Shown here in pieces: positions 1 through 64,000 of a stretch of 64,000 nucleotides of DNA. The notes beneath the pieces were generated by a model. The model was not told the origin of the DNA, did not search any database, and worked only from the letters and a program-made list of their open reading frames with translations. The translations under genes and the position numbers were made by a program. The DNA is from Oscillospiraceae bacterium (GTDB lineage Bacteria; Bacillota; Clostridia; Oscillospirales; Ruminococcaceae). The stretch lies in NCBI GenBank assembly GCA_017848055.1, contig JAGALZ010000039.1, positions 1-64,000 on the forward strand. The letters run 5' to 3'. Within the stretch, counting starts at the first letter, position 1. The number at the start of each line of letters is the position of its first letter.

Positions 1-105
1 TACAAGTGTGACAAGTGCGGCTGGGAGCCTGCTGACCCTAAGAACCCACCTAAGTTCTGCCCACAGTGCGGTGACCCATTCAACGATGCTGATATCCAGG
101 GCTAA
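1..105 (+). CDS. C-terminal end of a rubredoxin/rubrerythrin-like protein (partial)
   Basis: The reading frame is open from the first base and stops with TAA, giving the last 34 residues of a protein that starts outside the window. The tail has two CxxC knuckles, CDKCGW and CPQCGD, 13 residues apart. That short spacing matches the iron-binding rubredoxin-like domain of rubrerythrin-type proteins better than free rubredoxin, whose knuckles lie much further apart. By homology it would bind one Fe(SCys)4 centre and pass electrons in peroxide or oxygen detoxification. The rest of the protein is not visible, so the exact family is open; another zinc-ribbon protein is possible. Confidence 0.6.
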
Positions 106-130
106 TCGCTCTTACATATTAGTACATAAC

Positions 131-163
131 AAAAAGCTTCGGGAAATTCCCGAAGCTTTTTTA
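131..163. terminator. Bidirectional intrinsic terminator
   Basis: The arms AAGCTTCGGG and CCCGAAGCTT flank a 5-base AAATT loop. An A-run lies on one side and a T-run on the other, so it can end both the plus-strand rubredoxin-like gene and the converging CotH gene. Confidence 0.85.
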
Positions 164-165
164 TT

Positions 166-2202
166 TTACCTATACATTCTGCCTATAGTCTTTTCGCACC
201 AGTCGATTATCTTCTGGATGTTCTTTGCACGCAATTCGATAAAATCTGCTATGCACTGGTAGCTTGCGTAGCCGCCATAATTTGAATTATCTGCACTGCC
301 TGTTCCCTCATAGCGCTTAAAGAACTGGTCATAGAGCGGTGTGTAGCTGTCCTTGAACTCATCAAGTCTTGCTTTTGCTCTGCTGTATTCGAGTGTTCCC
401 TCACCGAGTCCCTTGAGCTTTTCGTAATACTCATTGCGCCATGTATCGTTTGTCATAAGATACGCAAAGCAAAGAACTGCAGGGTTATTTGTGTCAGTAT
501 CAAGCAGACCATAAGTCTTGTAGTTATCTTCTTTAATGGTATTTGTACGTGCATCGCCGCTGCCGCTTACACCGCCGAACTCCATATCATAGAAGCAGAA
601 GCGCCAACGTGAATCGTTATACTCGTTAGAGCTGTCTACAGTAGTCGTTTTCCACATAGACCAGTTCTTGCCCGGCCAGTCCCACCTATTGTTAATCCAG
701 ACCTGAACTGCAAAGTAGTCCATCACTGAATCGGTATCGACGAGCTTTGAAAACTCGTCAAAATCAGCCTGGTCTTTGAGAGTCTTGTGTTTATTAAAGA
801 AATCAAGAAGCTCATCGAAATAGTATTCTTCCCTATGCACTCCCTGCGGCAGGTCACCGAGGTCGAGCTTATAACCAAGTGCCAGCTTTTCTGCGTCGCC
901 CTTATAGAGCACAACGTCGTCCTTATTCACACCGTAATGGTCTTCAAAGAAGTCTGATTCATAATCTTCCTCGAGAACATAAAGTCCAAAGTACTCGCCG
1001 TTTAGGTATACGACGCAAGGTCTTGATGCTTTGGTAGCACAGTCAAGCTCTGAAACAAGCGACTGCCAGTAGGTGTCACTGTACTTTGTTGTAAAAGCGC
1101 AGTTGCCGCCTGCACGGAGAGTGAGGGTTTTGAACTTATCAATTATTTCGCCGTTTGTGTCTTTGAGTCCTTCGAAAATCTCATAGCGGAAATTATTATC
1201 GCCGTAGTCGTTTCTTGCAAACAGTCTAAGTCCCTTCTGCAAATCAGAGCGTGAGTAGTTGCCCTGTATTCTTATTCCGCAGTTCTGAGAAAGCACACAC
1301 TCGGTATTTCCGCCGTCTGATTCGAAGAAGTTTATGCAGACTTCTCTTTCCCACTCTCTGCCCTTCTGCTTATAGTTAGCGTCGAGATTTCTTGATTCGT
1401 CAGGATTGAGCCAGCCGCCTCCTGCAAGAAAGCTTTCAAGAGCCTTATCATATATATCGCCCTTGACATAGATTCCGTTTGTGCTGTCAAAGAAATCCTC
1501 ATAATTTGCGGAAATTGATATCACAGCAAGCTTACCGTTCTGTGCATAGCTGCTCTCACCGATTCCGTCTATATGGTCGTAGAGTGAGCCTATAAAATAT
1601 GTTTCTGTCTGAACGTCGCCAAAGGTGCCGTCACTATTCTTAACGGCAGCACGGATAACTGTACACTTATCGACATCCTTATCAGAAGGCGGTGTCAATG
1701 TGCTGATAAATCCGTCATTGGTGCTGTTTACCTTTACATTTGCGGCATCAAAGAGTGCAGGGTCAACTGCTGCAATAACGTTCTTGTCGCCTTTTCGGTC
1801 AGTAATTTTTATCGGTGCTGTATACTGCGTAGCCGTTTCGCTTGTTGAAGGGTCACTTCCGTCGGTTGTATAATATATCTCACCTTCGCCTGACAGCGTA
1901 AGCTCGAATTCGCTCTCATACACTCCGCTTGCAACCGAGAAAAGTCCGCTTCCCTTTTGCTCTGTCCAGACTACCTCTGACGGAGAATACGGCTCTCTCG
2001 GAGCTTCTGAGCTATCATCAGGTTCCGGCTTTCCGTCGTCAGGCTTTGAATCAGGTTCTAAATCAGGTGTAGAATCCACTACTGACGAGCTATCTGTAAC
2101 AGATGAGCTACTGCTGTCTGATGATGAACAGCCTGCTATCATTGATGATAAAAGCGTCATACAGCAAACATATGCTAGTAATCTTTTAATACTGTGTTTC
2201 AT
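166..2202 (-). CDS. CotH-family kinase lipoprotein with chitobiase-type C-terminal-like domain
   Basis: This is a 678-residue lipoprotein. The N-terminus has a basic-hydrophobic signal ending in a lipobox (MIAGC), followed by a Ser/Asp/Pro-rich linker. Residues about 95-150 look like a CHB_HEX_C_1 (beta-hexosaminidase C-terminal-like) module, with the typical YYTTDGSDP motif. Residues about 190-600 form a CotH domain, with NGEYFGLYVLEE near residue 400 and a YDMEF segment near 537 that matches the metal-binding Asp region. CotH is an atypical kinase of spore coat proteins in Bacillus; secreted CotH proteins in gut Clostridia often occur with cell-surface or carbohydrate-related modules. The start is set by GAGAGGTG, 7 bases upstream of ATG. 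The substrate cannot be read from the sequence. Confidence 0.85.
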   Translation of the reverse strand: MKHSIKRLLAYVCCMTLLSSMIAGCSSSDSSSSSVTDSSSVVDSTPDLEPDSKPDDGKPEPDDSSEAPREPYSPSEVVWTEQKGSGLFSVASGVYESEFELTLSGEGEIYYTTDGSDPSTSETATQYTAPIKITDRKGDKNVIAAVDPALFDAANVKVNSTNDGFISTLTPPSDKDVDKCTVIRAAVKNSDGTFGDVQTETYFIGSLYDHIDGIGESSYAQNGKLAVISISANYEDFFDSTNGIYVKGDIYDKALESFLAGGGWLNPDESRNLDANYKQKGREWEREVCINFFESDGGNTECVLSQNCGIRIQGNYSRSDLQKGLRLFARNDYGDNNFRYEIFEGLKDTNGEIIDKFKTLTLRAGGNCAFTTKYSDTYWQSLVSELDCATKASRPCVVYLNGEYFGLYVLEEDYESDFFEDHYGVNKDDVVLYKGDAEKLALGYKLDLGDLPQGVHREEYYFDELLDFFNKHKTLKDQADFDEFSKLVDTDSVMDYFAVQVWINNRWDWPGKNWSMWKTTTVDSSNEYNDSRWRFCFYDMEFGGVSGSGDARTNTIKEDNYKTYGLLDTDTNNPAVLCFAYLMTNDTWRNEYYEKLKGLGEGTLEYSRAKARLDEFKDSYTPLYDQFFKRYEGTGSADNSNYGGYASYQCIADFIELRAKNIQKIIDWCEKTIGRMYR

Positions 2203-2342
2203 TTTTTAGCACCTCTCGCAACATTATCGTCTATAATTCGCTTTACAGGTAATATTTTTAGGTTAATAAAATTATATCACAAAGCTTTTGATATTTATAG
2301 TGACAATTCTTCTAAAAATATACTCGCTCCTTTGTATAAAAT

Positions 2343-2371
2343 AACCGCCAACGATTTTGTCGATGGCGGTT
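2343..2371 (-). terminator. Intrinsic terminator of the ABC exporter operon
   Basis: Read on the minus strand, AACCGCCATCGA and TCGTTGGCGGTT pair around a 5-base loop and are followed by ATTTTAT. It lies just after the stop of the second ABC gene. Confidence 0.8.
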
Positions 2372-2376
2372 TAACA

Positions 2377-4152
2377 CTATGATGCGATGTGCTGGGAAGT
2401 ATAGAGATGATAGTAATCGCCCTTCTTAGCGAGGAGTTCCTCATGAGAGCCACACTCTGTAATACCCTTATTATTGATGAACATAATTCTGTCGCAATTT
2501 TTGATTGTTGAAAGTCTATGTGCGATGATAAACGATGTTCTTCCCTTGAGAAGCTCGTTAAGTCCCTGCTGGAGCAGTCTTTCGGTTTTTGCGTCAATTG
2601 ATGAAGTTGCTTCGTCAAGGACAAGGATTTTAGGGTCTGAGAGAAGCGTTCTAGCAAATGCGATAAGCTGCTTCTGTCCACCTGAAAGTGTTGAGCCTCG
2701 CTCATTCACTTCAGTCTGATAGCCATTTTCCATCTGTGAGATAAACTCATCTGCGCATACTGTTTTACAAGCCTTCACGATTTCCTCGTCGGTTGCATCG
2801 AGTCTTCCGTAACGGATATTATCGGCGATTGTACCGCTGAAAATGAAGCTGTCCTGGAGCATTATTCCCATCTGTGTTCTGAGAGAATGGAGCGTTACTT
2901 CGCTTATATCCTCACCGTCGATAGTAATCTTGCCACCGTTCAAGTCATAAAATCTTGAAAGAAGCGACACAATTGTGGACTTACCAGCACCGGTAGGACC
3001 AACAAGTGCGATGCTCTCGCCAGCCTTAACGTCAAATGAAACATTCTCAAGAACGTTCTTGCCCTCTTCATATGCAAAGGTAACATCGTCAAACTTAATA
3101 TTGCCTGTGATGTCCTTCATCTTTCTTGCGCCTTCCTTGTCGTCGATTCCGACAGGCTCGTCGAGTGTTTCGAAGATTCTTTCGAGGTAAGCAATGTTGT
3201 TAATGAAGTTATTGAAAATGTTTGAGAGGTTCATAATCGGCTGCCAGAACTGAGATGCGTAGCTTGTCATTGCAGCGATTGTTCCGAGCGATACTGCGGC
3301 CGGGGTAAGCACTAGAAGGCCGACAGCAAATATCGCAGCTCTGACAAGTGTTGAGATGTTATCGGTTGATGGCCAGACAAGGTTTGAGAAAATAACAGCT
3401 CTCATCCAGCTCTTTCTGTATTTCTTTGATAACCTGTCAAAAATAGCCGCATTTTCATCTTCACGGACAAATATCTGAGTTACTCTTGCGCCCATAATAT
3501 TTTCCTGGAGATATGCGTTCATATTTGAACTCTTATTCGAGTTATCCTGCCAAGCTCTTCTCTGGTGCTTCTTGATAGAAAACATTACAATTGCGAACAG
3601 CGGAAGTCCTGACAACACAACAAGTGTAAGTCTTACATCGGTAAGAAGCATATAAATAAGGATAAACACCATATTCAGAATCTCGAGAATTACGTTGATT
3701 ACACCATTCGAGAGCATATCCGAAACAGAGTTTACGTAGTTTACAACTCTGATAAGGATTTTGCCGTGTGGACGGTCATCGTAATACTGGAAAGGAAGCT
3801 TCTGCAGGTGAGCAAACAAGTCCTTTCTAATATCGTAGATAATGTCCTGACCTACAACTGTCATTATTCTTGAACGTATATTTGAAAATATAACGGAAAT
3901 TACAAATGTAAAAACAAGGAGTCCTGACAGGAGCAGAAGCTGCTTTACATCTTTATTCGGAATAGTATTATCGATAGCATATCTTGTAATCGTAGGGCCC
4001 ATAAGACCAAATACAGCCGCGATAACACTGAGGAAAAATGCAAGAATCATTTTCTTGCGGTATTTCTTCATATAAACGAAAGCTCTTTTCAGGTGGCCAA
4101 AGTCAAACGGGGTTTCAAGAACCTCGTCAACGTCGTAACGATTTCTTGCCAT
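2377..4152 (-). CDS. ABC exporter half-transporter, subunit with intact ATPase site
   Basis: This 591-residue type-I ABC exporter half has six predicted membrane helices in the first ~320 residues and then a nucleotide-binding domain. Visible motifs are Walker A GPTGAGKST (near 386), signature LSGGQKQ, Walker B LVLDEATSSID with the catalytic Glu, and the H-loop AHR. Its ATG directly abuts the TAA of the upstream partner gene, and its AAGGAGG ribosome binding site lies inside that gene, so the two are translationally coupled. With its degenerate partner it should form a heterodimer of the BmrCD/TM287-288 type that exports drugs, lipids or peptides. The substrate is unknown. Confidence 0.9.
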   Translation of the reverse strand: MARNRYDVDEVLETPFDFGHLKRAFVYMKKYRKKMILAFFLSVIAAVFGLMGPTITRYAIDNTIPNKDVKQLLLLSGLLVFTFVISVIFSNIRSRIMTVVGQDIIYDIRKDLFAHLQKLPFQYYDDRPHGKILIRVVNYVNSVSDMLSNGVINVILEILNMVFILIYMLLTDVRLTLVVLSGLPLFAIVMFSIKKHQRRAWQDNSNKSSNMNAYLQENIMGARVTQIFVREDENAAIFDRLSKKYRKSWMRAVIFSNLVWPSTDNISTLVRAAIFAVGLLVLTPAAVSLGTIAAMTSYASQFWQPIMNLSNIFNNFINNIAYLERIFETLDEPVGIDDKEGARKMKDITGNIKFDDVTFAYEEGKNVLENVSFDVKAGESIALVGPTGAGKSTIVSLLSRFYDLNGGKITIDGEDISEVTLHSLRTQMGIMLQDSFIFSGTIADNIRYGRLDATDEEIVKACKTVCADEFISQMENGYQTEVNERGSTLSGGQKQLIAFARTLLSDPKILVLDEATSSIDAKTERLLQQGLNELLKGRTSFIIAHRLSTIKNCDRIMFINNKGITECGSHEELLAKKGDYYHLYTSQHIAS

Positions 4153-5916
4153 TTAAACCGCCTCCTTTCCGAAGCCCTCGTTCTGGAGGGTAAACACCTC
4201 GTTATAGTAACCGCCGAGTGCAACGAGCTCATCATGTGTTCCCATTTCGGAAATCTTACCGTCCTTGAGGATGATGATTTTATCTGCATCCTTGGTTGAA
4301 GAAATTCTCTGTGCGATGATAATCTTTGTGCAGTCAAAGTCGAGATTTCTGAGGCTTTCCTGGATATGTGTTTCTGTTTCCATATCGACTGCTGAGGTTG
4401 TATCGTCGAGGATGAGGATAGCAGGACGTATTGCAAGTGCTCTTGCGAGAGAAATTCTCTGCTTCTGACCACCCGATAATCCTACACCTCGTTCACCGAT
4501 AAGCGTTTCATAGTTATCGGGCATTTTGGAAATAAATCCGTGGGCAGCAGCAAGTTCTGCATACTTCTTAACATCATTCTCAGGCATATCTGAGTCACCG
4601 TATGCAATGTTTCCGTCGATTGTATCAGAAAACAGAAGTACATCCTGGGTAGCCATACCGATATTACGTCTTAGCTGCTTGAGCTTACGTTTTCTGACAT
4701 TTACGCCGTCGACAAGAACCTCGCCTTGTGAAACATCATAAAATCTAGGAATGAGATTTATGAGAGTTGTCTTACCCGAGCCTGTTTCGCCCATAATGGC
4801 AACAGTTTCACCCGGCTTTACCTTAAATGAAATATTGCTGAGAACTTCTGTATTTCCATATTTAAAGGAAACATCCTTGAATTCTATTTCCCCCTTAAGT
4901 CTATCTTCTGTATCCACAGCATCGCTTCTGTCAACGATAGTAGGCTGTGAGTAGTAGATTTCGATAATCTTCATGGATGATGCCATAAATCTCTGAAGGT
5001 CGTTTACATAGATACCAAGGTTTCTCATAGGGTTTGCAATTGCCCAGATAAGACCTGAAATAGCAATGTAATCACCCATTGACAGAGAGCCGTTTATGAG
5101 GAAAATACCACCTGCTAAAAGCATAATAACAGAAAGAATATTTGCAAAGGTATCCATAAACGGAGAGAACTTCAGCCAGAGGAGTGCTGCTCTTTTATTT
5201 GCGACAGAGAACTCTTTGCTGGCTTTATCAAACTTTTCCTTTTCGTATTCTTCTCTTGCGAAAGCCTTTACAACTCTGTTACCCGAGATATTTTCTTGCG
5301 CATCCGTATTAAGTCTTGAAAGCTTTTCACGAAGCTCAACATATACGGGGCCTGCAACTCTTTTGAACGCAACAGTGAAAATAAATATAAACGGAGTTAC
5401 AGACAAAAGCAGGAGCGCAAGCTTCCAGTTGATAATAAAGAAGTATACTATGGACGCTGTGAACAATGAAAACGACTCAACGATTCCCTTGATAACCCAG
5501 GAAACAGTATGTCTTACAGCATCGAGGTCACCGGTAAGACGGGTCATAAGGTCGCCTGTTCTGTTTTTGTCATAGAAGTTCATATCCTGGTTCTGGACTC
5601 TTTCAAAGAGCTTGTTTCTGATTTTATAAATCATACCCTGAGAAGAGATTTCGTAGGTCATATTACAGCTATACTGAAGAATTGTTCTCAGAAGTGTAAA
5701 GCCTATCATACCAACCAAAAGCCATATAAGACCTTCCTTGTTATTGTTTAGGTTTTCGATTGCTGATTTTGATGTGAGATATGTGTCTACAATCTCTTTG
5801 CTGAAATACGGCGTTGTCAGATACAGAACATTACACACAAGTGACAAAAAGAGTGCCGTTATGTAAAACTTTCTGTAACCCTTCAGGCTATACCACAGCC
5901 ATTTAACCTGGAACAT
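4153..5916 (-). CDS. ABC exporter half-transporter, subunit with degenerate ATPase site
   Basis: This is the first gene of the exporter operon, 587 residues, with a six-helix membrane domain followed by an NBD. Walker A GETGSGKTT (near 375) and signature LSGGQKQR are present. However, Walker B is LILDDTTS, with Asp instead of the catalytic Glu, and the H-loop reads AQR, with Gln instead of His. These are the substitutions of the degenerate half of heterodimeric exporters such as TM287, so only one composite site should hydrolyse ATP efficiently. I chose the ATG at 5916 because GGGAGG lies 6 bases upstream; the frame also has an ATG at 5943 without a good ribosome binding site. Confidence 0.9.
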   Translation of the reverse strand: MFQVKWLWYSLKGYRKFYITALFLSLVCNVLYLTTPYFSKEIVDTYLTSKSAIENLNNNKEGLIWLLVGMIGFTLLRTILQYSCNMTYEISSQGMIYKIRNKLFERVQNQDMNFYDKNRTGDLMTRLTGDLDAVRHTVSWVIKGIVESFSLFTASIVYFFIINWKLALLLLSVTPFIFIFTVAFKRVAGPVYVELREKLSRLNTDAQENISGNRVVKAFAREEYEKEKFDKASKEFSVANKRAALLWLKFSPFMDTFANILSVIMLLAGGIFLINGSLSMGDYIAISGLIWAIANPMRNLGIYVNDLQRFMASSMKIIEIYYSQPTIVDRSDAVDTEDRLKGEIEFKDVSFKYGNTEVLSNISFKVKPGETVAIMGETGSGKTTLINLIPRFYDVSQGEVLVDGVNVRKRKLKQLRRNIGMATQDVLLFSDTIDGNIAYGDSDMPENDVKKYAELAAAHGFISKMPDNYETLIGERGVGLSGGQKQRISLARALAIRPAILILDDTTSAVDMETETHIQESLRNLDFDCTKIIIAQRISSTKDADKIIILKDGKISEMGTHDELVALGGYYNEVFTLQNEGFGKEAV

Positions 5917-5988
5917 ACTATGCCTCCCAACTTTAACGAGCATAAAAGAATCGTTTTTTCGTGCGTTTTTTACATTTCGCTAATGGTT

Positions 5989-6017
5989 AGTATATACTCA
6001 TTACGACTCAAAGTCAA
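5989..6017 (-). promoter_or_regulatory. SigA-type promoter of the ABC exporter, with palindrome over the -10
   Basis: Minus-strand -35 TTGACT (6012-6017), a 17-base spacer and -10 TATACT (5989-5994), about 70 bases upstream of the start. The -10 lies within the perfect palindrome AGTATATACT, with outer arms TAATG and CATTA, which looks like an operator for a dimeric repressor. No repressor gene is adjacent. Confidence 0.7.
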
Positions 6018-6156
6018 TGGTTTTGGAAGCGATTTTTATGATGAATTTGAGAATATTTCAAACGTTTCCATTGTGCAAAAACACCAAACTTCAACAGCCC
6101 ATTTTATGCACTGTCAACGAAAACGTTTTCGATTTTGTCACATTTGAGTTCCGCGT

Positions 6157-6198
6157 AAAATAAAACTCCCCGCCAAGCTTTATTATCTTAGCGGGGAG
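6157..6198 (-). terminator. Intrinsic terminator of copA
   Basis: Read on the minus strand, CTCCCCGC (6191-6198) pairs with GCGGGGAG (6166-6173) and is followed by TTTTATTTT. It sits immediately after the copA stop codon. Confidence 0.85.
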
Positions 6199-6202
6199 AA
6201 GA

Positions 6203-8707
6203 TTATGCTTCAATTCTTACAACTGTGTACTCATTTTCTGTAATTGTGTCTGTTATGAGCTTATCGCTTACATCTGAATCAAGAGTAAGCACAGCGCAAT
6301 TGTTTTCAAGGCTTACGTCAGCACTTACGACACCTTCAAGTGCTTCGAGAACCTTCTTAACGTGTGATGTACAGTGTTTGCACATCATACCTTCAATATA
6401 TACGGTTTTCTTCATTTTCAGTTCCTCCATCTGACTTTGAATTTCGGCTATTATATTCTGTGGCAGCTTTACCATTGATTTTTTATAATCATGCTGTTTA
6501 GAACTAGCTTTGAACATATTGAGTCTTAAAGAATTACTTACAACGCAAAAGCTTGAAAGACTCATTGCAGCTGCTCCGAGCATAGGGCTGAGTGTAAGAC
6601 CGAATGACACGAACGCACCTGCTGCGACGGGTATTCCTATACAGTTATACATAAACGCCCAGAAGAGATTCTCGTGGATATTCCTGAGCACTCTTCTTGA
6701 AAGGCGTATCGCAGTAACGACCGTTTCAAGCGATGGACGCATAACAACGACATTACCTGCTTCTACCGCTGTATCCGAGCCTTCGCCCATAGCAATTCCG
6801 ACATCAGCTCTTATAAGTGCAGGGGCGTCGTTAATTCCGTCACCGACCATAACTGTTTTGCCGTACTGAGAAAGTACCTTGACTGCTGTATCCTTACCTT
6901 GCGGAAGTACATCAGAGATAACCAAATCCACTCCGACTTCCCTGGCAACGGCATTGGCTGTTACCTTATTATCGCCTGTAAGCATAACAGTTGCTATTCC
7001 CATATCTTTAAGCTGAGAAATTGCATTTTTACTGTCATCTCTGATTTTGTCAGAAACTGCGATTACACCGAGCAATCTGCCGCCGAGAGCAAAATAGAGC
7101 GGTGTTTTACCCTGAGAAGAAAGGGTTGCTGCGGTATTTTCAAGTCCGAGACAATCAACATTATATTTGTGCATAAGCGAAAGATTGCCGCAGATAGACG
7201 GCTTACCGTTAATGTTTGCGCTTACGCCGCTACCCGGCAATGCCTTGAAGTTTTCTGCCGAAGGATATTCTGATGTATCAGTTGCGGCCTGCATAATTGC
7301 TTTTGCAAGCGGATGCTCGCTCTTTTCTTCAAGTGCAAAAGCGACAGACATAAGCTCTTCATCGGTTATCCCCTCTGCACAGATGACATCCGTAACAGCA
7401 GGTTTTCCCCAGGTAATTGTTCCTGTTTTATCAAAGATGGCAATATCTGTTTTGCCGCAAAGCTCAAGCACCTCGGCATTTTTATACAGAACTCCGTTTT
7501 TGGCACCGACGCCGCTTCCTACCATAATTGCTACAGGTGTGGCAAGTCCGAGCGCACACGGACAGCTTATTACCAGAACGCTTATAGCTCTTGCAAGCGA
7601 AAATCCGACGGATTTTCCGAGAAGAAGCCACACAGCACCGGTAATCAATGCAATGACTATAACTGTCGGTACAAATATTCCCGAAACCTTATCTGCGGCT
7701 TTTGATATAGGAGCTTTTGATGCGGCGGCATTTTCGACCATTGAAATGATTCTCGAAAGTGTTGTATCTTCACCGACGTGGGTTGCTCTGCAGATAAGAT
7801 GGCCGCTTTTGTTAATCGTGGCAGAGCTTACCTTACTGTTTTCAGCTTTATCTACCGGAATACTCTCACCAGTGAGCGCTGACTCATCGACTGCGCTCTC
7901 TCCGCTGATTACAACACCGTCAACAGGAATACTCTCTCCCGGCTTGACAGAAAAGATATCCTCTATTTTGACCTGCTCTGCAGGAACTACTGTTTCCTTT
8001 CCATCTACAATCAGAGTAGCAGTTTTAGGTGCGAGGCTTATAAGACTTTTAACCGCATCCGTGGTACGTCTTTTACTGAGTGACTCGAGCATTTTTCCGA
8101 CGGTAATGAGCGTCAGAATCATTGCCGAAGATTCAAAATACATATCATGCAGATAGTGAGAATCACCGGTATTTGCGAGCTTTACGAGCACAGCCGAGCT
8201 ATAAACAAATGCTGCTCCGCTGCCAAGTGCCACAAGTGCGTCCATATTCGGAGCTTTACGCAGAAAGCTTTTAAATCCGCTTATGAAGAATTTTCTGTTG
8301 ACAAACATCACGGCAAGCGTTACAACAAGTTCAAACACACCTATTGCAATCGGTTGCTTTGTCATAAATGAAGGAAGCTTCCAATCCCACATTACATATC
8401 CCATTGTGACATACATAAGCGGTAAAAGCAACACGAGCGAAATTACGAGTCTTTTTACAAGTCCCGCAGTTTCATCGGAAGGCTCTTTGGGTGAATTATC
8501 ATCAACGCTTGCGGTATATCCTGCTTTTAAGACCGCATCGCAGATTGTTTTTACAGTTGCGGGTGGCTCAAAGCTCACCGTCATTGAGTTTGTAAGGAGA
8601 TTTACCGACACCTGCGATACTCCGTCCACAGCTCTTACTGCTTTATCAACGTGGGCGGAACACGCTGCACAGCTCATTCCGCCGACTGCGAATTTCTGAA
8701 ACTCCAT
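6203..8707 (-). CDS. copA: Copper-translocating P1B-type ATPase with N- and C-terminal HMA domains
   Basis: The 834-residue CopA pumps Cu(I) across the membrane with ATP. Order of parts: HMA domain with GGMSCAAC (C13, C16), membrane helices, the transport motif CPCALGLATP near residue 382, the phosphorylation loop DKTGTIT near 425, the SEHPL motif of Cu ATPases, and the hinge GDGINDAP near 617. Unusually, a second HMA domain (GMMCKHC, C776 and C779) is fused at the C-terminus; its last 70 residues equal a free CopZ chaperone in length. An in-frame ATG with its own ribosome binding site stands at the start of that domain (see 6415-6428). The gene follows a small Cys-rich protein gene by 31 bases. 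No CsoR or CopY regulator is visible nearby. Confidence 0.95.
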   Translation of the reverse strand: MEFQKFAVGGMSCAACSAHVDKAVRAVDGVSQVSVNLLTNSMTVSFEPPATVKTICDAVLKAGYTASVDDNSPKEPSDETAGLVKRLVISLVLLLPLMYVTMGYVMWDWKLPSFMTKQPIAIGVFELVVTLAVMFVNRKFFISGFKSFLRKAPNMDALVALGSGAAFVYSSAVLVKLANTGDSHYLHDMYFESSAMILTLITVGKMLESLSKRRTTDAVKSLISLAPKTATLIVDGKETVVPAEQVKIEDIFSVKPGESIPVDGVVISGESAVDESALTGESIPVDKAENSKVSSATINKSGHLICRATHVGEDTTLSRIISMVENAAASKAPISKAADKVSGIFVPTVIVIALITGAVWLLLGKSVGFSLARAISVLVISCPCALGLATPVAIMVGSGVGAKNGVLYKNAEVLELCGKTDIAIFDKTGTITWGKPAVTDVICAEGITDEELMSVAFALEEKSEHPLAKAIMQAATDTSEYPSAENFKALPGSGVSANINGKPSICGNLSLMHKYNVDCLGLENTAATLSSQGKTPLYFALGGRLLGVIAVSDKIRDDSKNAISQLKDMGIATVMLTGDNKVTANAVAREVGVDLVISDVLPQGKDTAVKVLSQYGKTVMVGDGINDAPALIRADVGIAMGEGSDTAVEAGNVVVMRPSLETVVTAIRLSRRVLRNIHENLFWAFMYNCIGIPVAAGAFVSFGLTLSPMLGAAAMSLSSFCVVSNSLRLNMFKASSKQHDYKKSMVKLPQNIIAEIQSQMEELKMKKTVYIEGMMCKHCTSHVKKVLEALEGVVSADVSLENNCAVLTLDSDVSDKLITDTITENEYTVVRIEA
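6413..6428 (-). promoter_or_regulatory. Internal ribosome binding site and in-frame ATG for the CopZ-like domain of copA
   Basis: On the minus strand, GGAGG (6424-6428) is followed 8 bases later by ATG (6413-6415) in the copA frame, at codon 765. Initiation there would give a 70-residue protein, MKKTVYIEGMMCKHC onward, which has the length and motif of CopZ. Use of the site is inferred. Confidence 0.55.
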
Positions 8708-8738
8708 TTTTACTCCATTTCTATATCCGAAGAAAGCG

Positions 8739-8927
8739 TCAGTTCTGCTTTCTTACGATTGCGTATTCGTCGTCCAGCTCGAAATAGGGACACGAATAAT
8801 TTGTTCCGCTGACAAATCTGTACATCTCATCCTCGTCAAGATTCACAAGGCATATATAGCACTCCGATTCGTCATCATAGACATAGTTTGCGCAGTTTTC
8901 GCAATTTGTCTTATTATATGAAGGCAT
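8739..8927 (-). CDS. Small four-cysteine protein, DUF6472-like
   Basis: A 62-residue acidic protein with CENC near the N-terminus, then C24 and C27 (CYIC) and a single CPYF. The arrangement suggests a small zinc- or metal-binding fold and resembles the DUF6472 family common in gut Clostridia; function unknown. It starts 8 bases after GGAGG, and that ribosome binding site overlaps the end of ruvX, so the two are co-translated. copA follows 31 bases later. Confidence 0.75.
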   Translation of the reverse strand: MPSYNKTNCENCANYVYDDESECYICLVNLDEDEMYRFVSGTNYSCPYFELDDEYAIVRKQN

Positions 8928-8930
8928 TTT

Positions 8931-9374
8931 TTATTCCTCCGTATTTTTTTGCTGTGAGGCTTTCTTTCTACGGAAATCGAGATAGTTTTCCAGAATTATC
9001 GTTGCGGCAACCTGGTCTACAACCGCCTTACGCTTCTTGCCTCGTACATTGGTTTCATTGAGATAATTATGTGCGGCAACTGTTGATGAACGCTCATCCC
9101 ACAAAACAACAGGAATTTCGGTAATCTGCGAGAGCATATCTGCAAACGCTGCACACTTCTGTGCTCTTGGGCCGACAGAGCCATTCATATTCTTAGGATA
9201 TCCCACTACGATTTCGCCGACCTCATACTGCTGTGCAAGGTGTGCGATTTTCATACACAGAACCTGCGCATTCCACTCCTCTACTGTTCCGATAGGCGAA
9301 GCTAAAAATTCAGTTCTGTCACATACTGCAAGACCTGTTCTTGCATCGCCGTAATCAACAGCCATTATTTTCAT
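8931..9374 (-). CDS. ruvX: Putative Holliday junction resolvase / pre-16S rRNA nuclease RuvX (YqgF)
   Basis: A 147-residue RNase H-fold protein. The N-terminal MAVDYGDARTGLAV carries the first catalytic Asp, VGYPKNMNGS is the family motif, WDERSST holds the second acidic residue, and VDQVAATIILENYL supplies the last. Length is normal for the family. YqgF proteins process the 5' end of 16S rRNA and have been proposed to resolve recombination junctions. Its start overlaps the stop of the upstream 175-residue protein by four bases (ATGA), so it belongs to that operon. Confidence 0.93.
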   Translation of the reverse strand: MKIMAVDYGDARTGLAVCDRTEFLASPIGTVEEWNAQVLCMKIAHLAQQYEVGEIVVGYPKNMNGSVGPRAQKCAAFADMLSQITEIPVVLWDERSSTVAAHNYLNETNVRGKKRKAVVDQVAATIILENYLDFRRKKASQQKNTEE

Positions 9375-9898
9375 ACGGGAAACTCCTTTGCTATACTTTC
9401 AAAGTTCGAGTCAATTGTTGCATCACTGGTAATTTCGACACCGCTCAGGACTGTATCGTCCATAAAGTCGCCGTATTCCGAAACTGCTGACATTCTGCCC
9501 AGAGGAATTCTGAAAAAGAACTCAGTTTTACTGCCCGTTCTCATTACAGACTCCCATTCCATTCCGTTGACAGTCAGCACACCTCTATAAAGGGTCATTT
9601 TCTTATCTTCTGAGGTTGAAAGCTCAGAATCATTCACCTTGACTGCAAGTGTATGTACAGTTTTTCCGTCACGGGTATAACACATTACACCGGTGTTATC
9701 CCAGTAAAAATTCATACCGACCTTTGTGCTGACCTTTCTTGCACCGCCAAAAACAGCTTCAAGCTCTTTGATGTTACAAGGAAGATTAAACTGAACATTG
9801 CCTACATAAACACCGAGCTGATTCATATCGATATTGAGATTATCAGATGCAATGCTCGGGGTTTTCTTCTTTCCGAAAATCAGTGAAAAAATGCTCAT
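9371..9898 (-). CDS. Hypothetical protein, possibly DUF7738-like
   Basis: A 175-residue protein with a short hydrophobic start (SIFSLIFGKKK) and a beta-rich body, with a segment of the form 'YVGNVQFNLPC...LEAVFGGARKV' that recalls the DUF7738 family. No catalytic motif is recognisable and no signal peptide is convincing. AAAGGAG lies 6-7 bases upstream of the ATG. It sits 12 bases after pyrD and overlaps ruvX by four bases. Confidence 0.7.
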   Translation of the reverse strand: MSIFSLIFGKKKTPSIASDNLNIDMNQLGVYVGNVQFNLPCNIKELEAVFGGARKVSTKVGMNFYWDNTGVMCYTRDGKTVHTLAVKVNDSELSTSEDKKMTLYRGVLTVNGMEWESVMRTGSKTEFFFRIPLGRMSAVSEYGDFMDDTVLSGVEITSDATIDSNFESIAKEFPV

Positions 9899-9910
9899 AT
9901 ACTTTCTCCT

Positions 9911-10822
9911 TTACCATGGCTTTACTGTACCGGTGATATCGGCTAAGTTCTTGATTCCGTTAGCGTCGCAATATTCATTGAGTCCTTCAATAATCTTAAC
10001 TGGAGCAAACGGGTCTGAGAACAGTGCTGCACCAATCTGCACAGCCTTTGCACCAGCCATCATCATTTCGATAACGTCCTCAGCTGTTGCGATACCGCCC
10101 ATTCCGACAATCGGAATATTTACTGCGTTATAAACCTGCCATACCATTCTTACGGCAATCGGGAAGACAGCCGGGCCGGAAAGTCCGCCTACGTTATTCT
10201 TAAGAATAGGTCTGCCTGTTTTGATATCAATTCTCATACCAAGTAAAGTATTGATGAGAGAAACAGCATCAGCACCTGCGGCTTCTACAGCCTTTGCGAT
10301 TTCTGTAATATCTGTAACATTAGGTGAAAGCTTTACCATAAGAGGCTTATCCGTAGCCTTTCTTACAGCAGAAGTAATCTCAGCGGCAGTTACTGGATTT
10401 GTACCGAATGCAGCACCGCCGTGCTTTACGTTAGGGCAGGAAATGTTAAGCTCAATCATATCTACCGCAGTGCCGTTCATCATTGAAGCGAGCTGTGCAC
10501 ACTCCTCTACTGTTGCTCCTGCGATATTAGCGATAATTCTTGTATCCTTTGTTGCGAGGTTAGGAAGCTCATAGTTTAAAAACTTCTCTGCGCCACCGTT
10601 CTGGAGGCCTACTGAATTGAGCATTCCGCTTGGTGTTTCAGCAACTCTCGGAGGTGGATTACCTTCACGTCTGTGGAGGGTTGTACCCTTTACTGAGATA
10701 CCGCCGAGAATAGAAAGCGGATAAAACTGCTCGTATTCTCTGCCGTATCCGAACGCACCGCTTGCAGGGATAATCGGGTTTTTGAATTCTACACCAGCAA
10801 CATTAACCTTTAAATTACTCAC
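9911..10822 (-). CDS. pyrD: Dihydroorotate dehydrogenase B (NAD+), catalytic subunit
   Basis: A 303-residue class 1B enzyme that oxidises dihydroorotate to orotate with FMN. Motifs include the FMN-binding IPASGAFGYG, the active-site cysteine in NISCPN, and the GMGGIATAEDVIEMMMAGA phosphate-binding end. The start is GTG (10822), 9 bases after AAGGAGG, and it overlaps the end of pyrK by 8 bases. PyrD and PyrK form a heterotetramer, so this overlap fits coupled synthesis. Confidence 0.96.
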   Translation of the reverse strand: MSNLKVNVAGVEFKNPIIPASGAFGYGREYEQFYPLSILGGISVKGTTLHRREGNPPPRVAETPSGMLNSVGLQNGGAEKFLNYELPNLATKDTRIIANIAGATVEECAQLASMMNGTAVDMIELNISCPNVKHGGAAFGTNPVTAAEITSAVRKATDKPLMVKLSPNVTDITEIAKAVEAAGADAVSLINTLLGMRIDIKTGRPILKNNVGGLSGPAVFPIAVRMVWQVYNAVNIPIVGMGGIATAEDVIEMMMAGAKAVQIGAALFSDPFAPVKIIEGLNEYCDANGIKNLADITGTVKPW

Positions 10823-11585
10823 CGAAAACTACCTCCTTGCTGTCAAATACAGGGCCATCCTTGCAGACGTGGGAATAAATTTCCTTACCATCCTTGACAG
10901 TTCTGCAAGCACAAACAAGACAAGCACCTACACCGCAGCCCATTCTCTGCTCCAAGGAAACCTGGCACTCGATGCCGTTTTCCTCAGCAATATCCACGAT
11001 TGCCCTGAGCATTCCCATAGGGCCGCAAGCATAGATGATATCAGGCTTTTCATTTGCAAGTTCATTTTTGAGAGCGTCTGTTACGAAGCCGTGGATTCCT
11101 GCACTTCCGTCATCAGTACAAAGAACTGTCTTTGCACCGTTTGCCTTGAAGTCGTCCTGAAGAATAGCGATTGCGCTGTTTCTAAATCCGCTTATAACAG
11201 TAGCGTTCTCGCCGTATTCCTTAGCAATTCCGAGCATCGGAGGGGTACCGATACCGCCGCCGATACAAATTGCCTTGCCGCCCTCGACTTTCTTGAATCC
11301 GTTTCCGAGAGGTGCGATAATGTCAATGAGGTCGCCGCAGGAAATTTGTGAAATCTTGTCTGTACCCTTTCCTCTTACCTCAAAAACAAGTCTGATAGTT
11401 CCCTTAACTTTGTCGATATCGCAGATTGAAATCGGTCTGCGAAGAAAAAAGCCGTCAGCCGCTACCTGTGCAAACTGACCCGCAGATGCAGCATTTGCAA
11501 TTTCGGGACAGCTGATTATAATATCAAATACACCCTTTGCAATTGCTGTCTTTTTAATAATCGGGTATCTTCCCTGAGTATACAA
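10815..11585 (-). CDS. pyrK: Dihydroorotate dehydrogenase B electron-transfer subunit
   Basis: A PyrK flavoprotein of the ferredoxin-reductase type that carries FAD and a [2Fe-2S] cluster and passes electrons from PyrD to NAD+. FAD motif: RRPISICD. NAD motif: GGGIGTPPMLGIA. Cluster cysteines lie in GCGVGACLVCACR and HVCKDGPVF near the C-terminus. I prefer a TTG start at 11585 (256 residues), which has AAAGGA 8 bases upstream; an in-frame ATG at 11603 lacks a good ribosome binding site. The gene overlaps pyrD. Confidence 0.95.
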   Translation of the reverse strand: MYTQGRYPIIKKTAIAKGVFDIIISCPEIANAASAGQFAQVAADGFFLRRPISICDIDKVKGTIRLVFEVRGKGTDKISQISCGDLIDIIAPLGNGFKKVEGGKAICIGGGIGTPPMLGIAKEYGENATVISGFRNSAIAILQDDFKANGAKTVLCTDDGSAGIHGFVTDALKNELANEKPDIIYACGPMGMLRAIVDIAEENGIECQVSLEQRMGCGVGACLVCACRTVKDGKEIYSHVCKDGPVFDSKEVVFGE

Positions 11586-11618
11586 AAGTATCAATCCTTT
11601 CATTTATCTTACGCACAA

Positions 11619-11643
11619 ACAGGCGGCTTACAAAACCGCCTGC
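11619..11643 (-). other. Hairpin between pyrF and pyrK
   Basis: CAGGCGG and CCGCCTG (11620-11626 and 11636-11642) form a 7-bp stem. On the minus strand it is followed by TTTGTG, a poor U-tract. It may act as a weak terminator or a processing or stability element that lowers pyrKD relative to pyrCF. Confidence 0.45.
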
Positions 11644-11652
11644 GATATTTTA

Positions 11653-12588
11653 CTATTCTCCGAGAGAAATCTTTGGAAGGTAGGAAATAATATCCTCCTT
11701 CATGCGGATAACTTCTCTTCTTGCTGCCTTTGCGAAATCTCTTTCGTCACAGCCTTCCTTCTGATATGCACACATTACAGCACGTGAGGAGTTTACGATA
11801 GCACCAAGACCGTTCTTGTCAAACGCCTTTGCAACGCCTTCTGCTCCGCCGCCCTGAGCGCCGTACCCAGGTACGAGGAAGAATGTGTTAGGAAGTGCAG
11901 CTCTCATCTGTTCGAGCTGCTGTGGATATGTTGCACCGACAACTGCGCCTACTGAAGAATAGCCGAGCTTACCCATAGCTTCGCTTCCCCACTTTTCGCA
12001 CATATCGCCCATAACAGCATAAACTTCCTTATCGCCGAGGAGCTTGTCCTGGAGCTCGCCTGATGACTTGTTTGATGTCTTTACAAGGACAAAGATGCCC
12101 TTGTCGTGTGCTCTGCACTGTTCCAGAAGCGGAGCAATACCGTCAGTTCCGAGGTAGCCGTTAACTGTAAGAGCGTCTGCTCCGAATGCTTCAAGCATTT
12201 CACCGTCAACATCGGTAAGACCGAGGTGGGCAGTTGCATAAGCCTCCATAGTAGCTCCGATATCGTTACGCTTACCGTCTGTGATAACGTACATACCCTT
12301 GCTCTTAGCATAATCGATTGTCTTGCAGAGAGTCTTTACACCCTCCCAGCCATACATTTCGTAGTATGCAGCCTGTGGCTTGATAGCAGGAACGATATCG
12401 CAGATTTCGTCGATAATTCCCTTGTTGAATTCAAGAATAGCCTTTGCTGCACCCTTGAAGGTTTTGCCATACTTCTTGAACTTCTTTTCCTTGATATACG
12501 AAGGAACATAGTCAAGCTTCGGGTCAAGACCTACAACGGTAGGGTTCTGAAGCTTTACAATTTTTTCAATGAGTCTGTCAAAAGACAT
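11653..12588 (-). CDS. pyrF: Orotidine 5'-phosphate decarboxylase (long form)
   Basis: A 311-residue decarboxylase that converts OMP to UMP. The N-terminus has VGLDPKLDYVP, the catalytic lysine lies in ITDGKRNDIG (Asp-x-Lys-x-x-Asp pattern), and LVPGYGAQGG is the phosphate-binding loop. This longer subfamily (~270-310 residues) is typical of many Clostridia. AGGAGG lies upstream of ATG, and the gap from pyrC is 14 bases. Confidence 0.95.
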   Translation of the reverse strand: MSFDRLIEKIVKLQNPTVVGLDPKLDYVPSYIKEKKFKKYGKTFKGAAKAILEFNKGIIDEICDIVPAIKPQAAYYEMYGWEGVKTLCKTIDYAKSKGMYVITDGKRNDIGATMEAYATAHLGLTDVDGEMLEAFGADALTVNGYLGTDGIAPLLEQCRAHDKGIFVLVKTSNKSSGELQDKLLGDKEVYAVMGDMCEKWGSEAMGKLGYSSVGAVVGATYPQQLEQMRAALPNTFFLVPGYGAQGGGAEGVAKAFDKNGLGAIVNSSRAVMCAYQKEGCDERDFAKAARREVIRMKEDIISYLPKISLGE

Positions 12589-12602
12589 AAGAGCTCCTCC
12601 TT

Positions 12603-13889
12603 TTATCGGTCGATATCGTTTAGCTCAAACACGATATTGCCGTTAGTAATTGTATAATTTACTCTGCCCTTAAGCTTTTCGCCCTTGAACACAGAGTTTT
12701 TCGACTTTGAATGAAGCTTCTCAGGCTCTACTGTCCATTCTTCATCCGGGTCAAACAGAACAAGGTCTGCTGTGCTTCCAGCCTTAACAGACACATTTTC
12801 AAGGCCAAGAATCTTCCTTGGATTCTTTGACATAAGCTTAACTACCTCGTCAAGCGAGAGCTTTCCGGTATGATAAAGCTGAGTAAGAGTTACGGCAAGA
12901 GAGGTTTCAAGTCCAACTACACCATTAGGTGCTGTCAGGAAATTCTCCTTGTCCTCCTTTGAGTGCGGAGCATGGTCAGTAACTATGCAGTCGATTGTTC
13001 CGTCAAGAAGTGCCTGCTCGACAGCAGCTCTGTCCTCTTCCTCACGAAGCGGCGGGCTCATACGATAGTCAGCATCCTGCATCAGAAGCTTGTCATCTGT
13101 ATAGGTGAAATAATGCGGACATGTTTCACATGTCACCCTGACGCCGTCACGCTTAGCGGCACGGATTATATTCACCGAACCCTTTGTAGAAACGTGTGCT
13201 ATATGAATTCTGGCATTGCAGGACATTGCAAGGGCAATTTCTCTAGCGGTAATATAGTCCTCGGAAGCTCTGTCCATCCCCTTGACACCGAGCTTTTCTG
13301 AGACCTTACCCTTATTGATGATACCGCCGTTTATGATATTGAGATCCTCGCAATGAGATATCACGAGAAGCCCGTTATCATTGGATTTTTCAAGTGCCTG
13401 ACGCATAAGCTCAGCGTTCTCGACAGGTCTTCCGTCGTCTGAGATTGCGATAATTCCGCAGTTTTTAAGCTCGTTATAGTCACAAAGCTCCTTGCCGGAA
13501 AGTCCCTTGGTAATAGAAGCCACGGGATGCACCTTAACACCTGTACTCTTTGCTTTATCACAGATGTAAGCGATTGTTTCGGGATTATCGATTGTCGGCT
13601 TTGTATTCGGCATACAGCAGACAGTTGTTACGCCGCCAGCCTTTGCAGCCATTGCACCGGTTTCAATATCCTCTTTATAAGTAAATCCCGGGTCTCTGAA
13701 ATGAACGTGCATATCGACAAGTCCTGGTGCAGCGACAAGCTTACCTTCTCCGTCAATTACCTTATCGGCTTCACTTAAAATATTCTCTGAAACGGCTGTA
13801 ATTTTTCCGTCTTCAATAAGAATATCCACAGCTGATTTGTAGCGTACCTCATGGTCTGCTACCAGCATATTTTTTAATAAAAGCTTCAA
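12603..13889 (-). CDS. pyrC: Dihydroorotase
   Basis: A 428-residue amidohydrolase that cyclises carbamoyl-aspartate to dihydroorotate. Zinc ligands are visible in DMHVHFRDPG, and further His residues in SHCED, IAHVS and DHAPHSKED. It is the class I (PyrC, Bacillus-like) form. The start codon is TTG at 13889, with GAGGAG 8-9 bases upstream; that ribosome binding site overlaps the end of the preceding 201-residue gene, 6 bases away. Confidence 0.95.
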   Translation of the reverse strand: MKLLLKNMLVADHEVRYKSAVDILIEDGKITAVSENILSEADKVIDGEGKLVAAPGLVDMHVHFRDPGFTYKEDIETGAMAAKAGGVTTVCCMPNTKPTIDNPETIAYICDKAKSTGVKVHPVASITKGLSGKELCDYNELKNCGIIAISDDGRPVENAELMRQALEKSNDNGLLVISHCEDLNIINGGIINKGKVSEKLGVKGMDRASEDYITAREIALAMSCNARIHIAHVSTKGSVNIIRAAKRDGVRVTCETCPHYFTYTDDKLLMQDADYRMSPPLREEEDRAAVEQALLDGTIDCIVTDHAPHSKEDKENFLTAPNGVVGLETSLAVTLTQLYHTGKLSLDEVVKLMSKNPRKILGLENVSVKAGSTADLVLFDPDEEWTVEPEKLHSKSKNSVFKGEKLKGRVNYTITNGNIVFELNDIDR

Positions 13890-13895
13890 CTTAAA

Positions 13896-14501
13896 TTACT
13901 CCTCTGTTGAAAGATGTTCAGCCTTTGTTGGCATCTGCTCAAAGATTTCAGAGTCTTCTCTTACGAGTCTGAACAGTGCATCATCTGTTGTGATTTCCAT
14001 CTGGTCACTCATTACATTGTAGTCACTATCCTCATAGATGATTTCGCCGTTTTCATCCTTGGTTGTATAGATAAACTTAAACATAAAGTCATTTCTGAAG
14101 CCGTTGCCGAAGCCCCACTTCTCAGGGAAATTCTGAACAAACGGGAGAGTGAGGAGCTTGATTGTACCATTTGCAATATCACCGTTAATCTTATCTTCAA
14201 GCTTTATCTTATAAAAGCCACTTGCAATCTTTTCTCCGTCCTCATAGGAAATAGTAAATCTGCCGTTATCCTTGAAGGTAAACTTTACGCCCTGGTCAGG
14301 AGAATAGCTGTAGTCGCCTTCTCTGCCCATTACAAGATACCAGTCATCCTCAACAATCTTTGCTCCCTCGTGTGATGACGAAGGAAGTGTAAAGAAGTAT
14401 GTAAGGAAGTAGATGATGCAGAATACGATAACTGAGAACAGCAGGAAAGAAAGTGCTCCGAGAATTCTCTGCTTTTTAGTCTTCTTAATTTTAAAGCCCA
14501 T
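13896..14501 (-). CDS. Hypothetical single-pass membrane protein
   Basis: A 201-residue protein with a basic N-terminus (KIKKTKKQR), one transmembrane helix at about residues 13-38, and an extracytoplasmic domain predicted rich in beta strands (Asp/Gly/Tyr-rich with repeated short strands). No recognised family motif. It heads the pyr gene group, 6 bases before pyrC, so it may be co-expressed with pyrimidine synthesis. AAAGG lies upstream of the ATG. Confidence 0.75.
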   Translation of the reverse strand: MGFKIKKTKKQRILGALSFLLFSVIVFCIIYFLTYFFTLPSSSHEGAKIVEDDWYLVMGREGDYSYSPDQGVKFTFKDNGRFTISYEDGEKIASGFYKIKLEDKINGDIANGTIKLLTLPFVQNFPEKWGFGNGFRNDFMFKFIYTTKDENGEIIYEDSDYNVMSDQMEITTDDALFRLVREDSEIFEQMPTKAEHLSTEE

Positions 14502-14520
14502 TTTTAATCAACCTTTCTGT

Positions 14521-14634
14521 TTATAATTCAATAGGGGTTTTCTTATGTGTTCTGATGATAGTATCAATGATTTCAATCATTCTCTGCTCAGGTGCTGTAT
14601 CGACAGCACTAACGCTGTAGCAGGAACGAAACAT
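14521..14634 (-). CDS. Possible 37-residue small protein or leader peptide
   Basis: An ATG-to-TAA frame encodes 37 residues, with a helical-looking centre (QRMIEIIDTIIRTHKK). It lies in the 168-base gap between the glucokinase gene and the 201-residue gene that begins the pyr group. No strong ribosome binding site precedes it. A perfect 7-bp hairpin (GTGCTGT/ACAGCAC, 14592-14609) lies inside it. It may be a real small gene, a leader, or chance. Confidence 0.3.
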   Translation of the reverse strand: MFRSCYSVSAVDTAPEQRMIEIIDTIIRTHKKTPIEL

Positions 14635-14669
14635 TGCTGATACTTATTAAATTCTCTCTTTACCTCACA

Positions 14670-15623
14670 CTACTTTGAAAGTCCGAGGAATGCAGCACCG
14701 ATAATACCTGCATCATTTCCGAGGCTTGCGATTACAATCTGTGTGTTCTTCTTTGAAGCTCTTGTGTAAACCTCCTTGGCAACAAGCTCCTTCATAGGAA
14801 CAAGAAGCGGGTCACCCTCGTTGCACACACCGCCGCCGATACAGAGGATATCAGGCTGGAATATATTGATTGTATTTGTGATACCTGCTGCGAGGTACTT
14901 GATATACTTATTTACAACTTCTGTAGCTGACTTGTCGCCTGCTCTCATTGCATTGAATGCAAGTCTTGCAGAGATATGGTCATCTTCCTTTGACATCTCC
15001 CACATAAGTGACTGCTTATCAGCTTCCATAGCTTCCTTTGTCATTCTGATAAGACCTGTTGCGGAAGAGAACACCTCAAAGCATCCCTTTCTGCCGCAAG
15101 TACACTGAGGGCCATCCACCTCGATAACCATATGTCCGATTTCTGCACCTGCGAAGTTTGAACCGGAATAAATCTTGCCGTTTATGATAATTCCTCCGCC
15201 AACGCCTGTTCCGAGAGTGATTGCAACAGCGTTATTTGCGCCCTTTGCAGCACCTGCAACGAACTCGCCGTATGCAGCAGCATTTGCGTCATTTTCAACA
15301 TACACGGGCTTGTCGATATGCTTTCTCATAAGCTCAACAACCGGTACATTATCAAAGCCTAAGTTATTGGAATACTCGATAATACCCTCGGCAGAGTTTG
15401 CGATACCAGGTGTACCGATACCGATGCACTCGATGTCGTCAACTGTAAGTCCTGCCTTCTCTACTGCCTCGAGTGATACCTTAGCCATATCAGCACAGAT
15501 ATCCTCTGCAGGTCTTGGGAGGTTTGTCTTGCAGGTTGCCTTTGTGATGATTTCGTAGTTTTCGTTTACTACGCCTGCCTTGATGTTTGTTCCGCCAAGG
15601 TCAATTCCGATAAAATACTTCAT
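14670..15623 (-). CDS. glk: ROK-family glucokinase
   Basis: A 317-residue sugar kinase that phosphorylates glucose at C6. The ATP-binding motif is GIDLGGTNIKAGVV near the N-terminus; the substrate-binding region includes ENDANAAAYGE and GAEIGHM; and the ROK zinc motif CTCGRKGCFE is intact. I chose the ATG at 15623, 9 bases after AGGAG; another ATG at 15629 is only 3 bases away from it. The gene follows manA by 23 bases, so both feed hexoses into glycolysis from one transcript. Confidence 0.92.
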   Translation of the reverse strand: MKYFIGIDLGGTNIKAGVVNENYEIITKATCKTNLPRPAEDICADMAKVSLEAVEKAGLTVDDIECIGIGTPGIANSAEGIIEYSNNLGFDNVPVVELMRKHIDKPVYVENDANAAAYGEFVAGAAKGANNAVAITLGTGVGGGIIINGKIYSGSNFAGAEIGHMVIEVDGPQCTCGRKGCFEVFSSATGLIRMTKEAMEADKQSLMWEMSKEDDHISARLAFNAMRAGDKSATEVVNKYIKYLAAGITNTINIFQPDILCIGGGVCNEGDPLLVPMKELVAKEVYTRASKKNTQIVIASLGNDAGIIGAAFLGLSK

Positions 15624-15646
15624 ATTCATTTTCTCCTTTAGAAAAA

Positions 15647-16606
15647 TTATACTTTTGTAAGTATTGCTTTGCACTTGCCCTCGATTGTGTAATCTCCCGA
15701 GGATGCAGGAACAAAGATACTGTCGCCCTTTTTGAACTCAATTTCACTTTCGCCGCTGAGTCTTCCGCTTCCTTCAAGAATAAGAATGCTGTTAAAGCTC
15801 TTTTCATCAGCTGTAAGTGTTGCCTTGTCATTTACTTCAAGGGCATATGTAGTGAAATACTCGCAGGAAGAGAGAAGCTTTTCTGTATAGCCGTCCTTAG
15901 CAATTATTTCAGTTTCAGGGTAAGCCTTTGCAGGACGCAGTGCTGTTACATCCTTAGCCTTTTCCACGTGGAGCTCTCTTGGCTTTCCGTCATTTCCTAC
16001 TCTGCCGTAGTCATAGATACGGTATGTAGTATTTGAGTTCTGCTGGATTTCAGCTATAAGTATTCCCTTGCCGATAGCGTGGAGAGTACCTGCCTCGATG
16101 AAGAACACATCGCCCTTCTTTACGGGAACTGCGTTTGTTACCTCAAGTAAAGTATTGTCAGCAATTCTCTTTGCAAACTCATCCTTTGAGATTTCGTTCT
16201 TAAACCCGTAGAGTAAGGTTGCGCCTTCGTCGCAGTCTACGATATACCACATCTCAGTCTTACCGTACTCGCCTTCGACTCTCAGAGCATACTCATTGTT
16301 CGGATGAACCTGAACAGAAAGATTGTCCTTAGCGTCGATAAGCTTTATAAGTATAGGAAAATTCTCAAATCTTTCGCAGTTTGTTCCGAGAACGGCTTTA
16401 CCCTGCTTGTCGATAAACTCCTGGAGAGTCAGTCCGTCGAACTCGCCGCCACTGATGACGCTGTTTCCATCCTTATGGCATGAAAGCTCCCAGCTTTCTG
16501 CGATTTTATCAAAATCACAGTCCTTTTGAAAGTCGTCACGCAGTCTTGTGCCGCCCCAGATATAGTCCTTGAAGGCAGGCTTTAATAGCATTGGTTTCAT
16601 ATACAT
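15647..16606 (-). CDS. manA: Class I mannose-6-phosphate isomerase
   Basis: A cupin isomerase that interconverts mannose-6-phosphate and fructose-6-phosphate. Zinc-site motifs include LSVQVHPNNEYA, EMWYIVD and AGTLHAIGKG, followed by the IQQNSNTTYRIYD signature. The start is 16606 (319 residues), with AGGAAG 4 bases upstream; the next in-frame ATG at 16600 is equally possible. Upstream in-frame ATGs lie in or before the promoter and are rejected. Together with the GH26- and GH113-like enzymes in this window it suggests use of mannan-derived sugars. Confidence 0.93.
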   Translation of the reverse strand: MYMKPMLLKPAFKDYIWGGTRLRDDFQKDCDFDKIAESWELSCHKDGNSVISGGEFDGLTLQEFIDKQGKAVLGTNCERFENFPILIKLIDAKDNLSVQVHPNNEYALRVEGEYGKTEMWYIVDCDEGATLLYGFKNEISKDEFAKRIADNTLLEVTNAVPVKKGDVFFIEAGTLHAIGKGILIAEIQQNSNTTYRIYDYGRVGNDGKPRELHVEKAKDVTALRPAKAYPETEIIAKDGYTEKLLSSCEYFTTYALEVNDKATLTADEKSFNSILILEGSGRLSGESEIEFKKGDSIFVPASSGDYTIEGKCKAILTKV

Positions 16607-16651
16607 TACACTTCCTAAAACACAAATTTGTATATATTCATATTCTTTATA

Positions 16652-16680
16652 AGTATACCACATTCTTATTCTTTAGTCAA
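16652..16680 (-). promoter_or_regulatory. Promoter of manA-glk
   Basis: Minus strand: -35 TTGACT (16675-16680), a 17-base spacer ending in TGTGG, and -10 TATACT (16652-16657). It lies about 45 bases upstream of the manA start. Confidence 0.75.
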
Positions 16681-16703
16681 TGATTTTAAACGTTTTATAA
16701 CGC

Positions 16704-16736
16704 AAAAAAGCACCGACAAAATACCTTCGTCGGTGC
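16704..16736 (-). terminator. Intrinsic terminator after the GH26-like gene
   Basis: GCACCGAC (minus strand, 16729-16736) pairs with GTCGGTGC (16710-16717) and is followed by TTTTTTG. It separates the rsmD-coaD-hydrolase operon from manA. Confidence 0.85.
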
Positions 16737-16744
16737 TCTGTGAA

Positions 16745-18181
16745 TTACTTTTCAACAGGGGTATAAAGAATTCTGATTTTCGGAAGCTTTTCAATAGTAG
16801 CGTATGTATTATACATACCATCCTCGATGCTCAGGTCATTTTCGCCGCTTGCAGGAGGAGCAAACATATTGATTGAGATATCTGCCTCGCCGTCGATTGG
16901 CTTTTCAAAGAATGCAGGCATAAGGTCGATAACCTTTGCATTCGGTGACTTATAGAACCACTTGCCGTTGATTTCAATCATAAGGTTTGAGTCATCTTCG
17001 AAATAGAGCTCGCAGAAGTGAGGATTCTTTTCAAAGTGAACAGGTACGCTGATACCTTCAGCGTCCTCGCTTGAACCCCATCTGAGCTTTGCAGGGAAGC
17101 TGAGCTCCTCACCGTTTGTCATTGTCGGCTGGAAATACTCGTCGCTGATAATCTTCTTATACGACTTCATAACAGGCTGTTCGATACCCACATCAGGATT
17201 ATTCACGTCCTGGATTTCAAGACCGAGTCTGCCTCTGTCACGGAACTGATAGAAGGTAAATCCTGAGAACCAGTCAGCGTTTTCTTCCTTGAGTCTCCAG
17301 CAGAATTCCTCAACCATTTCGCACTGGTCGTATGGGCCTACAACGTCGCCGTCAGCGTTGAATTCGCTCATTACCATAGGCTTTCTGTTACCATCACAAA
17401 TCTTTGTGAACAACTCGCAGGAGAGCTTTGTCATATCATAAACGTTTGCAACAACGCTTCTTGAGTGGCTGTTTCCGCCCGGCTCTGCAACGTCATAAGG
17501 CCAGCCCCAGTGGAGTGCCATATACTTGTCAACGGAGAAGATATCTGTTTCTCTTACTGCCTGGGCAAATTCCTTTTCCATTTCGATATGCTCAGCGTCG
17601 AGGCTTCTTGCGCCGTCAATACAAAGAATAAGCTTAACATTCGGAGCATACTCGTGGACAATTCTTGTAACCTTACAGAAGAAGTCTGCAACCTCCTGAT
17701 AGCTTGCTCTCTTATTGAATGAGAACCAATTACCGGTTGCCTCGTGATTTACTCTTAAGAAGAGTCTTCCGAAGGTACGAAGGTCCTTTGCGATTGCTAT
17801 AATTCTCTCATCGTCGAGGTGAGGGTCCATAGTAAGTGTAAGGGTTACGTCCTGACCGTGTCTTCTTACATCTCTCATATAGCAGAAAGGCTCATCCTCA
17901 AGATTTCCGCCGAGTCCGCCCTTGTATGTAAAGTAGTCATCATAAGGATAATCCCACTGGAATGAAACATTGGCATCCTTCATAACCTCTGAAATTCTTC
18001 CCGGCCACTGCTCATCATAAGGATAATAGCAATACATAAGACTGATTGAACGGTGCGGTCTGCCCATCTTGTTGAGGATATAATCCTGGTTTACATATTC
18101 TCCTCTTTCCGAGCCGTCACCTAGGTCAACGGCGCACTTTGCAGGGCCTAATTTTACCGAATAAGCTTTATACTGTGACAT
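16745..18181 (-). CDS. Cytosolic GH26-like glycoside hydrolase (clan GH-A TIM barrel)
   Basis: A 478-residue protein with no signal peptide or membrane segment. The central barrel carries RVNHEATGNWFSF (candidate acid/base Glu147), resembling the GH26 mannanase motif R-x-x-HE-x-x-G-x-WF, and VMSEFNADGD with candidate nucleophile Glu273. The ~120 C-terminal residues look like a beta-sandwich. GGAGGA lies 7 bases upstream of the ATG. It ends the operon rsmD-coaD-coiled coil-hydrolase, with a 17-base gap. If GH26, it would act on imported mannan oligosaccharides, which fits the adjacent manA. The family call rests on motifs only; another clan GH-A family is possible. Confidence 0.6.
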   Translation of the reverse strand: MSQYKAYSVKLGPAKCAVDLGDGSERGEYVNQDYILNKMGRPHRSISLMYCYYPYDEQWPGRISEVMKDANVSFQWDYPYDDYFTYKGGLGGNLEDEPFCYMRDVRRHGQDVTLTLTMDPHLDDERIIAIAKDLRTFGRLFLRVNHEATGNWFSFNKRASYQEVADFFCKVTRIVHEYAPNVKLILCIDGARSLDAEHIEMEKEFAQAVRETDIFSVDKYMALHWGWPYDVAEPGGNSHSRSVVANVYDMTKLSCELFTKICDGNRKPMVMSEFNADGDVVGPYDQCEMVEEFCWRLKEENADWFSGFTFYQFRDRGRLGLEIQDVNNPDVGIEQPVMKSYKKIISDEYFQPTMTNGEELSFPAKLRWGSSEDAEGISVPVHFEKNPHFCELYFEDDSNLMIEINGKWFYKSPNAKVIDLMPAFFEKPIDGEADISINMFAPPASGENDLSIEDGMYNTYATIEKLPKIRILYTPVEK

Positions 18182-18198
18182 AAGAGTTCCTCCATCAT

Positions 18199-18666
18199 TT
18201 ATCTAGAAGTTTTTGCTTTACCTGCTTCTTTAACCGCCTGCTTTGTCTGACGGATATCATTGAGATTCTTGACGAGCGTTCTCTCTGTCATATCAAGCAT
18301 CTGAGCCATATTCTCGGCAAGTGCATTCTTGATTTCTCTGTCCATCTTATAAGCCTGAGAGGTTATATCATTCGCAAGCTCTCTTGCCTGCTTTGTGATT
18401 GCGTCATTTGCAACTAAAATCTTAGCTCTTTCCTCTGCCTTTGCAACAATCTCCTCTGCCTTCTTATTGGCATCGGCAATAATCTTTGCTCTGTCTGCAA
18501 GAGTTTCCTTTGCTCTCTTGATTTCAGGCGGCATATTGTAACGCATATTGTCGATAAACTCACGCATTTTATCAACTTCAATTGTTACCTTCTTGCTGTT
18601 GAACATTACAGGACTTGCGTTATCGAGCATATCGTCCATAAGGTCGAGAATTTCATCAATTGTCAT
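18199..18666 (-). CDS. Coiled-coil protein downstream of coaD
   Basis: A 155-residue, highly charged, helical protein. The middle (about residues 55-145) has continuous heptads rich in Ala, Glu, Lys and Arg (KAEEIVAKAEERAKIL), like the stalk of F-type ATPase subunit b or DivIVA. No membrane anchor is visible. Proteins of this kind are often encoded next to coaD in Ruminococcaceae. Function unknown; a structural or polar-scaffold role is a guess. Confidence 0.7.
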   Translation of the reverse strand: MTIDEILDLMDDMLDNASPVMFNSKKVTIEVDKMREFIDNMRYNMPPEIKRAKETLADRAKIIADANKKAEEIVAKAEERAKILVANDAITKQARELANDITSQAYKMDREIKNALAENMAQMLDMTERTLVKNLNDIRQTKQAVKEAGKAKTSR

Positions 18667-18681
18667 TTTTCATCTTCTCCT

Positions 18682-19167
18682 TTATTTTCTCTTAAGTCGT
18701 TCTTTTATAACATCGTGCACCTGAGGTGGTACAAAGCTGCTTATATCTCCGCCGAAGCGGGCGATTTCCTTTACAAGGCTTGAACTGAGGTAGAGGTTTT
18801 CCTCGCTTGTTGTGAGAAATACCGTTTCTGCACCCTCGTAAAGCTTCTTGTTTGCAAGAGCCATTGAAAACTCATACTCGAAGTCGGTAACAGCTCTCAG
18901 TCCCTTGACTATAGCGGTTGCCTTTCTATCCTTGAGGTAATCAGCAAGAAGTCCGTCCCAGCAATCAACAACGACGTTATCCATACCGCTTACCACAGAA
19001 TTTATCATAGCGATTCTTTCTTCTACGGAAAACGAGGGATTTTTCTGCGTGTTGAACGAAACGAGCACGATAACCTTCTCAAAAAGCGAAGCGGCTCTTT
19101 CGATAATATCTAAATGTCCGAGTGTTATAGGGTCAAAACTTCCCGGACATACGGCTATCTTTCTCAT
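18682..19167 (-). CDS. coaD: Phosphopantetheine adenylyltransferase
   Basis: A 161-residue nucleotidyltransferase that makes dephospho-CoA, the fourth step of CoA synthesis. GSFDPITLGH is the T/HxGH nucleotide-binding motif, VKGLRAVTDFEYE the substrate loop, and YLSSSLVKEIA the C-terminal motif. Start at 19167, with GAGGAG 7 bases upstream; an in-frame ATG at 19185 lies inside rsmD. It follows rsmD by 4 bases, the conserved rsmD-coaD pair of Firmicutes. Confidence 0.96.
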   Translation of the reverse strand: MRKIAVCPGSFDPITLGHLDIIERAASLFEKVIVLVSFNTQKNPSFSVEERIAMINSVVSGMDNVVVDCWDGLLADYLKDRKATAIVKGLRAVTDFEYEFSMALANKKLYEGAETVFLTTSEENLYLSSSLVKEIARFGGDISSFVPPQVHDVIKERLKRK

Positions 19168-19171
19168 TCTA

Positions 19172-19723
19172 TCACTCCTCGTCATCGGGCACTCTATAGA
19201 CAGTCAGTGCAATCTTTCCGTACTTATAGGTCTTTTTCTTCACGAGTCTGCCATAGCTTTCAGGTAGCTCAAGCTCCTTTTCGTGCTCACAGACTACGAT
19301 TCCCCTATCGCTCATAATTCTCTCGAGATGTGGCATCACCTTTTCGATAACGCCGCTTCTGTACGGCGGGTCAACGAAGGCGATATCGATATCCTTCTTT
19401 GCCATTTTCAGATACTCAATCGAATCCATATGGAGGATTCTTGCTCTGTCTGTAAACTTGCAGGAAAGGACATTTTCCTTTACTACAGCCAGAGCGTCAC
19501 GGTTATTCTCAACGAACACGCAATGCGAAGCACCACGGCTTATTGCTTCAATTCCGAGCTGTCCGCTTCCTGCAAACAGGTCTAAAACGTTAGCCCCCGG
19601 AACATCAAACTGGATAATTGAAAAAATAGATTCCTTGACCATATCGGTCGTTGGGCGGGTGATTTCGTCGCCCTCAAGTGCAATCAGCTTTTTGCCTCTT
19701 GCCTCACCTGTTATTACTCTCAT
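19172..19723 (-). CDS. rsmD: 16S rRNA (guanine(966)-N(2))-methyltransferase RsmD
   Basis: A 183-residue SAM-dependent methyltransferase that modifies G966 of 16S rRNA. The N-terminus MRVITGEARGKKL is typical, DLFAGSGQLGIEAISRGA is the SAM-binding motif, and FVDPPYRSG is the catalytic D/NPPY motif. Full length for the family. First gene of the rsmD-coaD operon. Confidence 0.95.
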   Translation of the reverse strand: MRVITGEARGKKLIALEGDEITRPTTDMVKESIFSIIQFDVPGANVLDLFAGSGQLGIEAISRGASHCVFVENNRDALAVVKENVLSCKFTDRARILHMDSIEYLKMAKKDIDIAFVDPPYRSGVIEKVMPHLERIMSDRGIVVCEHEKELELPESYGRLVKKKTYKYGKIALTVYRVPDDEE

Positions 19724-19871
19724 ATAAAACTCAGTGCTGTGATTTTCTCACAGCTCTCCTTTCGAAAACTTAAATTTTCGCACATTCATACACATATATT
19801 ATAATACATTTTCTTCTCTTTGTCTATACTGTTTTCGATAAAATTTCGCCTTTCGTATTAAAAAACCGCAC

Positions 19872-19905
19872 AATAAAAGCACCATTTCGAAACTGAAACG
19901 GTGCT
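19872..19905 (-). terminator. Intrinsic terminator of the radC-uvrB-uvrA operon
   Basis: Minus strand: AGCACC (19900-19905) with GTTTC pairs imperfectly with GAAAT and GGTGCT (19879-19884), then TTTTATT. It sits 8 bases after the uvrA stop. Confidence 0.75.
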
Positions 19906-19912
19906 TTTTCGT

Positions 19913-22735
19913 TTAAAGGTATTGTTTTAGGTACTTGCCGGTATAAGAATTTTCGCAATCTGCTATAAACTCAGGAGTACCCTCAGCGACAATATTTCCG
20001 CCCTTATCGCCACCCTCGGGGCCTATGTCGATGATGTGGTCGGCGGTTTTTATGACATCCAGATTATGCTCAATGACAAGCACTGTATTTCCGCTGTCGC
20101 AGAGCTTCTGCAGAACCTCAACGAGCTTATGAACGTCGGCGGTATGCAAGCCTGTTGTAGGCTCATCGAGAATATAGAAGGTTCTTCCCGTGCTTCTCTT
20201 TGAAAGCTCGGTTGCAAGCTTTACTCGCTGTGCCTCACCGCCCGAGAGCGTTGTTGCAGGCTGACCGATTTTCACATATCCGAGACCTACGTCGTAAAGC
20301 GTCTGGAGCTTTCTTGCGATTTTCGGATGATTTTCGAAGAACTTAAGTCCTTCCTCGACAGTCATTTCCAGAACGTCGTATATGCTCTTACCCTTGTACT
20401 TAACCTCGAGGGTTTCACGGTTAAAGCGTTTTCCGTGACAGACCTCACAAGGAACATACACATCGGGCAGGAAGTGCATTTCAATCTTAATGATACCGTC
20501 ACCCTGGCAGGACTCACATCTTCCTCCTCTTACGTTGAAGGAAAATCTTCCCGGGCCGTAGCCCTTCATTTTCGCATCGGTGGTTTCTGAATACAGGTCT
20601 CTTATATCATTGAACACGCCCGTATATGTTGCCGGGTTAGAGCGTGGTGTTCTTCCAATCGGTGACTGGTCGATACTTATTACCTTATCGAGATTTTCTA
20701 CGCCGAGCATATCATCAAACTTACCCGAATGAGTTTTTGCACGGTTAAGTCTTCCTGCAAGCTCCTTATAGATTATCTCGTTCACTAGGCTTGACTTTCC
20801 GCTTCCCGACACACCTGTTACTGCGGTAAATGTACCCAGCGGAATCTTAACAGTAAGATTCTTGAGATTATTCTGTCTTGCACCCACAACTGTGAGATAC
20901 TCTCCGTTTCCTTCCCTTCTCTTTTCGGGAACGGGGATTTTTCTCTTTCCGCTGAGGTACTGACCGGTGATTGATTTTTCCTCATTTATGATATCCTCGA
21001 TTGTACCCTGGGCAACAATTTCTCCTCCGTGGATACCGGGCCCCGGGCCTATATCTACGATATGGTCGGCACTACGCATTGTGTCCTCGTCGTGTTCTAC
21101 GACAATAAGGGTATTACCTATATCACGCAGGTGCTTGAGCGTTGCTATGAGTTTATCGTTGTCACGCTGATGAAGTCCGATTGAAGGCTCATCGAGAATA
21201 TACAACACGCCGACAAGCGACGAGCCAATCTGGGTTGCAAGCCTTATTCTCTGACTTTCGCCGCCCGAGAGTGTACCTGCTGAACGGGAAAGAGTCAGAT
21301 ACTCAAGTCCTACGCTCTGCAAAAATCCAAGTCTTGCGTTTATCTCCTTGATAATTCTCTCGCCGATGATTGTTTCCTTTTCGGTAAGCTCAAGACCACC
21401 GAAGAATTCAAGTGCATCTGCCACGGAAAGGTCGGTAAGCTCGGCTATATTCTTTCCGCCGACAGTTACAGAAAGCGACTCGGGGCTGAGTCTTTTACCC
21501 TTACACTCAGGACAGTTTTCCTCTGACATACAGCTTTCGATATCCGCCTTCGACCAGTCGCTTGTGGTTTCACTGTAGCGTCTTTCAAGGTTCGGGATAA
21601 TACCCTCAAAGTCAGAAGAATACCTGCTCTCGCCGAAGTCGGTTTTTCTTACAAGGTCAAGCTTCTGTCCCATAGTTCCGTAGAGGAAGATATCTATAGC
21701 ATCCTGCGGTAAATCCTTCACGGGTGTATTAAGGTCAACACCGTACTTTTGGGATATAGCAGAATAATACATCATAGCAATAGAGCTTGAATCGAGGCTG
21801 TTCCAGCCGCTTGCCTTTATTGCACCCTGCATAATCGAGAGGTTCTTATTAGGGATAATGAGGTCGGGGTCAATCTTTTTAAAAACACCCAGTCCCATAC
21901 ACTTCTTGCAGGCACCGAAGGGGCTGTTGAACGAGAACATTCTCGGGTTAAGCTCCTCGATTGATACATTATGCTCGGGGCAGGCATAGCTCTGTGAGAA
22001 AAGCATTTCCTCGCCGTCAATTACGTCAACTCCGATGAGTCCGCCCGTCAATGCGGAAATTACCTCGATGCTGTCGGTAATTCTTGACTTTATTCCATCC
22101 TTGATAATAATTCTGTCGACGATGATATCGACGTTGTGCTTTTTGTTTTTCTCAGGCTTTATCTGCTCTGAGAGGTCGTAGGTGATGCCGTCGATGCGGA
22201 CTCTTACATAGCCGGAGCGTCTTGCACTGTCAAGCTCCTTCTGGTACTCGCCCTTCTTGCCTCTTGCAATGGGAGCAAGAAGCTGCACCTTGCTTCCCTG
22301 CGGCAGCTCCATTATCTTATCGACAATCTGGTCTACCGACTGCTGCCTTATTTCCCTACCGCAGACGGGGCAATGAGGGACACCTATTCTTGCGTACAGA
22401 AGACGCAGGTAATCGTATATCTCTGTAACTGTTCCGACTGTGGAGCGTGGGTTTTTAGATGTTGTTTTCTGGTCGATTGAAATTGCGGGAGAAAGCCCCT
22501 CGATTGTATCTACATCGGGCTTATCCATCTGTCCCAGAAACATTCTTGCATACGAAGAAAGACTTTCTACATAACGTCTTTGCCCGTCGGCATAGATTGT
22601 ATCAAACGCAAGAGATGATTTTCCCGAGCCTGAAAGTCCCGTCATTACGACAAGCTTATCTCTTGGGATTGTGAGGCTTATATTCTTGAGATTATGCTCT
22701 CTTGCTCCCTTAATTACTATTTCTTTGCTTTGCAT
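19913..22735 (-). CDS. uvrA: Excinuclease ABC subunit A
   Basis: The 940-residue ATPase that detects DNA damage with UvrB in nucleotide excision repair. It has two ABC modules: Walker [10 protein letters not shown] near residue 35 and GVSGSGKSS in the second half, signatures [12 protein letters not shown] and [12 protein letters not shown]. The C-terminal zinc finger (CESCQGDG...CEVCHGKRF) is complete. The first zinc finger reads C252-x2-H255...C276-x2-C279, with His in place of the usual second Cys. It follows uvrB by 24 bases. Confidence 0.98.
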
Positions 22736-22759
22736 AGGAAAAAATACTGCCTTTCAAAA

Positions 22760-24742
22760 TTATTCAGTTTCGCCTCTGAGCTGGGCGATTTTATCTCTTA
22801 AGAATGCCGCATGCTCAAATTCGAGCATCTTCGCAGCTTCCTTCATCTGTTTTGTAAGCTTATCAATAAGAGCCATTGTTTCACGCTTGGAAAGCTTATT
22901 CTTCTGACGTGCTGAATACTCGACCTCTTCCTTAGAGGAAATCTCGATAACGTCACGGACATCCTTGCGAATGGTCTTTGGTATGATGCCGTGCTTTTCG
23001 TTATACTCCATCTGGATAGCACGACGTCTTTCTGTTTCAGAGATTGCTCTTTCCATTGAACCCGTAAGCTCATCGGCATACATAATTACCGTACCCTCGG
23101 CATTTCGTGCGGCTCTGCCTATTGTCTGGATAAGCGAGCTTTCCGAACGCAGAAAGCCTTCCTTATCCGCATCAAGTATAGCTACGAGCGATACCTCAGG
23201 CAGGTCAAGTCCCTCTCTGAGAAGGTTAATTCCCACGAGGACATCAAACTCGCCCAGTCGCAAATCTCTTATGATTTCCATTCTCTCGATAGTATCGATG
23301 TCATGGTGCATATATCTTACCTTTACGCCGTAGCCCTTGAGGTACTCGGTAAGGTCTTCTGCCATTTTCTTTGTAAGTGTAGTAACAAGCACACGCTGAT
23401 TCTTTTCTACTCTCACGTTGATTTCAGAGAGCAAATCCTCTATCTGTCCCTGCGTCGGCTTAACCTCGATAAGCGGGTCAAGAAGTCCTGTCGGACGGAT
23501 AATCTGCTCTACAATCTGCTCCGAATGCTCTTTCTCGAAAGGACCGGGAGTTGCAGAAGTATATATAACCTGCGAAATATGGTCATAGAACTCCTCAAAC
23601 TTAAGAGGGCGATTATCAAATGCTGACGGCAGGCGGAAGCCGTAATCGACGAGAGTAGTTTTTCTTGCTCTGTCGCCAGCAAACATAGCTCTTACCTGAG
23701 GAATGCTGACGTGCGACTCATCGACCAGCAGCAGGAAATCCTTCGGCAGGTGGTCAAGAAGAGTATACGGCTGAGAACCTGCAGGTCGTCTTGATAGCAC
23801 TCTTGAATAGTTCTCAATTCCGCTGCAGAACCCGACTTCCTCGAGCATTTCCATATCGTAGCTTGTACGCTGTCTTATACGCTGGGCTTCGATGAGCATA
23901 TCCCTCTCTTCGAAGTATTTTACCCTTTCCTCCATCTCCTGCCTGATTTCCTCAATCGCCTCGAGCATCTTATCTCTGCCGACGATATAATGGCTTGCGG
24001 GGAAAATTGCAGCATGTGAAAGCTTTGCCGTAACCTCACCTGTTACGACGTTTATTGCACTTATTCTTTCGATTTCATCGCCGAAGAGCTCAACTCTTAT
24101 CGCTTCTTCGGTTGCATTTGCGGGATAAATCTCAACGACATCTCCACGCACACGGAATTTGTTTCTTTCAAACGAAATATCGTTTCTTTCGTACTGTATT
24201 CCTGCGAGCTGGGCTATAAGGGTATCTCTGTCCTTAATCATACCCTCTCTTACAGAAACGACCATACTCTTGTATTCCTCAGGGTCACCGAGGGAATATA
24301 TGCAGGAAACAGACGCTACGATGATAACGTCACGTCTTTCAGCTACAGCGGTTGTAGCAGAGTGGCGCAGCTTATCTATTTCGTCATTTATCGAGCTGTC
24401 CTTTTCGATGTAAACGTCCTTGCTCGGAATATATGCCTCAGGCTGGTAATAGTCATAATAGGATACGAAGTATTCCACGCAGTTGTTAGGGAAAAACTCC
24501 TTGAACTCAGTACAAAGCTGAGCTGCAAGGATTTTATTGTGTGCAAGCACAAGTGTTGGTCGGTTTACCCTTTCAATAACGTTTGCCATGGTAAAGGTTT
24601 TTCCTGAGCCTGTAACGCCCATAAGCGTCTGCTCACGCTTACCCTCTTTTATTCCTTCTACAAGCTTATCTACAGCTTGCTCCTGGTCGCCTGAAAGCTT
24701 ATACTCAGAGACAAGCTCAAATTTATCAAGTATCTTTTTCAC
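22760..24742 (-). CDS. uvrB: Excinuclease ABC subunit B
   Basis: The 660-residue DNA helicase-like subunit that verifies damage and recruits UvrC. Walker [11 protein letters not shown], the beta-hairpin region [10 protein letters not shown], the DEAD-type [28 protein letters not shown] and the C-terminal UVR domain ([18 protein letters not shown]) are all present. It starts 15 bases after radC. No uvrC is in the window. Confidence 0.98.
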
Positions 24743-24757
24743 GGTTACTCCTTAGCT

Positions 24758-25444
24758 TTATTTATCAAGTATACTCATATATCCACTCTGTCTCATAGAG
24801 GTAACGTCGCCGAAGCCCGACACGATAACGTGGTCAAGAAGAGTTATACCAAGCGGCTCTAATACCCTTTTGAACATTCTTGTGGTAGTAATATCGTCGT
24901 CACTCGGAAGCGACAGTGCGGTAGGATGATTATGAGAAATTATAACAATTCGGCTGTTATGTTTAAGTGCGGTTTCAACAATCTTCAGAGGCTCGGGCTT
25001 TACAACATTTACATCGCCCTCACAAATCAGTTCACAGGATATCACATTGAATGTCTGCGTAAGACAAACGACCTTGAACTGCTCATTTCTCGCGCCCAGA
25101 AATTCATTTTTGAAATAGCTTTTAAGTTCATCATAATTGTCCATGCAAGCGGATTTAGGCTCTCTTGGGTATAGCTTCAGTATCAGCGGAATAAGCTTTA
25201 GTAATGTCGCTCCGTTTTCAGACAGATGCTTTGTTTCGGTAAGTGCTTCGACCGGTGCATTGAGGACACTGCCAAGTGAACCGAATCTGTTTAACAGCTC
25301 ATGGGCAATTTCATTTGTATTGACTCTCGGCACGGCATAGAAAAGCAGCATCTCCAGAACCTCGTGCTCTGTAAATGCTTCAATACCCGTTTTGAGAAAC
25401 TTTTTTCGCATTCTTTCTCTGTGTCCCTCATGCAGATTCTTCAT
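24758..25444 (-). CDS. radC: RadC-family JAB domain protein
   Basis: A 228-residue protein with an N-terminal helix-hairpin-helix-like domain (MLLFYAVPRVNTNEIAHEL) and a C-terminal JAMM/MPN+ metal site in HNHPTALSLPSDDD. RadC proteins are widely annotated as DNA repair factors, but the biochemical role is unsettled. Here it leads an operon with uvrB and uvrA. The ribosome binding site is weak (GGTGAG close to ATG). Confidence 0.93.
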   Translation of the reverse strand: MKNLHEGHRERMRKKFLKTGIEAFTEHEVLEMLLFYAVPRVNTNEIAHELLNRFGSLGSVLNAPVEALTETKHLSENGATLLKLIPLILKLYPREPKSACMDNYDELKSYFKNEFLGARNEQFKVVCLTQTFNVISCELICEGDVNVVKPEPLKIVETALKHNSRIVIISHNHPTALSLPSDDDITTTRMFKRVLEPLGITLLDHVIVSGFGDVTSMRQSGYMSILDK

Positions 25445-25543
25445 AAACTCACCGCCATTGAACTTATGTTCTCATTATATCACAGCTATTTTAAATTGTA
25501 AAGAACATTTATGGATTAAGGGGGTGATTTTTCTGATAAAGTA

Positions 25544-25552
25544 TGCTATAAT
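25544..25552 (+). promoter_or_regulatory. Extended -10 promoter of the RluA-type gene
   Basis: TGCTATAAT: a consensus -10 (25547-25552) with the TG of an extended -10. The -35 is weak. It lies 42 bases before the gene start. Confidence 0.5.
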
Positions 25553-25593
25553 CTGTTTTAGAACAAATCTTATCTGAAACGGGAGAAAAGTTT

Positions 25594-26553
25594 ATGAGAA
25601 GCTTTACGATAGGTAAAAACGACGCAGGTCAGCGACTTGATAAATTCCTTGAAAAATCGATGCCGCTGCTTCCGAAAAATCTTATGTACAAATACATCAG
25701 ACTCAAAAGAATAAAGCTCAATCGCAAGAGATGCGAGATTTCAACAAGACTTTGTGAGGGTGATGTTCTCGAGCTTTACATAAACGACGAATTCTTTGAT
25801 AAAAAAGGCTCTGACAAGCCATTTCTTTCGGCTCCTAAATCCCTTGAGATAGTTTATGAAGATGAAAATATAATGCTTCTTTACAAAAAGGTCGGGCTTG
25901 TTGTTCACGATGATGAATCCGGCGGTTATGACACACTCATAAACAGAGTGCTTCATTATCTTTACGACAAAGGTGAATACTCGCCCGAAAACGAGCTTTC
26001 GTTTACTCCTTCGCTTTGCAACAGACTTGACCGCAACACCGAGGGCATCGTTATCTGTGCAAAGACAGCCGAGGCACTTCGTATAATGAATCAGAAAATC
26101 AAAGACCGAGAGCTTTCGAAAAAGTATCTGTGTGTTACAATAGGCGTTCCCTCTCCTAAAGAACAGACAGCAACTGCCTATCTTGAAAAGAATGAGCAGA
26201 CAAAGACTGTGAAGATTTCCTCACACAAGACAGAACGCAACAAAACTATAATAACCAAATACCGAGTGCTTCAGGAAAAAGGCAGGCTTGCGCTTCTGGA
26301 AGTCGACCTCATTACGGGAAGAACTCATCAGATAAGAGCACACCTGGCATACCTCGGTTATCCGCTTCTTGGCGACGGAAAATATGGTTCTAACGCTGAC
26401 AACAGACAGTACGGTGTAAAGACTCAGGCACTTTGTTCTCACAGCCTTTCATTTGATTTCAAGACAGACGCAGGCGTGCTTTCCTACCTTGACGGCAAAA
26501 CCTTCTCAGTTGATTCGCCATGGTTTGTGAGAGAGTTTTTCGACAGTATTTGA
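25594..26553 (+). CDS. RluA-family pseudouridine synthase
   Basis: A 319-residue RNA modification enzyme with an N-terminal S4-like domain (GQRLDKFLEKSM) and a catalytic domain carrying NRLDRNTEGIVI, where the Asp is the catalytic residue, plus GRTHQIRAHLAYLGYPLLGDGKYG. It would convert uridines in 23S rRNA or tRNA to pseudouridine (RluC/RluD group), but the target is not decidable from sequence. First of a divergent plus-strand group; GGGAG precedes the ATG. Confidence 0.93.
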   Translation: MRSFTIGKNDAGQRLDKFLEKSMPLLPKNLMYKYIRLKRIKLNRKRCEISTRLCEGDVLELYINDEFFDKKGSDKPFLSAPKSLEIVYEDENIMLLYKKVGLVVHDDESGGYDTLINRVLHYLYDKGEYSPENELSFTPSLCNRLDRNTEGIVICAKTAEALRIMNQKIKDRELSKKYLCVTIGVPSPKEQTATAYLEKNEQTKTVKISSHKTERNKTIITKYRVLQEKGRLALLEVDLITGRTHQIRAHLAYLGYPLLGDGKYGSNADNRQYGVKTQALCSHSLSFDFKTDAGVLSYLDGKTFSVDSPWFVREFFDSI

Positions 26554-26582
26554 CATTTTGCATTAAATTTCGTCATTAGCAC

Positions 26583-26611
26583 TTGTAATTTTTATCGAAA
26601 TGTGTTATAAT
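26583..26611 (+). promoter_or_regulatory. Promoter of the PHP-TSCPD operon
   Basis: -35 TTGTAA (26583-26588), a 17-base spacer ending in TGTGT, -10 TATAAT (26606-26611); 60 bases before the PHP gene start. Confidence 0.7.
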
Positions 26612-26670
26612 AATTAAGTCATTTAATTGTCGGGGAGTTTTGCTTCTTGACAGAATGGAGGTTACAGCAG

Positions 26671-27516
26671 ATGATTGGTGATTTACACTGTCATACAACC
26701 CTTTCCGATGGTTCTCTCGGAATTGAAGAAATCATAGTTCAGTCAAAGCGTATGGGGCTTGACGTACTTGCAATCACAGACCATGATACGCTTTCTTCTT
26801 CACAGAGAGCACAGATTCTTGGTGAAAGATACGGTGTGACGATTATCCCTGCCGTGGAGCTTTCCGCTTGGGATAAAAAAAGAAATTGCAGAGTTCACAT
26901 ACTTTGCTATGCACCGCAAAAGCCTGACAGACTTGAGGGGCTTTGCCTTAAGTCGTGTGAAATAAGAAAAGCTTGCTCTAACGATATGATTGCCAAGGTA
27001 ATGGAGCTTTATCCTATCACACCTGAGGCTGTACTTAAATACACAAAAAGCTGTAAGAGCCTTTTCAAGCAGCATATTATGCGTGCGCTTGTAAACTATG
27101 GCTATGCAACCTCTTTCTACGGTGAGCTTAATCACAAGCTTTTTAACCGTGAAAACGGAACCTGTCTTGTTACAAGAGAATATCCGGATGTAAATTTTGT
27201 TCTTGACCTTATCCATTCTGCAAGAGGTATTGCAGTTATGGCACACCCTTACATGTTTGACAGCGTAGAGCTTCTCAAAGAACTTTGCGAGGCAGGCAAA
27301 ATTGACGGCATTGAGGCATATCACTACACTGCTGACACTGAAGAAAAGAAGCAGGAGCTTCTGGATATTGCGCAAAAATATAATCTTATCGTAACCGGTG
27401 GTTCGGACTTCCACGGTCTTTACAACGAGCAGCCTACCTACATCGGAAGCCGCACAACCGATGACGAAAATCTTGAAAAGATATTCAAGGCTATTGCGGC
27501 AAATCAGAAAAAATAG
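26671..27516 (+). CDS. PHP-domain phosphoesterase
   Basis: A 281-residue protein of the trpH/YciV type. The metal site starts with DLHCHTTLSDGS, continues with AITDHDTL, and ends with AHPYMF and GGSDFHG. Members act as 5'-3' exonuclease/phosphoesterases or 3',5'-nucleoside bisphosphate phosphatases. The start at 26671 is set by GGAGG 9 bases upstream; the frame opens earlier without a ribosome binding site. A TSCPD gene follows after 11 bases. Confidence 0.9.
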   Translation: MIGDLHCHTTLSDGSLGIEEIIVQSKRMGLDVLAITDHDTLSSSQRAQILGERYGVTIIPAVELSAWDKKRNCRVHILCYAPQKPDRLEGLCLKSCEIRKACSNDMIAKVMELYPITPEAVLKYTKSCKSLFKQHIMRALVNYGYATSFYGELNHKLFNRENGTCLVTREYPDVNFVLDLIHSARGIAVMAHPYMFDSVELLKELCEAGKIDGIEAYHYTADTEEKKQELLDIAQKYNLIVTGGSDFHGLYNEQPTYIGSRTTDDENLEKIFKAIAANQKK

Positions 27517-27527
27517 GAGTTTTAAAA

Positions 27528-27770
27528 ATGAAGTACAGCTACTCTCCAAGGGGCGTTTGCTCACAGAGAATCGATATTGAAGTTGAGGACGGAATTGTTA
27601 CCGACGTTAAGTTTTTAGGCGGATGTAACGGAAACCTCAAGGGCATCGGCTCACTCGTCAAGGGAATGAAGGTCGAGGATGTAATCGCAAGACTTGAAGG
27701 AACTACCTGCGGTTTCAAGAAAACCTCCTGCCCTGACCAGCTCGCCCAGGCACTGAAAAAAGCGTTATAA
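27528..27770 (+). CDS. TSCPD-domain protein, TIGR03905-like
   Basis: An 80-residue protein ending in the TSCPDQLAQAL motif that names the domain, with further cysteines in GVCSQ, GGCNGN and TTCGF. The domain is also found at the C-terminus of some ribonucleotide reductases and is thought to bind metal; function unknown. It lies 11 bases after the PHP gene, with AGGAG upstream. Confidence 0.9.
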   Translation: MKYSYSPRGVCSQRIDIEVEDGIVTDVKFLGGCNGNLKGIGSLVKGMKVEDVIARLEGTTCGFKKTSCPDQLAQALKKAL

Positions 27771-27777
27771 ATAGAAA

Positions 27778-27812
27778 ATCCCGAAGGACAAAATCCTTCG
27801 GGATTATATTTT
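27778..27812. terminator. Bidirectional intrinsic terminator
   Basis: ATCCCGAAGGA (27778-27788) and TCCTTCGGGAT (27794-27804) form an 11-bp stem with a 5-base loop, followed by TATATTTTT. It lies between converging genes. Confidence 0.9.
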
Positions 27813-27815
27813 TGA

Positions 27816-29210
27816 TTAGAGAGGCATTACCTTTTTGTCAAGGTCAGCGTGCTTGTCGATACCGAATCTCTCGTTTCTTCTCTGCTCGAAGAACTTTGGA
27901 GCAACCTTCGGGAACATAGCATATGTGAGGACATCCTCTTCCTGCTGGCACCACTCTGAGCATTCCTGCTTCATCTTCTCAAACTCTGGCTGGAGAAGGT
28001 CTGCAGGGCGGCAAGTGATAGCTTCCTCGTCGCCGAGAATCTGCTTCTTGAACTCTTCGCTGATTTCAACAGGAGTCTTGCCGTACTCACCCTTTACCAT
28101 ACCCTTGAATTCCTTGGTAACGGTCTTGTATCTCTCACCCATAATTACGTTGAACACAGCCTGTGTACCAACAATCTGGGAAGTAGGAGTTACGAGCGGT
28201 GGGTAGCCTGAATCCTTACGAACTCTTGGAACCTCCTGGAGAACAGCGTCGAGCTGGTCTTCCTTACCAGCCTGCTTGAGCTGTGAGAGAAGGTTGGAGA
28301 GCATTCCGCCGGGAACCTGGTAAAGGAGTGCGTTTGTATCAGTAGCAAGCATTGATGGGTCGAGAAGACCTGCATCAATATACTTCTTGCGGAGTCCCAT
28401 AAAGTAATTTCTCAGCTCACTGAGTGCAACAAGGTCAATTCCTGTGTCGTACTCTGTGCCCTGGAAGGTAGCAACGATGGACTCAGTTGGTGCATGTGAA
28501 GTACCCAGAGCAAGTGGTGACATAGCGGTATCCACGATATCAACGCCTGCTTCAACTGCCTTTACGATACACATGGAAGCAAGTCCTGATGTAGCGTGAG
28601 TATGGAGCTGGATTGGGATATTAACAGCAGCCTTGAGGTCCTTAACGAGTGCACCTGTTTCATAAGGTGTCAGAAGGGCAGCCATATCCTTGATACAGAT
28701 AGAGTCTGCACCTGCACTTTCGATACGCTTAGCGTAATCTACATAGTAATCGTGTGTGAACACCTCACCTGTTGTGTAGGAAATAGCAACCTGAGCGTGT
28801 CCGTTCTCCTTCTTGGCAGCCTTGATAGCTGTCTCGAGGTTACGAATATCGTTGAGTGCGTCGAAAATTCTGATAATATCGATACCGTTTGCGATAGACT
28901 TCTGAACGAAATACTCAACAAGGTCATCTGCATAGTGGCGGTAGCCGAGCATATTCTGACCTCTGAAAAGCATCTGGAGCTTTGTGTTAGGCATTTCCTT
29001 TCTGATTGTTCTGAGTCTGTCCCATGGGTCTTCGTTCAAGAATCTGATGCAGGAGTCAAATGTAGCTCCTCCCCATACCTCAGCGGAATGGAAGCCAATC
29101 TTATCCATCTGAGAGAGGATAGGAAGCATATCGCCGATAGGCATTCTTGTTGCAATAAGGGACTGATGTGCGTCACGAAGGACGGTTTCGGTTATTTTAA
29201 GCTTAGCCAT
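27816..29210 (-). CDS. Carboxyltransferase subunit, oxaloacetate decarboxylase alpha / transcarboxylase 5S type
   Basis: A 464-residue HMGL-like TIM-barrel enzyme that moves a carboxyl group between biotin and pyruvate/oxaloacetate. Motifs: LRDAHQSLIATRMP with the metal-binding Asp, GGATFDSCIRFLNEDPWDRLR, LFRGQNMLGYRHYADD, SICIKDMAALL with the lysine that is carboxylated, and HTHATSG for zinc ligands. It lacks a fused biotin domain; that is the separate gene just upstream. It ends a three-gene operon and acts in anaerobic C3/C4 acid metabolism. Confidence 0.92.
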   Translation of the reverse strand: MAKLKITETVLRDAHQSLIATRMPIGDMLPILSQMDKIGFHSAEVWGGATFDSCIRFLNEDPWDRLRTIRKEMPNTKLQMLFRGQNMLGYRHYADDLVEYFVQKSIANGIDIIRIFDALNDIRNLETAIKAAKKENGHAQVAISYTTGEVFTHDYYVDYAKRIESAGADSICIKDMAALLTPYETGALVKDLKAAVNIPIQLHTHATSGLASMCIVKAVEAGVDIVDTAMSPLALGTSHAPTESIVATFQGTEYDTGIDLVALSELRNYFMGLRKKYIDAGLLDPSMLATDTNALLYQVPGGMLSNLLSQLKQAGKEDQLDAVLQEVPRVRKDSGYPPLVTPTSQIVGTQAVFNVIMGERYKTVTKEFKGMVKGEYGKTPVEISEEFKKQILGDEEAITCRPADLLQPEFEKMKQECSEWCQQEEDVLTYAMFPKVAPKFFEQRRNERFGIDKHADLDKKVMPL

Positions 29211-29246
29211 CTTTTTTGTCCTTTCAAATGAAATCTAGAATTACGA

Positions 29247-29615
29247 TTAGCCAACAACTACGAGAACTGCGCCTGTTTCAACAGATGAGCCCTTTGTTGT
29301 GTTGATGCTGAGAACCTTACCATCGCAGGTAGAGTTAACGTCGTTTTCCATCTTCATAGCCTCGAGAACAACGAGAGCCTGACCATTCTTAACTGTGTCA
29401 CCAACTGCAACCTTGATATCGAGGATTGTACCAGGCATTGGAGCTGTAATCTTTGTGCCCTCTGCTACAGGAGCCGGCGCTGCTGCAGGTGCAGGAGCTG
29501 CAGGTGCTGCTACAGGAGCTGCAACCGGTGCTGCTGTCATTGGAGCGTCTGCGCCGATTTCTTCTACTGCTACGTCGTATGCCTTGCCGTTTACTGTGAT
29601 ATTATATCTTTTCAT
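29247..29615 (-). CDS. Biotin carboxyl carrier protein (1.3S / GcdC-like)
   Basis: A 122-residue protein with an N-terminal domain (MKRYNITVNGKAYDV), an Ala/Pro-rich flexible linker at about residues 30-55, and a biotinyl domain with the EAMKM biotinylation site. Length and layout match the 1.3S subunit of propionibacterial transcarboxylase and carriers of Na+-pumping decarboxylases. Start at 29615, 8 bases after GGAGG; the frame has an upstream ATG at 29630. It lies between the two carboxyltransferase genes. Confidence 0.93.
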   Translation of the reverse strand: MKRYNITVNGKAYDVAVEEIGADAPMTAAPVAAPVAAPAAPAPAAAPAPVAEGTKITAPMPGTILDIKVAVGDTVKNGQALVVLEAMKMENDVNSTCDGKVLSINTTKGSSVETGAVLVVVG

Positions 29616-29639
29616 CTTGAATTCCTCCAATAGATTAAA

Positions 29640-30974
29640 TTACATAGGAATGTTGCTGTGCTTCTTAGGAAGTCTGGAAATACGCTTACCTGCCATAATA
29701 TCGAGTGCTCCGATAAGTGTAGTTCTCAAATCTGCAGGCTCTACAACTGCCTCGATGCTGCCGTACTCAGCTGCATTCTTGGCACTTGCCTTACCGATAC
29801 TGTACTCTGTAGCGAGGGCAAGTCTTGTAGCCTCAGTATTTTCAGCACCCTTGAGTGCGTCATGATTGAGCACTTCAACAGCTGTAAGGGGAGCAACAGG
29901 AGAAATAACTGCCTTTGGAAGAGCGAATGTCATATCAGCGTTTGCATTCTTACCTGCAAGTGCGATATAAGCTGCACCGTAAGCCTTACCTGTTACTACA
30001 GAAAGCTTGATTGTTGTTGCCTCTGCGTAAGCGTGAGCAAGCTTAGCCATATTCTTTACTGCGCCGCTGATTTCGGTATCATCCGATGTATCAAAGCCCT
30101 CTGTATTTACGAGAGTGATTACAGGAATAGCGAAAGCGTCACAGGTTCTTACAAATCTTGCAAGCTTAGAGCAATCATCAGCTGTAAGCTTTGCATCCTT
30201 AGTGTCAGTACCGCAGATGCCGACTGTAGAACCGCCGATTGTACCGAGTGCTGTGTAAGCAGCGTCACCGTACTGAGCGTAGAGCTCTGTAAGGCTGCCT
30301 GCATCGCAGATAGCAGCTGCCTGTTCAGGAACGTTAGCACCGAAGCTTTCAGCAGACTGCTCATATTCGTACATTGGTACAGGTGAGAGATTGTTCTGCG
30401 GAAGCTTTGTGAGGATATCCTTAGCAAGCTTAACTGCGTCCTCGTCATTGTCAGCGATTGCAGAAACGATACCGTTCTTAGCGGCATTTGCTGCAAGGTT
30501 TGAAACCTTTGAGTTAGGTGTTACGAAAATTTCAGCGTCATTTGAAGCTACAACGAAATCAGCACAAGCTGCCATCATTGCGCTGCATCCTGCGCATACA
30601 CCTGCAACTACGGAAATCTGCGGAACTACACCTGAGAGGTTTGAAGCCCACATAAGAAGCTCTCCGTAAGCATCCATTGCGCCGAAGCCGTCATTGACAT
30701 CTGCACCGCAGGAATCATAGATTCCAACAACAGGCACGCCTGTTCTTGAAGCAAGGTCATAAACTCTTGCGATCTTTGCAGCGTGAGTTTTGTTAAGAGC
30801 ACCGCTGTTTACGCTAACGTCCTGAGAAAAAGCATAAACAGGATTACCTTCGACATATCCGTATGCAGTAATAACTCCGCTGAGGTCGTCGCCTGCCTTA
30901 GTCATTGCGCCGAGCTCTGTGAACTCCCCGTTATCAAACAAATATGCCAGTCTTTGTCTTGCTGTATCAGACAT
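29640..30974 (-). CDS. Acyl-CoA carboxyltransferase subunit, MmdA / 12S type (short, divergent)
   Basis: A 444-residue protein of the crotonase-fold carboxyltransferase family, with VVGIYDSCGADVNDG and VPQISVVAGVCAGCSAMMAACADF in the N-domain, and NTEGFDTSDDTE and KAYGAAYIALAGKNANAD in the C-domain. It should transfer carboxyl between biotin and an acyl-CoA such as methylmalonyl-CoA. It is roughly 70-80 residues shorter than usual MmdA/12S subunits and some glycine-rich motif residues differ, so substrate and activity are uncertain. First gene of the operon. Confidence 0.85.
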   Translation of the reverse strand: MSDTARQRLAYLFDNGEFTELGAMTKAGDDLSGVITAYGYVEGNPVYAFSQDVSVNSGALNKTHAAKIARVYDLASRTGVPVVGIYDSCGADVNDGFGAMDAYGELLMWASNLSGVVPQISVVAGVCAGCSAMMAACADFVVASNDAEIFVTPNSKVSNLAANAAKNGIVSAIADNDEDAVKLAKDILTKLPQNNLSPVPMYEYEQSAESFGANVPEQAAAICDAGSLTELYAQYGDAAYTALGTIGGSTVGICGTDTKDAKLTADDCSKLARFVRTCDAFAIPVITLVNTEGFDTSDDTEISGAVKNMAKLAHAYAEATTIKLSVVTGKAYGAAYIALAGKNANADMTFALPKAVISPVAPLTAVEVLNHDALKGAENTEATRLALATEYSIGKASAKNAAEYGSIEAVVEPADLRTTLIGALDIMAGKRISRLPKKHSNIPM

Positions 30975-31055
30975 ATAGTATCCTCCATTCGAACTAATTT
31001 AGACAAGAAAACGGTGTGTAAATCGTTTTCGTCAAGTCACAACTATACAAATATC

Positions 31056-31084
31056 ATTATACTATTTTTTGTAATACTTCGCAA
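31056..31084 (-). promoter_or_regulatory. Promoter of the biotin carboxyltransferase operon
   Basis: Minus strand: -35 TTGCGA (31079-31084), a 17-base spacer, and consensus -10 TATAAT (31056-31061). The leader holds an imperfect hairpin (GAAAACG/CGTTTTC) before the start. Confidence 0.7.
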
Positions 31085-31169
31085 GTATAAATTTTCAATT
31101 GACGCGACTTTTTACGTTTCGCACAATTTTCGTTACCATTTTAGGGCATACACCACAAATCACACAAAA

Positions 31170-31199
31170 CAAAAAGGAAGGGTTATTTTATCCCCTTCC
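31170..31199 (-). terminator. Intrinsic terminator of the pseudouridine synthase operon
   Basis: Minus strand: GGAAGGG (31193-31199) pairs with CCCTTCC (31176-31182), followed by TTTTTG. It follows the stop of the 126-residue gene. Confidence 0.85.
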
Positions 31200-31218
31200 C
31201 TTTGCTTTTTCTGACTGT

Positions 31219-31599
31219 TTACGAGCCGCATTTACAATGCTTGCAGCCATCGAGAACATCACTTATTTTATCGAGTCTGAGGCTGTCATCCTTGACAAAT
31301 CCAAGCTTTGTGCACTCGTTTTTAATTGATTCCGAGAATCTTGCCTTATCGATTCCTCTCATATAAACAAGGAACAGAATGCTTCTGATAATACCGTCGA
31401 GCAGAAGAATATCGTCATTCCATTCACAGTAGTCTATCACGACTTCGCCGTTTTCAAAATCCATGTGGTATATTCCTATGCCGATAACAGCGTCATTATC
31501 CGTTGCTTCCACAACACTCGGAAAGCTGTCTTCGAGTCCTAAACCGGCAATCTTCTCACTATAAAGTTCAATATTTCTTGTCTGTAAAATCTGAAGCAT
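31219..31599 (-). CDS. Hypothetical protein with C-terminal Cys cluster, weakly GNAT-like
   Basis: A 126-residue protein. A strand-strand-helix stretch (VIGIGIYHMDFENGEVVIDY) recalls an acetyltransferase core, but no acetyl-CoA-binding R/Q-x-x-G-x-G/A motif is visible, so a GNAT call is not supported. The last residues read CKHCKCGS, a possible metal site. AGGAG precedes the ATG, and the gene starts 6 bases after the pseudouridine synthase gene. Confidence 0.7.
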   Translation of the reverse strand: MLQILQTRNIELYSEKIAGLGLEDSFPSVVEATDNDAVIGIGIYHMDFENGEVVIDYCEWNDDILLLDGIIRSILFLVYMRGIDKARFSESIKNECTKLGFVKDDSLRLDKISDVLDGCKHCKCGS

Positions 31600-31605
31600 A
31601 CGGGC

Positions 31606-32370
31606 TTATCTCCTTTTCTTCTTAACGGTTGGCTGAGGTGCACCCTTAGCAAGAGCCGCTCTGAGTGCTCTGAGCTCCTCCGAAGAAAGCTCTCTGTACT
31701 CTCCCGGCTGGAGCATACCAAGCTTTACAGGGCCGATTGCTGTTCTCTTAAGTCTTGCAACTTCAAGATTTACAGCCTCACACATTTTTCTAATCTGGCG
31801 GTTTCTTCCCTCTTTTATAACCATAAGCATAACAGCTCTTTCAGGCTCGTTTGTAAGCACGGTAATTGTGCACGGAAGAGTCATTCTTCCGTCGATTTCA
31901 ACACCCTCAGAAAGCTTTGCCACAACCTCATCGGTAAGCATTGAACGTACTGTTACTCGGTATGTCTTGCTGACGTGGTGCGATGGGTGCATAATCTCGT
32001 TTGCAAACTTTCCGTCGTTTGTCAAAAGCAAGAGGCCTTCTGACTGCTTATCGAGTCTTCCGACAGGATAAACTCTTATTCCGATATCCTCTACAAGGTC
32101 AGTTACACATTTTCTGTCCTGCTCGTCCTTAACTGTAGTTATGTAGCCTCTGGGCTTATGAAGCATAAGGTACACAAGCTCTTTTTTCTTCTCAATATAG
32201 AGATTTTCGCCATCGATGCTGATGAGGTCTTTCTTCGGGTCTGCTTTATCGCCGAGGCTACAAGGTCTGCCATTAACCTTGACCTTTTTCTGCGAAATAA
32301 GCTCCTCCGCCTTTCTTCTGGAGCAATAGCCTGCATCCGCAATAATTTTCTGAATTCTGATTTTTTCCAT
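31606..32370 (-). CDS. RsuA/RluB-family pseudouridine synthase
   Basis: A 254-residue enzyme with an N-terminal S4 RNA-binding domain (IRIQKIIADAGYCSRRKAEELI) and a catalytic domain with VGRLDKQSEGLLLLTNDG, where Asp is catalytic. RNRQIRKMCEAV is the C-terminal motif. It probably modifies 23S or 16S rRNA. The ATG at 32370 fits the family N-terminus; the frame opens further upstream to 32418 but those residues are not family-like. Confidence 0.92.
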   Translation of the reverse strand: MEKIRIQKIIADAGYCSRRKAEELISQKKVKVNGRPCSLGDKADPKKDLISIDGENLYIEKKKELVYLMLHKPRGYITTVKDEQDRKCVTDLVEDIGIRVYPVGRLDKQSEGLLLLTNDGKFANEIMHPSHHVSKTYRVTVRSMLTDEVVAKLSEGVEIDGRMTLPCTITVLTNEPERAVMLMVIKEGRNRQIRKMCEAVNLEVARLKRTAIGPVKLGMLQPGEYRELSSEELRALRAALAKGAPQPTVKKKRR

Positions 32371-32450
32371 AAAACATCCGTCCTTTCCCGCAATCCCTGC
32401 GGTGTTTATAAAAGGCATGACCCGCCGTTTAAGACGGGTGCCTTATTTAC

Positions 32451-33590
32451 TTACTCAAAAACAAATTTATCCTTGATTTTGTCAAAGATACTCTTTTTTT
32501 CGGGTTCTTGTGCTTTGACAAATTCTCTGGCCGTTATATCAGCGGTTGAAATAAGCTCATCTCCGCAATAGAAGCATATCTGACCGACTTTTTCTCCTTG
32601 TGAAACAGGAGCATAGACAAACTTGGGCAGCATAACATCGCAAGTAATTTTGTCCACCTGAGTCAAATATACAGTTGCTCTGGGCTTATCGTTCACCGAA
32701 CACATAATCCCCGACTTTTCTCCTCCAACCACATCCAGGCAGAAGCCGTAATAATCACACGGCAACTCGATATTACAAAGCTGAGAGAATGCGTAGTTAT
32801 ACATTCGCTTGTGGTCCTGCCAGTCATTAGGAGCACTAAGTGTCACACAAATAAGCTTGACTCCGTCACGCTCGCAGAAAGACACCAGGCATCTTCCAGC
32901 CTTATCGGTAAAGCCGGTTTTAACGCCCTTTACCCCCTCACAGTTGCCGAGCAGTTTATTCGAATTATATAGCCAGCGTTTATACGGTGGGTTTCCGTAT
33001 TCGAGGCAGACTGCCTGCTCGGAGCATATCTTTGCAAAATCCTCGTTTTGCAGGGCGTGCCTTGTAAGCATTGCCATATCATAAGCTGTTGAATAATGCT
33101 CATCTGTGTCGTCGTCAAGACCTGAGGGCGTAACGAAATGTGTATTTTCAAGCCCTATCTCCCCGGCCCTCTTATTCATAAGCGATACAAAGCTCTCGAC
33201 ACTTCCTGCAACCTTGACTGCGGCGGCATTTGCGGCATCATTTCCGCTTGGGAGCATCATACCGTAGCAAAGGTCACGCTTTGTTACGATATCGCCCTCA
33301 CAAAGCCCCATTGAAGAGCCTTCAACTTTTATTGCCTCACTGTCAACGGTAAACTTCTTATCAAGTTCACCGCTTTCGAGAGTCAGGAGCGTGGACATTA
33401 TTTTTGTCGTACTTGCCATTTGTCTTTTGGAATATGCATTCTTCTCGAGAATCACCTTTCCCGACTCAAGCTCAATAACGACAGCTGACCCTGCCGAGAT
33501 ATCATTCATAGAAAAAGCCGCTGCCTTATTTACGGGTAAGAATCCGATAATAAGGCAGAAGCAGACAGCGACATTCAAAATTTTCATCAT
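32451..33590 (-). CDS. D-alanyl-D-alanine carboxypeptidase (DacF/PBP5-like)
   Basis: A 379-residue secreted peptidoglycan enzyme. A signal peptide covers about residues 1-25 (ending NKAAA). The penicillin-binding motifs are complete: STTK for SxxK near residue 62, SGN, and KTG in VKTGFTDKAG. It removes the terminal D-Ala of pentapeptides. The C-terminus carries a PBP5-C-like beta domain, but no clear amphipathic anchor. In spore formers this group includes DacF; the closest paralogue is not decidable here. Confidence 0.93.
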   Translation of the reverse strand: MMKILNVAVCFCLIIGFLPVNKAAAFSMNDISAGSAVVIELESGKVILEKNAYSKRQMASTTKIMSTLLTLESGELDKKFTVDSEAIKVEGSSMGLCEGDIVTKRDLCYGMMLPSGNDAANAAAVKVAGSVESFVSLMNKRAGEIGLENTHFVTPSGLDDDTDEHYSTAYDMAMLTRHALQNEDFAKICSEQAVCLEYGNPPYKRWLYNSNKLLGNCEGVKGVKTGFTDKAGRCLVSFCERDGVKLICVTLSAPNDWQDHKRMYNYAFSQLCNIELPCDYYGFCLDVVGGEKSGIMCSVNDKPRATVYLTQVDKITCDVMLPKFVYAPVSQGEKVGQICFYCGDELISTADITAREFVKAQEPEKKSIFDKIKDKFVFE

Positions 33591-33672
33591 AGGAATACCT
33601 CACAAACTACGTATGCCATAATTTCTTACAACAATAATTTGTGCGTTTTCCTATCAAAAAATCCGTGAATAA

Positions 33673-34056
33673 TTATTCAGCTTTTTCTTCCTTTTTCTTC
33701 TGCAGATAAGCAGTAACCTTATCGATAATTTCAGGAAGCATATTGATTGCAGCGTTCTCCTTAGGAGCATTCATAGAAAGCTGGAGAAGCTTTACTTCGT
33801 TCTCTGTTACAGCGATAAAAGCAATTGGTGAGATTGTGATACCTGCACCCGAGCCGCCGCCGAAGCAATCCTTTGAGGATGATGTAGGAAGGTCGGAACC
33901 GCCCGAAGCAAAACCACAGGACACCTTTGATACAGGGATAATTGTAGTTGTTTCGTTGACAGTGATAGGATTACCTACGATTGTCTGACAGTCTACCATT
34001 TCGTGGATTTTTTCCATTGCAGTTTTTACGAGATTTTCAAGATTATTAGCGCTCAT
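33673..34056 (-). CDS. gerW: GerW-family sporulation protein YtfJ
   Basis: A 127-residue protein with the family core: GNPITVNETTTIIPVSKVS, then a Gly/Ser-rich loop (GGGSGAGITISPIAF), then a charged C-terminal helix. GerW/YtfJ is needed for L-alanine germination in Bacillus and is a marker of spore-forming lineages. Its pairing with the DUF2953 gene, 5 bases upstream, is conserved in Firmicutes. Confidence 0.93.
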   Translation of the reverse strand: MSANNLENLVKTAMEKIHEMVDCQTIVGNPITVNETTTIIPVSKVSCGFASGGSDLPTSSSKDCFGGGSGAGITISPIAFIAVTENEVKLLQLSMNAPKENAAINMLPEIIDKVTAYLQKKKEEKAE

Positions 34057-34061
34057 TTTAA

Positions 34062-35018
34062 TTACAACTCCGTTTCTTTGATTTTTTGCTTTTCAAGCTT
34101 TTTATTTTGCTTTTCGAGCTTTTTATTTTCCTTTTCCTCACGTCTTCTCTTTCTCCATGCTCTGAACTTTTCACGGATGAAAATACGCAGGAAATTGATT
34201 CCTATGCAGAACACAATCGCAATAAGTGCGCTTGGTCTTACCATTACGACGGTTGATACGTCGTACTCGAACACCTTCTCGTCAAATCTGCAGTTGACTT
34301 TAGTGTTCTTGAGCACTCTTACAGTAAATATACGACTTAAAAGTGCTATCACATTATAGAGTGCGGCATTGAGCTTTCCGTACATCATAGCCGCCTCGTA
34401 TGCATCCTCCTTACCGGAGGTAAGCTCGATATCAAGCTTTGTAATTCTTATCGTTTTAAGAAGCTTCTTGAAATACTTCCAAGCCATCGGAATGTAAGGC
34501 TTTACCATTGCAAAATAACGCTTAACCTTTGCAATAGCGCCTTCCTTCTTTTCCTCGGTTTCTTCAGCGGCAGTATCCTCAGCGGATTGCTCGGAAGATT
34601 CCTCGGCAGGCTTTTCGTCCTTCTTTTTCTTCTTTTCCTTTTTCTTGTCCTCAGGCTCAGTCACCGGTTTTTCCGGTGTCGGCTCTTCTTCCTTCTCCTG
34701 AGGCGGACTCTCGTTTACGGCTTCTGTCGGCTTCGTGAGGGCTTGTTCCTCGGCATCGAGCTTTTCGGCATCGGCTATGAGTTTTTCAATATCCTCGTCT
34801 GTAAACTCGGATTTATACTCATCTTCCTGAGGCGGGTCGTCCTTTTTCTTCTTTTCCTTTTTCTTTCGTGGGAAAATTGTAAAGAACAGCCATTTGATTT
34901 CGAAAACAGGTTTTTCACCCGTTTTCGCTTCGAGCCTTACCTTTACCGAAAAATGAAGAAGGATAACGATAAACGCAATTATTCCAAGAATAATATAAAG
35001 TGCTATTATAGTTATCAT
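34062..35018 (-). CDS. DUF2953-domain membrane protein
   Basis: A 318-residue protein with an N-terminal membrane helix (residues 3-22), a long Lys/Glu/Pro-rich linker at about 50-165, a DUF2953 region (ITKLDIELTSGKEDAYEAA...YGKLNAALYN), a hydrophobic stretch near 265-280 and a basic tail. The DUF2953 and GerW genes are usually neighbours; function unknown. Start is uncertain: AAGGAG abuts the ATG with no spacer. Confidence 0.85.
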   Translation of the reverse strand: MITIIALYIILGIIAFIVILLHFSVKVRLEAKTGEKPVFEIKWLFFTIFPRKKKEKKKKDDPPQEDEYKSEFTDEDIEKLIADAEKLDAEEQALTKPTEAVNESPPQEKEEEPTPEKPVTEPEDKKKEKKKKKDEKPAEESSEQSAEDTAAEETEEKKEGAIAKVKRYFAMVKPYIPMAWKYFKKLLKTIRITKLDIELTSGKEDAYEAAMMYGKLNAALYNVIALLSRIFTVRVLKNTKVNCRFDEKVFEYDVSTVVMVRPSALIAIVFCIGINFLRIFIREKFRAWRKRRREEKENKKLEKQNKKLEKQKIKETEL

Positions 35019-35046
35019 CTCCTTTTCAAGCTGGTATTATGTAGTT

Positions 35047-35613
35047 TTACTCTGACTGTGCTGTATTTTCCTCGATGATTTCATCAAGGTTAATCTGCTC
35101 ACTCTTTCTCGGTATCTCAGGAAGGTCGGACAATGACGAGAGAGAAAAGCATCTCAGAAAATTATGTGTTGTTTTATAAGCTATCGGTCTGCCAGGCAAA
35201 TCGAGTCTTCCCGCTTCCGCAAGAAGTCCTTTTTCAACCAGCGAATTGACTGTTGACGAGCTGTCAACCCCTCTGACATTTTCTACAAAGCTTTTCGTCA
35301 CCGGCTGGTTATAGGCAACAATCGTGAGCACTTCCATTGCGGCAGGAGAAAGCGCAGTGTTTCGTTTTTGCTCCATAGCCTTTTTGATATACTCACTGTA
35401 AGAAAGTCTGACTGACAGCTGATAACAATTGTCAAGTCTGAGCACTGTAAGCGCACTGTCAGACTGTGCAAGTTTGTCCTCGAGAAGTGTCATAACATCA
35501 CCGACACCCTCTTCTTCTATTTCCAGCACCTCAGAGAGCTTCTGTGCATCAATCGGTTCACCGCTTGCAAAAAGCACCGCCTCGGCAACTGCAACGAGTT
35601 CATTTATCTGCAT
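35047..35613 (-). CDS. scpB: SMC-Scp complex subunit ScpB
   Basis: A 188-residue winged-helix kleisin partner for chromosome condensation. AVLFASGEPIDAQKLSEVL is the typical N-terminus, VLTIVAYNQPVTKSFVENVRG the second winged helix, and GRPIAYKTTHNFLRCF the C-terminal motif. It overlaps the end of scpA by 10 bases, as often seen. Confidence 0.95.
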   Translation of the reverse strand: MQINELVAVAEAVLFASGEPIDAQKLSEVLEIEEEGVGDVMTLLEDKLAQSDSALTVLRLDNCYQLSVRLSYSEYIKKAMEQKRNTALSPAAMEVLTIVAYNQPVTKSFVENVRGVDSSSTVNSLVEKGLLAEAGRLDLPGRPIAYKTTHNFLRCFSLSSLSDLPEIPRKSEQINLDEIIEENTAQSE

Positions 35614-36596
35614 ATATTACTGCCTTTCTTGACATATCCCCAGAGATTTGCTTTTCTAAGTGCTCCGGTTGCGATATGATAGTGGCGCATTGCGCCCGGA
35701 TTATTCCAAAGGTTCACTTTGAGTGAAGCTGTTACTTTATGAGGATTCTGCGAGTTATTATCATCATTGCTGATTAACTCTTCCTGCACCTGGTTGTCAT
35801 CTATGCAGTTTACTGCCGCATCGGCATCCTCGTCCTGAATCTCAGATGAATCTTCGCTATGGCTCTCATGTGTTCTTTGGGCACGTTCTCTTACTCGATT
35901 TCCGACAAAATGAAGCTCGGAATTATCGTCACTTATTTTTATTCTTCCCGATTTTGTAAGCTCTAAGACAGCCAGGAAGGTAGCGACTCTTTCACTTTTA
36001 TCCGTTACTCCGTCATAAAGCTTGTCCATAGGACAGGTGCCGACGGTATAGAGGTTTTTAAGTATAAAAATAATTTTCGAGGTAACCGACACAATTCTGT
36101 GTGACACAATCGGCTCAAAAACCGACGGCTTGAGTGGTGCGGCACGCTTTGCTTTGCTTGAAATAGCAAGATACGCATTCAGCAGGACATCAGGAGTATG
36201 GATAACATTATAGGTCTTATCCACCTCGATTTCCATAGGCTCTCTTACAAAGCTGTCGCTGCCGACATAATTTCTGCCGAGTCTTTGTGCACAAGCCTTA
36301 CAGAGCGAGTACTCGATAAGCTTTCCCTCAAGCTCTTTTTTGAGTTCTTCCGCTTCCTCAGGCTTTGGCAGAAGGCTGACAGTTTTAATATAGATAAGCT
36401 TTGCAGCCATTTCGAGAAATTCGCCTGCAGTTTCAAAATCAGTTTCCGACAAATCCTCGATATAGAGCAGATACTGCTCTAACAGAACTGCGATTTCGAT
36501 ATCGTTGATATTGAGCTTATGCTTTGAAATAAGGAACAAAAGCAAATCCATTGGCCCTTCAAAGCAATCAAGCTTAAAGGTAAGATTATTTTCCAT
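35604..36596 (-). CDS. scpA: SMC-Scp complex kleisin ScpA with C-terminal extension
   Basis: A 330-residue protein; typical ScpA is about 240-260. The N-terminus KLDCFEGPMDLLLFLI and ETAGEFLEMAAKLIYIKTVSLLP are classic, and the C-terminal winged helix (VATFLAVLELTKSGRIKI) ends near residue 235. About 85 extra residues follow: an Asp/Glu/Ser/Asn-rich linker and then a tract with Lys/Arg and two Trp (KVNLWNN, RKANLWGYVKKG). It overlaps scpB by 10 bases. Together with SMC it organises the chromosome. Confidence 0.93.
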   Translation of the reverse strand: MENNLTFKLDCFEGPMDLLLFLISKHKLNINDIEIAVLLEQYLLYIEDLSETDFETAGEFLEMAAKLIYIKTVSLLPKPEEAEELKKELEGKLIEYSLCKACAQRLGRNYVGSDSFVREPMEIEVDKTYNVIHTPDVLLNAYLAISSKAKRAAPLKPSVFEPIVSHRIVSVTSKIIFILKNLYTVGTCPMDKLYDGVTDKSERVATFLAVLELTKSGRIKISDDNSELHFVGNRVRERAQRTHESHSEDSSEIQDEDADAAVNCIDDNQVQEELISNDDNNSQNPHKVTASLKVNLWNNPGAMRHYHIATGALRKANLWGYVKKGSNICR

Positions 36597-36599
36597 TTG

Positions 36600-37289
36600 C
36601 TACCTCATCAAATTTTCGACCCAGTTTGTTGCAAACAAGAAGAATTCAAAAACCTTGTCTCCAAGAAAGCTGAGCGGTTTTGAAAGAACGCCGGTAAACA
36701 GTACAAGGAAGAAAGCAAACTGGATTACCATCTGATTTCTTACAAGGAACATCTCGTACTTTGCTGATGTAAAGTAGCTGAGGATTTTCGAGCCGTCGAG
36801 CGGCGGTATCGGAATGAGGTTAAAGATTGCAAGTCCGATATTGATTGTAACTATAAAATACAGAAGCAGGATTACATAGTATACCGGAGTATTATTGGTT
36901 CCCTCTATATAGTAGAGGATACCGTCTCTGAAACGGTAATTATCATCTGCTGCAACAGCAATTCTAAGACCGATTGTTGCAACAAAGGCAACAATAAGGT
37001 TTGAAAGCGGACCTGCAAGTGCTGTAAGTGCCGTATCACGTCTGTACTTCTTGAACTTAAGAGGATTTATCGGAACAGGCTTTGCCCAGCCGAAGCCCGT
37101 AAACAAAAGACATATAGCTCCGATAATATCGATATGTGCAAGCGGATTCATTGTAAGTCTGCCCTTATACATAGCGGTATTGTCGCCGAGCTTATATGCC
37201 ATATAGGCATGGGCAAACTCATGTATAGGTAAAATCATGAAAATAATCATGATTCTTGCGCCGTATTGGATAATGGTATCTGCGTTCAT
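36600..37289 (-). CDS. Site-2 protease family (M50) membrane metalloprotease
   Basis: A 229-residue polytopic protein with the zinc motif HEFAH in ILPIHEFAHAYMAYKLG and a second motif IPIPPLDGSKIL that supplies the Asp ligand. It lacks a PDZ domain, placing it in the small SpoIVFB-distant/YwhC-like group next to scpAB in many Firmicutes. The substrate is unknown. It starts after GAAGGA and ends 3 bases before scpA. Confidence 0.9.
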   Translation of the reverse strand: MNADTIIQYGARIMIIFMILPIHEFAHAYMAYKLGDNTAMYKGRLTMNPLAHIDIIGAICLLFTGFGWAKPVPINPLKFKKYRRDTALTALAGPLSNLIVAFVATIGLRIAVAADDNYRFRDGILYYIEGTNNTPVYYVILLLYFIVTINIGLAIFNLIPIPPLDGSKILSYFTSAKYEMFLVRNQMVIQFAFFLVLFTGVLSKPLSFLGDKVFEFFLFATNWVENLMR

Positions 37290-37470
37290 TATGTGTCCTT
37301 CCTTCGGTGTTGCCTCATCTGCAACACATATTTCCCCACTTTAATCTTAATATATATTGTATTATACTATATTTTAAGTAAAATTACAAGGTCATTATGC
37401 TCAATTTTTTGTAATAACGCATAAACTTTTTTAAAAAATCAGTTAATTTAAAAAAAATTGAAAAAAACAC

Positions 37471-37499
37471 TTGCATTTTTGTGTGAATTCTGTTAGAAT
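37471..37499 (+). promoter_or_regulatory. Promoter of rpmB
   Basis: -35 TTGCAT (37471-37476), 17-base spacer, -10 TAGAAT (37494-37499). An A/T-rich stretch just upstream could serve as an UP element. The 254-base gap before rpmB holds nothing else. Confidence 0.65.
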
Positions 37500-37543
37500 A
37501 ATAACGTTGCATATTTTGATTATTGAAAAGGAGGTGCAACCTG

Positions 37544-37729
37544 ATGGCAAAGTGCGATATTTGCGGAAAGGGTGTAACTTTCGGAATTAAGGTTTCTCAT
37601 TCTCACAGAAGAACAAACAGAACTTGGAAGCCAAATGTTAAGAGAGTAAAGGCTGTTGTTAACGGTACTCCTTGTCACGTTTACGCTTGCTCAAGATGCC
37701 TGCGTTCCGGCAAGGTAGAAAGAGCTTAA
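37544..37729 (+). CDS. rpmB: 50S ribosomal protein L28
   Basis: A 61-residue ribosomal protein with SHSHRRTNRTWKPN. It is the zinc-binding C+ form, with C4 and C7 (CDIC) and C49 and C52 (CSRC). AAGGAGGTG precedes the ATG at 37544; a frame extension to 37523 contains the ribosome binding site and is rejected. A terminator follows, so it is a single-gene unit. Confidence 0.97.
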   Translation: MAKCDICGKGVTFGIKVSHSHRRTNRTWKPNVKRVKAVVNGTPCHVYACSRCLRSGKVERA

Positions 37730-37767
37730 TTACTTTTTACGAATTTAATACACTTATCCGAAAAAGC

Positions 37768-37794
37768 AGCGTCGCTATAAGCGGCGCTTTTGTT
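37768..37794 (+). terminator. Intrinsic terminator of rpmB
   Basis: AGCGTCGCT and AGCGGCGCT pair (one G-U) around an ATA loop, followed by TTTGTTTT. Confidence 0.8.
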
Positions 37795-37820
37795 TTGCTC
37801 AAATCCTGTTGCATACAAAA

Positions 37821-37851
37821 AGACCTGAGATTTTCTCTCAGGTCTTTGTTT
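37821..37851. terminator. Bidirectional terminator after the sulfatase gene
   Basis: AGACCTGAGA (37821-37830) and TCTCAGGTCT (37836-37845) form a 10-bp stem. On the minus strand it is followed by TTTTTG, ending the LTA-synthase-like gene. Confidence 0.85.
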
Positions 37852-37854
37852 TTA

Positions 37855-40026
37855 TCAGCTTGCATTCTGAACTTCTTCGTTTTCCTGCGTCTGCTCCTCG
37901 ATAAGGTCATGGAAGATAATCGCATTTGAAACCTCGATACGCTTTTCTGCATACTCGGTATAATAGTCAATATACTCCTCGTCTACGACACCGTTATTGA
38001 TTCTCTTCTCCAGCTCTTCCTCTACGTACTCCGACGGCTGGGACTTGAAGGCTGAATCTCTTTCCTCGCTGTAAACGGGGCTCTTATAGTTCCAGTAAAT
38101 CTGGTTGCAGGAAACTCTTGTTGCAAGATTCTTGTATCCGGTCATATCAAAATAGTCACCGGTCTGGCTATCGTAGAAGATAGTATCAGTCAAAAAGCTT
38201 GCGTTAGGGAATATAACGACATTCTCCTCGTTCTTTCCAAGGCTGAAGATATCTGTTCCAAGGGCATACTCGCTTTCAAAGCCAAACATATTACCAAGTG
38301 TCGGCAGACAGTCATACATACCCATAACTGTAGTTACCTCAACCGGCTCACAAGGCATATCCTTGCTCCAGATGATGAACGGAACTTCTCTGTTGATGTT
38401 ATAGATGAAGTCATTTACTGCGATGTATGCATCATCATCCTCGTCAAGCACTTCGTCTTCAAACGGATTATAGTTATAGTAGTACTCGTATTCCTCTTCC
38501 TTGATTTTTGCGTCATGGTCGCCATAGACAACGATAACAGTATCATCAAGCAATCCCGCACTGTCAAGGTCACCTATAAACTGACCGATTGCCTCGTCAG
38601 CATAGTGAACGGACTTAAGATAGCTACCCATTGAAGTTCCCTCAAGGAAATCCGCAGAGGTTTCCTCGTAAGCACCCGTTTCCTCGTTATACTTCTTGTA
38701 CTTGAAGTCAACTTCGAAATCGCTGTAGTTTTCAATATCCGTAAACGGAGTATGGTTAGTGAGCATAATCATAACGCCGTAGTAATTCTGATGCTCCTTA
38801 TCAATCTGCTGAATCTTTGAGATTGCCTGTCTGAAGAACGACTTATCCGAAAGTCCAAGTCCGATGTTCTCATCGAGATTGAAGTCGTTCGAATAGTGAT
38901 AAAGTCTCTGGTAGCCGAATGAGCTATGAAGATTGAGTCTGTTCCAGTATGAGCCGTTGTTTCCGTGCATACTGAAGGCATAATATCCCTTTTCCCCGAG
39001 GAGCTTAGGGATTGTTGTATAGTTTCTGTCCCAGTAGTTAATCGCAACTGTACCGCTTGTTGCAGGCAGGAGCGATGTGCTGAATGTAAACTCTGAGTCA
39101 GAGCTTGTTCCGACACTTTCCTGCGCATAGAAGTTGGAGAAATATATTCCCTCGTCTACAAGCTTGTTGAGGTTCGGAGTAAGCTCCTCTCCATTGATAA
39201 ATGTACCTAAAGTAAAGTTCTGGATACTTTCCGCATGGATAGCTATAATGTTCTTATCCTTGAAGATATCTGTATAGGCATTCTTTCCGTCCTTGTGAGG
39301 CTCATCGTAAAAATCGGTAAATGTCTGCTGACTTTCTTCGTATCCCCATATTGTATTGAACTTAGCGGCAACCGAAGAAACAATATCGCTGAGCTGATAA
39401 ATACACATACCGAACTTTCCGAGGACATATTCTCTGTTCCACTGCTTACGCAGTCTTGACCAGTCCGTACCTGTAAGGGTAAGTGCGAAAACGCCCAGGA
39501 TACACAGAGAACATATAAACACCTTAAGCGGAAGCTTTCTTCCCTTCTGCACACTCTCGGTTTTTGCATAGTGAGCAGGATGTTTTTTCTTGATGTAAAA
39601 ATGAGTTCCAAGAACCGCCATCGGAGCCCAGATAAACACAAGGTCCTTTATTTCCATTATGTATCCGGTAACAGCATTTGCGACTCCGCCGAGCTGTGAT
39701 GCCGTTGCAAGGAGCGAGAAGGAAATAAACGAGCGGTAATTTGAATAATAGATTGAATTTGCACCGCAAAGAATTGCGAAAATCAAAGATAAAATCGAAT
39801 AATAGATAACTCTTCTTTTCGGCTTTATGAAGAAGCCAAAAACGCAGAAGAGAACGCATACGCCGATTTCAGCCATTATCGGCTGGATTGCAAAATAATT
39901 CTTTACGGTATATGCTCTGAGCAATATTGAATTTATAACGCAGGAAGCAACGAAAACGAGCATCAGAATATTCTCTTTGGAAAACTTCTTTGCCGCATCA
40001 TATATTTTTATAATTTTTTCTTTCAT
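37855..40026 (-). CDS. LTA synthase family sulfatase-like membrane protein
   Basis: A 723-residue protein with about five N-terminal membrane helices (residues ~20-210) and an extracellular sulfatase-fold domain. IAIHAESIQNF holds the first metal-binding Glu, ESVGTSSDSEFTFSTSLLP contains the catalytic Thr region, SMHGNNGSYWNR and VVYGDHDAKIKEEE supply later metal ligands. LtaS-type enzymes polymerise glycerol phosphate from phosphatidylglycerol onto a lipid anchor. An alternative is a phosphoglycerol transferase for another polymer. Single gene with its own terminator. Confidence 0.9.
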   Translation of the reverse strand: MKEKIIKIYDAAKKFSKENILMLVFVASCVINSILLRAYTVKNYFAIQPIMAEIGVCVLFCVFGFFIKPKRRVIYYSILSLIFAILCGANSIYYSNYRSFISFSLLATASQLGGVANAVTGYIMEIKDLVFIWAPMAVLGTHFYIKKKHPAHYAKTESVQKGRKLPLKVFICSLCILGVFALTLTGTDWSRLRKQWNREYVLGKFGMCIYQLSDIVSSVAAKFNTIWGYEESQQTFTDFYDEPHKDGKNAYTDIFKDKNIIAIHAESIQNFTLGTFINGEELTPNLNKLVDEGIYFSNFYAQESVGTSSDSEFTFSTSLLPATSGTVAINYWDRNYTTIPKLLGEKGYYAFSMHGNNGSYWNRLNLHSSFGYQRLYHYSNDFNLDENIGLGLSDKSFFRQAISKIQQIDKEHQNYYGVMIMLTNHTPFTDIENYSDFEVDFKYKKYNEETGAYEETSADFLEGTSMGSYLKSVHYADEAIGQFIGDLDSAGLLDDTVIVVYGDHDAKIKEEEYEYYYNYNPFEDEVLDEDDDAYIAVNDFIYNINREVPFIIWSKDMPCEPVEVTTVMGMYDCLPTLGNMFGFESEYALGTDIFSLGKNEENVVIFPNASFLTDTIFYDSQTGDYFDMTGYKNLATRVSCNQIYWNYKSPVYSEERDSAFKSQPSEYVEEELEKRINNGVVDEEYIDYYTEYAEKRIEVSNAIIFHDLIEEQTQENEEVQNAS

Positions 40027-40154
40027 AAACAGTCTACCTTTTCTTTATGCCGCCTGTTTTTTTACAGCCATTGCCGGCAGCAGTCGCAACGACACAAATA
40101 TATTCTAAGTCTACACGAGTTATTTGTCAATAGAATGCTAAAACTTTCATATTA

Positions 40155-40210
40155 TTGACTAACTTAAATGCAAAATATATAGTGACTTTTTTGTTATAAT
40201 GTGATATAAT
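40155..40210 (+). promoter_or_regulatory. Tandem promoter candidates for the DHH phosphoesterase
   Basis: First: TTGACT (40155-40160), 17 bases, TATAGT (40178-40183). Second: GTGACT (40182-40187), 17 bases ending in TGTGA, TATAAT (40205-40210). Either could serve the gene at 40275. Confidence 0.6.
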
Positions 40211-40274
40211 ACCCTAAACGGATTAATCCGACCTGAGCTTTACTGAAATTATACATTCATAAGGAGAATACATT

Positions 40275-41249
40275 ATGAAGGATTTGCGAAAATTAGTTGA
40301 AATTCTGTCAACGGGCAGAGTGTTCATTCAGACGCACAACTACCCTGACCCTGATGCAATTGCGAGCGCATTCGGTTTGCAGAGTCTTCTTGAACATTTC
40401 GGTATCGATGCCTGCATCTGCTATGACGGCACAGCCGAAAAGCTTTCCGCTATCGCTATGCTTAACAACTTCGGCATCAGAATGACTCAGATTAAAGACC
40501 TTGAGCTTTTATCCTGCGAAGACAAGATTGTAACTATTGACGCTCAGAAGTTCAACTCAAATCTTACTGACCTTATCGGTAACGAGGTTGCTTGCATCGA
40601 CCACCATCCTACTATTACCGAATGCGATTATGAATACAAGGATGTACGTATTGTAGGAGCTTGTGCAACACTTATTGCAGAATACTTTTTCGATAATGAT
40701 ATTCCGATTGACGAAAACGTAGCGTCGGCACTTGTTTACGGCATCAAAATGGACACCTCAGATTTTTCAAGAGGTGTTACACAGCTTGACATTGATATGT
40801 ACTCAAAGCTTTTCCCTTATGCAGACAACGAGCTTTTAGACAGGATGAAGATAAACACAATGGAGTTTACCGACCTTAAGGCTTACGGCTCTGCAATTGA
40901 AAATATCAGTGTTTTCGGGAACGTGGGATATGCATACATTCCGTTTGAGTGTCCTGATGCACTTATCGCTATGATTTCAGATTTCATCTTAGCGCTTGAC
41001 ATCATAGAATTCAGTGTAATCTATGCTATCAGAGGTGACGGCTACAAATTCTCCGTACGTTCCGAGGTTCCGTCGCTTAATGCAGGAAAAATCGCACAAA
41101 AGGCACTCGAGGGTGTCGGCAGCGGCGGCGGTCACGCAAGAATGGCGGGGGGCTTTGCTCTTAAATCAAAGCTTTCTCAGCAGGACGGATACGAGGGACA
41201 CGAAATCCGTCGAAGATTTGAGCTTGCTATCAAGGAGTCCCAGAAATAA
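40275..41249 (+). CDS. DHH-family phosphoesterase (NrnA-like)
   Basis: A 324-residue protein. Motifs: THNYPDPDAIASA (DxD-type metal site), TIDAQKF, CIDHHPT (DHH), and a DHHA1 domain ending GSGGGHARMAGG. Such enzymes degrade nano-RNA and dephosphorylate pAp, or hydrolyse cyclic dinucleotide products. It is a single gene between its promoter and a bidirectional terminator; AAGGAG precedes the ATG. Confidence 0.92.
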   Translation: MKDLRKLVEILSTGRVFIQTHNYPDPDAIASAFGLQSLLEHFGIDACICYDGTAEKLSAIAMLNNFGIRMTQIKDLELLSCEDKIVTIDAQKFNSNLTDLIGNEVACIDHHPTITECDYEYKDVRIVGACATLIAEYFFDNDIPIDENVASALVYGIKMDTSDFSRGVTQLDIDMYSKLFPYADNELLDRMKINTMEFTDLKAYGSAIENISVFGNVGYAYIPFECPDALIAMISDFILALDIIEFSVIYAIRGDGYKFSVRSEVPSLNAGKIAQKALEGVGSGGGHARMAGGFALKSKLSQQDGYEGHEIRRRFELAIKESQK

Positions 41250-41262
41250 GGATAAAAACAAA

Positions 41263-41295
41263 AACGAGGTGAATTGTTCACCTCGTTTTATTTTG
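41263..41295. terminator. Bidirectional intrinsic terminator
   Basis: AACGAGGTGAA (41263-41273) and TTCACCTCGTT (41277-41287) form an 11-bp stem with a 3-base loop, then TTATTTTG. It separates converging genes. Confidence 0.9.
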
Positions 41296-41296
41296 C

Positions 41297-43192
41297 TTAA
41301 TAGTACATTATTACCGGTGTTCCGCCCTTAACCATGCCATAGAGCTTTTCAACCTCAGCAAGCTTCATATTGATACAGCCGTGTGAGCCGTTGGTAAGGT
41401 AGATATTACCGCCATAGCTTCCTCTGCTCAGGTCGTGGAATCCGATACCCTCGTAGGATATTCTGATAAAGTACTTAACGTAAACGTCGGAATATCCGTC
41501 GCCGGAGAGGTAGTCAGGGCTCTTTTTTTCAAGAATCTCGTAAACGCCCTCTGGAGTAATTCTCTCAGAGTCCGAAGCAAGACCTGTTACAATCTGGTCT
41601 GTCTGGAACTTGCAGACACCGTTTTCGTAATACCACATCCTCTGGGCTGTAAGGTCAACCTCGATATATGTGTTTCCGATATCTGTTTCGGCGCTTCTTG
41701 CGCTTTCATCAGACTTATATGTGAAGAATGCAACGCCATACTTATCAAGTCTTGTTGCATACACAGGGTCAATAGTAGTGCTCTTTCCTTCAAGAAGGAG
41801 CTTCTTTATCTTCTCTGTTGTCTTATCCTTGTCGATAAGCCAGCCATATGTTCCCTGCGGGCCCTGCTCCACACGGATATTTCCCTGGAGTGTTGCGTGG
41901 AAGTTTCTTGTAGTTCCGTAGGTATCATAGGTATCTGCGAGATAGCTTACATAATGAGCAACCTCGTCGTGCTTAACTGAATATGTTCCGTCGTCCTTAA
42001 ATTCGAGCCATGAAAGGTAATCATCCATTGAGAGCTTTTCCTGTGTATAGTCAAAGTCAATAGTGATTGTGAAGTCCTTGAACTGCTGGTAGAACTTGAG
42101 CTTCTCCTGCAGGTCAGCTGACTGAATCTCGGCCTTTCTTACAGAATAATAATCCGAGATTGTTACCTTGAGCTTTCCTTTTCTGACCTCTTCGAGAATA
42201 TGATTTACAAGTCCCTCAGCGTCAACTTCGTTACCGTCAACGGCATCAACAATCTGGTAGTTTCCGCCGGAATTTGTAATGAATGCATTCTGCGGCTCAA
42301 TTACAGCCCACTTTATATTCTGAAGTCTCTGTTTAAGCTTCGGTTCATCGTAGCTGAGCGAAGCCTCGAGCTTATACTCAGTAGTCTTAAAGAGAGAGGT
42401 AAACCACGTCTTACGGTCGATTCCGCTGTACAGCTTCTGAATCTGCTCGTCAGTGTTATAGGTATACCCGAATTCATCGAGAAGTATGGAGTATGCAACC
42501 GAACCGTCCTCCTGAGTAAGAACAAGAGTGGTTGCTATATCGCTGTTATCCACAGCTTCTGTTGCTTCCTGGAGATTCATTCCTCCGACATCTACTCCGT
42601 TGATTGTAGTGTTGGGCAGGAATGCGCCGTTAGTGAGCACAAGACCTATGAAATATCCCATACCAATGACAAGCACCAGCAATCCGATAAGGAAAAATGC
42701 TGCTGTCTTGCCGCCGGACGACTTCTTCTTTCTGCGTCTTCTGTTTGCAGGCTGTGCAGGTCTTGAAGAGGCAGGTCTTCTTGCGGCATTCTGCGGAGCA
42801 GGACGTCTTTGACCGTTTGCGGTTCTCTGAGAACCTGACTGGACAGGTCTTCTCTGTCCTGAAACCGGACGCTGTGCACCCGTTCTCTGCGATGCCGGAC
42901 GCTGAGCTCCCGAAGAAGTTCTTGATGCAGGTCTTGTAGCCATTTCTGTCACCCTCGTAGCTTCGTTGGAACCTTGTGCAGATTCGTGATTATCGGTGTT
43001 CTGGTCATCATTCCCAAAGCCGATATTCATAGCAATCTGCTTTGCCATCTCCTGGGCACGTGCACGACGAACATCTGTAGCAGATGTTTCTGCAGGAGAA
43101 CTGCTTTCTAAAGCTTCAGATGAGCTGAGCTTTATATCAAGGTCTGTGAACGTTTTATCTTTTGAGCCGGAAATATCGAAATTATTTGCCAT
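41297..43192 (-). CDS. L,D-transpeptidase with low-complexity cytoplasmic tail
   Basis: A 631-residue type II membrane protein. The cytoplasmic N-terminal ~160 residues are rich in Arg, Pro, Gln and Ser (repeats like AQRPVSGQRRP) and end in RRRKKK before one membrane helix. Outside are a peptidoglycan-binding-4-like region and a C-terminal YkuD domain with GFHDLSRG...GSHGCINM, which includes the catalytic Cys. It cross-links peptidoglycan. Start at 43192 with AAAGGA 7 bases upstream; an ATG at 43216 lacks one. The long basic tail is unusual and may bind nucleic acid or a protein partner. Confidence 0.9.
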   Translation of the reverse strand: MANNFDISGSKDKTFTDLDIKLSSSEALESSSPAETSATDVRRARAQEMAKQIAMNIGFGNDDQNTDNHESAQGSNEATRVTEMATRPASRTSSGAQRPASQRTGAQRPVSGQRRPVQSGSQRTANGQRRPAPQNAARRPASSRPAQPANRRRRKKKSSGGKTAAFFLIGLLVLVIGMGYFIGLVLTNGAFLPNTTINGVDVGGMNLQEATEAVDNSDIATTLVLTQEDGSVAYSILLDEFGYTYNTDEQIQKLYSGIDRKTWFTSLFKTTEYKLEASLSYDEPKLKQRLQNIKWAVIEPQNAFITNSGGNYQIVDAVDGNEVDAEGLVNHILEEVRKGKLKVTISDYYSVRKAEIQSADLQEKLKFYQQFKDFTITIDFDYTQEKLSMDDYLSWLEFKDDGTYSVKHDEVAHYVSYLADTYDTYGTTRNFHATLQGNIRVEQGPQGTYGWLIDKDKTTEKIKKLLLEGKSTTIDPVYATRLDKYGVAFFTYKSDESARSAETDIGNTYIEVDLTAQRMWYYENGVCKFQTDQIVTGLASDSERITPEGVYEILEKKSPDYLSGDGYSDVYVKYFIRISYEGIGFHDLSRGSYGGNIYLTNGSHGCINMKLAEVEKLYGMVKGGTPVIMYY

Positions 43193-43401
43193 GCTTATAT
43201 CCTTTCCGATTTTCAATGATATTATTTACGGATAATCTGCAACACGCAGTGTTACATACTAGTATTATACCATATTATTAGTGTCAATGCAACTTGTAAA
43301 AACATACAATTTGATTACAATAACCCTGAATTTTATTACATTTTGTTTAAATAAATCAATTAAGTCTGTCGTCGGGTTTATTCATTCCGAAATTACAGCA
43401 A

Positions 43402-43433
43402 ACAAAAAGGCTATGCAAAATATGCACAGCCTT
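43402..43433 (-). terminator. Intrinsic terminator after the GH113-like gene
   Basis: Minus strand: AAGGCTGTGCA (43423-43433) pairs, one mismatch, with TGCATAGCCTT (43407-43417), followed by TTTG. Confidence 0.8.
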
Positions 43434-43439
43434 GAATTT

Positions 43440-44408
43440 TTACTTTGTATACCACTCTCTGAGGACTGTTTCAGCCTTCTTTCCGTAACAGGTAAAGTCA
43501 CGGTTCTCGTGGATTTTGTCTTCAGGAGTAAGGATTGCCTTCCAGTCCCACCAGAAGTAGCCTCTGAACCACTCTTCGTCCCAGAAGCTTTCGAGCGCAG
43601 AACGATAGAAGTCAGCCTGTTCGTCCTCATCGAGAGCGACATCAGCCCTATGCTTGAAGTCATAAGGATAAGCCGAACAGCCGTGTTCGTTTCTTATACC
43701 GATTTCGGCAAACATAATAGGTCTGCCGTATTTCTCATGTGCCTTGACGAGTCTTTCCTTTACTCTTGCCCAGGATTCCATCATCTTTTCATAGCTTACA
43801 TCAATGCCGTCAGTAAGTCTGTAATAAGCAGAAATTCCGATAACATCGACAGCTGACAGCCAGGAATACTTGAATTCGTCGCCGTGGTTTATGTTGTGCA
43901 TAAGAAGTCCGCTATAGACTTTTCTTACCTCAGATATCATATTGAGGCATCTCTTGGCATTCATGTCCATACCATCAAGCTCGCAGCCGGTACAGAGCAT
44001 TTCGCAGCCTGTTTTCTCGGCTATTGCGGCATAGTGGAGCATAAACTGAAGATATGAGCCGAACCATCTGTCACAGTAATCGACACGGCTTTCCTCGGGA
44101 AATGAAATTCTTGCTCTCCAGACACCGTCCATTGTATCGACCATAGGCTTGAGGCATACCTTGAGTCCAAGCTTCTTTGCATAGTTTATTGCAAAAATAA
44201 CATCGTCGTCAGTCTGAGTTCTGCCATACACGGGATGCACCATTGTTGACATATAGCTTTCCTGGTATGCATTTACAGGGATACAAATCCAGTCGAGTCC
44301 GTTTTCAGCAAGTCTTGTCATCGACTCCTGGGCCTGCTTTGTCTGATACATTCCGCTTCTTGAAAAAGCGCCCCAAGTATATCCTTTACAAAATAGCTGT
44401 CTTTCCAT
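43440..44408 (-). CDS. Cytosolic glycoside hydrolase, GH113-like
   Basis: A 322-residue TIM-barrel protein with no signal peptide. LKPMVDTMDGVWRA, CTGCELDGMD with a candidate acid/base Glu, and IMFAEIGIRNEHGCSAYPYD with the nucleophile Glu match the layout of GH113 beta-mannanases/mannosidases; FFWWDWKA-like WWDWKAIL ends the barrel. It would hydrolyse beta-mannan oligosaccharides inside the cell. It is the last gene of a three-gene group behind a TrpF-like protein (15-base gap). The family rests on motifs; another clan GH-A family is possible. Confidence 0.75.
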   Translation of the reverse strand: MERQLFCKGYTWGAFSRSGMYQTKQAQESMTRLAENGLDWICIPVNAYQESYMSTMVHPVYGRTQTDDDVIFAINYAKKLGLKVCLKPMVDTMDGVWRARISFPEESRVDYCDRWFGSYLQFMLHYAAIAEKTGCEMLCTGCELDGMDMNAKRCLNMISEVRKVYSGLLMHNINHGDEFKYSWLSAVDVIGISAYYRLTDGIDVSYEKMMESWARVKERLVKAHEKYGRPIMFAEIGIRNEHGCSAYPYDFKHRADVALDEDEQADFYRSALESFWDEEWFRGYFWWDWKAILTPEDKIHENRDFTCYGKKAETVLREWYTK

Positions 44409-44423
44409 AATTAACGTCCACCT

Positions 44424-44999
44424 TTACAGTAATATAAGCTCCTGGAGCTTTTTTGCCGATAGTTTGTCCGTTTTTCCGTTTTCTCCCATAATATCAACTG
44501 CGTACGCAGAAATCCCCATCAGAATCTCCGCTGTTTCTTCGCAGGTCAAATCCATTCTTACAATAACAGGTTTTGTGATAAGTTTTTTTGCGTCACCCAG
44601 CTTTTCAAGCTCGCTTGCCCTGATTGACACGATGTCCGCTTTGGTTGCATTCACCACGAGGACATCAGACTGCTTTGTGACTGAAAAATGCTTTATTACC
44701 TTCGTTTCTGCACGAAGCTTCAGATTCTCGATATACTGCTCGCTTTCGTCTCCGCAAAGCTCCACCATATCTATTATTCCTGCTGAGAGGAGCACCGTTA
44801 TCTCCCCTGCCTCGTGATTTTTAAATATTCCGACAGTATCAATCTCAGGTCTTAAATCAAATACCAGATGCGATGCGATATTGCCCGTAACACGGCCCGC
44901 ATCTTCATAGAATACAAGTCCTGCATACTCAACGCCCAGCTCATTTACAACGCCTATATCCTCTGCGTTTTTTACCGAGCTGATTTTAATCTTTACCAT
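44424..44999 (-). CDS. TrpF-like (phosphoribosylanthranilate isomerase) protein lacking catalytic residues
   Basis: A 191-residue beta/alpha-barrel protein. MVKIKISSVKNAEDI aligns with the TrpF start VKICGLxxxED, but the catalytic Cys7 position is Ser (KISS for KICG). VGIFKN and MVELCGDE match AVFVN and VQLHGDE, with the His replaced by Cys. The segment that should carry the catalytic Asp (LLD) reads VVNATKADIVSIRAS. AYAVDIMGENGKTD matches the C-terminal VDVSSGVE phosphate loop without the double Ser. I infer that it does not isomerise PRA. No trp genes are near; it sits between a membrane protein and a hydrolase. Confidence 0.7.
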   Translation of the reverse strand: MVKIKISSVKNAEDIGVVNELGVEYAGLVFYEDAGRVTGNIASHLVFDLRPEIDTVGIFKNHEAGEITVLLSAGIIDMVELCGDESEQYIENLKLRAETKVIKHFSVTKQSDVLVVNATKADIVSIRASELEKLGDAKKLITKPVIVRMDLTCEETAEILMGISAYAVDIMGENGKTDKLSAKKLQELILL

Positions 45000-45010
45000 C
45001 CGTTCCTCCG

Positions 45011-45670
45011 TTAGTCATCATTGCCAAGACTCGGTGCATATTTTTCGACCTCAAGATAATCATCGAGCGACATTTCGCCGTTTAATATCTTATCTAAGTT
45101 TTCACTGTTCTGAAGCTTCTTATCCGGGTCGTCCATATCACGCCACTTCTTGGACTCATATGCTGTACGCTGTCTTTCTGTAAGGGAATACTGTGAGCAG
45201 TCAGATTCGGCAGAGGAAAATGTCGGATACCCGGGCTGCTCCCTCATTGCCTGGAACTTGCACCATGTTGGTAAGTAAATAATGAACCAGATGATACAAA
45301 AAGTAAACAGCGGATTTATAATTACAGCCAGCACATTTGTTGCCAAATATATAAACAATGACATTCTCGAATTTGTTCTAAGAGCCGCTACTTCCATAAA
45401 CAATGCTACCGAAAAGATTACAAACGGAATTGCATCAAGAAAGCCCTCGAGCATACCTGCATCGGTTGACATAAGGGTTGCGGAAACCTGAAGCCACATA
45501 GTAAAGCCCATAACAACCCATGTTACAAACAATACCATATAAAATAAACTTGCAAAAATCTCGTCACGCTTCTTTACTTCATTGAGTTCGGTAAGTTTTT
45601 CGTGGGACGACATAAAGAAGTACTTGTCTTTTGTTTCATCAAGAAGAAAATCGATTATTTTGTCCAGCAT
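45011..45670 (-). CDS. Hypothetical membrane protein with four predicted helices
   Basis: A 219-residue protein with a charged N-terminus, about four transmembrane helices between residues 38 and 135, and an acidic, polar cytoplasmic tail of ~80 residues (SLTERQRTAYESKKWRDMDDPDKK). No family motif recognised. It begins the three-gene group that includes the TrpF-like and GH113-like genes, with an 11-base gap to the TrpF-like gene. Confidence 0.75.
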   Translation of the reverse strand: MLDKIIDFLLDETKDKYFFMSSHEKLTELNEVKKRDEIFASLFYMVLFVTWVVMGFTMWLQVSATLMSTDAGMLEGFLDAIPFVIFSVALFMEVAALRTNSRMSLFIYLATNVLAVIINPLFTFCIIWFIIYLPTWCKFQAMREQPGYPTFSSAESDCSQYSLTERQRTAYESKKWRDMDDPDKKLQNSENLDKILNGEMSLDDYLEVEKYAPSLGNDD

Positions 45671-45691
45671 ATTACCCTCCGTATTGTCAGA

Positions 45692-45721
45692 AAAATATCC
45701 CGACGGACTATCCGCCGGGAT
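45692..45721 (-). terminator. Intrinsic terminator after the 41-residue gene
   Basis: Minus strand: ATCCCGGCGGA (45711-45721) pairs with TCCGTCGGGAT (45697-45707), followed by ATTTTT. Confidence 0.85.
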
Positions 45722-45748
45722 ACCTGGCGCTTAATGGAATTTATAAAG

Positions 45749-45874
45749 CTATTCTTCATCAACCGGGAAGTAGGTTACTGTTGAGACTCCGATTTTTGAT
45801 AAAAGCACCTTCACAGCTACAAAAGCTGATACGGTTGCCACAAGTACTGCGGTTATTTTCAATATAGTTTTCAT
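45749..45874 (-). CDS. 41-residue single-pass membrane protein
   Basis: ATG to TAG encodes 41 residues. TAGGAG lies 8 bases upstream of the start, and a strong terminator follows, so this is a complete small gene. The N-terminal MKTILKITAVLVATVSAFVAVKVL... is one hydrophobic helix, and the C-terminus is acidic (FPVDEE). No family recognised. It may be a membrane-associated small protein or a regulator of a larger complex. The remaining bases of the 396-base interval between 45671 and 46066 hold the terminator and the promoter of the flippase gene. Confidence 0.75.
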   Translation of the reverse strand: MKTILKITAVLVATVSAFVAVKVLLSKIGVSTVTYFPVDEE

Positions 45875-45994
45875 AGCGTTATCTCCTATTCTTTTTCGTT
45901 TTGTTATATTTTTTGTATACAATTTTATTATAACAACAATTTATTAAAAATGCAATAGTTTTTTGTCGATTTTTCTGTCCTGTCACAAATGATG

Positions 45995-46022
45995 TTGCAA
46001 TTTTCTTAAAATGTGGTATAAT
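45995..46022 (+). promoter_or_regulatory. Promoter of the flippase gene
   Basis: -35 TTGCAA (45995-46000), a 16-base spacer ending in TGTGG, -10 TATAAT (46017-46022). Confidence 0.7.
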
Positions 46023-46066
46023 AAAACGCAGGACAATTTTTACTATTAAAAACAAGGAATGTTAAT

Positions 46067-47539
46067 ATGGCAGATACAAAGCAAAGCAGCTACAAGGGAC
46101 TGCTTTCAAACACTATCATATTTGCGGTAGGCTCATTCAGCTCTAAGGTGCTGGCGATTTTGCTCGTCAGCATATACACAAGACTGTTCACTGATACAGA
46201 GCTTGGCATTACCGAAAACTTTACTCAGACGGCAAACTGGCTTCTGCCGATAGTTTCGCTGACTGTTTCCGAGGCTGTTATCCGATTCGGGCTTGACAAG
46301 TCCTACAACAAAAAAAGGATTTTCTCGATAGCAAATGCGGTTATTCTGTTCGGAATTTCACTTCTGGCGATTGCGTCTGTTTTTCTATACGACTCGTCGT
46401 TTGTACAGAAATTCATAGGCAACAACGTATGGCTGCTGCTTTTATATGTTTCCATTTCAAGTCTGAAAACGCTATATGCTACTTTTGTAAGAGCAATGGA
46501 GAAGGTACGGCTTTTCGCTGTAAACGGAATACTGTGCACCTTTTTTACGCTTTTGTTCAGCGTTTTATTCCTGCTTGTATTCAAGATGGGAATCAGGGGC
46601 TATCTGCTCTCGATTGTTCTTGCTGACGTTGCATCGATTATATTTCTGATGTTTACAGCAAAGCTGTGGCGATACTTCACTCCCCTTTACAAAAAATCCG
46701 AAGACCCGTTTGACCATGGGCTTGCAAAGGCGATGCTCGCCTACTGCATACCGCTTATCCCGACTCAGATAATGTGGCTTATCACAAATTCTTCCGACTC
46801 ATTTATGGTTACTCACTATATGAGCCGTGCCGATGCGGGTATTCTGTCAATCGCCTATAAGATACCGAATCTTCTGACGACAATTTATATGATGTTCGGT
46901 CAGGCATGGAATATGAGTGCGATTTCAGAAAACGAATCGGAGGAGCGAAACCGATTCTACTCGAATGTATTTGATGTAAACCAGTCGGTGCTTTATATCA
47001 TTGCGGCTGGAATAATCATGGTTATCAGACCGCTGACATACATCTGGATGGGCGAAGACGCAATGAGTTCGATTCTTTACTCTCCGGGGCTTGTGTTCTC
47101 TACTGTGTTTATTTGCTTTACCACGTTTATGGGTACAATCTACGTTGTAACAAAGCGTTCCGTAAACTCGCTTATAACAAGTCTTATTGCGGGAATTATA
47201 AACGTCGGCATAAACCTTACTCTTATTCCGAAAATCGGAATTGCGGCGGCTGTTATTTCAACAATTGCGTCATACATTGTAGTATTCATTGTACGCTGTA
47301 TTGATGCAAGAAGATTTATCGCATTTGAATTCTCGGTTATGAAAATTGTAGTTAACACTTCGATTTTAGCACTTATGACAGTAAGCGTAAACAGCTTCGG
47401 TGTAATACTCAGGTGGGTAACTTTAATCGGCGGATTTATCGCAGTTCTTATACTCAACTACGGCTGTATGCTTAAAATGGCAAGAAAGATACTTCCGAAA
47501 AAGCTATGGCGATTTATACCGTTTATAAACAGATTTTAA
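46067..47539 (+). CDS. Oligosaccharide flippase / polysaccharide biosynthesis membrane protein
   Basis: A 490-residue protein with about 12-14 membrane helices, matching the MOP superfamily (Wzx/SpoVB/MurJ-like). The N-terminus NTIIFAVGSFSSKVLAILLVSIYTRLFTDTE... is typical of the polysaccharide_synt family. It would move lipid-linked sugars across the membrane, for cell-surface polymer synthesis. No glycosyltransferase cluster adjoins it, so the substrate is unknown. AAGGAA precedes the ATG. Confidence 0.88.
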   Translation: MADTKQSSYKGLLSNTIIFAVGSFSSKVLAILLVSIYTRLFTDTELGITENFTQTANWLLPIVSLTVSEAVIRFGLDKSYNKKRIFSIANAVILFGISLLAIASVFLYDSSFVQKFIGNNVWLLLLYVSISSLKTLYATFVRAMEKVRLFAVNGILCTFFTLLFSVLFLLVFKMGIRGYLLSIVLADVASIIFLMFTAKLWRYFTPLYKKSEDPFDHGLAKAMLAYCIPLIPTQIMWLITNSSDSFMVTHYMSRADAGILSIAYKIPNLLTTIYMMFGQAWNMSAISENESEERNRFYSNVFDVNQSVLYIIAAGIIMVIRPLTYIWMGEDAMSSILYSPGLVFSTVFICFTTFMGTIYVVTKRSVNSLITSLIAGIINVGINLTLIPKIGIAAAVISTIASYIVVFIVRCIDARRFIAFEFSVMKIVVNTSILALMTVSVNSFGVILRWVTLIGGFIAVLILNYGCMLKMARKILPKKLWRFIPFINRF

Positions 47540-47557
47540 TATATGGAGGAAAAAACA

Positions 47558-47803
47558 ATGGCAGAGCTTACATTCACAATTACAGAAAACTTAGGTGTTC
47601 TCTCTGAAAACGCAAAGGGCTGGACAAAGGAACTGAACCTTGTCAGCTGGAACGACAGAGAGCCTAAGTACGACATCAGAGAGTGGTCACCCGACCACAC
47701 AAGAATGGGCAAGGGCGTTACCCTCACAAACGAGGAGTTCGAGATGCTCAGAGCTATCATCACAGGCGAAATCGCTGACGATGACGAAGAAGGAATAATG
47801 TAA
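47558..47803 (+). CDS. YdbC-family PC4-like ssDNA-binding protein
   Basis: An 81-residue protein with ELNLVSWNDREPKYDIREWSPDHTRMGKGVTLTNEEF, the signature of bacterial YdbC/PC4 (Sub1) proteins, which bind single-stranded DNA as dimers. GGAGG lies 8 bases before the ATG at 47558; the earlier ATG at 47543 lies ahead of it. It ends with a strong terminator and follows the flippase gene by 18 bases. Confidence 0.9.
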   Translation: MAELTFTITENLGVLSENAKGWTKELNLVSWNDREPKYDIREWSPDHTRMGKGVTLTNEEFEMLRAIITGEIADDDEEGIM

Positions 47804-47812
47804 CAACCTACC

Positions 47813-47839
47813 GCTCCCCTTTTCAGGGGAGCTTTTTTT
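47813..47839 (+). terminator. Intrinsic terminator after ydbC-like gene
   Basis: GCTCCCCT (47813-47820) and AGGGGAGC (47825-47832), 4-base loop, then TTTTTTT. Confidence 0.9.
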
Positions 47840-47861
47840 GCCCCAACATTTGCATCAAGCC

Positions 47862-47890
47862 TTGTAAATAATAAAATATTATTGTATAAT
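47862..47890 (+). promoter_or_regulatory. Promoter of the PfkB kinase gene
   Basis: -35 TTGTAA (47862-47867), 17-base AT-only spacer apart from one G, -10 TATAAT (47885-47890). Confidence 0.7.
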
Positions 47891-47922
47891 TACTTTTAGA
47901 AAATTTTATCGGAGGAAATGAT

Positions 47923-48840
47923 ATGATATATACTGTTACTTTTAATCCGTCGATTGACTACGCTATCATTACTGACGGCTTTACGCTCGGCGGAATAAAC
48001 CGTACTATGAGTGAAACTATCCTTGCAGGAGGTAAGGGCATAAACGTTTCAACTGTGCTTCACAACTTAGGCTGTGAAAGCGTGGCTCTTGGCTTTACTG
48101 CAGGCTTTACGGGCGGAGAGATTGAGAGACTTCTTGACAGAGACGGTGTAAAATCCGACTTCATTTCTCTCAAAAACGGAATGTCCAGAATCAACGTCAA
48201 GCTCAAGGACAAGGAAGAAACCGAGATAAACGGCTCGGGGCCTGAAATAGATTCTCAGAGTCTTAATGCACTTATGACAAAGCTCTCGCTACTGCGTGAG
48301 GGTGACTATCTTGTGCTGGCAGGAAGCATTCCGTCAACACTTCCCGATACTGTATACCTTGACATTATGCAGATGCTTTCGGGAAAGGGTGTCAATATCA
48401 TTGTTGACGCATCTAAAAACCTGCTTCTGAACGTTCTTCCTCAGAAACCGTTTCTTATAAAGCCGAATAACATTGAGCTATCGGAGATGTTCGGTGTGAC
48501 TACACTTTATGACAAGGACGAGATTATCTCATACGCTAAAAAGCTTCAGGATATGGGTGCGAGAAACGTTCTTGTTTCAATGGCAGGCGACGGTGCGGTG
48601 TTTGTTTCGGAAAATGGGCTCGAGCTTAAGTCCGAAGCACCGGCAGGAGTTGTAATAAATTCGGTAGGTGCAGGAGATTCCATGGTAGCAGGCTTTATTG
48701 CGGGATACATAGAAAACGGCGACTTTGAAAAGGCTTTCAGGCTCGGTATTGCTTCGGGAAGTGCAAGCACCTTCTCGAGATTTTTAGCTACCAGCGATGA
48801 AATTTATGCGATACTTACACGACTTGAGGAGAACATATGA
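47923..48840 (+). CDS. fruK: PfkB-family 1-phosphofructokinase / tagatose-6-phosphate kinase
   Basis: A 305-residue ribokinase-fold enzyme. The N-terminus TVTFNPSIDYAI and AGGKGINVSTVLHNLG are typical of FruK/LacC, and NSVGAGDSMVAGFIAGY contains the catalytic Asp. It should phosphorylate fructose-1-phosphate or a related sugar phosphate to a bisphosphate. No fruA PTS gene or regulator is adjacent, so the true substrate could be tagatose-6-phosphate. Its stop overlaps the next start by 4 bases. Confidence 0.9.
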   Translation: MIYTVTFNPSIDYAIITDGFTLGGINRTMSETILAGGKGINVSTVLHNLGCESVALGFTAGFTGGEIERLLDRDGVKSDFISLKNGMSRINVKLKDKEETEINGSGPEIDSQSLNALMTKLSLLREGDYLVLAGSIPSTLPDTVYLDIMQMLSGKGVNIIVDASKNLLLNVLPQKPFLIKPNNIELSEMFGVTTLYDKDEIISYAKKLQDMGARNVLVSMAGDGAVFVSENGLELKSEAPAGVVINSVGAGDSMVAGFIAGYIENGDFEKAFRLGIASGSASTFSRFLATSDEIYAILTRLEENI

Positions 48841-50201
48841 AAAGGCTGACAGACAGGCTCAATGAGCTTTCAGAGGGTAAGACCTACCCCTTTCACATGC
48901 CGGGGCACAAGAGGAACACCGAACTTATGGGAACGCTTCTCCCCTATGAAATTGACATAACCGAAATTACAGGCTTTGATAACCTGCATGGGGCTGACGG
49001 GATAATCGACGACATTCAGTCAAGGCTTTGCAGTTTTTACAAATCGAAAAAGAGCTTTCTTCTCGTTAACGGAAGCACCTGCGGAATTATGTCGGCAATC
49101 ACCTGCCTTTGCTGTATCGGCGAAGGAATTGTTGCGGCACGAAACTGCCACAAGTCCGTTTACAAGGCAATCGAGCTTTACAAGCTCTCACCTGCTTGGG
49201 TATCCCCTGAGTTTGATGCGTCCACGGGAATTATGGGGCGAATATCTCCTCAGTCTGTAGAGAACGCACTCAAAAGCAGTAGTGCAGGACTGGTTGTAAT
49301 AACTTCGCCTACTTATGAAGGTGTAATAAGCAATATACCCGAAATTGCCAAGGTCTGTCATAAATACGGTGCATTACTCATGGTTGACATGGCGCACGGA
49401 GCACATCTGCCGTTAATGGGCGGTTTTGAGGAAGCTTACGGCGCTGACATTGCGGTTGTTAGTCTGCACAAGACGCTCCCCTGCCTTACTCAGACTGCTT
49501 GTCTTAATGTATACTCGGATAAAATCGACGTTGCAAGGCTTGCAGAATCGCTTTCGGCATTTGAAACATCGAGCCCTTCATATCCGCTTATGGCATCGGT
49601 TGACAGATGTATGACGCTGATTGAAAAACAAGGCTGTCAGCTTGCAGATAAGTACAAATCCTTGCTCGGCGATTTTTACGACAGAACTTTCAGGCTCAAA
49701 GCTCTCAGGATTTACCGAACTGACGACTACGGCAAGCTTATTATTGCCTGCGACAAGGCATCAATAAGCGGCTCTGAGCTTTTTGCGAGGCTGAGAGATA
49801 GTTACGCAATTGAGTGCGAAATGGCAAGTGCGAGATATGTTGTTACAATGAGCAGTATGTGTGACACCTGCGAAGGCTTCGAGAGGCTTATTGACGCACT
49901 TTTTGAGATTGACAAGGAACTTACACCACAGCAGAAGCTCCCCCTTACGCTTTGCGGTGTACCGAAGGTATGTATGACCTCATACGAGGCGGTAAGACGT
50001 GAGAAAGAGTGCGTGGAGCTTACAAAGGCACAGGGCAGGATTTCAGCGGAGTATGTATTTGCGTATCCGCCGGGGATTCCGCTTCTGGCACCGGGCGAAG
50101 AAATATCAGACGGCATTCTCTCGGGCATAGCCGAGCTTGAAGCAGCGGGGGTTGAAATCCACACAGATTACGGCAGTTTAATGATATCAGTTTTGAAATA
50201 A
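48837..50201 (+). CDS. Orn/Lys/Arg decarboxylase-family PLP enzyme
   Basis: A 454-residue fold-type I PLP protein. The N-terminus FHMPGHKRN is the family hallmark, and DITEITGFDNLHGADGII follows. The PLP lysine lies in SLHKTLPCLTQT. DMAHGAHL includes the Asp that contacts the pyridine N. Likely decarboxylates arginine, lysine or ornithine to a polyamine precursor (SpeA-like of Bacillus type), though the short form makes the substrate uncertain. ATGA overlap with the PfkB gene suggests coupling, though the functional link is unclear. Confidence 0.9.
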   Translation: MKRLTDRLNELSEGKTYPFHMPGHKRNTELMGTLLPYEIDITEITGFDNLHGADGIIDDIQSRLCSFYKSKKSFLLVNGSTCGIMSAITCLCCIGEGIVAARNCHKSVYKAIELYKLSPAWVSPEFDASTGIMGRISPQSVENALKSSSAGLVVITSPTYEGVISNIPEIAKVCHKYGALLMVDMAHGAHLPLMGGFEEAYGADIAVVSLHKTLPCLTQTACLNVYSDKIDVARLAESLSAFETSSPSYPLMASVDRCMTLIEKQGCQLADKYKSLLGDFYDRTFRLKALRIYRTDDYGKLIIACDKASISGSELFARLRDSYAIECEMASARYVVTMSSMCDTCEGFERLIDALFEIDKELTPQQKLPLTLCGVPKVCMTSYEAVRREKECVELTKAQGRISAEYVFAYPPGIPLLAPGEEISDGILSGIAELEAAGVEIHTDYGSLMISVLK

Positions 50202-50258
50202 AATTTGCATTCCCCGAAATAATGTTCTATATTGTATACAGGACAAGGGGAAATTGAC

Positions 50259-50600
50259 ATGACTTTAGGAGTAAAGATTATTAAGTTCAGAGATAAGCTT
50301 AATGTAAAACCAGAGCAACTATCACAATACCTTAAAATCACCCAAAAAGAGCTTACAGATATTGAGAACGGAGAGTCTGACACAAGTCTTGAAGTGGCTA
50401 CAAGGCTGTCCTATCTGCTTGGAATTAATGTCTGGGAGCTTCTCCGAGACAGCGAGTACGAATGCCGTATTTCCTGCAATTTGAGTTGGGAGCACATAGG
50501 TGCCGATACTTTACGCACAATCGCAGACATTCACAGAATAGCAGCAAACGCAGGTGCTATGGAAATCATGCTGGCAGATAAGGAAGGCACCACAAATTAA
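50259..50600 (+). CDS. XRE-family transcriptional regulator
   Basis: A 113-residue protein with an N-terminal helix-turn-helix (LGVKIIKFRDKLNVKPEQLSQYL..., helices to about residue 60) and a C-terminal helical region. AAGGGG lies 8 bases before the ATG at 50259. It stands directly upstream of the two CAP-domain lipoprotein genes and could regulate them; that is inference from position. A 96-base gap with an RNA structure separates them. Confidence 0.85.
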   Translation: MTLGVKIIKFRDKLNVKPEQLSQYLKITQKELTDIENGESDTSLEVATRLSYLLGINVWELLRDSEYECRISCNLSWEHIGADTLRTIADIHRIAANAGAMEIMLADKEGTTN

Positions 50601-50628
50601 CATTTTTTACAATTATTATATTGTTACA

Positions 50629-50687
50629 CAATTTGTTCGTCCTTCCGCATCAGCGGAAGGTCGAACAGACAAATTGCTGATGGAAGG
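50629..50687 (+). promoter_or_regulatory. Leader RNA structure with alternative fold that hides the ribosome binding site
   Basis: One fold pairs CCTTCCGC (50641-50648) with GCGGAAGG (50653-50660), extended by CAATTTGTTCG (50629-50639) and the complementary CGAACA...AATTG downstream. A second fold pairs CCTTCC-ATCAGC (50641-50646 and 50649-50654, two bases bulged) with GCTGATGGAAGG (50676-50687), the ribosome binding site of the next gene. The two folds exclude each other. This suggests translational control; ligand or trigger unknown. Confidence 0.5.
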
Positions 50688-50696
50688 ATGATTACT

Positions 50697-51758
50697 TTGA
50701 AAATAAGAACGAAAATTTTTCTGGTATTTGCATTGTCGCTTACGCTATGTGCTTGCGGAAATAATGATAGTAGTATGTCAGTTACTACTCCGAGCTCAAC
50801 ATCTGTTACGACTACGACTACAACTACAGCGACATCAAGTACTTCTGCTTCTTCTACAACTACATCATCAACTACCTCACCAAGCGGAACTATAACAACC
50901 ACAAGTATTCTAACTACAACTACTTCAAAAACTGATTCTATAACCGAATCAGAATCTTCATCCGAGAGTACTACAACAGTTACAACTATGGCATCAACTA
51001 CTACAACCGCCAAGAGAGTTACAACTACTTCTATCAAGGTTTCTGCTTATGATGCAATAATGTATGCTAACAAAGATGCAAATATCCGCAGCGGTAACGG
51101 AACACAGTATGATATAGTTCACACTGTAAAAAAGAATACTAGTATAAGAATCATCGGTATATGTGAAAACGGCTGGTATAAGGTGACGGTCAATGATATT
51201 GAAGGATATATGTCCTCTACCGTTCTTGGTGATGAAAAGGTAACTACTACATCAACCACTACCACTGCAAAGAAACCTGAGACAACTCCTTCAACGACTA
51301 CAACGAAGAAGCCGGTGCAAACAGGTCAAGTAGATCCGCAAAAGGACCTTGAAGAAGCATATAAGATGGTCGAACTTGTAAATGATTTAAGGTCTGAAAA
51401 TGGACTTCCTGAGCTTGAGATAGATGAGAGAATTATGGAGGCTGCAAGGATAAGAGCTGAAGAACTATCAGAAAAATTCAGCCATACAAGGCCAAACGGC
51501 GAAAGCGGAGGTTCAGCTATATGGGATGCATTTGGTGATGACTGGTATTTGATGTGGCATACAGGTGAAAACATTGCAATGAACAATGGTGGCAGAGCAG
51601 AGTATACTTTTACAAAGCTCTGCGAAAGCGAAGGTCACAAGAATACTATGTTACAAGGCGAGTTTTCTTTGGTAGGAATAGGGTTCTATTCAGTTTATGA
51701 TGATGTATACGGTACGTTATATTACTGCTGCCAATTATTTGGTGGTTATCACGAATGA
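50697..51758 (+). CDS. CAP-domain lipoprotein with SH3 domain and Thr-rich linkers (first paralogue)
   Basis: A 353-residue lipoprotein. The signal ends LTLCAC (lipobox Cys), followed by a Thr/Ser-rich linker of ~85 residues, an SH3_3 domain (ANIRSGNGTQYDIVHTV, about residues 115-175), a second Thr/Lys/Pro linker and a C-terminal CAP (SCP/PR1) domain with LVNDLRSENGLPEL, FSHTRPNG and WHTGENIA. I prefer a TTG start at 50697, 9 bases after GGAAGG; the ATG at 50688 directly abuts that site. The paralogue's start agrees. The linkers look like cell-wall-spanning, possibly glycosylated stalks. CAP function in bacteria is poorly known. Confidence 0.85.
   Translation: MKIRTKIFLVFALSLTLCACGNNDSSMSVTTPSSTSVTTTTTTTATSSTSASSTTTSSTTSPSGTITTTSILTTTTSKTDSITESESSSESTTTVTTMASTTTTAKRVTTTSIKVSAYDAIMYANKDANIRSGNGTQYDIVHTVKKNTSIRIIGICENGWYKVTVNDIEGYMSSTVLGDEKVTTTSTTTTAKKPETTPSTTTTKKPVQTGQVDPQKDLEEAYKMVELVNDLRSENGLPELEIDERIMEAARIRAEELSEKFSHTRPNGESGGSAIWDAFGDDWYLMWHTGENIAMNNGGRAEYTFTKLCESEGHKNTMLQGEFSLVGIGFYSVYDDVYGTLYYCCQLFGGYHE
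50766..50809 (+). repeat. 44-base near-identical segment, copy 1
   Basis: Matches 51985-52028 at 43 of 44 positions, both coding for SSMSVTTPSSTSVT just after the lipid anchor. It shows recent duplication or gene conversion between the two lipoprotein genes. Confidence 0.9.
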
Positions 51759-51765
51759 GTTAAAA

Positions 51766-51795
51766 AATAAGAGTCTTATAGGCTCTTATTTTTTT
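51766..51795 (+). terminator. Intrinsic terminator after first CAP lipoprotein
   Basis: AATAAGAG (51766-51773) and CTCTTATT (51783-51790) with a 9-base loop, then TTTTTG. Confidence 0.8.
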
Positions 51796-51863
51796 GTTCT
51801 GTTTCATATTCGAATAAAAGTATTATCTTTTTCCACAAATACTGAAAATATATATTAAATAAC

Positions 51864-51892
51864 TTGCTTTTCATAGTAAAATATATTATATT
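51864..51892 (+). promoter_or_regulatory. Promoter of second CAP lipoprotein
   Basis: -35 TTGCTT (51864-51869), 17-base spacer, -10 TATATT (51887-51892), 32 bases before the start. Confidence 0.6.
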
Positions 51893-51924
51893 GTTATTGT
51901 AATATCTTCTTTGAGAGGTGTAGC

Positions 51925-53055
51925 ATGAGAAAATTTATAGTTAGTATATTTGTGGCTTTAGCTTTATCTTCTTGCAGTAATACAGATAGTAGTATGTCGG
52001 TTACTACTCCGAGCTCAACATCTGTTACAACTACAACCACATCTGCTTCCGCTACGTCTCAGAGCGAGGGAACGACCACAACGACCTCTGCTTTAGAATC
52101 ACAGGTGCCTACAGAAACGCAGATGACTAATGAGGCAAGTCATACAGAAGGAGAAAGTTCTTCTAATACAGAAAGCGTTTCTTCTTTAACCTCATCGGAA
52201 ATTTCCGTAAGTACCACTACTGAAAAATCGGAAACGGAAGGAACAAAACCTGCTGTTACGACAACTACAATTGTTACGACTCCGAAAGTAACGACTACCA
52301 CGAAAAATTCTACTACAACAAAGCCAAAGGTGACGACAACTACAAAGAAGGCAACAACCACCACAAAGAAGCAGACTACTACCACTAAGGCTACGACAAC
52401 CAAGCCTGCGGAAACAACTCAGTCAAAGGTTACTACGACGACTACGGCAAGCGATCCGAAGATAGGTAACTATCGTTATATATATAAAGATTCATATTTG
52501 TACTCAAAGCCTGATACATCCAGCGAACCAGTATGTATGCTGGCTGCTCATACTAAAGTATTTGTAGAAGCTAAAGAAAACGGATTGTATAAAATAGTTA
52601 CAAATGAAAAGAAATTGGTAGGCTATACAAAAGGATACTTACTTGATACTAGTTTATACGGTGGCGAAGTAAACACGATTGAAGACATATCTCTTTATGA
52701 CGACGAGTGCTTCAAGCTTATGAATGAACACAGAAAGTCATTAGGACTCCCTGAACTGAAGTATTCATCAGAGCTTCAAAAAGCTGCGGATATTCGTGCA
52801 AAGGAGCTCACAGAATCTTTCAGCCACTTCAGGCCAAACGGTGAGTATTTTGACAGTATATTTGAAGAACTTGGCATAGAGTATGATTCATTCAGAGGAG
52901 AGATAAACTGCTCCGGAGCTTCTCTTCCCAATGAGGCGATTGAAGCTTGGATAGACAGTCCGGCTCACTATCAGCATATGATATCCACAAGCTACAATGC
53001 TGCCGCTTGCGGTCATAACGGTTATCAGTGGATTATTGTATTTATTAAAGAGTAA
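51925..53055 (+). CDS. CAP-domain lipoprotein with SH3-like domain and Thr-rich linkers (second paralogue)
   Basis: A 376-residue paralogue with the same order: signal ending LALSSC, Thr/Ser/Glu linker with a Thr/Lys repeat zone, an SH3-like domain (about residues 185-250, weaker than in the first copy), and a CAP domain with NEHRKSLGLPEL, FSHFRPNGE and DSPAHYQHM. GAGAGGTG precedes the ATG. Only the region around the anchor is near-identical to the first copy; elsewhere they have diverged. It has its own promoter, so the two can be regulated separately. Confidence 0.88.
   Translation: MRKFIVSIFVALALSSCSNTDSSMSVTTPSSTSVTTTTTSASATSQSEGTTTTTSALESQVPTETQMTNEASHTEGESSSNTESVSSLTSSEISVSTTTEKSETEGTKPAVTTTTIVTTPKVTTTTKNSTTTKPKVTTTTKKATTTTKKQTTTTKATTTKPAETTQSKVTTTTTASDPKIGNYRYIYKDSYLYSKPDTSSEPVCMLAAHTKVFVEAKENGLYKIVTNEKKLVGYTKGYLLDTSLYGGEVNTIEDISLYDDECFKLMNEHRKSLGLPELKYSSELQKAADIRAKELTESFSHFRPNGEYFDSIFEELGIEYDSFRGEINCSGASLPNEAIEAWIDSPAHYQHMISTSYNAAACGHNGYQWIIVFIKE
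51985..52028 (+). repeat. 44-base near-identical segment, copy 2
   Basis: Partner of 50766-50809, with one difference (A to G). Confidence 0.9.
52255..52446 (+). repeat. Thr/Lys-rich low-complexity coding repeat
   Basis: Runs of ACN codons punctuated by AAR codons give units such as TTTTK and TTTKP. It forms the extended stalk of the second CAP lipoprotein; length variation by slippage is likely. Confidence 0.8.
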
Positions 53056-53103
53056 ATCATTGCAATAAAAAGTAGTTCTCACGCTGCTTTTATTCCCCTC
53101 TCC

Positions 53104-53137
53104 CCCTCTTGACAAGAGAGGGAAAATGCGGTATAAT
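53104..53137 (+). promoter_or_regulatory. Consensus SigA promoter of the SCIFF gene, overlapping a hairpin
   Basis: -35 TTGACA (53109-53114), a 17-base spacer ending in TGCGG, -10 TATAAT (53132-53137): both hexamers match the consensus exactly. The -35 lies at the tip of the inverted repeat CCCTCTT-gac-AAGAGaGGG (53104-53122), which may also be a terminator for the upstream lipoprotein gene. Confidence 0.85.
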
Positions 53138-53172
53138 AAATTAAACAAAATTTTGTAAGGAGATTTTTCACC

Positions 53173-53325
53173 ATGAAAAGAATTGTTACTATCAAGACAA
53201 GAGATATGAAGGAAAGCGTTAAGAACGGCGGCTGCGGCGAATGCCAGACATCCTGCCAGTCTGCTTGCAAGACTTCCTGCGGCGTTGCTAACCAGCAGTG
53301 CGAGAAGTGCGGCAAGAAGGACTAA
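53173..53325 (+). CDS. SCIFF ranthipeptide precursor (seven cysteines)
   Basis: A 50-residue peptide with a leader of about 20 residues and a core that starts CGECQTSCQSACKTSC, the signature of the 'six cysteines in forty-five residues' family found in nearly all Clostridia. Here the cysteines are C21, C24, C28, C32, C36, C43 and C46, so there is a seventh in the tail CEKCGKKD. The SCIFF maturase installs thioether links from Cys sulfur to non-alpha carbons (ranthipeptide). TAAGGAG lies 10 bases before ATG. It stands directly before its maturase and under a very strong promoter. Biological role unknown; some evidence links ranthipeptides to quorum sensing. Confidence 0.95.
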   Translation: MKRIVTIKTRDMKESVKNGGCGECQTSCQSACKTSCGVANQQCEKCGKKD

Positions 53326-53353
53326 GCTTTAACTTTATTTAAAAAGATTTGCT

Positions 53354-53388
53354 GTGCCGTTTACGTTTCAGTAGACGGCACTCATTTT
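53354..53388 (+). other. Hairpin between SCIFF precursor and maturase
   Basis: GTGCCGTTTAC (53354-53364) pairs with GTAGACGGCAC (53371-53381) with one G-U pair and a 6-base loop, then TCATTTTG. It can act as a leaky terminator or 3' stabiliser, giving much precursor and little maturase. Confidence 0.65.
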
Positions 53389-53416
53389 GTATACTACTTG
53401 AAACGGAGTTTTTATT

Positions 53417-54790
53417 ATGATACATCAGTACAAGCTGGGCGGCTACAACATTGTACTTGACGCTTTCAGCTCGAGTGTTCACTGTGTTGATGACCTCGCT
53501 TACGACGCTATTGCACTTTATGAGGGTACACCGAAGCAGGAGCTTATCTCCACTCTTTCGGAAAGATACCCCGACGTTACAGAGCAGGACATCCTTGACA
53601 CAATTTCCGACATCGAGGAACTCAAAGCCCAGGGCAAGCTGTTTTCCGAGGACGAATACGCTGACAAGGCTTTTGATTTCAAAAACCGCCACACCCAGGT
53701 AAAGGCGCTTTGTCTGCACGTTGCACACACCTGCAACCTAAACTGCGAATACTGCTTTGCAAGTCAGGGCAAGTATCACGGCGAAAAAGCTATTATGAGC
53801 CTTGAAACGGGCAAGCGTGCACTCGATTTTCTTGTTGAAAATTCAAAGGGCAGGACAAACCTCGAGGTCGACTTCTTCGGTGGTGAGCCGCTTATGAACT
53901 TTGACGTTGTAAAGGAGCTTGTTGCTTACGGCAGGGAGCTTGAGAAAAAGCACGGCAAGAACTTCCGCTTTACTCTTACAACAAACGGTATGCTCATTGA
54001 CGACGATGTTATCGAATTTTCAAACAAGGAGATGCACAACGTTGTTCTTTCGCTTGACGGAAGAAAGGACGTTCACGACAGACTCAGAAAGACCTACACA
54101 GGTCAGGGAAGCTACGACACCATTGTTCCGAAATTCCAGAAGTTTGTCAAGGAGCGTGGCGACAAAGGCTACTATGTGAGAGGCACCTTTACCCACAACA
54201 ACATAGATTTCACAAGCGACATTCTCCACATGGCTGACCTTGGATTTACCGAGCTTTCGATGGAGCCGGTGGTATGTGCTCCTGATGACCCGTATGCACT
54301 GACCGAGGAGGACTTCCCTGTTCTCTGCGAGCAGTATGAGAAGCTTGCATTCGAGATGCTCAGACGTGAAAAGGAGGGCAAGCCTATCACCTTCTATCAC
54401 TACATGATTGACTTAGAGGGCGGCCCTTGCATTTACAAGAGAATTTCGGGCTGCGGCTCGGGAACAGAGTATCTTGCGGTAACTCCTTGGGGCGAGCTTT
54501 ATCCTTGTCATCAGTTTGTAGGTGACGAAAAGTACAGCATGGGCGATATCTGGCGTGGTGTTACAAACACTGAGCTTCAGAATGAGTTCAAGATGTGCAA
54601 CGCTTATGCAAGAGAAGACTGCAAGGACTGCTGGGCAAAGCTTTACTGCAGCGGCGGATGTGCGGCAAACGCTTATCACGCAACAGGCTCAATCACCGGT
54701 ATTTACGAATACGGCTGCAGACTTTTCAAGAAGCGTATTGAATGTGCAATTATGATGAAGGTTGCGCAGGCACTTGAAGACGCAGAATAA
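53417..54790 (+). CDS. SCIFF radical SAM maturase (SPASM)
   Basis: A 457-residue enzyme of the CteB type. Residues 1-90 look like a RiPP-recognition-like region that binds the leader. The radical SAM cluster motif CNLNCEYC (C106, C110, C113) follows, then FFGGEPLMNF. The C-terminal SPASM domain has cysteines in CGSGTEYL, YPCHQF, CNAYAREDCKDCWAKLYCSGGC and YEYGCRLF for two auxiliary [4Fe-4S] clusters. It forms thioether bonds in the SCIFF peptide encoded 92 bases upstream. CGGAG precedes ATG. Confidence 0.95.
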   Translation: MIHQYKLGGYNIVLDAFSSSVHCVDDLAYDAIALYEGTPKQELISTLSERYPDVTEQDILDTISDIEELKAQGKLFSEDEYADKAFDFKNRHTQVKALCLHVAHTCNLNCEYCFASQGKYHGEKAIMSLETGKRALDFLVENSKGRTNLEVDFFGGEPLMNFDVVKELVAYGRELEKKHGKNFRFTLTTNGMLIDDDVIEFSNKEMHNVVLSLDGRKDVHDRLRKTYTGQGSYDTIVPKFQKFVKERGDKGYYVRGTFTHNNIDFTSDILHMADLGFTELSMEPVVCAPDDPYALTEEDFPVLCEQYEKLAFEMLRREKEGKPITFYHYMIDLEGGPCIYKRISGCGSGTEYLAVTPWGELYPCHQFVGDEKYSMGDIWRGVTNTELQNEFKMCNAYAREDCKDCWAKLYCSGGCAANAYHATGSITGIYEYGCRLFKKRIECAIMMKVAQALEDAE

Positions 54791-54802
54791 ATTACATACA
54801 AA

Positions 54803-54839
54803 AAGGACTGCGAGGGAAATTCCCTTTGCAGTCCTTGTT
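54803..54839. terminator. Bidirectional intrinsic terminator
   Basis: AAGGACTGC (54803-54811) and GCAGTCCTT (54828-54836) with an inner AGGG/CCCT pair. It separates the maturase gene from the converging folT gene. Confidence 0.85.
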
Positions 54840-54841
54840 AT

Positions 54842-55471
54842 TTAGCATGATGTTGTTTTTCTTTCGTTTGCGGAAACCTTCCTGAAAAGCATAAGCACAA
54901 CGGGAAGTATCACGAAAAGGAGCGGAATATCGGCGAAAAGCTCGATTACGTTTTTCCCGATTCTCGTGATAACAGCCTCTGTATACGCCTGTTCGGGTAT
55001 GAAGCCGTAATGAAGGTTGAGCTTTGTGTTGATAAGAAGGTTTATAATAATGATGTCAAGCAATCTTGCGATAATGGCTCGTACATAAAGAGTGATATCC
55101 GTTTTCTTGCCTGTCACGTTATTGACAAACACAAGGCTGTGGCTGTCGTTTCTGCGATAGAGGCAGATGCCGTATATAAGTCCCTGCAGTCCTGCGACAA
55201 GTACATAAGCAGGGAGAAAGCCTCCTGACGGATGAACCATAAATCCGACAATATCCCCTGCAAAGCCTGCAAACAGTGCAACACTTGGCCCGAACAGCAT
55301 TCCTATTGATGCGATTGCTAAAAATGCAAAATTGATTTTGAAAAATTCAAGGTCAATGGAATACATTTCGATAAGCATTGAGATTGCGATAAGCACGCCC
55401 GTGAAGGCGATACACTTTACCGATTTGAATTCCATTGCTGATTTTTTAAACATACCCAAAAAGCTCTTCAT
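54842..55471 (-). CDS. folT: ECF transporter S component for folate (FolT)
   Basis: A 209-residue membrane protein with about six helices. The N-terminal AFTGVLIAISMLIEMYSIDL, GMLFGPSVALFAGFAGDIVGFMVHPSGGF and GLIYGICLY segments fit the FolT family of substrate-binding ECF subunits. It would bind folate and work with shared EcfAAT modules encoded elsewhere. The start at 55471 has CGGAGG 8 bases upstream; the frame extends to 55516 into the leader but without a ribosome binding site. The upstream riboswitch strongly supports the folate call. Confidence 0.9.
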   Translation of the reverse strand: MKSFLGMFKKSAMEFKSVKCIAFTGVLIAISMLIEMYSIDLEFFKINFAFLAIASIGMLFGPSVALFAGFAGDIVGFMVHPSGGFLPAYVLVAGLQGLIYGICLYRRNDSHSLVFVNNVTGKKTDITLYVRAIIARLLDIIIINLLINTKLNLHYGFIPEQAYTEAVITRIGKNVIELFADIPLLFVILPVVLMLFRKVSANERKTTSC

Positions 55472-55479
55472 ATTTATTA

Positions 55480-55524
55480 CCTCCGTTATGCGAGCAATTT
55501 TTTTGCCTCTATGCATAATCGGAG
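55480..55524 (-). promoter_or_regulatory. Ribosome-binding-site sequestering helix of folT
   Basis: CTCCG-A-TTATGC (minus strand, 55513-55524) can pair with GCATAACGGAG (55481-55491), 11 bp with one bulged base. The second strand includes the folT ribosome binding site. The stem gives a translational OFF state downstream of the riboswitch. Confidence 0.65.
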
Positions 55525-55541
55525 CATGAAGAGCCTCGGTT

Positions 55542-55649
55542 ACACATTCAGCGGGATGCGAAAACCAAACCGCAAGGCACTACCCTTTTCGTTCAGGCAA
55601 CAACTCCCCGTCTGCCTGACACTTCACGCTTGGTTTTCTACTCTGTGTG
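55542..55649 (-). promoter_or_regulatory. Tetrahydrofolate (THF) riboswitch
   Basis: The minus-strand leader of folT holds the conserved segments of the THF aptamer in order: AGAGTAGA, GCGTGAAGTGT, GGGGAGTT, ACGAA, TTGCGGT and CGCATCCCGCT. The outer CACA/TGTG pair can extend the first stem. It lies about 70 bases before the folT start, and the gene encodes a folate transporter, as expected for this riboswitch class. Downstream pairing suggests control at translation. A -10-like TATAAT (55650-55655) adjoins its 5' end; otherwise it is reached from pfkA. Confidence 0.9.
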
Positions 55650-55672
55650 ATTATATTTTGTTGTAAGAAAAA

Positions 55673-56635
55673 TTAGAATGCAGTATCGTGAACAATCTTA
55701 TAACGCTTGTGTGGGAACTCCTTCTTCATAGAAAGTGCTTCCTGGATATCAACGTCATAAATCTTGCCGTCCTTCATACCAACTACTCTGTTGGAGATAT
55801 CCTGCTCGAGAAGCTCTACTGCGTAGTAGCCCATTTCTGTAGCGATAACTCTGTCACGGAGAGTTGGGATACCACCTCTCTGAACGTGGCCGAGGATTGT
55901 GGCTCTTGCTTCAATCTGAGTCTTTTCCTGGAGCTCTCTTGCGATGCCCTCAGCATTTCCTACTCCTTCAGCAACTACGATGATAAAGTGCTTCTTACCT
56001 GTCTTGGAAGCGTTAATCATAGATGCAGCGATTTCATCGAGGTCATAACCCTCTTCGAGTGTCAGAACTGCCTCAGCGCCTGATGCGAGACCTACGTTGA
56101 GTGCGATATATCCTGCACGTCTGCCCATTACTTCTACTACTGAGCATCTGTCATGTGACTGTGTTGTATCACGGAGCTTATCAATCATTTCCATAGCTGT
56201 ATTCATAGCTGTGTCATAACCGATTGTGTACTCTGTGCAAGCAATATCGTTATCGATAGTGCCAGGAAGACCGATACAGAGAATTCCGTGTCTTGAAAGG
56301 TCAGCAGCACCTCTGAAGGAACCGTCGCCGCCGATTACTACGATACCGTCAACGCCCATCTTCTTGCAGTTCTCTGCTGCCTTTGCGATACCCTCTTCAG
56401 TTCTGAACTCAGGGCATCTTGCTGTATAGAGGACTGTGCCGCCTCTTTGCATAATTCCTGAAACATCTCTTGCGCCAAGCTCTACGATATCACCGTTGAT
56501 AAGGCCGTTATAACCTCTTCTGATTCCGTAAACCTTGATTCCCTTTGCGAGTGCTGCTCTTGTTACTGCTCTGACTGCAGCATTCATTCCGGGAGCGTCG
56601 CCGCCACTTGTTAAGATACCAATTGCCTTTGCCAT
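55673..56635 (-). CDS. pfkA: ATP-dependent 6-phosphofructokinase
   Basis: A 320-residue enzyme that phosphorylates fructose-6-phosphate. TSGGDAPGMNAAVRAV is the ATP-binding start, GGDGSFRGA the second ATP loop, PGTIDNDI contains the catalytic Asp, and EVMGRRAGYIAL binds substrate. Gly after GGDGS supports ATP rather than pyrophosphate use. I chose the ATG at 56635; the frame extends to 56662 but the family starts here. folT follows without a terminator in between. Confidence 0.95.
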   Translation of the reverse strand: MAKAIGILTSGGDAPGMNAAVRAVTRAALAKGIKVYGIRRGYNGLINGDIVELGARDVSGIMQRGGTVLYTARCPEFRTEEGIAKAAENCKKMGVDGIVVIGGDGSFRGAADLSRHGILCIGLPGTIDNDIACTEYTIGYDTAMNTAMEMIDKLRDTTQSHDRCSVVEVMGRRAGYIALNVGLASGAEAVLTLEEGYDLDEIAASMINASKTGKKHFIIVVAEGVGNAEGIARELQEKTQIEARATILGHVQRGGIPTLRDRVIATEMGYYAVELLEQDISNRVVGMKDGKIYDVDIQEALSMKKEFPHKRYKIVHDTAF

Positions 56636-56783
56636 GATTTCACCATCTTTTAAAGCCTCCAAAGCGCTTTAAAAAGATGCCTCCTCTCTGAAAAAGTTAT
56701 TATAATGTCCGCCGAGAATACCGAGCGGTTAAGCTTGTCCGTAAGGCGTGATTTCCACAAACAATCACACTCTGACAAAGTAC

Positions 56784-56813
56784 ATAATACCACAATTTCC
56801 TCTCTCTTGTCAA
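56784..56813 (-). promoter_or_regulatory. Promoter of pfkA
   Basis: Minus strand: -35 TTGACA (56808-56813), 18-base spacer ending in TGTGG, -10 TATTAT (56784-56789). The spacer begins AGAGAG, like that of the SCIFF promoter. Confidence 0.75.
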
Positions 56814-56885
56814 GGAATATTACAGAGTTTTGCCGTTTTGATACAAATGCACCTGCCTTTTCTTACTATCTTATGCGTATTTCAT

Positions 56886-56922
56886 AAAACAATACGGCCT
56901 GCGGTTTACTTACCGCAAGCCG
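56886..56922 (-). terminator. Intrinsic terminator of the pseudokinase gene
   Basis: Minus strand: CGGCTTGCGGT (56912-56922) pairs with ACCGCAGGCCG (56895-56905), then TATTGTTTT. Confidence 0.85.
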
Positions 56923-56929
56923 TTTGATT

Positions 56930-58768
56930 TTATTCAGTTGCAGGTGTATCCTGGACTGCAGGCTCTGTAGTCTGGCTGTCCGATGTATCGGAAGTATCCG
57001 ATGTCGGGTCATCTGCGGGTTCGGCAGGTGTTGTCGTTGTCGGTGTAGTTGTGGTGGTAGTTGCCGGGTCCACACCAAGTGAGATATAAACGATAAGAAT
57101 TTCGTTCTTCGTTATATCCACAGTTCCACCGGGAGCAACGCTTGTATTGCATACTACTCCTTCAGGCACGAATGAAGAATACATCGTCTTTGTTTCATAT
57201 GCTATACCCTCTGACTTGAGAATCTCAAGATAGATATCCTGTGCCAGATTTGTAAATGTAGGAACAACAAGCTTAGAAGGACCTGCAGAAACAACGAGCT
57301 TAAGCTCAGGGCGGTTGTTCGGGTTATACGAAACACCCGGTTCGATGCTCTGACTGATGATATATCCCTTCTGGAAGTCGAGATTGTCATACTGCTCGGT
57401 TACTATTACGGTAAACGAAGAAGAAATGGAATCCTTTACTGCCTTATAATTCATACCTACAAGCTTCGGAACAAGTGAGCCTTCGCCGAGTCCGCTTGTT
57501 GTAGCAGATGTCTGACTTGATTCTTCAGGGACACTGTCATCCTGCGACGGTGTTGTAGTGGTAGTTGTTGTATACGAAGTTCTTGGCGGAATACTTGATG
57601 TCTGTCTGTCCGAATCGCCGCTGAACACGATGATTATAAGAATTATTGCCAAAAGAACAAAGAATGCGGCAAGTGCAACAATTACGATAGACTTTATCTT
57701 CTCAGACTGTTCATCCTCCTGGTTTTTTGCCTTAGGTACAGGCTGAGTCTGCGGCTTTTGCACCGGAATTGTCTGAGTTGCACCCTTTTCGTGCTCGACG
57801 AACGCTGTCTGCTGTTCGAAAAGTCTTGTAACAAGCTCTGTGATAGACTGGATTCTTTCCTCGCTCTTTACAGACATACCCTTCATTATGATATGTGATA
57901 TACTTGCAGGAATTTCCGGATTTACCTTAACCGGTGCGATAAGGTCGTCGTTACCGATTCGTCTGTACGCTTCGGTAGGAACGCAGCCTGTAAGCATTCT
58001 GTAGAGCACTGCAGAAATCGCATATACATCTGTCCATGTTCCCTGCCACTCGAGTGAACTGTACTGCTCGGGAGCTGCATATCCTGAATAAAGCTCAGGT
58101 GTAAGCTCGGATGTTGAAGTTCTGATTGAGCTGATGCAGAATCCGATAATCTTAAGCTCGCCCTTAGTTGTTACGATTATGTTCTCAAGCGAGATACCTC
58201 TGTGGATAATACCTGCATTATGTGCAAGGCTTAAAGATGTAAATATCGGTGGGAACAGCTTCTTTATCATTTCCCACGATAATCTGCCCGAATTCGACTG
58301 CAGGAATTTCTTAAGCGAAACGCCCTCAACATAAGGATAGATTGCATAGGTTGTATTATTCTGTGCAAACATATCAACAGCCGGAACGATATTCGGCAGG
58401 CTTCTGAGTCTTGAAAGTGTTTTATTTACCTCTGCAAACTCAGACATATAGGTTTTATACTTTGCAAGACAATCAGGATTTACAACCACGACATCAGAGC
58501 CTCTGCTTCTTGTGCAGAAGGTATCTGGAAAATATTCTCTGACAACGACCTTCTCGTGTGCTACCTTATCATAGCCTATATAAGATGCACCCTCGCCGTT
58601 GTATGTAAGAAGTCTTCCGACAAGGTATCTGTTATCAAGTATTGTGCCTGCTGCAAGGTACGGCTGAATCCTCGGAATATCATTTCCGTAGCTACAGTTT
58701 ATGCAGTTGCCGTTCTCGTCAAGCTCATTCATACAGCCAAGACACAGATTGAGTTCATTACTGTCCAA
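56930..58768 (-). CDS. PASTA-domain pseudokinase with N-terminal zinc ribbon
   Basis: A 612-residue Hanks-type kinase homologue. It starts with a zinc ribbon (C9, C12, C22, C25), then a kinase-like domain, a transmembrane helix near residue 370, two PASTA domains (about 415-480 and 485-550) and a Thr/Asp-rich tail. All catalytic motifs are changed: the VAIK Lys is Arg (KVVVREYFP), HRD is HRG (IIHRGISLENI), and DFG is GFC (KIIGFCISS). It should not phosphorylate and may instead sense muropeptides and bind partners. Start TTG at 58768 with AGGAGG 7 bases upstream. No PP2C phosphatase gene is near. Confidence 0.85.
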   Translation of the reverse strand: MDSNELNLCLGCMNELDENGNCINCSYGNDIPRIQPYLAAGTILDNRYLVGRLLTYNGEGASYIGYDKVAHEKVVVREYFPDTFCTRSRGSDVVVVNPDCLAKYKTYMSEFAEVNKTLSRLRSLPNIVPAVDMFAQNNTTYAIYPYVEGVSLKKFLQSNSGRLSWEMIKKLFPPIFTSLSLAHNAGIIHRGISLENIIVTTKGELKIIGFCISSIRTSTSELTPELYSGYAAPEQYSSLEWQGTWTDVYAISAVLYRMLTGCVPTEAYRRIGNDDLIAPVKVNPEIPASISHIIMKGMSVKSEERIQSITELVTRLFEQQTAFVEHEKGATQTIPVQKPQTQPVPKAKNQEDEQSEKIKSIVIVALAAFFVLLAIILIIIVFSGDSDRQTSSIPPRTSYTTTTTTTPSQDDSVPEESSQTSATTSGLGEGSLVPKLVGMNYKAVKDSISSSFTVIVTEQYDNLDFQKGYIISQSIEPGVSYNPNNRPELKLVVSAGPSKLVVPTFTNLAQDIYLEILKSEGIAYETKTMYSSFVPEGVVCNTSVAPGGTVDITKNEILIVYISLGVDPATTTTTTPTTTTPAEPADDPTSDTSDTSDSQTTEPAVQDTPATE

Positions 58769-58834
58769 AGCTCTTCCTCCTCTTTTGATAAAAATGCGCA
58801 ACACAAACAAAGCATGCGCACATACTTCAAGCTT

Positions 58835-58863
58835 ATGATATCAGCAACAGCGGATTTTGTCAA
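58835..58863 (-). promoter_or_regulatory. Promoter of the pseudokinase gene
   Basis: Minus strand: -35 TTGACA (58858-58863), 17-base spacer, -10 TATCAT (58835-58840). Confidence 0.75.
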
Positions 58864-58924
58864 CCGAAAAGCCGATTTTGTGAACTTTCAGCAACCATTT
58901 GTAGTATTTTTGTAACAGTTACAT

Positions 58925-58965
58925 ACCAAAAAACGGACAGTCTGTAAATTTATGACTGTCCGTTT
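58925..58965 (-). terminator. Intrinsic terminator after the zinc-ribbon membrane protein
   Basis: Minus strand: AAACGGACAGTC (58954-58965) and GACTGTCCGTTT (58931-58942) form a 12-bp stem with an 11-base loop, then TTTTGG. Confidence 0.9.
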
Positions 58966-58972
58966 CAGTTTA

Positions 58973-59725
58973 TCAGATATCAGATGGGTACACAGGAGTT
59001 GAGTTGAAATACTGGTACTCCATATTCTTATTATAGGTAACCGTGAGTCTTACTGCCTGTTCATTTTCAGCTTCATCCTCATAGTAATACTTATATGTAT
59101 AGGTAACGAATGCATTTTCATAGGTGATGCTGTACGGGTCGAGGTCTATCTCATCAAACACCTTTTTGAACTTCTGATTCTTCTTTACGTTATCGAGATT
59201 TATTTCGCCGTCGGCTTCCTCGCCCTTATGGTTTTTCTTACAAACTGTAAAATCAGTATAGGTAACTGTTACTATTTCCTCGTCCTCATTGAGGCATATT
59301 GTAACTGCCCATTCAGGAAAGTTGATACCATCAACCTTTACAGAATCCTCTGATTCGATGAGGTAATCAAACTTCACTGCATTATTTACAGCTGAAAATT
59401 TTGATTCATCCGAAACCTTAAGATTCGATTCATTTATGGCATCAAATACGCTTTCTCCAATATACTCGCTGAGCTCCTCTGCGGTTTTTATTCCCTCACC
59501 TGTAAACAAGCTTATAATGAGTGAAATAATAATCACAACGACCACTACGAGTCCTGCTATTACGCCGCCGAGCTTGAGCTTTGAAATAATGCTTTGCTTA
59601 TCAATCGGCTTTTTTTCTTTTGGGGCTTTTGGTTCCTTTGGTTTTTTCTGCTTTATTTTATAGCCGCAGCAGGTACACGCTGTTGCGTCGTCAGGCAGAA
59701 CTTCCTTACACTTTTTACAGACCAT
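58973..59725 (-). CDS. Zinc-ribbon single-pass membrane protein
   Basis: A 250-residue protein with a short zinc ribbon at the N-terminus (CKKC at C3/C6, CTCC at C17/C20), a Lys/Pro-rich linker, one membrane helix at about residues 53-75 and an extracellular domain of ~170 residues rich in charged and aromatic residues. No family motif is recognised for the outer domain. The layout (zinc ribbon, helix, outer domain) resembles the pseudokinase encoded next to it and may reflect a common pathway. GGGAGG precedes the ATG. Confidence 0.75.
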   Translation of the reverse strand: MVCKKCKEVLPDDATACTCCGYKIKQKKPKEPKAPKEKKPIDKQSIISKLKLGGVIAGLVVVVVIIISLIISLFTGEGIKTAEELSEYIGESVFDAINESNLKVSDESKFSAVNNAVKFDYLIESEDSVKVDGINFPEWAVTICLNEDEEIVTVTYTDFTVCKKNHKGEEADGEINLDNVKKNQKFKKVFDEIDLDPYSITYENAFVTYTYKYYYEDEAENEQAVRLTVTYNKNMEYQYFNSTPVYPSDI

Positions 59726-59754
59726 TATGATACCTCCCGAAAATAGCTAGTTTA

Positions 59755-59783
59755 ATTTTATCACAGCTATATCACATTGTCAA
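59755..59783 (-). promoter_or_regulatory. Promoter of the zinc-ribbon membrane protein gene
   Basis: Minus strand: -35 TTGACA (59778-59783), 17-base spacer ending in TGTGA, -10 TAAAAT (59755-59760). Confidence 0.7.
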
Positions 59784-59871
59784 ACATACCGATATATTTT
59801 TGTTGAAAAAGTGCGAAAACACGTTCCTTTTTACAGCATAATACACAAACTGCGACTTCATTCCGCTTATT

Positions 59872-59901
59872 ATGACAGCTTCACCTTCAAAAGCATATAC
59901 T
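59872..59901 (+). promoter_or_regulatory. Possible promoter of mazF
   Basis: -35-like ATGACA (59872-59877), 18 bases, -10 TATACT (59896-59901), 90 bases before the start. Confidence 0.4.
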
Positions 59902-59990
59902 ATTACAGAGTTCGATTTATGAAATTTTCTTACATATGTTTACAGGGCTTTCTTATGGCTATACTATATTCAGAAGGGAGTGGATACCAG

Positions 59991-60332
59991 ATGTCGGTAC
60001 ATCGAGGAGAGATTTACTATGCGGATTTAAGTCCTGTTGTTGGTTCTGAACAGGGTGGCATACGTCCGGTACTTATTGTTCAGAATGACATCGGAAACAG
60101 GCACAGCCCGACTGTTATTGCAGCGGCTATTACCAGTCAGCGTGACAAGACGAGGCTTCCCACACACATTGAGCTGAGTTCAAAATCCTGCGGGCTTGCA
60201 AAGGATTCGGTTGTTCTTTTGGAACAGATTCGCACCATTGACAAGCGAAGGCTCAAGGAACGCATGGGTGAGCTTGACACGGCTTCTATGACAAAGATAG
60301 ACAATGCTCTTCAGATAAGCTTCGGACTCTAA
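59991..60332 (+). CDS. mazF: MazF/PemK-family endoribonuclease toxin
   Basis: A 113-residue toxin of the type II family. [19 protein letters not shown] and [12 protein letters not shown] are the N-terminal motifs with the catalytic Arg region; [15 protein letters not shown] is the C-terminal motif. It resembles Bacillus EndoA (NdoA), which cuts mRNA at UACAU. I chose the ATG at 59991, 10 bases after AAGGGAG; the frame runs upstream to 59811 but those 60 residues are not family-like. No MazE-like antitoxin gene is seen next to it. Confidence 0.93.
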
Positions 60333-60395
60333 CGGATAAGGCGGCGTCTTGACGCGCGGTTTAGTGCGGCAAGGTGCCGCCGTGTCTTAATATCG

Positions 60396-60424
60396 TTGAC
60401 TTTGTGTTAATTTTGTGGTATCAT
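60396..60424 (+). promoter_or_regulatory. Promoter of the glycosyltransferase gene
   Basis: -35 TTGACT (60396-60401), 17-base spacer ending in TGTGG, -10 TATCAT (60419-60424). Confidence 0.75.
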
Positions 60425-60458
60425 AGTCATTGACGACTATGAAAGGAAGTGAATAGCT

Positions 60459-61409
60459 TTGACAAAGCTATATCTCGCTATTCCGTGCTATAACGAGGAA
60501 GAAGTTCTTCCTGACTCTGCGCAGAAGCTGCTGAAAAAATACGACGACCTTTACGCTGCAGGCAAAATCACTGCTGACAGCAGAATTATATTTATCGATG
60601 ACGGCTCCAAGGACAAGACCTGGGAGATAATCGAGCGACTCCACGAAGAAGACAAGCGTTTCGGCGGTATCAAAATGAGCCGCAACCGTGGTCACCAGAA
60701 CGCTCTTCTCGGCGGACTTATGACATTACGTGACAAGTGCGACGCTGTTATCTCGCTTGACGCTGACCTTCAGGACGACATTGACGCTATTGATAAAATG
60801 GTTGAGCAGTACGAAAACGGCTACGACGTTGTTTACGGTGTGCGTTCCTCGAGAGAAAAGGACAGCTTCTTCAAGCGTTTTACTGCTGAAGGCTACTACA
60901 AGGTGCTTGACAAGATGGGTGCGAAGATTGTTTTCAATCACGCAGATTTCCGTCTTATGAGCGCGAGGGCTCTTGATTCCTTCTCTGAATTTAATGAGGT
61001 AAACATATTCCTCAGAGGTCTTGTTCCTATGGTTGGCTACAAGAGCACCATTGTCGAATATGAACGCAAGGAGCGTCTTGCGGGAGAAAGCAAGTATCCG
61101 CTCAAAAAGATGCTTGCACTTGCGTGGGAAGGTATCACTTCACTTTCTGTTAAGCCACTGAGATTCATAACAGCAATGGGTGTAATTGCGTTTATGGTCA
61201 GCATCGGCATGCTCATTTACTTCCTTGTAAGATTCTTCACAGGTCACACCGTTGTCGGCTGGGCTAGTCTTGCGGTTTCAATCTGGGCTCTCGGCGGACT
61301 TCAGCTTCTGTCGATGGGTATTCTCGGCGAATATCTCGGAAAGATTTATCTTGAAGCAAAGCACAGACCACGCTTTATTGTTGACACGTACTTAAACGAC
61401 GAGGAATAG
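60459..61409 (+). CDS. Family 2 glycosyltransferase, GtrB/DPM1-like, membrane-anchored
   Basis: A 316-residue protein. The GT-A domain has IPCYNEEEVLPDS, IFIDDGSKD and SLDADLQDD (DxD motif), SRNRGHQNALLGG. Two C-terminal helices (about 230-255 and 262-290) anchor it. It would transfer a sugar from a nucleotide donor to undecaprenyl phosphate, making a lipid-linked sugar for surface glycosylation. The start codon is TTG at 60459, 9 bases after AAAGGAAG. Confidence 0.9.
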   Translation: MTKLYLAIPCYNEEEVLPDSAQKLLKKYDDLYAAGKITADSRIIFIDDGSKDKTWEIIERLHEEDKRFGGIKMSRNRGHQNALLGGLMTLRDKCDAVISLDADLQDDIDAIDKMVEQYENGYDVVYGVRSSREKDSFFKRFTAEGYYKVLDKMGAKIVFNHADFRLMSARALDSFSEFNEVNIFLRGLVPMVGYKSTIVEYERKERLAGESKYPLKKMLALAWEGITSLSVKPLRFITAMGVIAFMVSIGMLIYFLVRFFTGHTVVGWASLAVSIWALGGLQLLSMGILGEYLGKIYLEAKHRPRFIVDTYLNDEE

Positions 61410-61416
61410 AATTTTC

Positions 61417-61450
61417 GGCATCTTCCGCTGTGGGAGATGCCTTTTATTTT
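61417..61450 (+). terminator. Intrinsic terminator after the glycosyltransferase
   Basis: GGCATCT (61417-61423) and AGATGCC (61435-61441), then TTTTATTTT. Confidence 0.85.
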
Positions 61451-61454
61451 ACAC

Positions 61455-61483
61455 TTGAAACGAAAGGGAAAATGTTATATAAT
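61455..61483 (+). promoter_or_regulatory. Promoter of the ttcA-like operon
   Basis: -35 TTGAAA (61455-61460), 17-base spacer, -10 TATAAT (61478-61483). Confidence 0.75.
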
Positions 61484-61515
61484 ATAGTGTATAGTTTATT
61501 TATCGGAGATTTGGT

Positions 61516-62265
61516 ATGCAGAAGATTTTAGGATATATGAGAAAAGCCATCACCGAGTTTGACCTTATACAAAACGGTGACAGGATTGCTGTTGGGGTTT
61601 CCGGCGGAAAGGACAGCCTTGTTCTGCTCAAGGGACTTTGTTTGTTAAGACGATTCATCGGCATTGACTACGAAATAGTTGCTGTGACGCTTGACCCGTG
61701 CTTTTCGGGTATTGAGGGTGATTACTCGGCTGTTTCAAAACTTTGCGAAGAAATGGGAATAGAATACTCGTTACGACGCACACAGATAGGTCAGATTGTA
61801 TTTGATGTAAGAAAGGAAGACCATCCTTGCTCGCTTTGTGCACGAATGCGAAGAGGCGCACTTCACGATGCGGCAAAGGAGCTTCATTGCAACAAGGTTG
61901 CACTCGGACATCATTTCAACGATGCTGTTGAAACGTTTATGATGAACTTATTCATTGAAGGACGAATCGGCTGCTTTTCGCCCAAAAGCTATCTTTCTAG
62001 AAAAGACCTGACTCTTATCCGTCCTATGGTTTTAGCTCCGGAGTCGGACATAAGACGTGCGGCGGGCAGAAATAACCTTGAGGTCGTAAAGTCCAAATGC
62101 CCCGTTGACGGACATACCAAACGTGAGGATATGAAGGAATACCTTTCTCAGATGGAGAAAAACGACAAGGGCTTTACAGACCGTATTTTCGGCGCTCTGC
62201 GTCGAAGCGGCATTGATGGCTGGGGCTACAAATCACAGTCAAAGGAGAAAATGAGCGATGAATGA
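61516..62265 (+). CDS. TtcA-family tRNA 2-thiolation protein
   Basis: A 249-residue PP-loop ATPase with VGVSGGKDSLVLL, cluster cysteines in HPCSLCARMRRG, and GHHFNDAVETFMMNLF. A third Cys in KSKCPVDGHT could complete an [Fe-S] site. TtcA makes 2-thiocytidine at tRNA position 32; related proteins thiolate other positions. It overlaps the next gene by 8 bases. Upstream GGAG precedes the ATG. Confidence 0.9.
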   Translation: MQKILGYMRKAITEFDLIQNGDRIAVGVSGGKDSLVLLKGLCLLRRFIGIDYEIVAVTLDPCFSGIEGDYSAVSKLCEEMGIEYSLRRTQIGQIVFDVRKEDHPCSLCARMRRGALHDAAKELHCNKVALGHHFNDAVETFMMNLFIEGRIGCFSPKSYLSRKDLTLIRPMVLAPESDIRRAAGRNNLEVVKSKCPVDGHTKREDMKEYLSQMEKNDKGFTDRIFGALRRSGIDGWGYKSQSKEKMSDE

Positions 62266-63031
62266 ACAGACTGTCAACAACAGCACCATTGATATTTCCA
62301 ATCTTCCGACCGCAGATAATGCACTGATGTGGTATGTTGCTTTCCTACCGCTCTTCGGGATAGTTTTCAACATTTACGCTACAAGTATTTATCACGGATT
62401 TCTCCTTTGGGGACTTGTCATCGTTGTAAGAATTGCTGTATGTATTTATGATAACAAAAAGCTCATACGCTTAGGTATGTGGAACGGTGACCGCATTTCT
62501 CCTGCGGTACTGTTCCCTGTTGTCTACATTACAAAAAGATTCAGCTGGCTCAAAAGGTCAAGCGCCATTACTGCATTTGCGGTTGCAAGTCTTATTCTTG
62601 CAGTTATAAACAACGGCTTTGTCAAGAACGCTCTTGCTACTGATGAAACCTTCTGCGAGTATGTCAGTCAATACTCTTCGAGCTACATAACAAATCTTCC
62701 GCAGGGTGATGGTCTGACTGCAAACAATGAGTATATTATGGATGTGCTTATTCATAAGTACTGCTACGGAGAAATCTACACTTCACAGGAAGACAGCAAG
62801 ATTGAATACTCCTATCAGGAAGAAGGCTCTGAGCGAATCGTTACCGCTTCGGGTATGATTTCCGATAAAAAGCTTGTCATCAGATTTATCCTCGACTACG
62901 ACGGATACTATTTCAACGGTCTTGAAGTTGATACCGTTGAGCTTGGCGGAAAAATTCTTGATGGCGAGGAAAAAGATAATATTCTAATTGATATTTTCAT
63001 GAACAACGCTGCCGATAAGGAGGCAGCATAA
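62258..63031 (+). CDS. Hypothetical membrane protein
   Basis: A 257-residue protein with two or three membrane helices in residues ~20-75 and one near 105-125, then a polar domain of ~130 residues outside or inside the cell. GDGLTANNEYIMDVLIHKYC and repeated Tyr/Glu segments show no known family. AAAGGAG lies upstream inside ttcA. It overlaps ttcA by 8 bases and the next gene by one base. Confidence 0.75.
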   Translation: MNEQTVNNSTIDISNLPTADNALMWYVAFLPLFGIVFNIYATSIYHGFLLWGLVIVVRIAVCIYDNKKLIRLGMWNGDRISPAVLFPVVYITKRFSWLKRSSAITAFAVASLILAVINNGFVKNALATDETFCEYVSQYSSSYITNLPQGDGLTANNEYIMDVLIHKYCYGEIYTSQEDSKIEYSYQEEGSERIVTASGMISDKKLVIRFILDYDGYYFNGLEVDTVELGGKILDGEEKDNILIDIFMNNAADKEAA

Positions 63032-63507
63032 TGGCTAAGATCATAGCTACCTGCGGCAGGATATGCTGTGGGAAAACGACCTATGCAAAGTCGCTCATCA
63101 AAAAATCCGGTGGTGTGCTTTTATCCTGCGATGAAATCACGCTCGGCGTTCTCGGCGGTCAGCTCGGCGACAGACACGACGAAATACTGCAAAGGATTCA
63201 ACAATACCTGCTCACGAAGGCTTTGGAAATCCTCAGAAACGGCAGTGATGTAGTTCTCGACTGGGGGCTGTGGACAAGTGAAGAACGTTCACGGATAAGG
63301 CATTTCTTTATAGAACACGGCTTTGAATACGAGCTTCATTATCTTGATATTCCCGAAGGCGAATGGATGGAAAGAATAAAAAAGCGTAATCTTGCTGTCA
63401 CTGCCGAAAAAAGCTGCGAAAGCTATCTTGTTGACGAGGGATTGCTGAGAAAAGCAAGCCTGCTCTTCGAGCCACCTTCAGATGATGAAATCTGTCTTGT
63501 AATATAA
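63031..63507 (+). CDS. P-loop AAA-type small-molecule kinase-like protein
   Basis: A 158-residue protein with Walker A GRICCGKTT at residues 9-17, a LLSCDEITL motif, VVLDWGLW as a Walker-B-like strand and a lid region with Arg. The fold is like the AAA_33/Zeta-toxin/CPT kinases that phosphorylate small molecules. The substrate is unknown. It overlaps the previous gene by one base and is followed by a terminator. Confidence 0.85.
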   Translation: MAKIIATCGRICCGKTTYAKSLIKKSGGVLLSCDEITLGVLGGQLGDRHDEILQRIQQYLLTKALEILRNGSDVVLDWGLWTSEERSRIRHFFIEHGFEYELHYLDIPEGEWMERIKKRNLAVTAEKSCESYLVDEGLLRKASLLFEPPSDDEICLVI

Positions 63508-63513
63508 AACAAA

Positions 63514-63549
63514 AAGGACTTACCGCTTTGCACGGTAAGTCCTTTTATA
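63514..63549. terminator. Bidirectional intrinsic terminator
   Basis: AAGGACTTACCG (63514-63525) and CGGTAAGTCCTT (63533-63544) form a 12-bp stem with a 7-base loop, then TTATATT; A-run on the other side. Confidence 0.9.
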
Positions 63550-63552
63550 TTA

Positions 63553-64000
63553 TCAGAAGCATTTGCACTGTCTGTTTTTTCTGCACTCCTCAATTCTTCC
63601 GCAATGGTAGCAAAGCTCATTTGACGAGCCTTCACTCTTGAAGAACTCGACGATATTATCGGTTGTCGTTTCTGCGATATTATCAAGTGCTTCCTCGGTA
63701 AGGAATGCCTGATGCGAGGTAACAATCACGTTAGGCATCGAGATGAGTCTTGCGAGGGTGTCGTCCTCGACGATATGTCCCGAGAAGTCCTCGAAGAATA
63801 TATCGGCTTCTTCCTCGTACACATCGAGGCAGGCACCGCCGATTTTTCTCGACTTGATACCTTCAAGGAGAACCTCTGCGTCAATGAGAGCTCCTCTTGA
63901 AGTATTCAGAAGGATTACTCCCTTCTTCATTTTCTCGACAGCACCGCTGTCAACCATATGATAGGTTTCCTCGGTAAGCGGACAATGGAAAGAAATTATA
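63553..64000 (-). CDS. D-lactate dehydrogenase / D-2-hydroxyacid dehydrogenase, C-terminal part (partial) with Cys-rich tail
   Basis: The frame is open to the window edge. Visible parts: SFHCPLTEETYHMV, the dehydrogenase signature LLNTSRGALIDAEVL, DVYEEE with the catalytic Glu region, and TSHQAFLTEEAL with the catalytic His. This matches LdhA-type D-lactate dehydrogenase, which reduces pyruvate with NADH. After the usual end the protein continues with CYHCGRIEECRKNRQCKCF, a tail with five Cys and one His that typical members lack. The N-terminal part is outside the window. Confidence 0.9.
   Translation of the reverse strand, partial: IISFHCPLTEETYHMVDSGAVEKMKKGVILLNTSRGALIDAEVLLEGIKSRKIGGACLDVYEEEADIFFEDFSGHIVEDDTLARLISMPNVIVTSHQAFLTEEALDNIAETTTDNIVEFFKSEGSSNELCYHCGRIEECRKNRQCKCF

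Follow-up and report, generated by a model that had tools for sequence, protein, structure and literature searches.

A short RNA leader, lying in the gap between an XRE-type regulator gene and the CAP-domain lipoprotein gene CAP1, is predicted to adopt two mutually exclusive folds, one of which closes the Shine-Dalgarno sequence of CAP1. We tentatively read it as a structured 5' UTR of the CAP1 mRNA that is specific to this lineage and affects translation initiation and/or mRNA decay. It is best read as belonging to a known general kind, without an Rfam family or a known trigger, and not as a new class.

The window, by which we mean the whole 64,000-nt stretch of DNA that was analysed, belongs to the 1.94-Mb genome of a gut bacterium, in 56 contigs. 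An earlier reading made from the sequence alone (the sequence-only reading) had described mutually exclusive folds, one of them over the ribosome binding site of a CAP-domain lipoprotein gene downstream of an XRE gene, and RNA folding together with Pfam searches confirmed this description. As in bistable leaders that sequester the Shine-Dalgarno sequence, two exclusive helices use a common strand, and one of them lies over the Shine-Dalgarno sequence. The features of the locus are collected in Table 1.

Table 1. Genes and sequence elements around the CAP1 leader (window positions)
Feature	Position	Strand	Description
Orn/Lys/Arg-decarboxylase family gene	48837-50201		First gene of the locus, followed by XRE
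TATATTGT in the presumed -10 region of the XRE promoter	50228..50235	+	Sequence match
XRE-type HTH regulator gene	50259..50600	+	113 aa from ATG 50259; Pfam HTH_3, E=1.7e-7
Promoter-like site TTAACA-16-TATTGT for CAP1	50597..50624	+	Consensus scan; TATATTGT at 50617-50624
Outer complementary octamers CAATTTGT / ACAAATTG	50629-50636 / 50669-50676	+	Inverted repeat I5
Fold A, 5' hairpin	50632..50669	+	Core CCTTCCGC-ATCA-GCGGAAGG, extended by UUUGUUCG/CGAACAGA
Fold B, left strand TCGTCCTTCC-gc-ATCAGC	50637..50654	+	Overlaps fold A from the left arm through the loop into the right arm
Fold B, right strand GCTGATGGAAGGATGA	50676..50691	+	Holds most of the Shine-Dalgarno sequence GGAAGGATGAT
CAP1, CAP-domain + SH3_3 lipoprotein	50697..51758	+	Pfam CAP, E=5.4e-13; SH3_3, E=1.2e-11
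Terminator-like hairpin 3' of CAP1	51762..51794	+	Terminator scan
CAP2, tandem paralogue of CAP1	51925..53055	+	Short leader, no hairpin
SCIFF-like Cys-rich peptide gene	53174-53326	+	After CAP2
Radical SAM/SPASM enzyme gene	53417-54790	+	After the SCIFF-like gene

Likely start codon and putative promoter of CAP1

The open reading frame list puts the start of CAP1 at ATG 50688, which is in frame but directly abuts the GGAAGG of the Shine-Dalgarno sequence. TTG 50697, located ~8-9 nt 3' of the Shine-Dalgarno sequence GGAAGGATGAT, is the likely translation start because of this spacing, because the protein then opens with MKIRTKIFLVFALSLTLCACG... and carries a canonical lipoprotein signal (MKIRTKIFLVFALSLTLCAC), and because the resulting length agrees with that of CAP2 (MRKFIVSIFVALALSSC).

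Based on the promoter-like site upstream of CAP1, the 5' end of its RNA is expected at ~50629-50631, at the foot of the hairpin, so that the hairpin would be retained and a stem-loop would stand near the 5' end of the mRNA. A 5' end downstream of 50660, which the sequence-only reading had named as speaking against it, is not predicted. The CAP1 and CAP2 promoters have the 11-mer TTATATTGTTA in common. TATATTGT occurs four times in the 64 kb (both strands), and three of these copies are at the XRE, CAP1 and CAP2 promoters. Since 2.1 copies are expected by chance, the count is slightly above expectation, and the interest of this motif is in its position rather than its count.

CAP1 and CAP2 are 83% identical in DNA over the end of the signal peptide and the linker (50733-50825 and 51957-52050, respectively), unlike their leaders and CAP domains, which have diverged; this pattern suggests tandem duplication or gene conversion. 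Further downstream the window holds a THF riboswitch (Rfam RF01831, 88 bits; 55547-55647, minus strand), upstream of a membrane-protein gene (54842-55516, minus strand) that probably encodes a folate transporter.

Two mutually exclusive folds of the leader

In fold A, CCTTCCGC (50641-50648) pairs with GCGGAAGG (50653-50660), and the arms reach 15 nt with 14 of the 15 positions paired (50634-50648 with 50653-50667). Fold B pairs CCTTCC and ATCAGC with GCTGAT and GGAAGG (50676-50687), leaving a 2-nt GC bulge; written out, TCGTCCTTCC plus ATCAGC stands against GCTGAT plus GGAAGGATGA. The helix continues for four pairs (TCGT/ATGA), and positions 50682-50691 are wholly covered. Because the left arm is common to both, the folds exclude each other, each using 50637-50654. 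The coordinates and inner pairings were thus as the sequence-only reading gave them, both pairings extending further than it had noted. The outer stem that it also proposed (CAATT...AATTG) exists as complementarity between CAATTTGT and ACAAATTG, but is used in neither minimum-energy fold. A third pairing, between the 3' end of XRE and the left arm (repeat I1), makes up at most 1.5% of ensembles. An intrinsic terminator was considered and rejected: the terminator scan does not list the leader hairpin, and AGACAAATT follows its stem.

The minimum free energy (MFE) of 50629-50699 is -29.9, compared with -14.3 +/- 2.8 in dinucleotide shuffles, none of which (0/3000) was as low. Among the 55 gene leaders in the window, this leader is first by stability, and no other has a predicted Shine-Dalgarno openness below 0.1. 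When the hairpin and GGAAGG were held fixed and the flanks shuffled, the energy of fold B was again never reached (0/3000), in a test that was, like the other significance tests, post hoc, because the site had been picked for its pairing pattern. Equally good folding occurs at about a dozen further sites in the 64 kb, and 8-bp perfect hairpins are common there. Shuffling the 3' part only did not discriminate, with the plain MFE as low in 444 of 3000 shuffles, because most of the energy comes from hairpin A alone. Helix length is also weak evidence: the longest uninterrupted helix has 11 pairs, and 170 of 3000 shuffles gave at least 10.

Predicted fold preference and refolding

In the isolated leader the energies of folds A and B are -27.9 and -29.9 kcal/mol, respectively. 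Folding of the growing chain lets A appear at 50660, with -26.3 kcal/mol by 50670; not until ~50695 has been transcribed is B the minimum. For transcripts running from 50629 to 50699-50720, B accounts for 98% of the ensemble; for those extended to 50740-50829, A accounts for 75-99.7% (99.7% for 50629-50740), because the Shine-Dalgarno region then pairs with the coding sequence. With coding sequence present, this region is partly paired even in fold A. A longer 5' end (50560-50699) gives 94% A. The predicted fold preference is dependent, in these models, on the assumed transcript ends.

By findpath, refolding from A to B must cross 15.4-17.7 kcal/mol in transcripts ending at 50692-50720. By ordinary rate estimates, a barrier of ~15-18 kcal/mol is slow to cross relative to mRNA lifetimes. 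Because the computed barrier is high, unaided refolding from A to B should be slow, and A should persist in new mRNA unless helped. An RNA thermometer, as the sequence-only reading had suggested, is not supported: modelled mean Shine-Dalgarno openness is 0.01 at 10 C, 0.02 at 37 C and 0.08 at 60 C, so the model predicts a Shine-Dalgarno region that stays paired up to 60 C.

The leader and its locus in related genomes

DNA searches found the CAP1 leader in a single copy in its own genome and, across 60 relatives and ~390 genomes of the order, returned only the leader itself; the only other match is 31 bases long, AT-rich and looks like chance. Rfam covariance models gave no gathering-level match to the leader, and only chance-level matches at a relaxed threshold (E at least 0.19). 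The exact hairpin core has three matches in unrelated genomes or MAGs, which we took as chance, and none in viral collections. A search for the layout, meaning a hairpin with an anti-Shine-Dalgarno arm and a later Shine-Dalgarno-like hexamer, found only the CAP1 leader in its own genome, and scattered matches elsewhere that look like chance or local repeats. We found no other stretches of the genome with long complementarity to the leader.

None of the nine other genomes of the genus has a match to the XRE protein, whose matches beyond the genus are weak or remote, mostly restricted to the HTH. In the congeners the locus was located by a synteny anchor, from the decarboxylase gene to the SCIFF-like and radical SAM genes. 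Two of these genomes (G007 and G005) have the decarboxylase gene directly followed by the SCIFF-like and radical SAM enzyme genes, with no XRE, CAP1 or CAP2; the conserved SCIFF-like and radical SAM genes mark the downstream edge of the XRE-CAP block. In G007 (L041, G007:C13 ~4255-4310, minus strand), ~48 bases match the 3' part of XRE at 77% identity. Because this scrap remains between the decarboxylase and SCIFF-like genes, at least XRE was probably once present in G007 and then deleted. The sequence-only reading had counted a lack of conservation in relatives as evidence against it, and formally no relative carries the leader; since these two congeners are without the whole locus, however, this is an absence of data rather than broken pairing.

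The CAP2 leader has an MFE of -11.6 and no GC hairpin, and leads from the promoter 11-mer straight to the Shine-Dalgarno sequence. Compared with the CAP1 leader, those of 12 further CAP-type lipoprotein genes are unstructured, with MFEs between -5 and -11. CAP proteins were tried as a comparative anchor and rejected, as the many members in the genus have unrelated leaders, most of them without structure. Three CAP-type lipoprotein genes from three genomes of the genus (L009, L016 and L018) do share a similar leader, TTGTATAATAcaATTGTagCA...CACAAAT...TTGAAAAGrrTTGTTAAATTTATG; it has no obvious Shine-Dalgarno sequence, and is a better comparative candidate than the CAP1 leader. At another locus, L017 (G007:C1, ~900-1340), a CAP-domain gene is adjoined by ~36-nt repeats (GCTTAAGACCCGTGTAAAAYTACAGGGTTCTAAAAC) that are CRISPR-array-like, with tracr-like terminators.

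Discussion

Control of the CAP1 gene by the two folds is plausible, though unproven. One form that it could take is a regulated switch, in which a small RNA, an RNA-binding protein, the position of a ribosome, or the choice between XRE read-through and CAP1's own promoter picks A (on) or B (off). The close fit of fold B to the Shine-Dalgarno region, the small difference between the folds in the isolated leader (within ~2-3 kcal/mol) and the shift toward A with longer 5' ends are all consistent with such a switch. We nevertheless consider it unlikely: there is no aptamer-sized domain, the loop being 4 nt, and no Rfam match; the rest of the genome has neither another copy nor a long stretch complementary to the leader; and there is no conservation in the genomes searched and no known trigger.

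It is also possible that hairpin A alone matters, as a stem-loop that protects the 5' end of the mRNA, with fold B a by-product of the resemblance of CCTTCC to an anti-Shine-Dalgarno sequence. The leaders of ompA and aprE carry 5' stem-loops that are known stabilisers (PMC7509114) and, as is predicted for the CAP1 leader, place a stable stem-loop close to the 5' end, ahead of the Shine-Dalgarno sequence. Hairpin A lies near the predicted 5' end, is kinetically first and is hard to undo. The left arm of the CAP1 stem, in contrast to ompA and aprE, is also complementary to the Shine-Dalgarno region, and fold B runs on through ATCAGC/GCTGAT and TCGT/ATGA to an energy not reached in the flank shuffles, which speaks against a by-product. 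We regard this reading as a fair rival, unlikely to a slightly greater degree than the switch.

The inverted repeat could instead act at the DNA level, as an operator bound by the product of the XRE gene immediately upstream; its 15-nt arms adjoin the XRE gene and lie downstream of the promoter-like site. An operator of this kind would be expected at the regulator's own promoter, but the core repeat occurs once in the genome and is absent there, and the -10 regions have a different motif in common, TATATTGT. On these grounds we regard the hairpin as an improbable XRE operator. More doubtful still is a neutral quasi-palindrome arising by local duplication or template switching in a locus that is gained and lost: GGAAGG does occur three times nearby (50583, 50655 and 50682), with ACAAATT after the first two, the locus is missing in congeners with an XRE scrap left in G007, and the CAP2 leader has no hairpin, but the element occupies precisely the interval from promoter to start codon and gives the only closed Shine-Dalgarno region among the 55 leaders, which should carry a cost if unselected.

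The leader resembles several known systems. In the maturation-gene leader of bacteriophage MS2, translation is timed co-transcriptionally, and the final, cloverleaf-like fold forms in due time (PMC6733600). There, as may happen in CAP1, a transient early fold keeps the Shine-Dalgarno sequence open before the closing fold; the early hairpin of CAP1, however, is very stable, and a high computed barrier separates it from the closed fold. The type I toxin mRNAs hok and aapA3 use metastable hairpins, an interaction between the mRNA ends and an antisense RNA (PMC6733600). They have in common with CAP1 that alternative pairings decide access to the Shine-Dalgarno sequence, but CAP1 encodes a CAP-domain lipoprotein and has no known antisense RNA. 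The cspA and lambda cIII leaders, too, have two folds that exclude each other, temperature deciding between them (PMC4166951), whereas the predicted closed state of CAP1 lasts to 60 C and CAP1 is not a cold- or heat-shock gene.

Returning to the structured 5' UTR that we favour, which would act in cis on the initiation of translation and probably on the stability of the mRNA, we propose that transcription starts near 50630 and that hairpin A would form on leaving the polymerase, ~20-25 nt before the Shine-Dalgarno sequence is complete. By holding the anti-Shine-Dalgarno strand, the hairpin would leave the new mRNA open to ribosomes, and fold B would be the closed state for molecules that lose or refold A. 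Since the high barrier makes unaided refolding slow compared with the life of the mRNA, the likeliest everyday effect is constitutive tuning, in which the 5' hairpin would serve as anti-sequestrator and stabiliser, with a closed minority and no ligand sensor. On/off control is more likely to be transcriptional, exerted by the XRE protein at the related -10 regions of its own gene, CAP1 and CAP2.

The finding concerns one locus in one genome, so its general value is limited. A ligand-free kinetic timer or promoter-choice switch, in which mRNA from CAP1's own promoter could close and XRE read-through mRNA would be open, is very improbable in our estimation; if true, it would couple lipoprotein output to XRE transcription. 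If the favoured reading is true, a compact leader would, through its folding alone, set how a variable surface lipoprotein is translated, at a locus that relatives are without, and only one member of a tandem pair would be under this post-transcriptional control.
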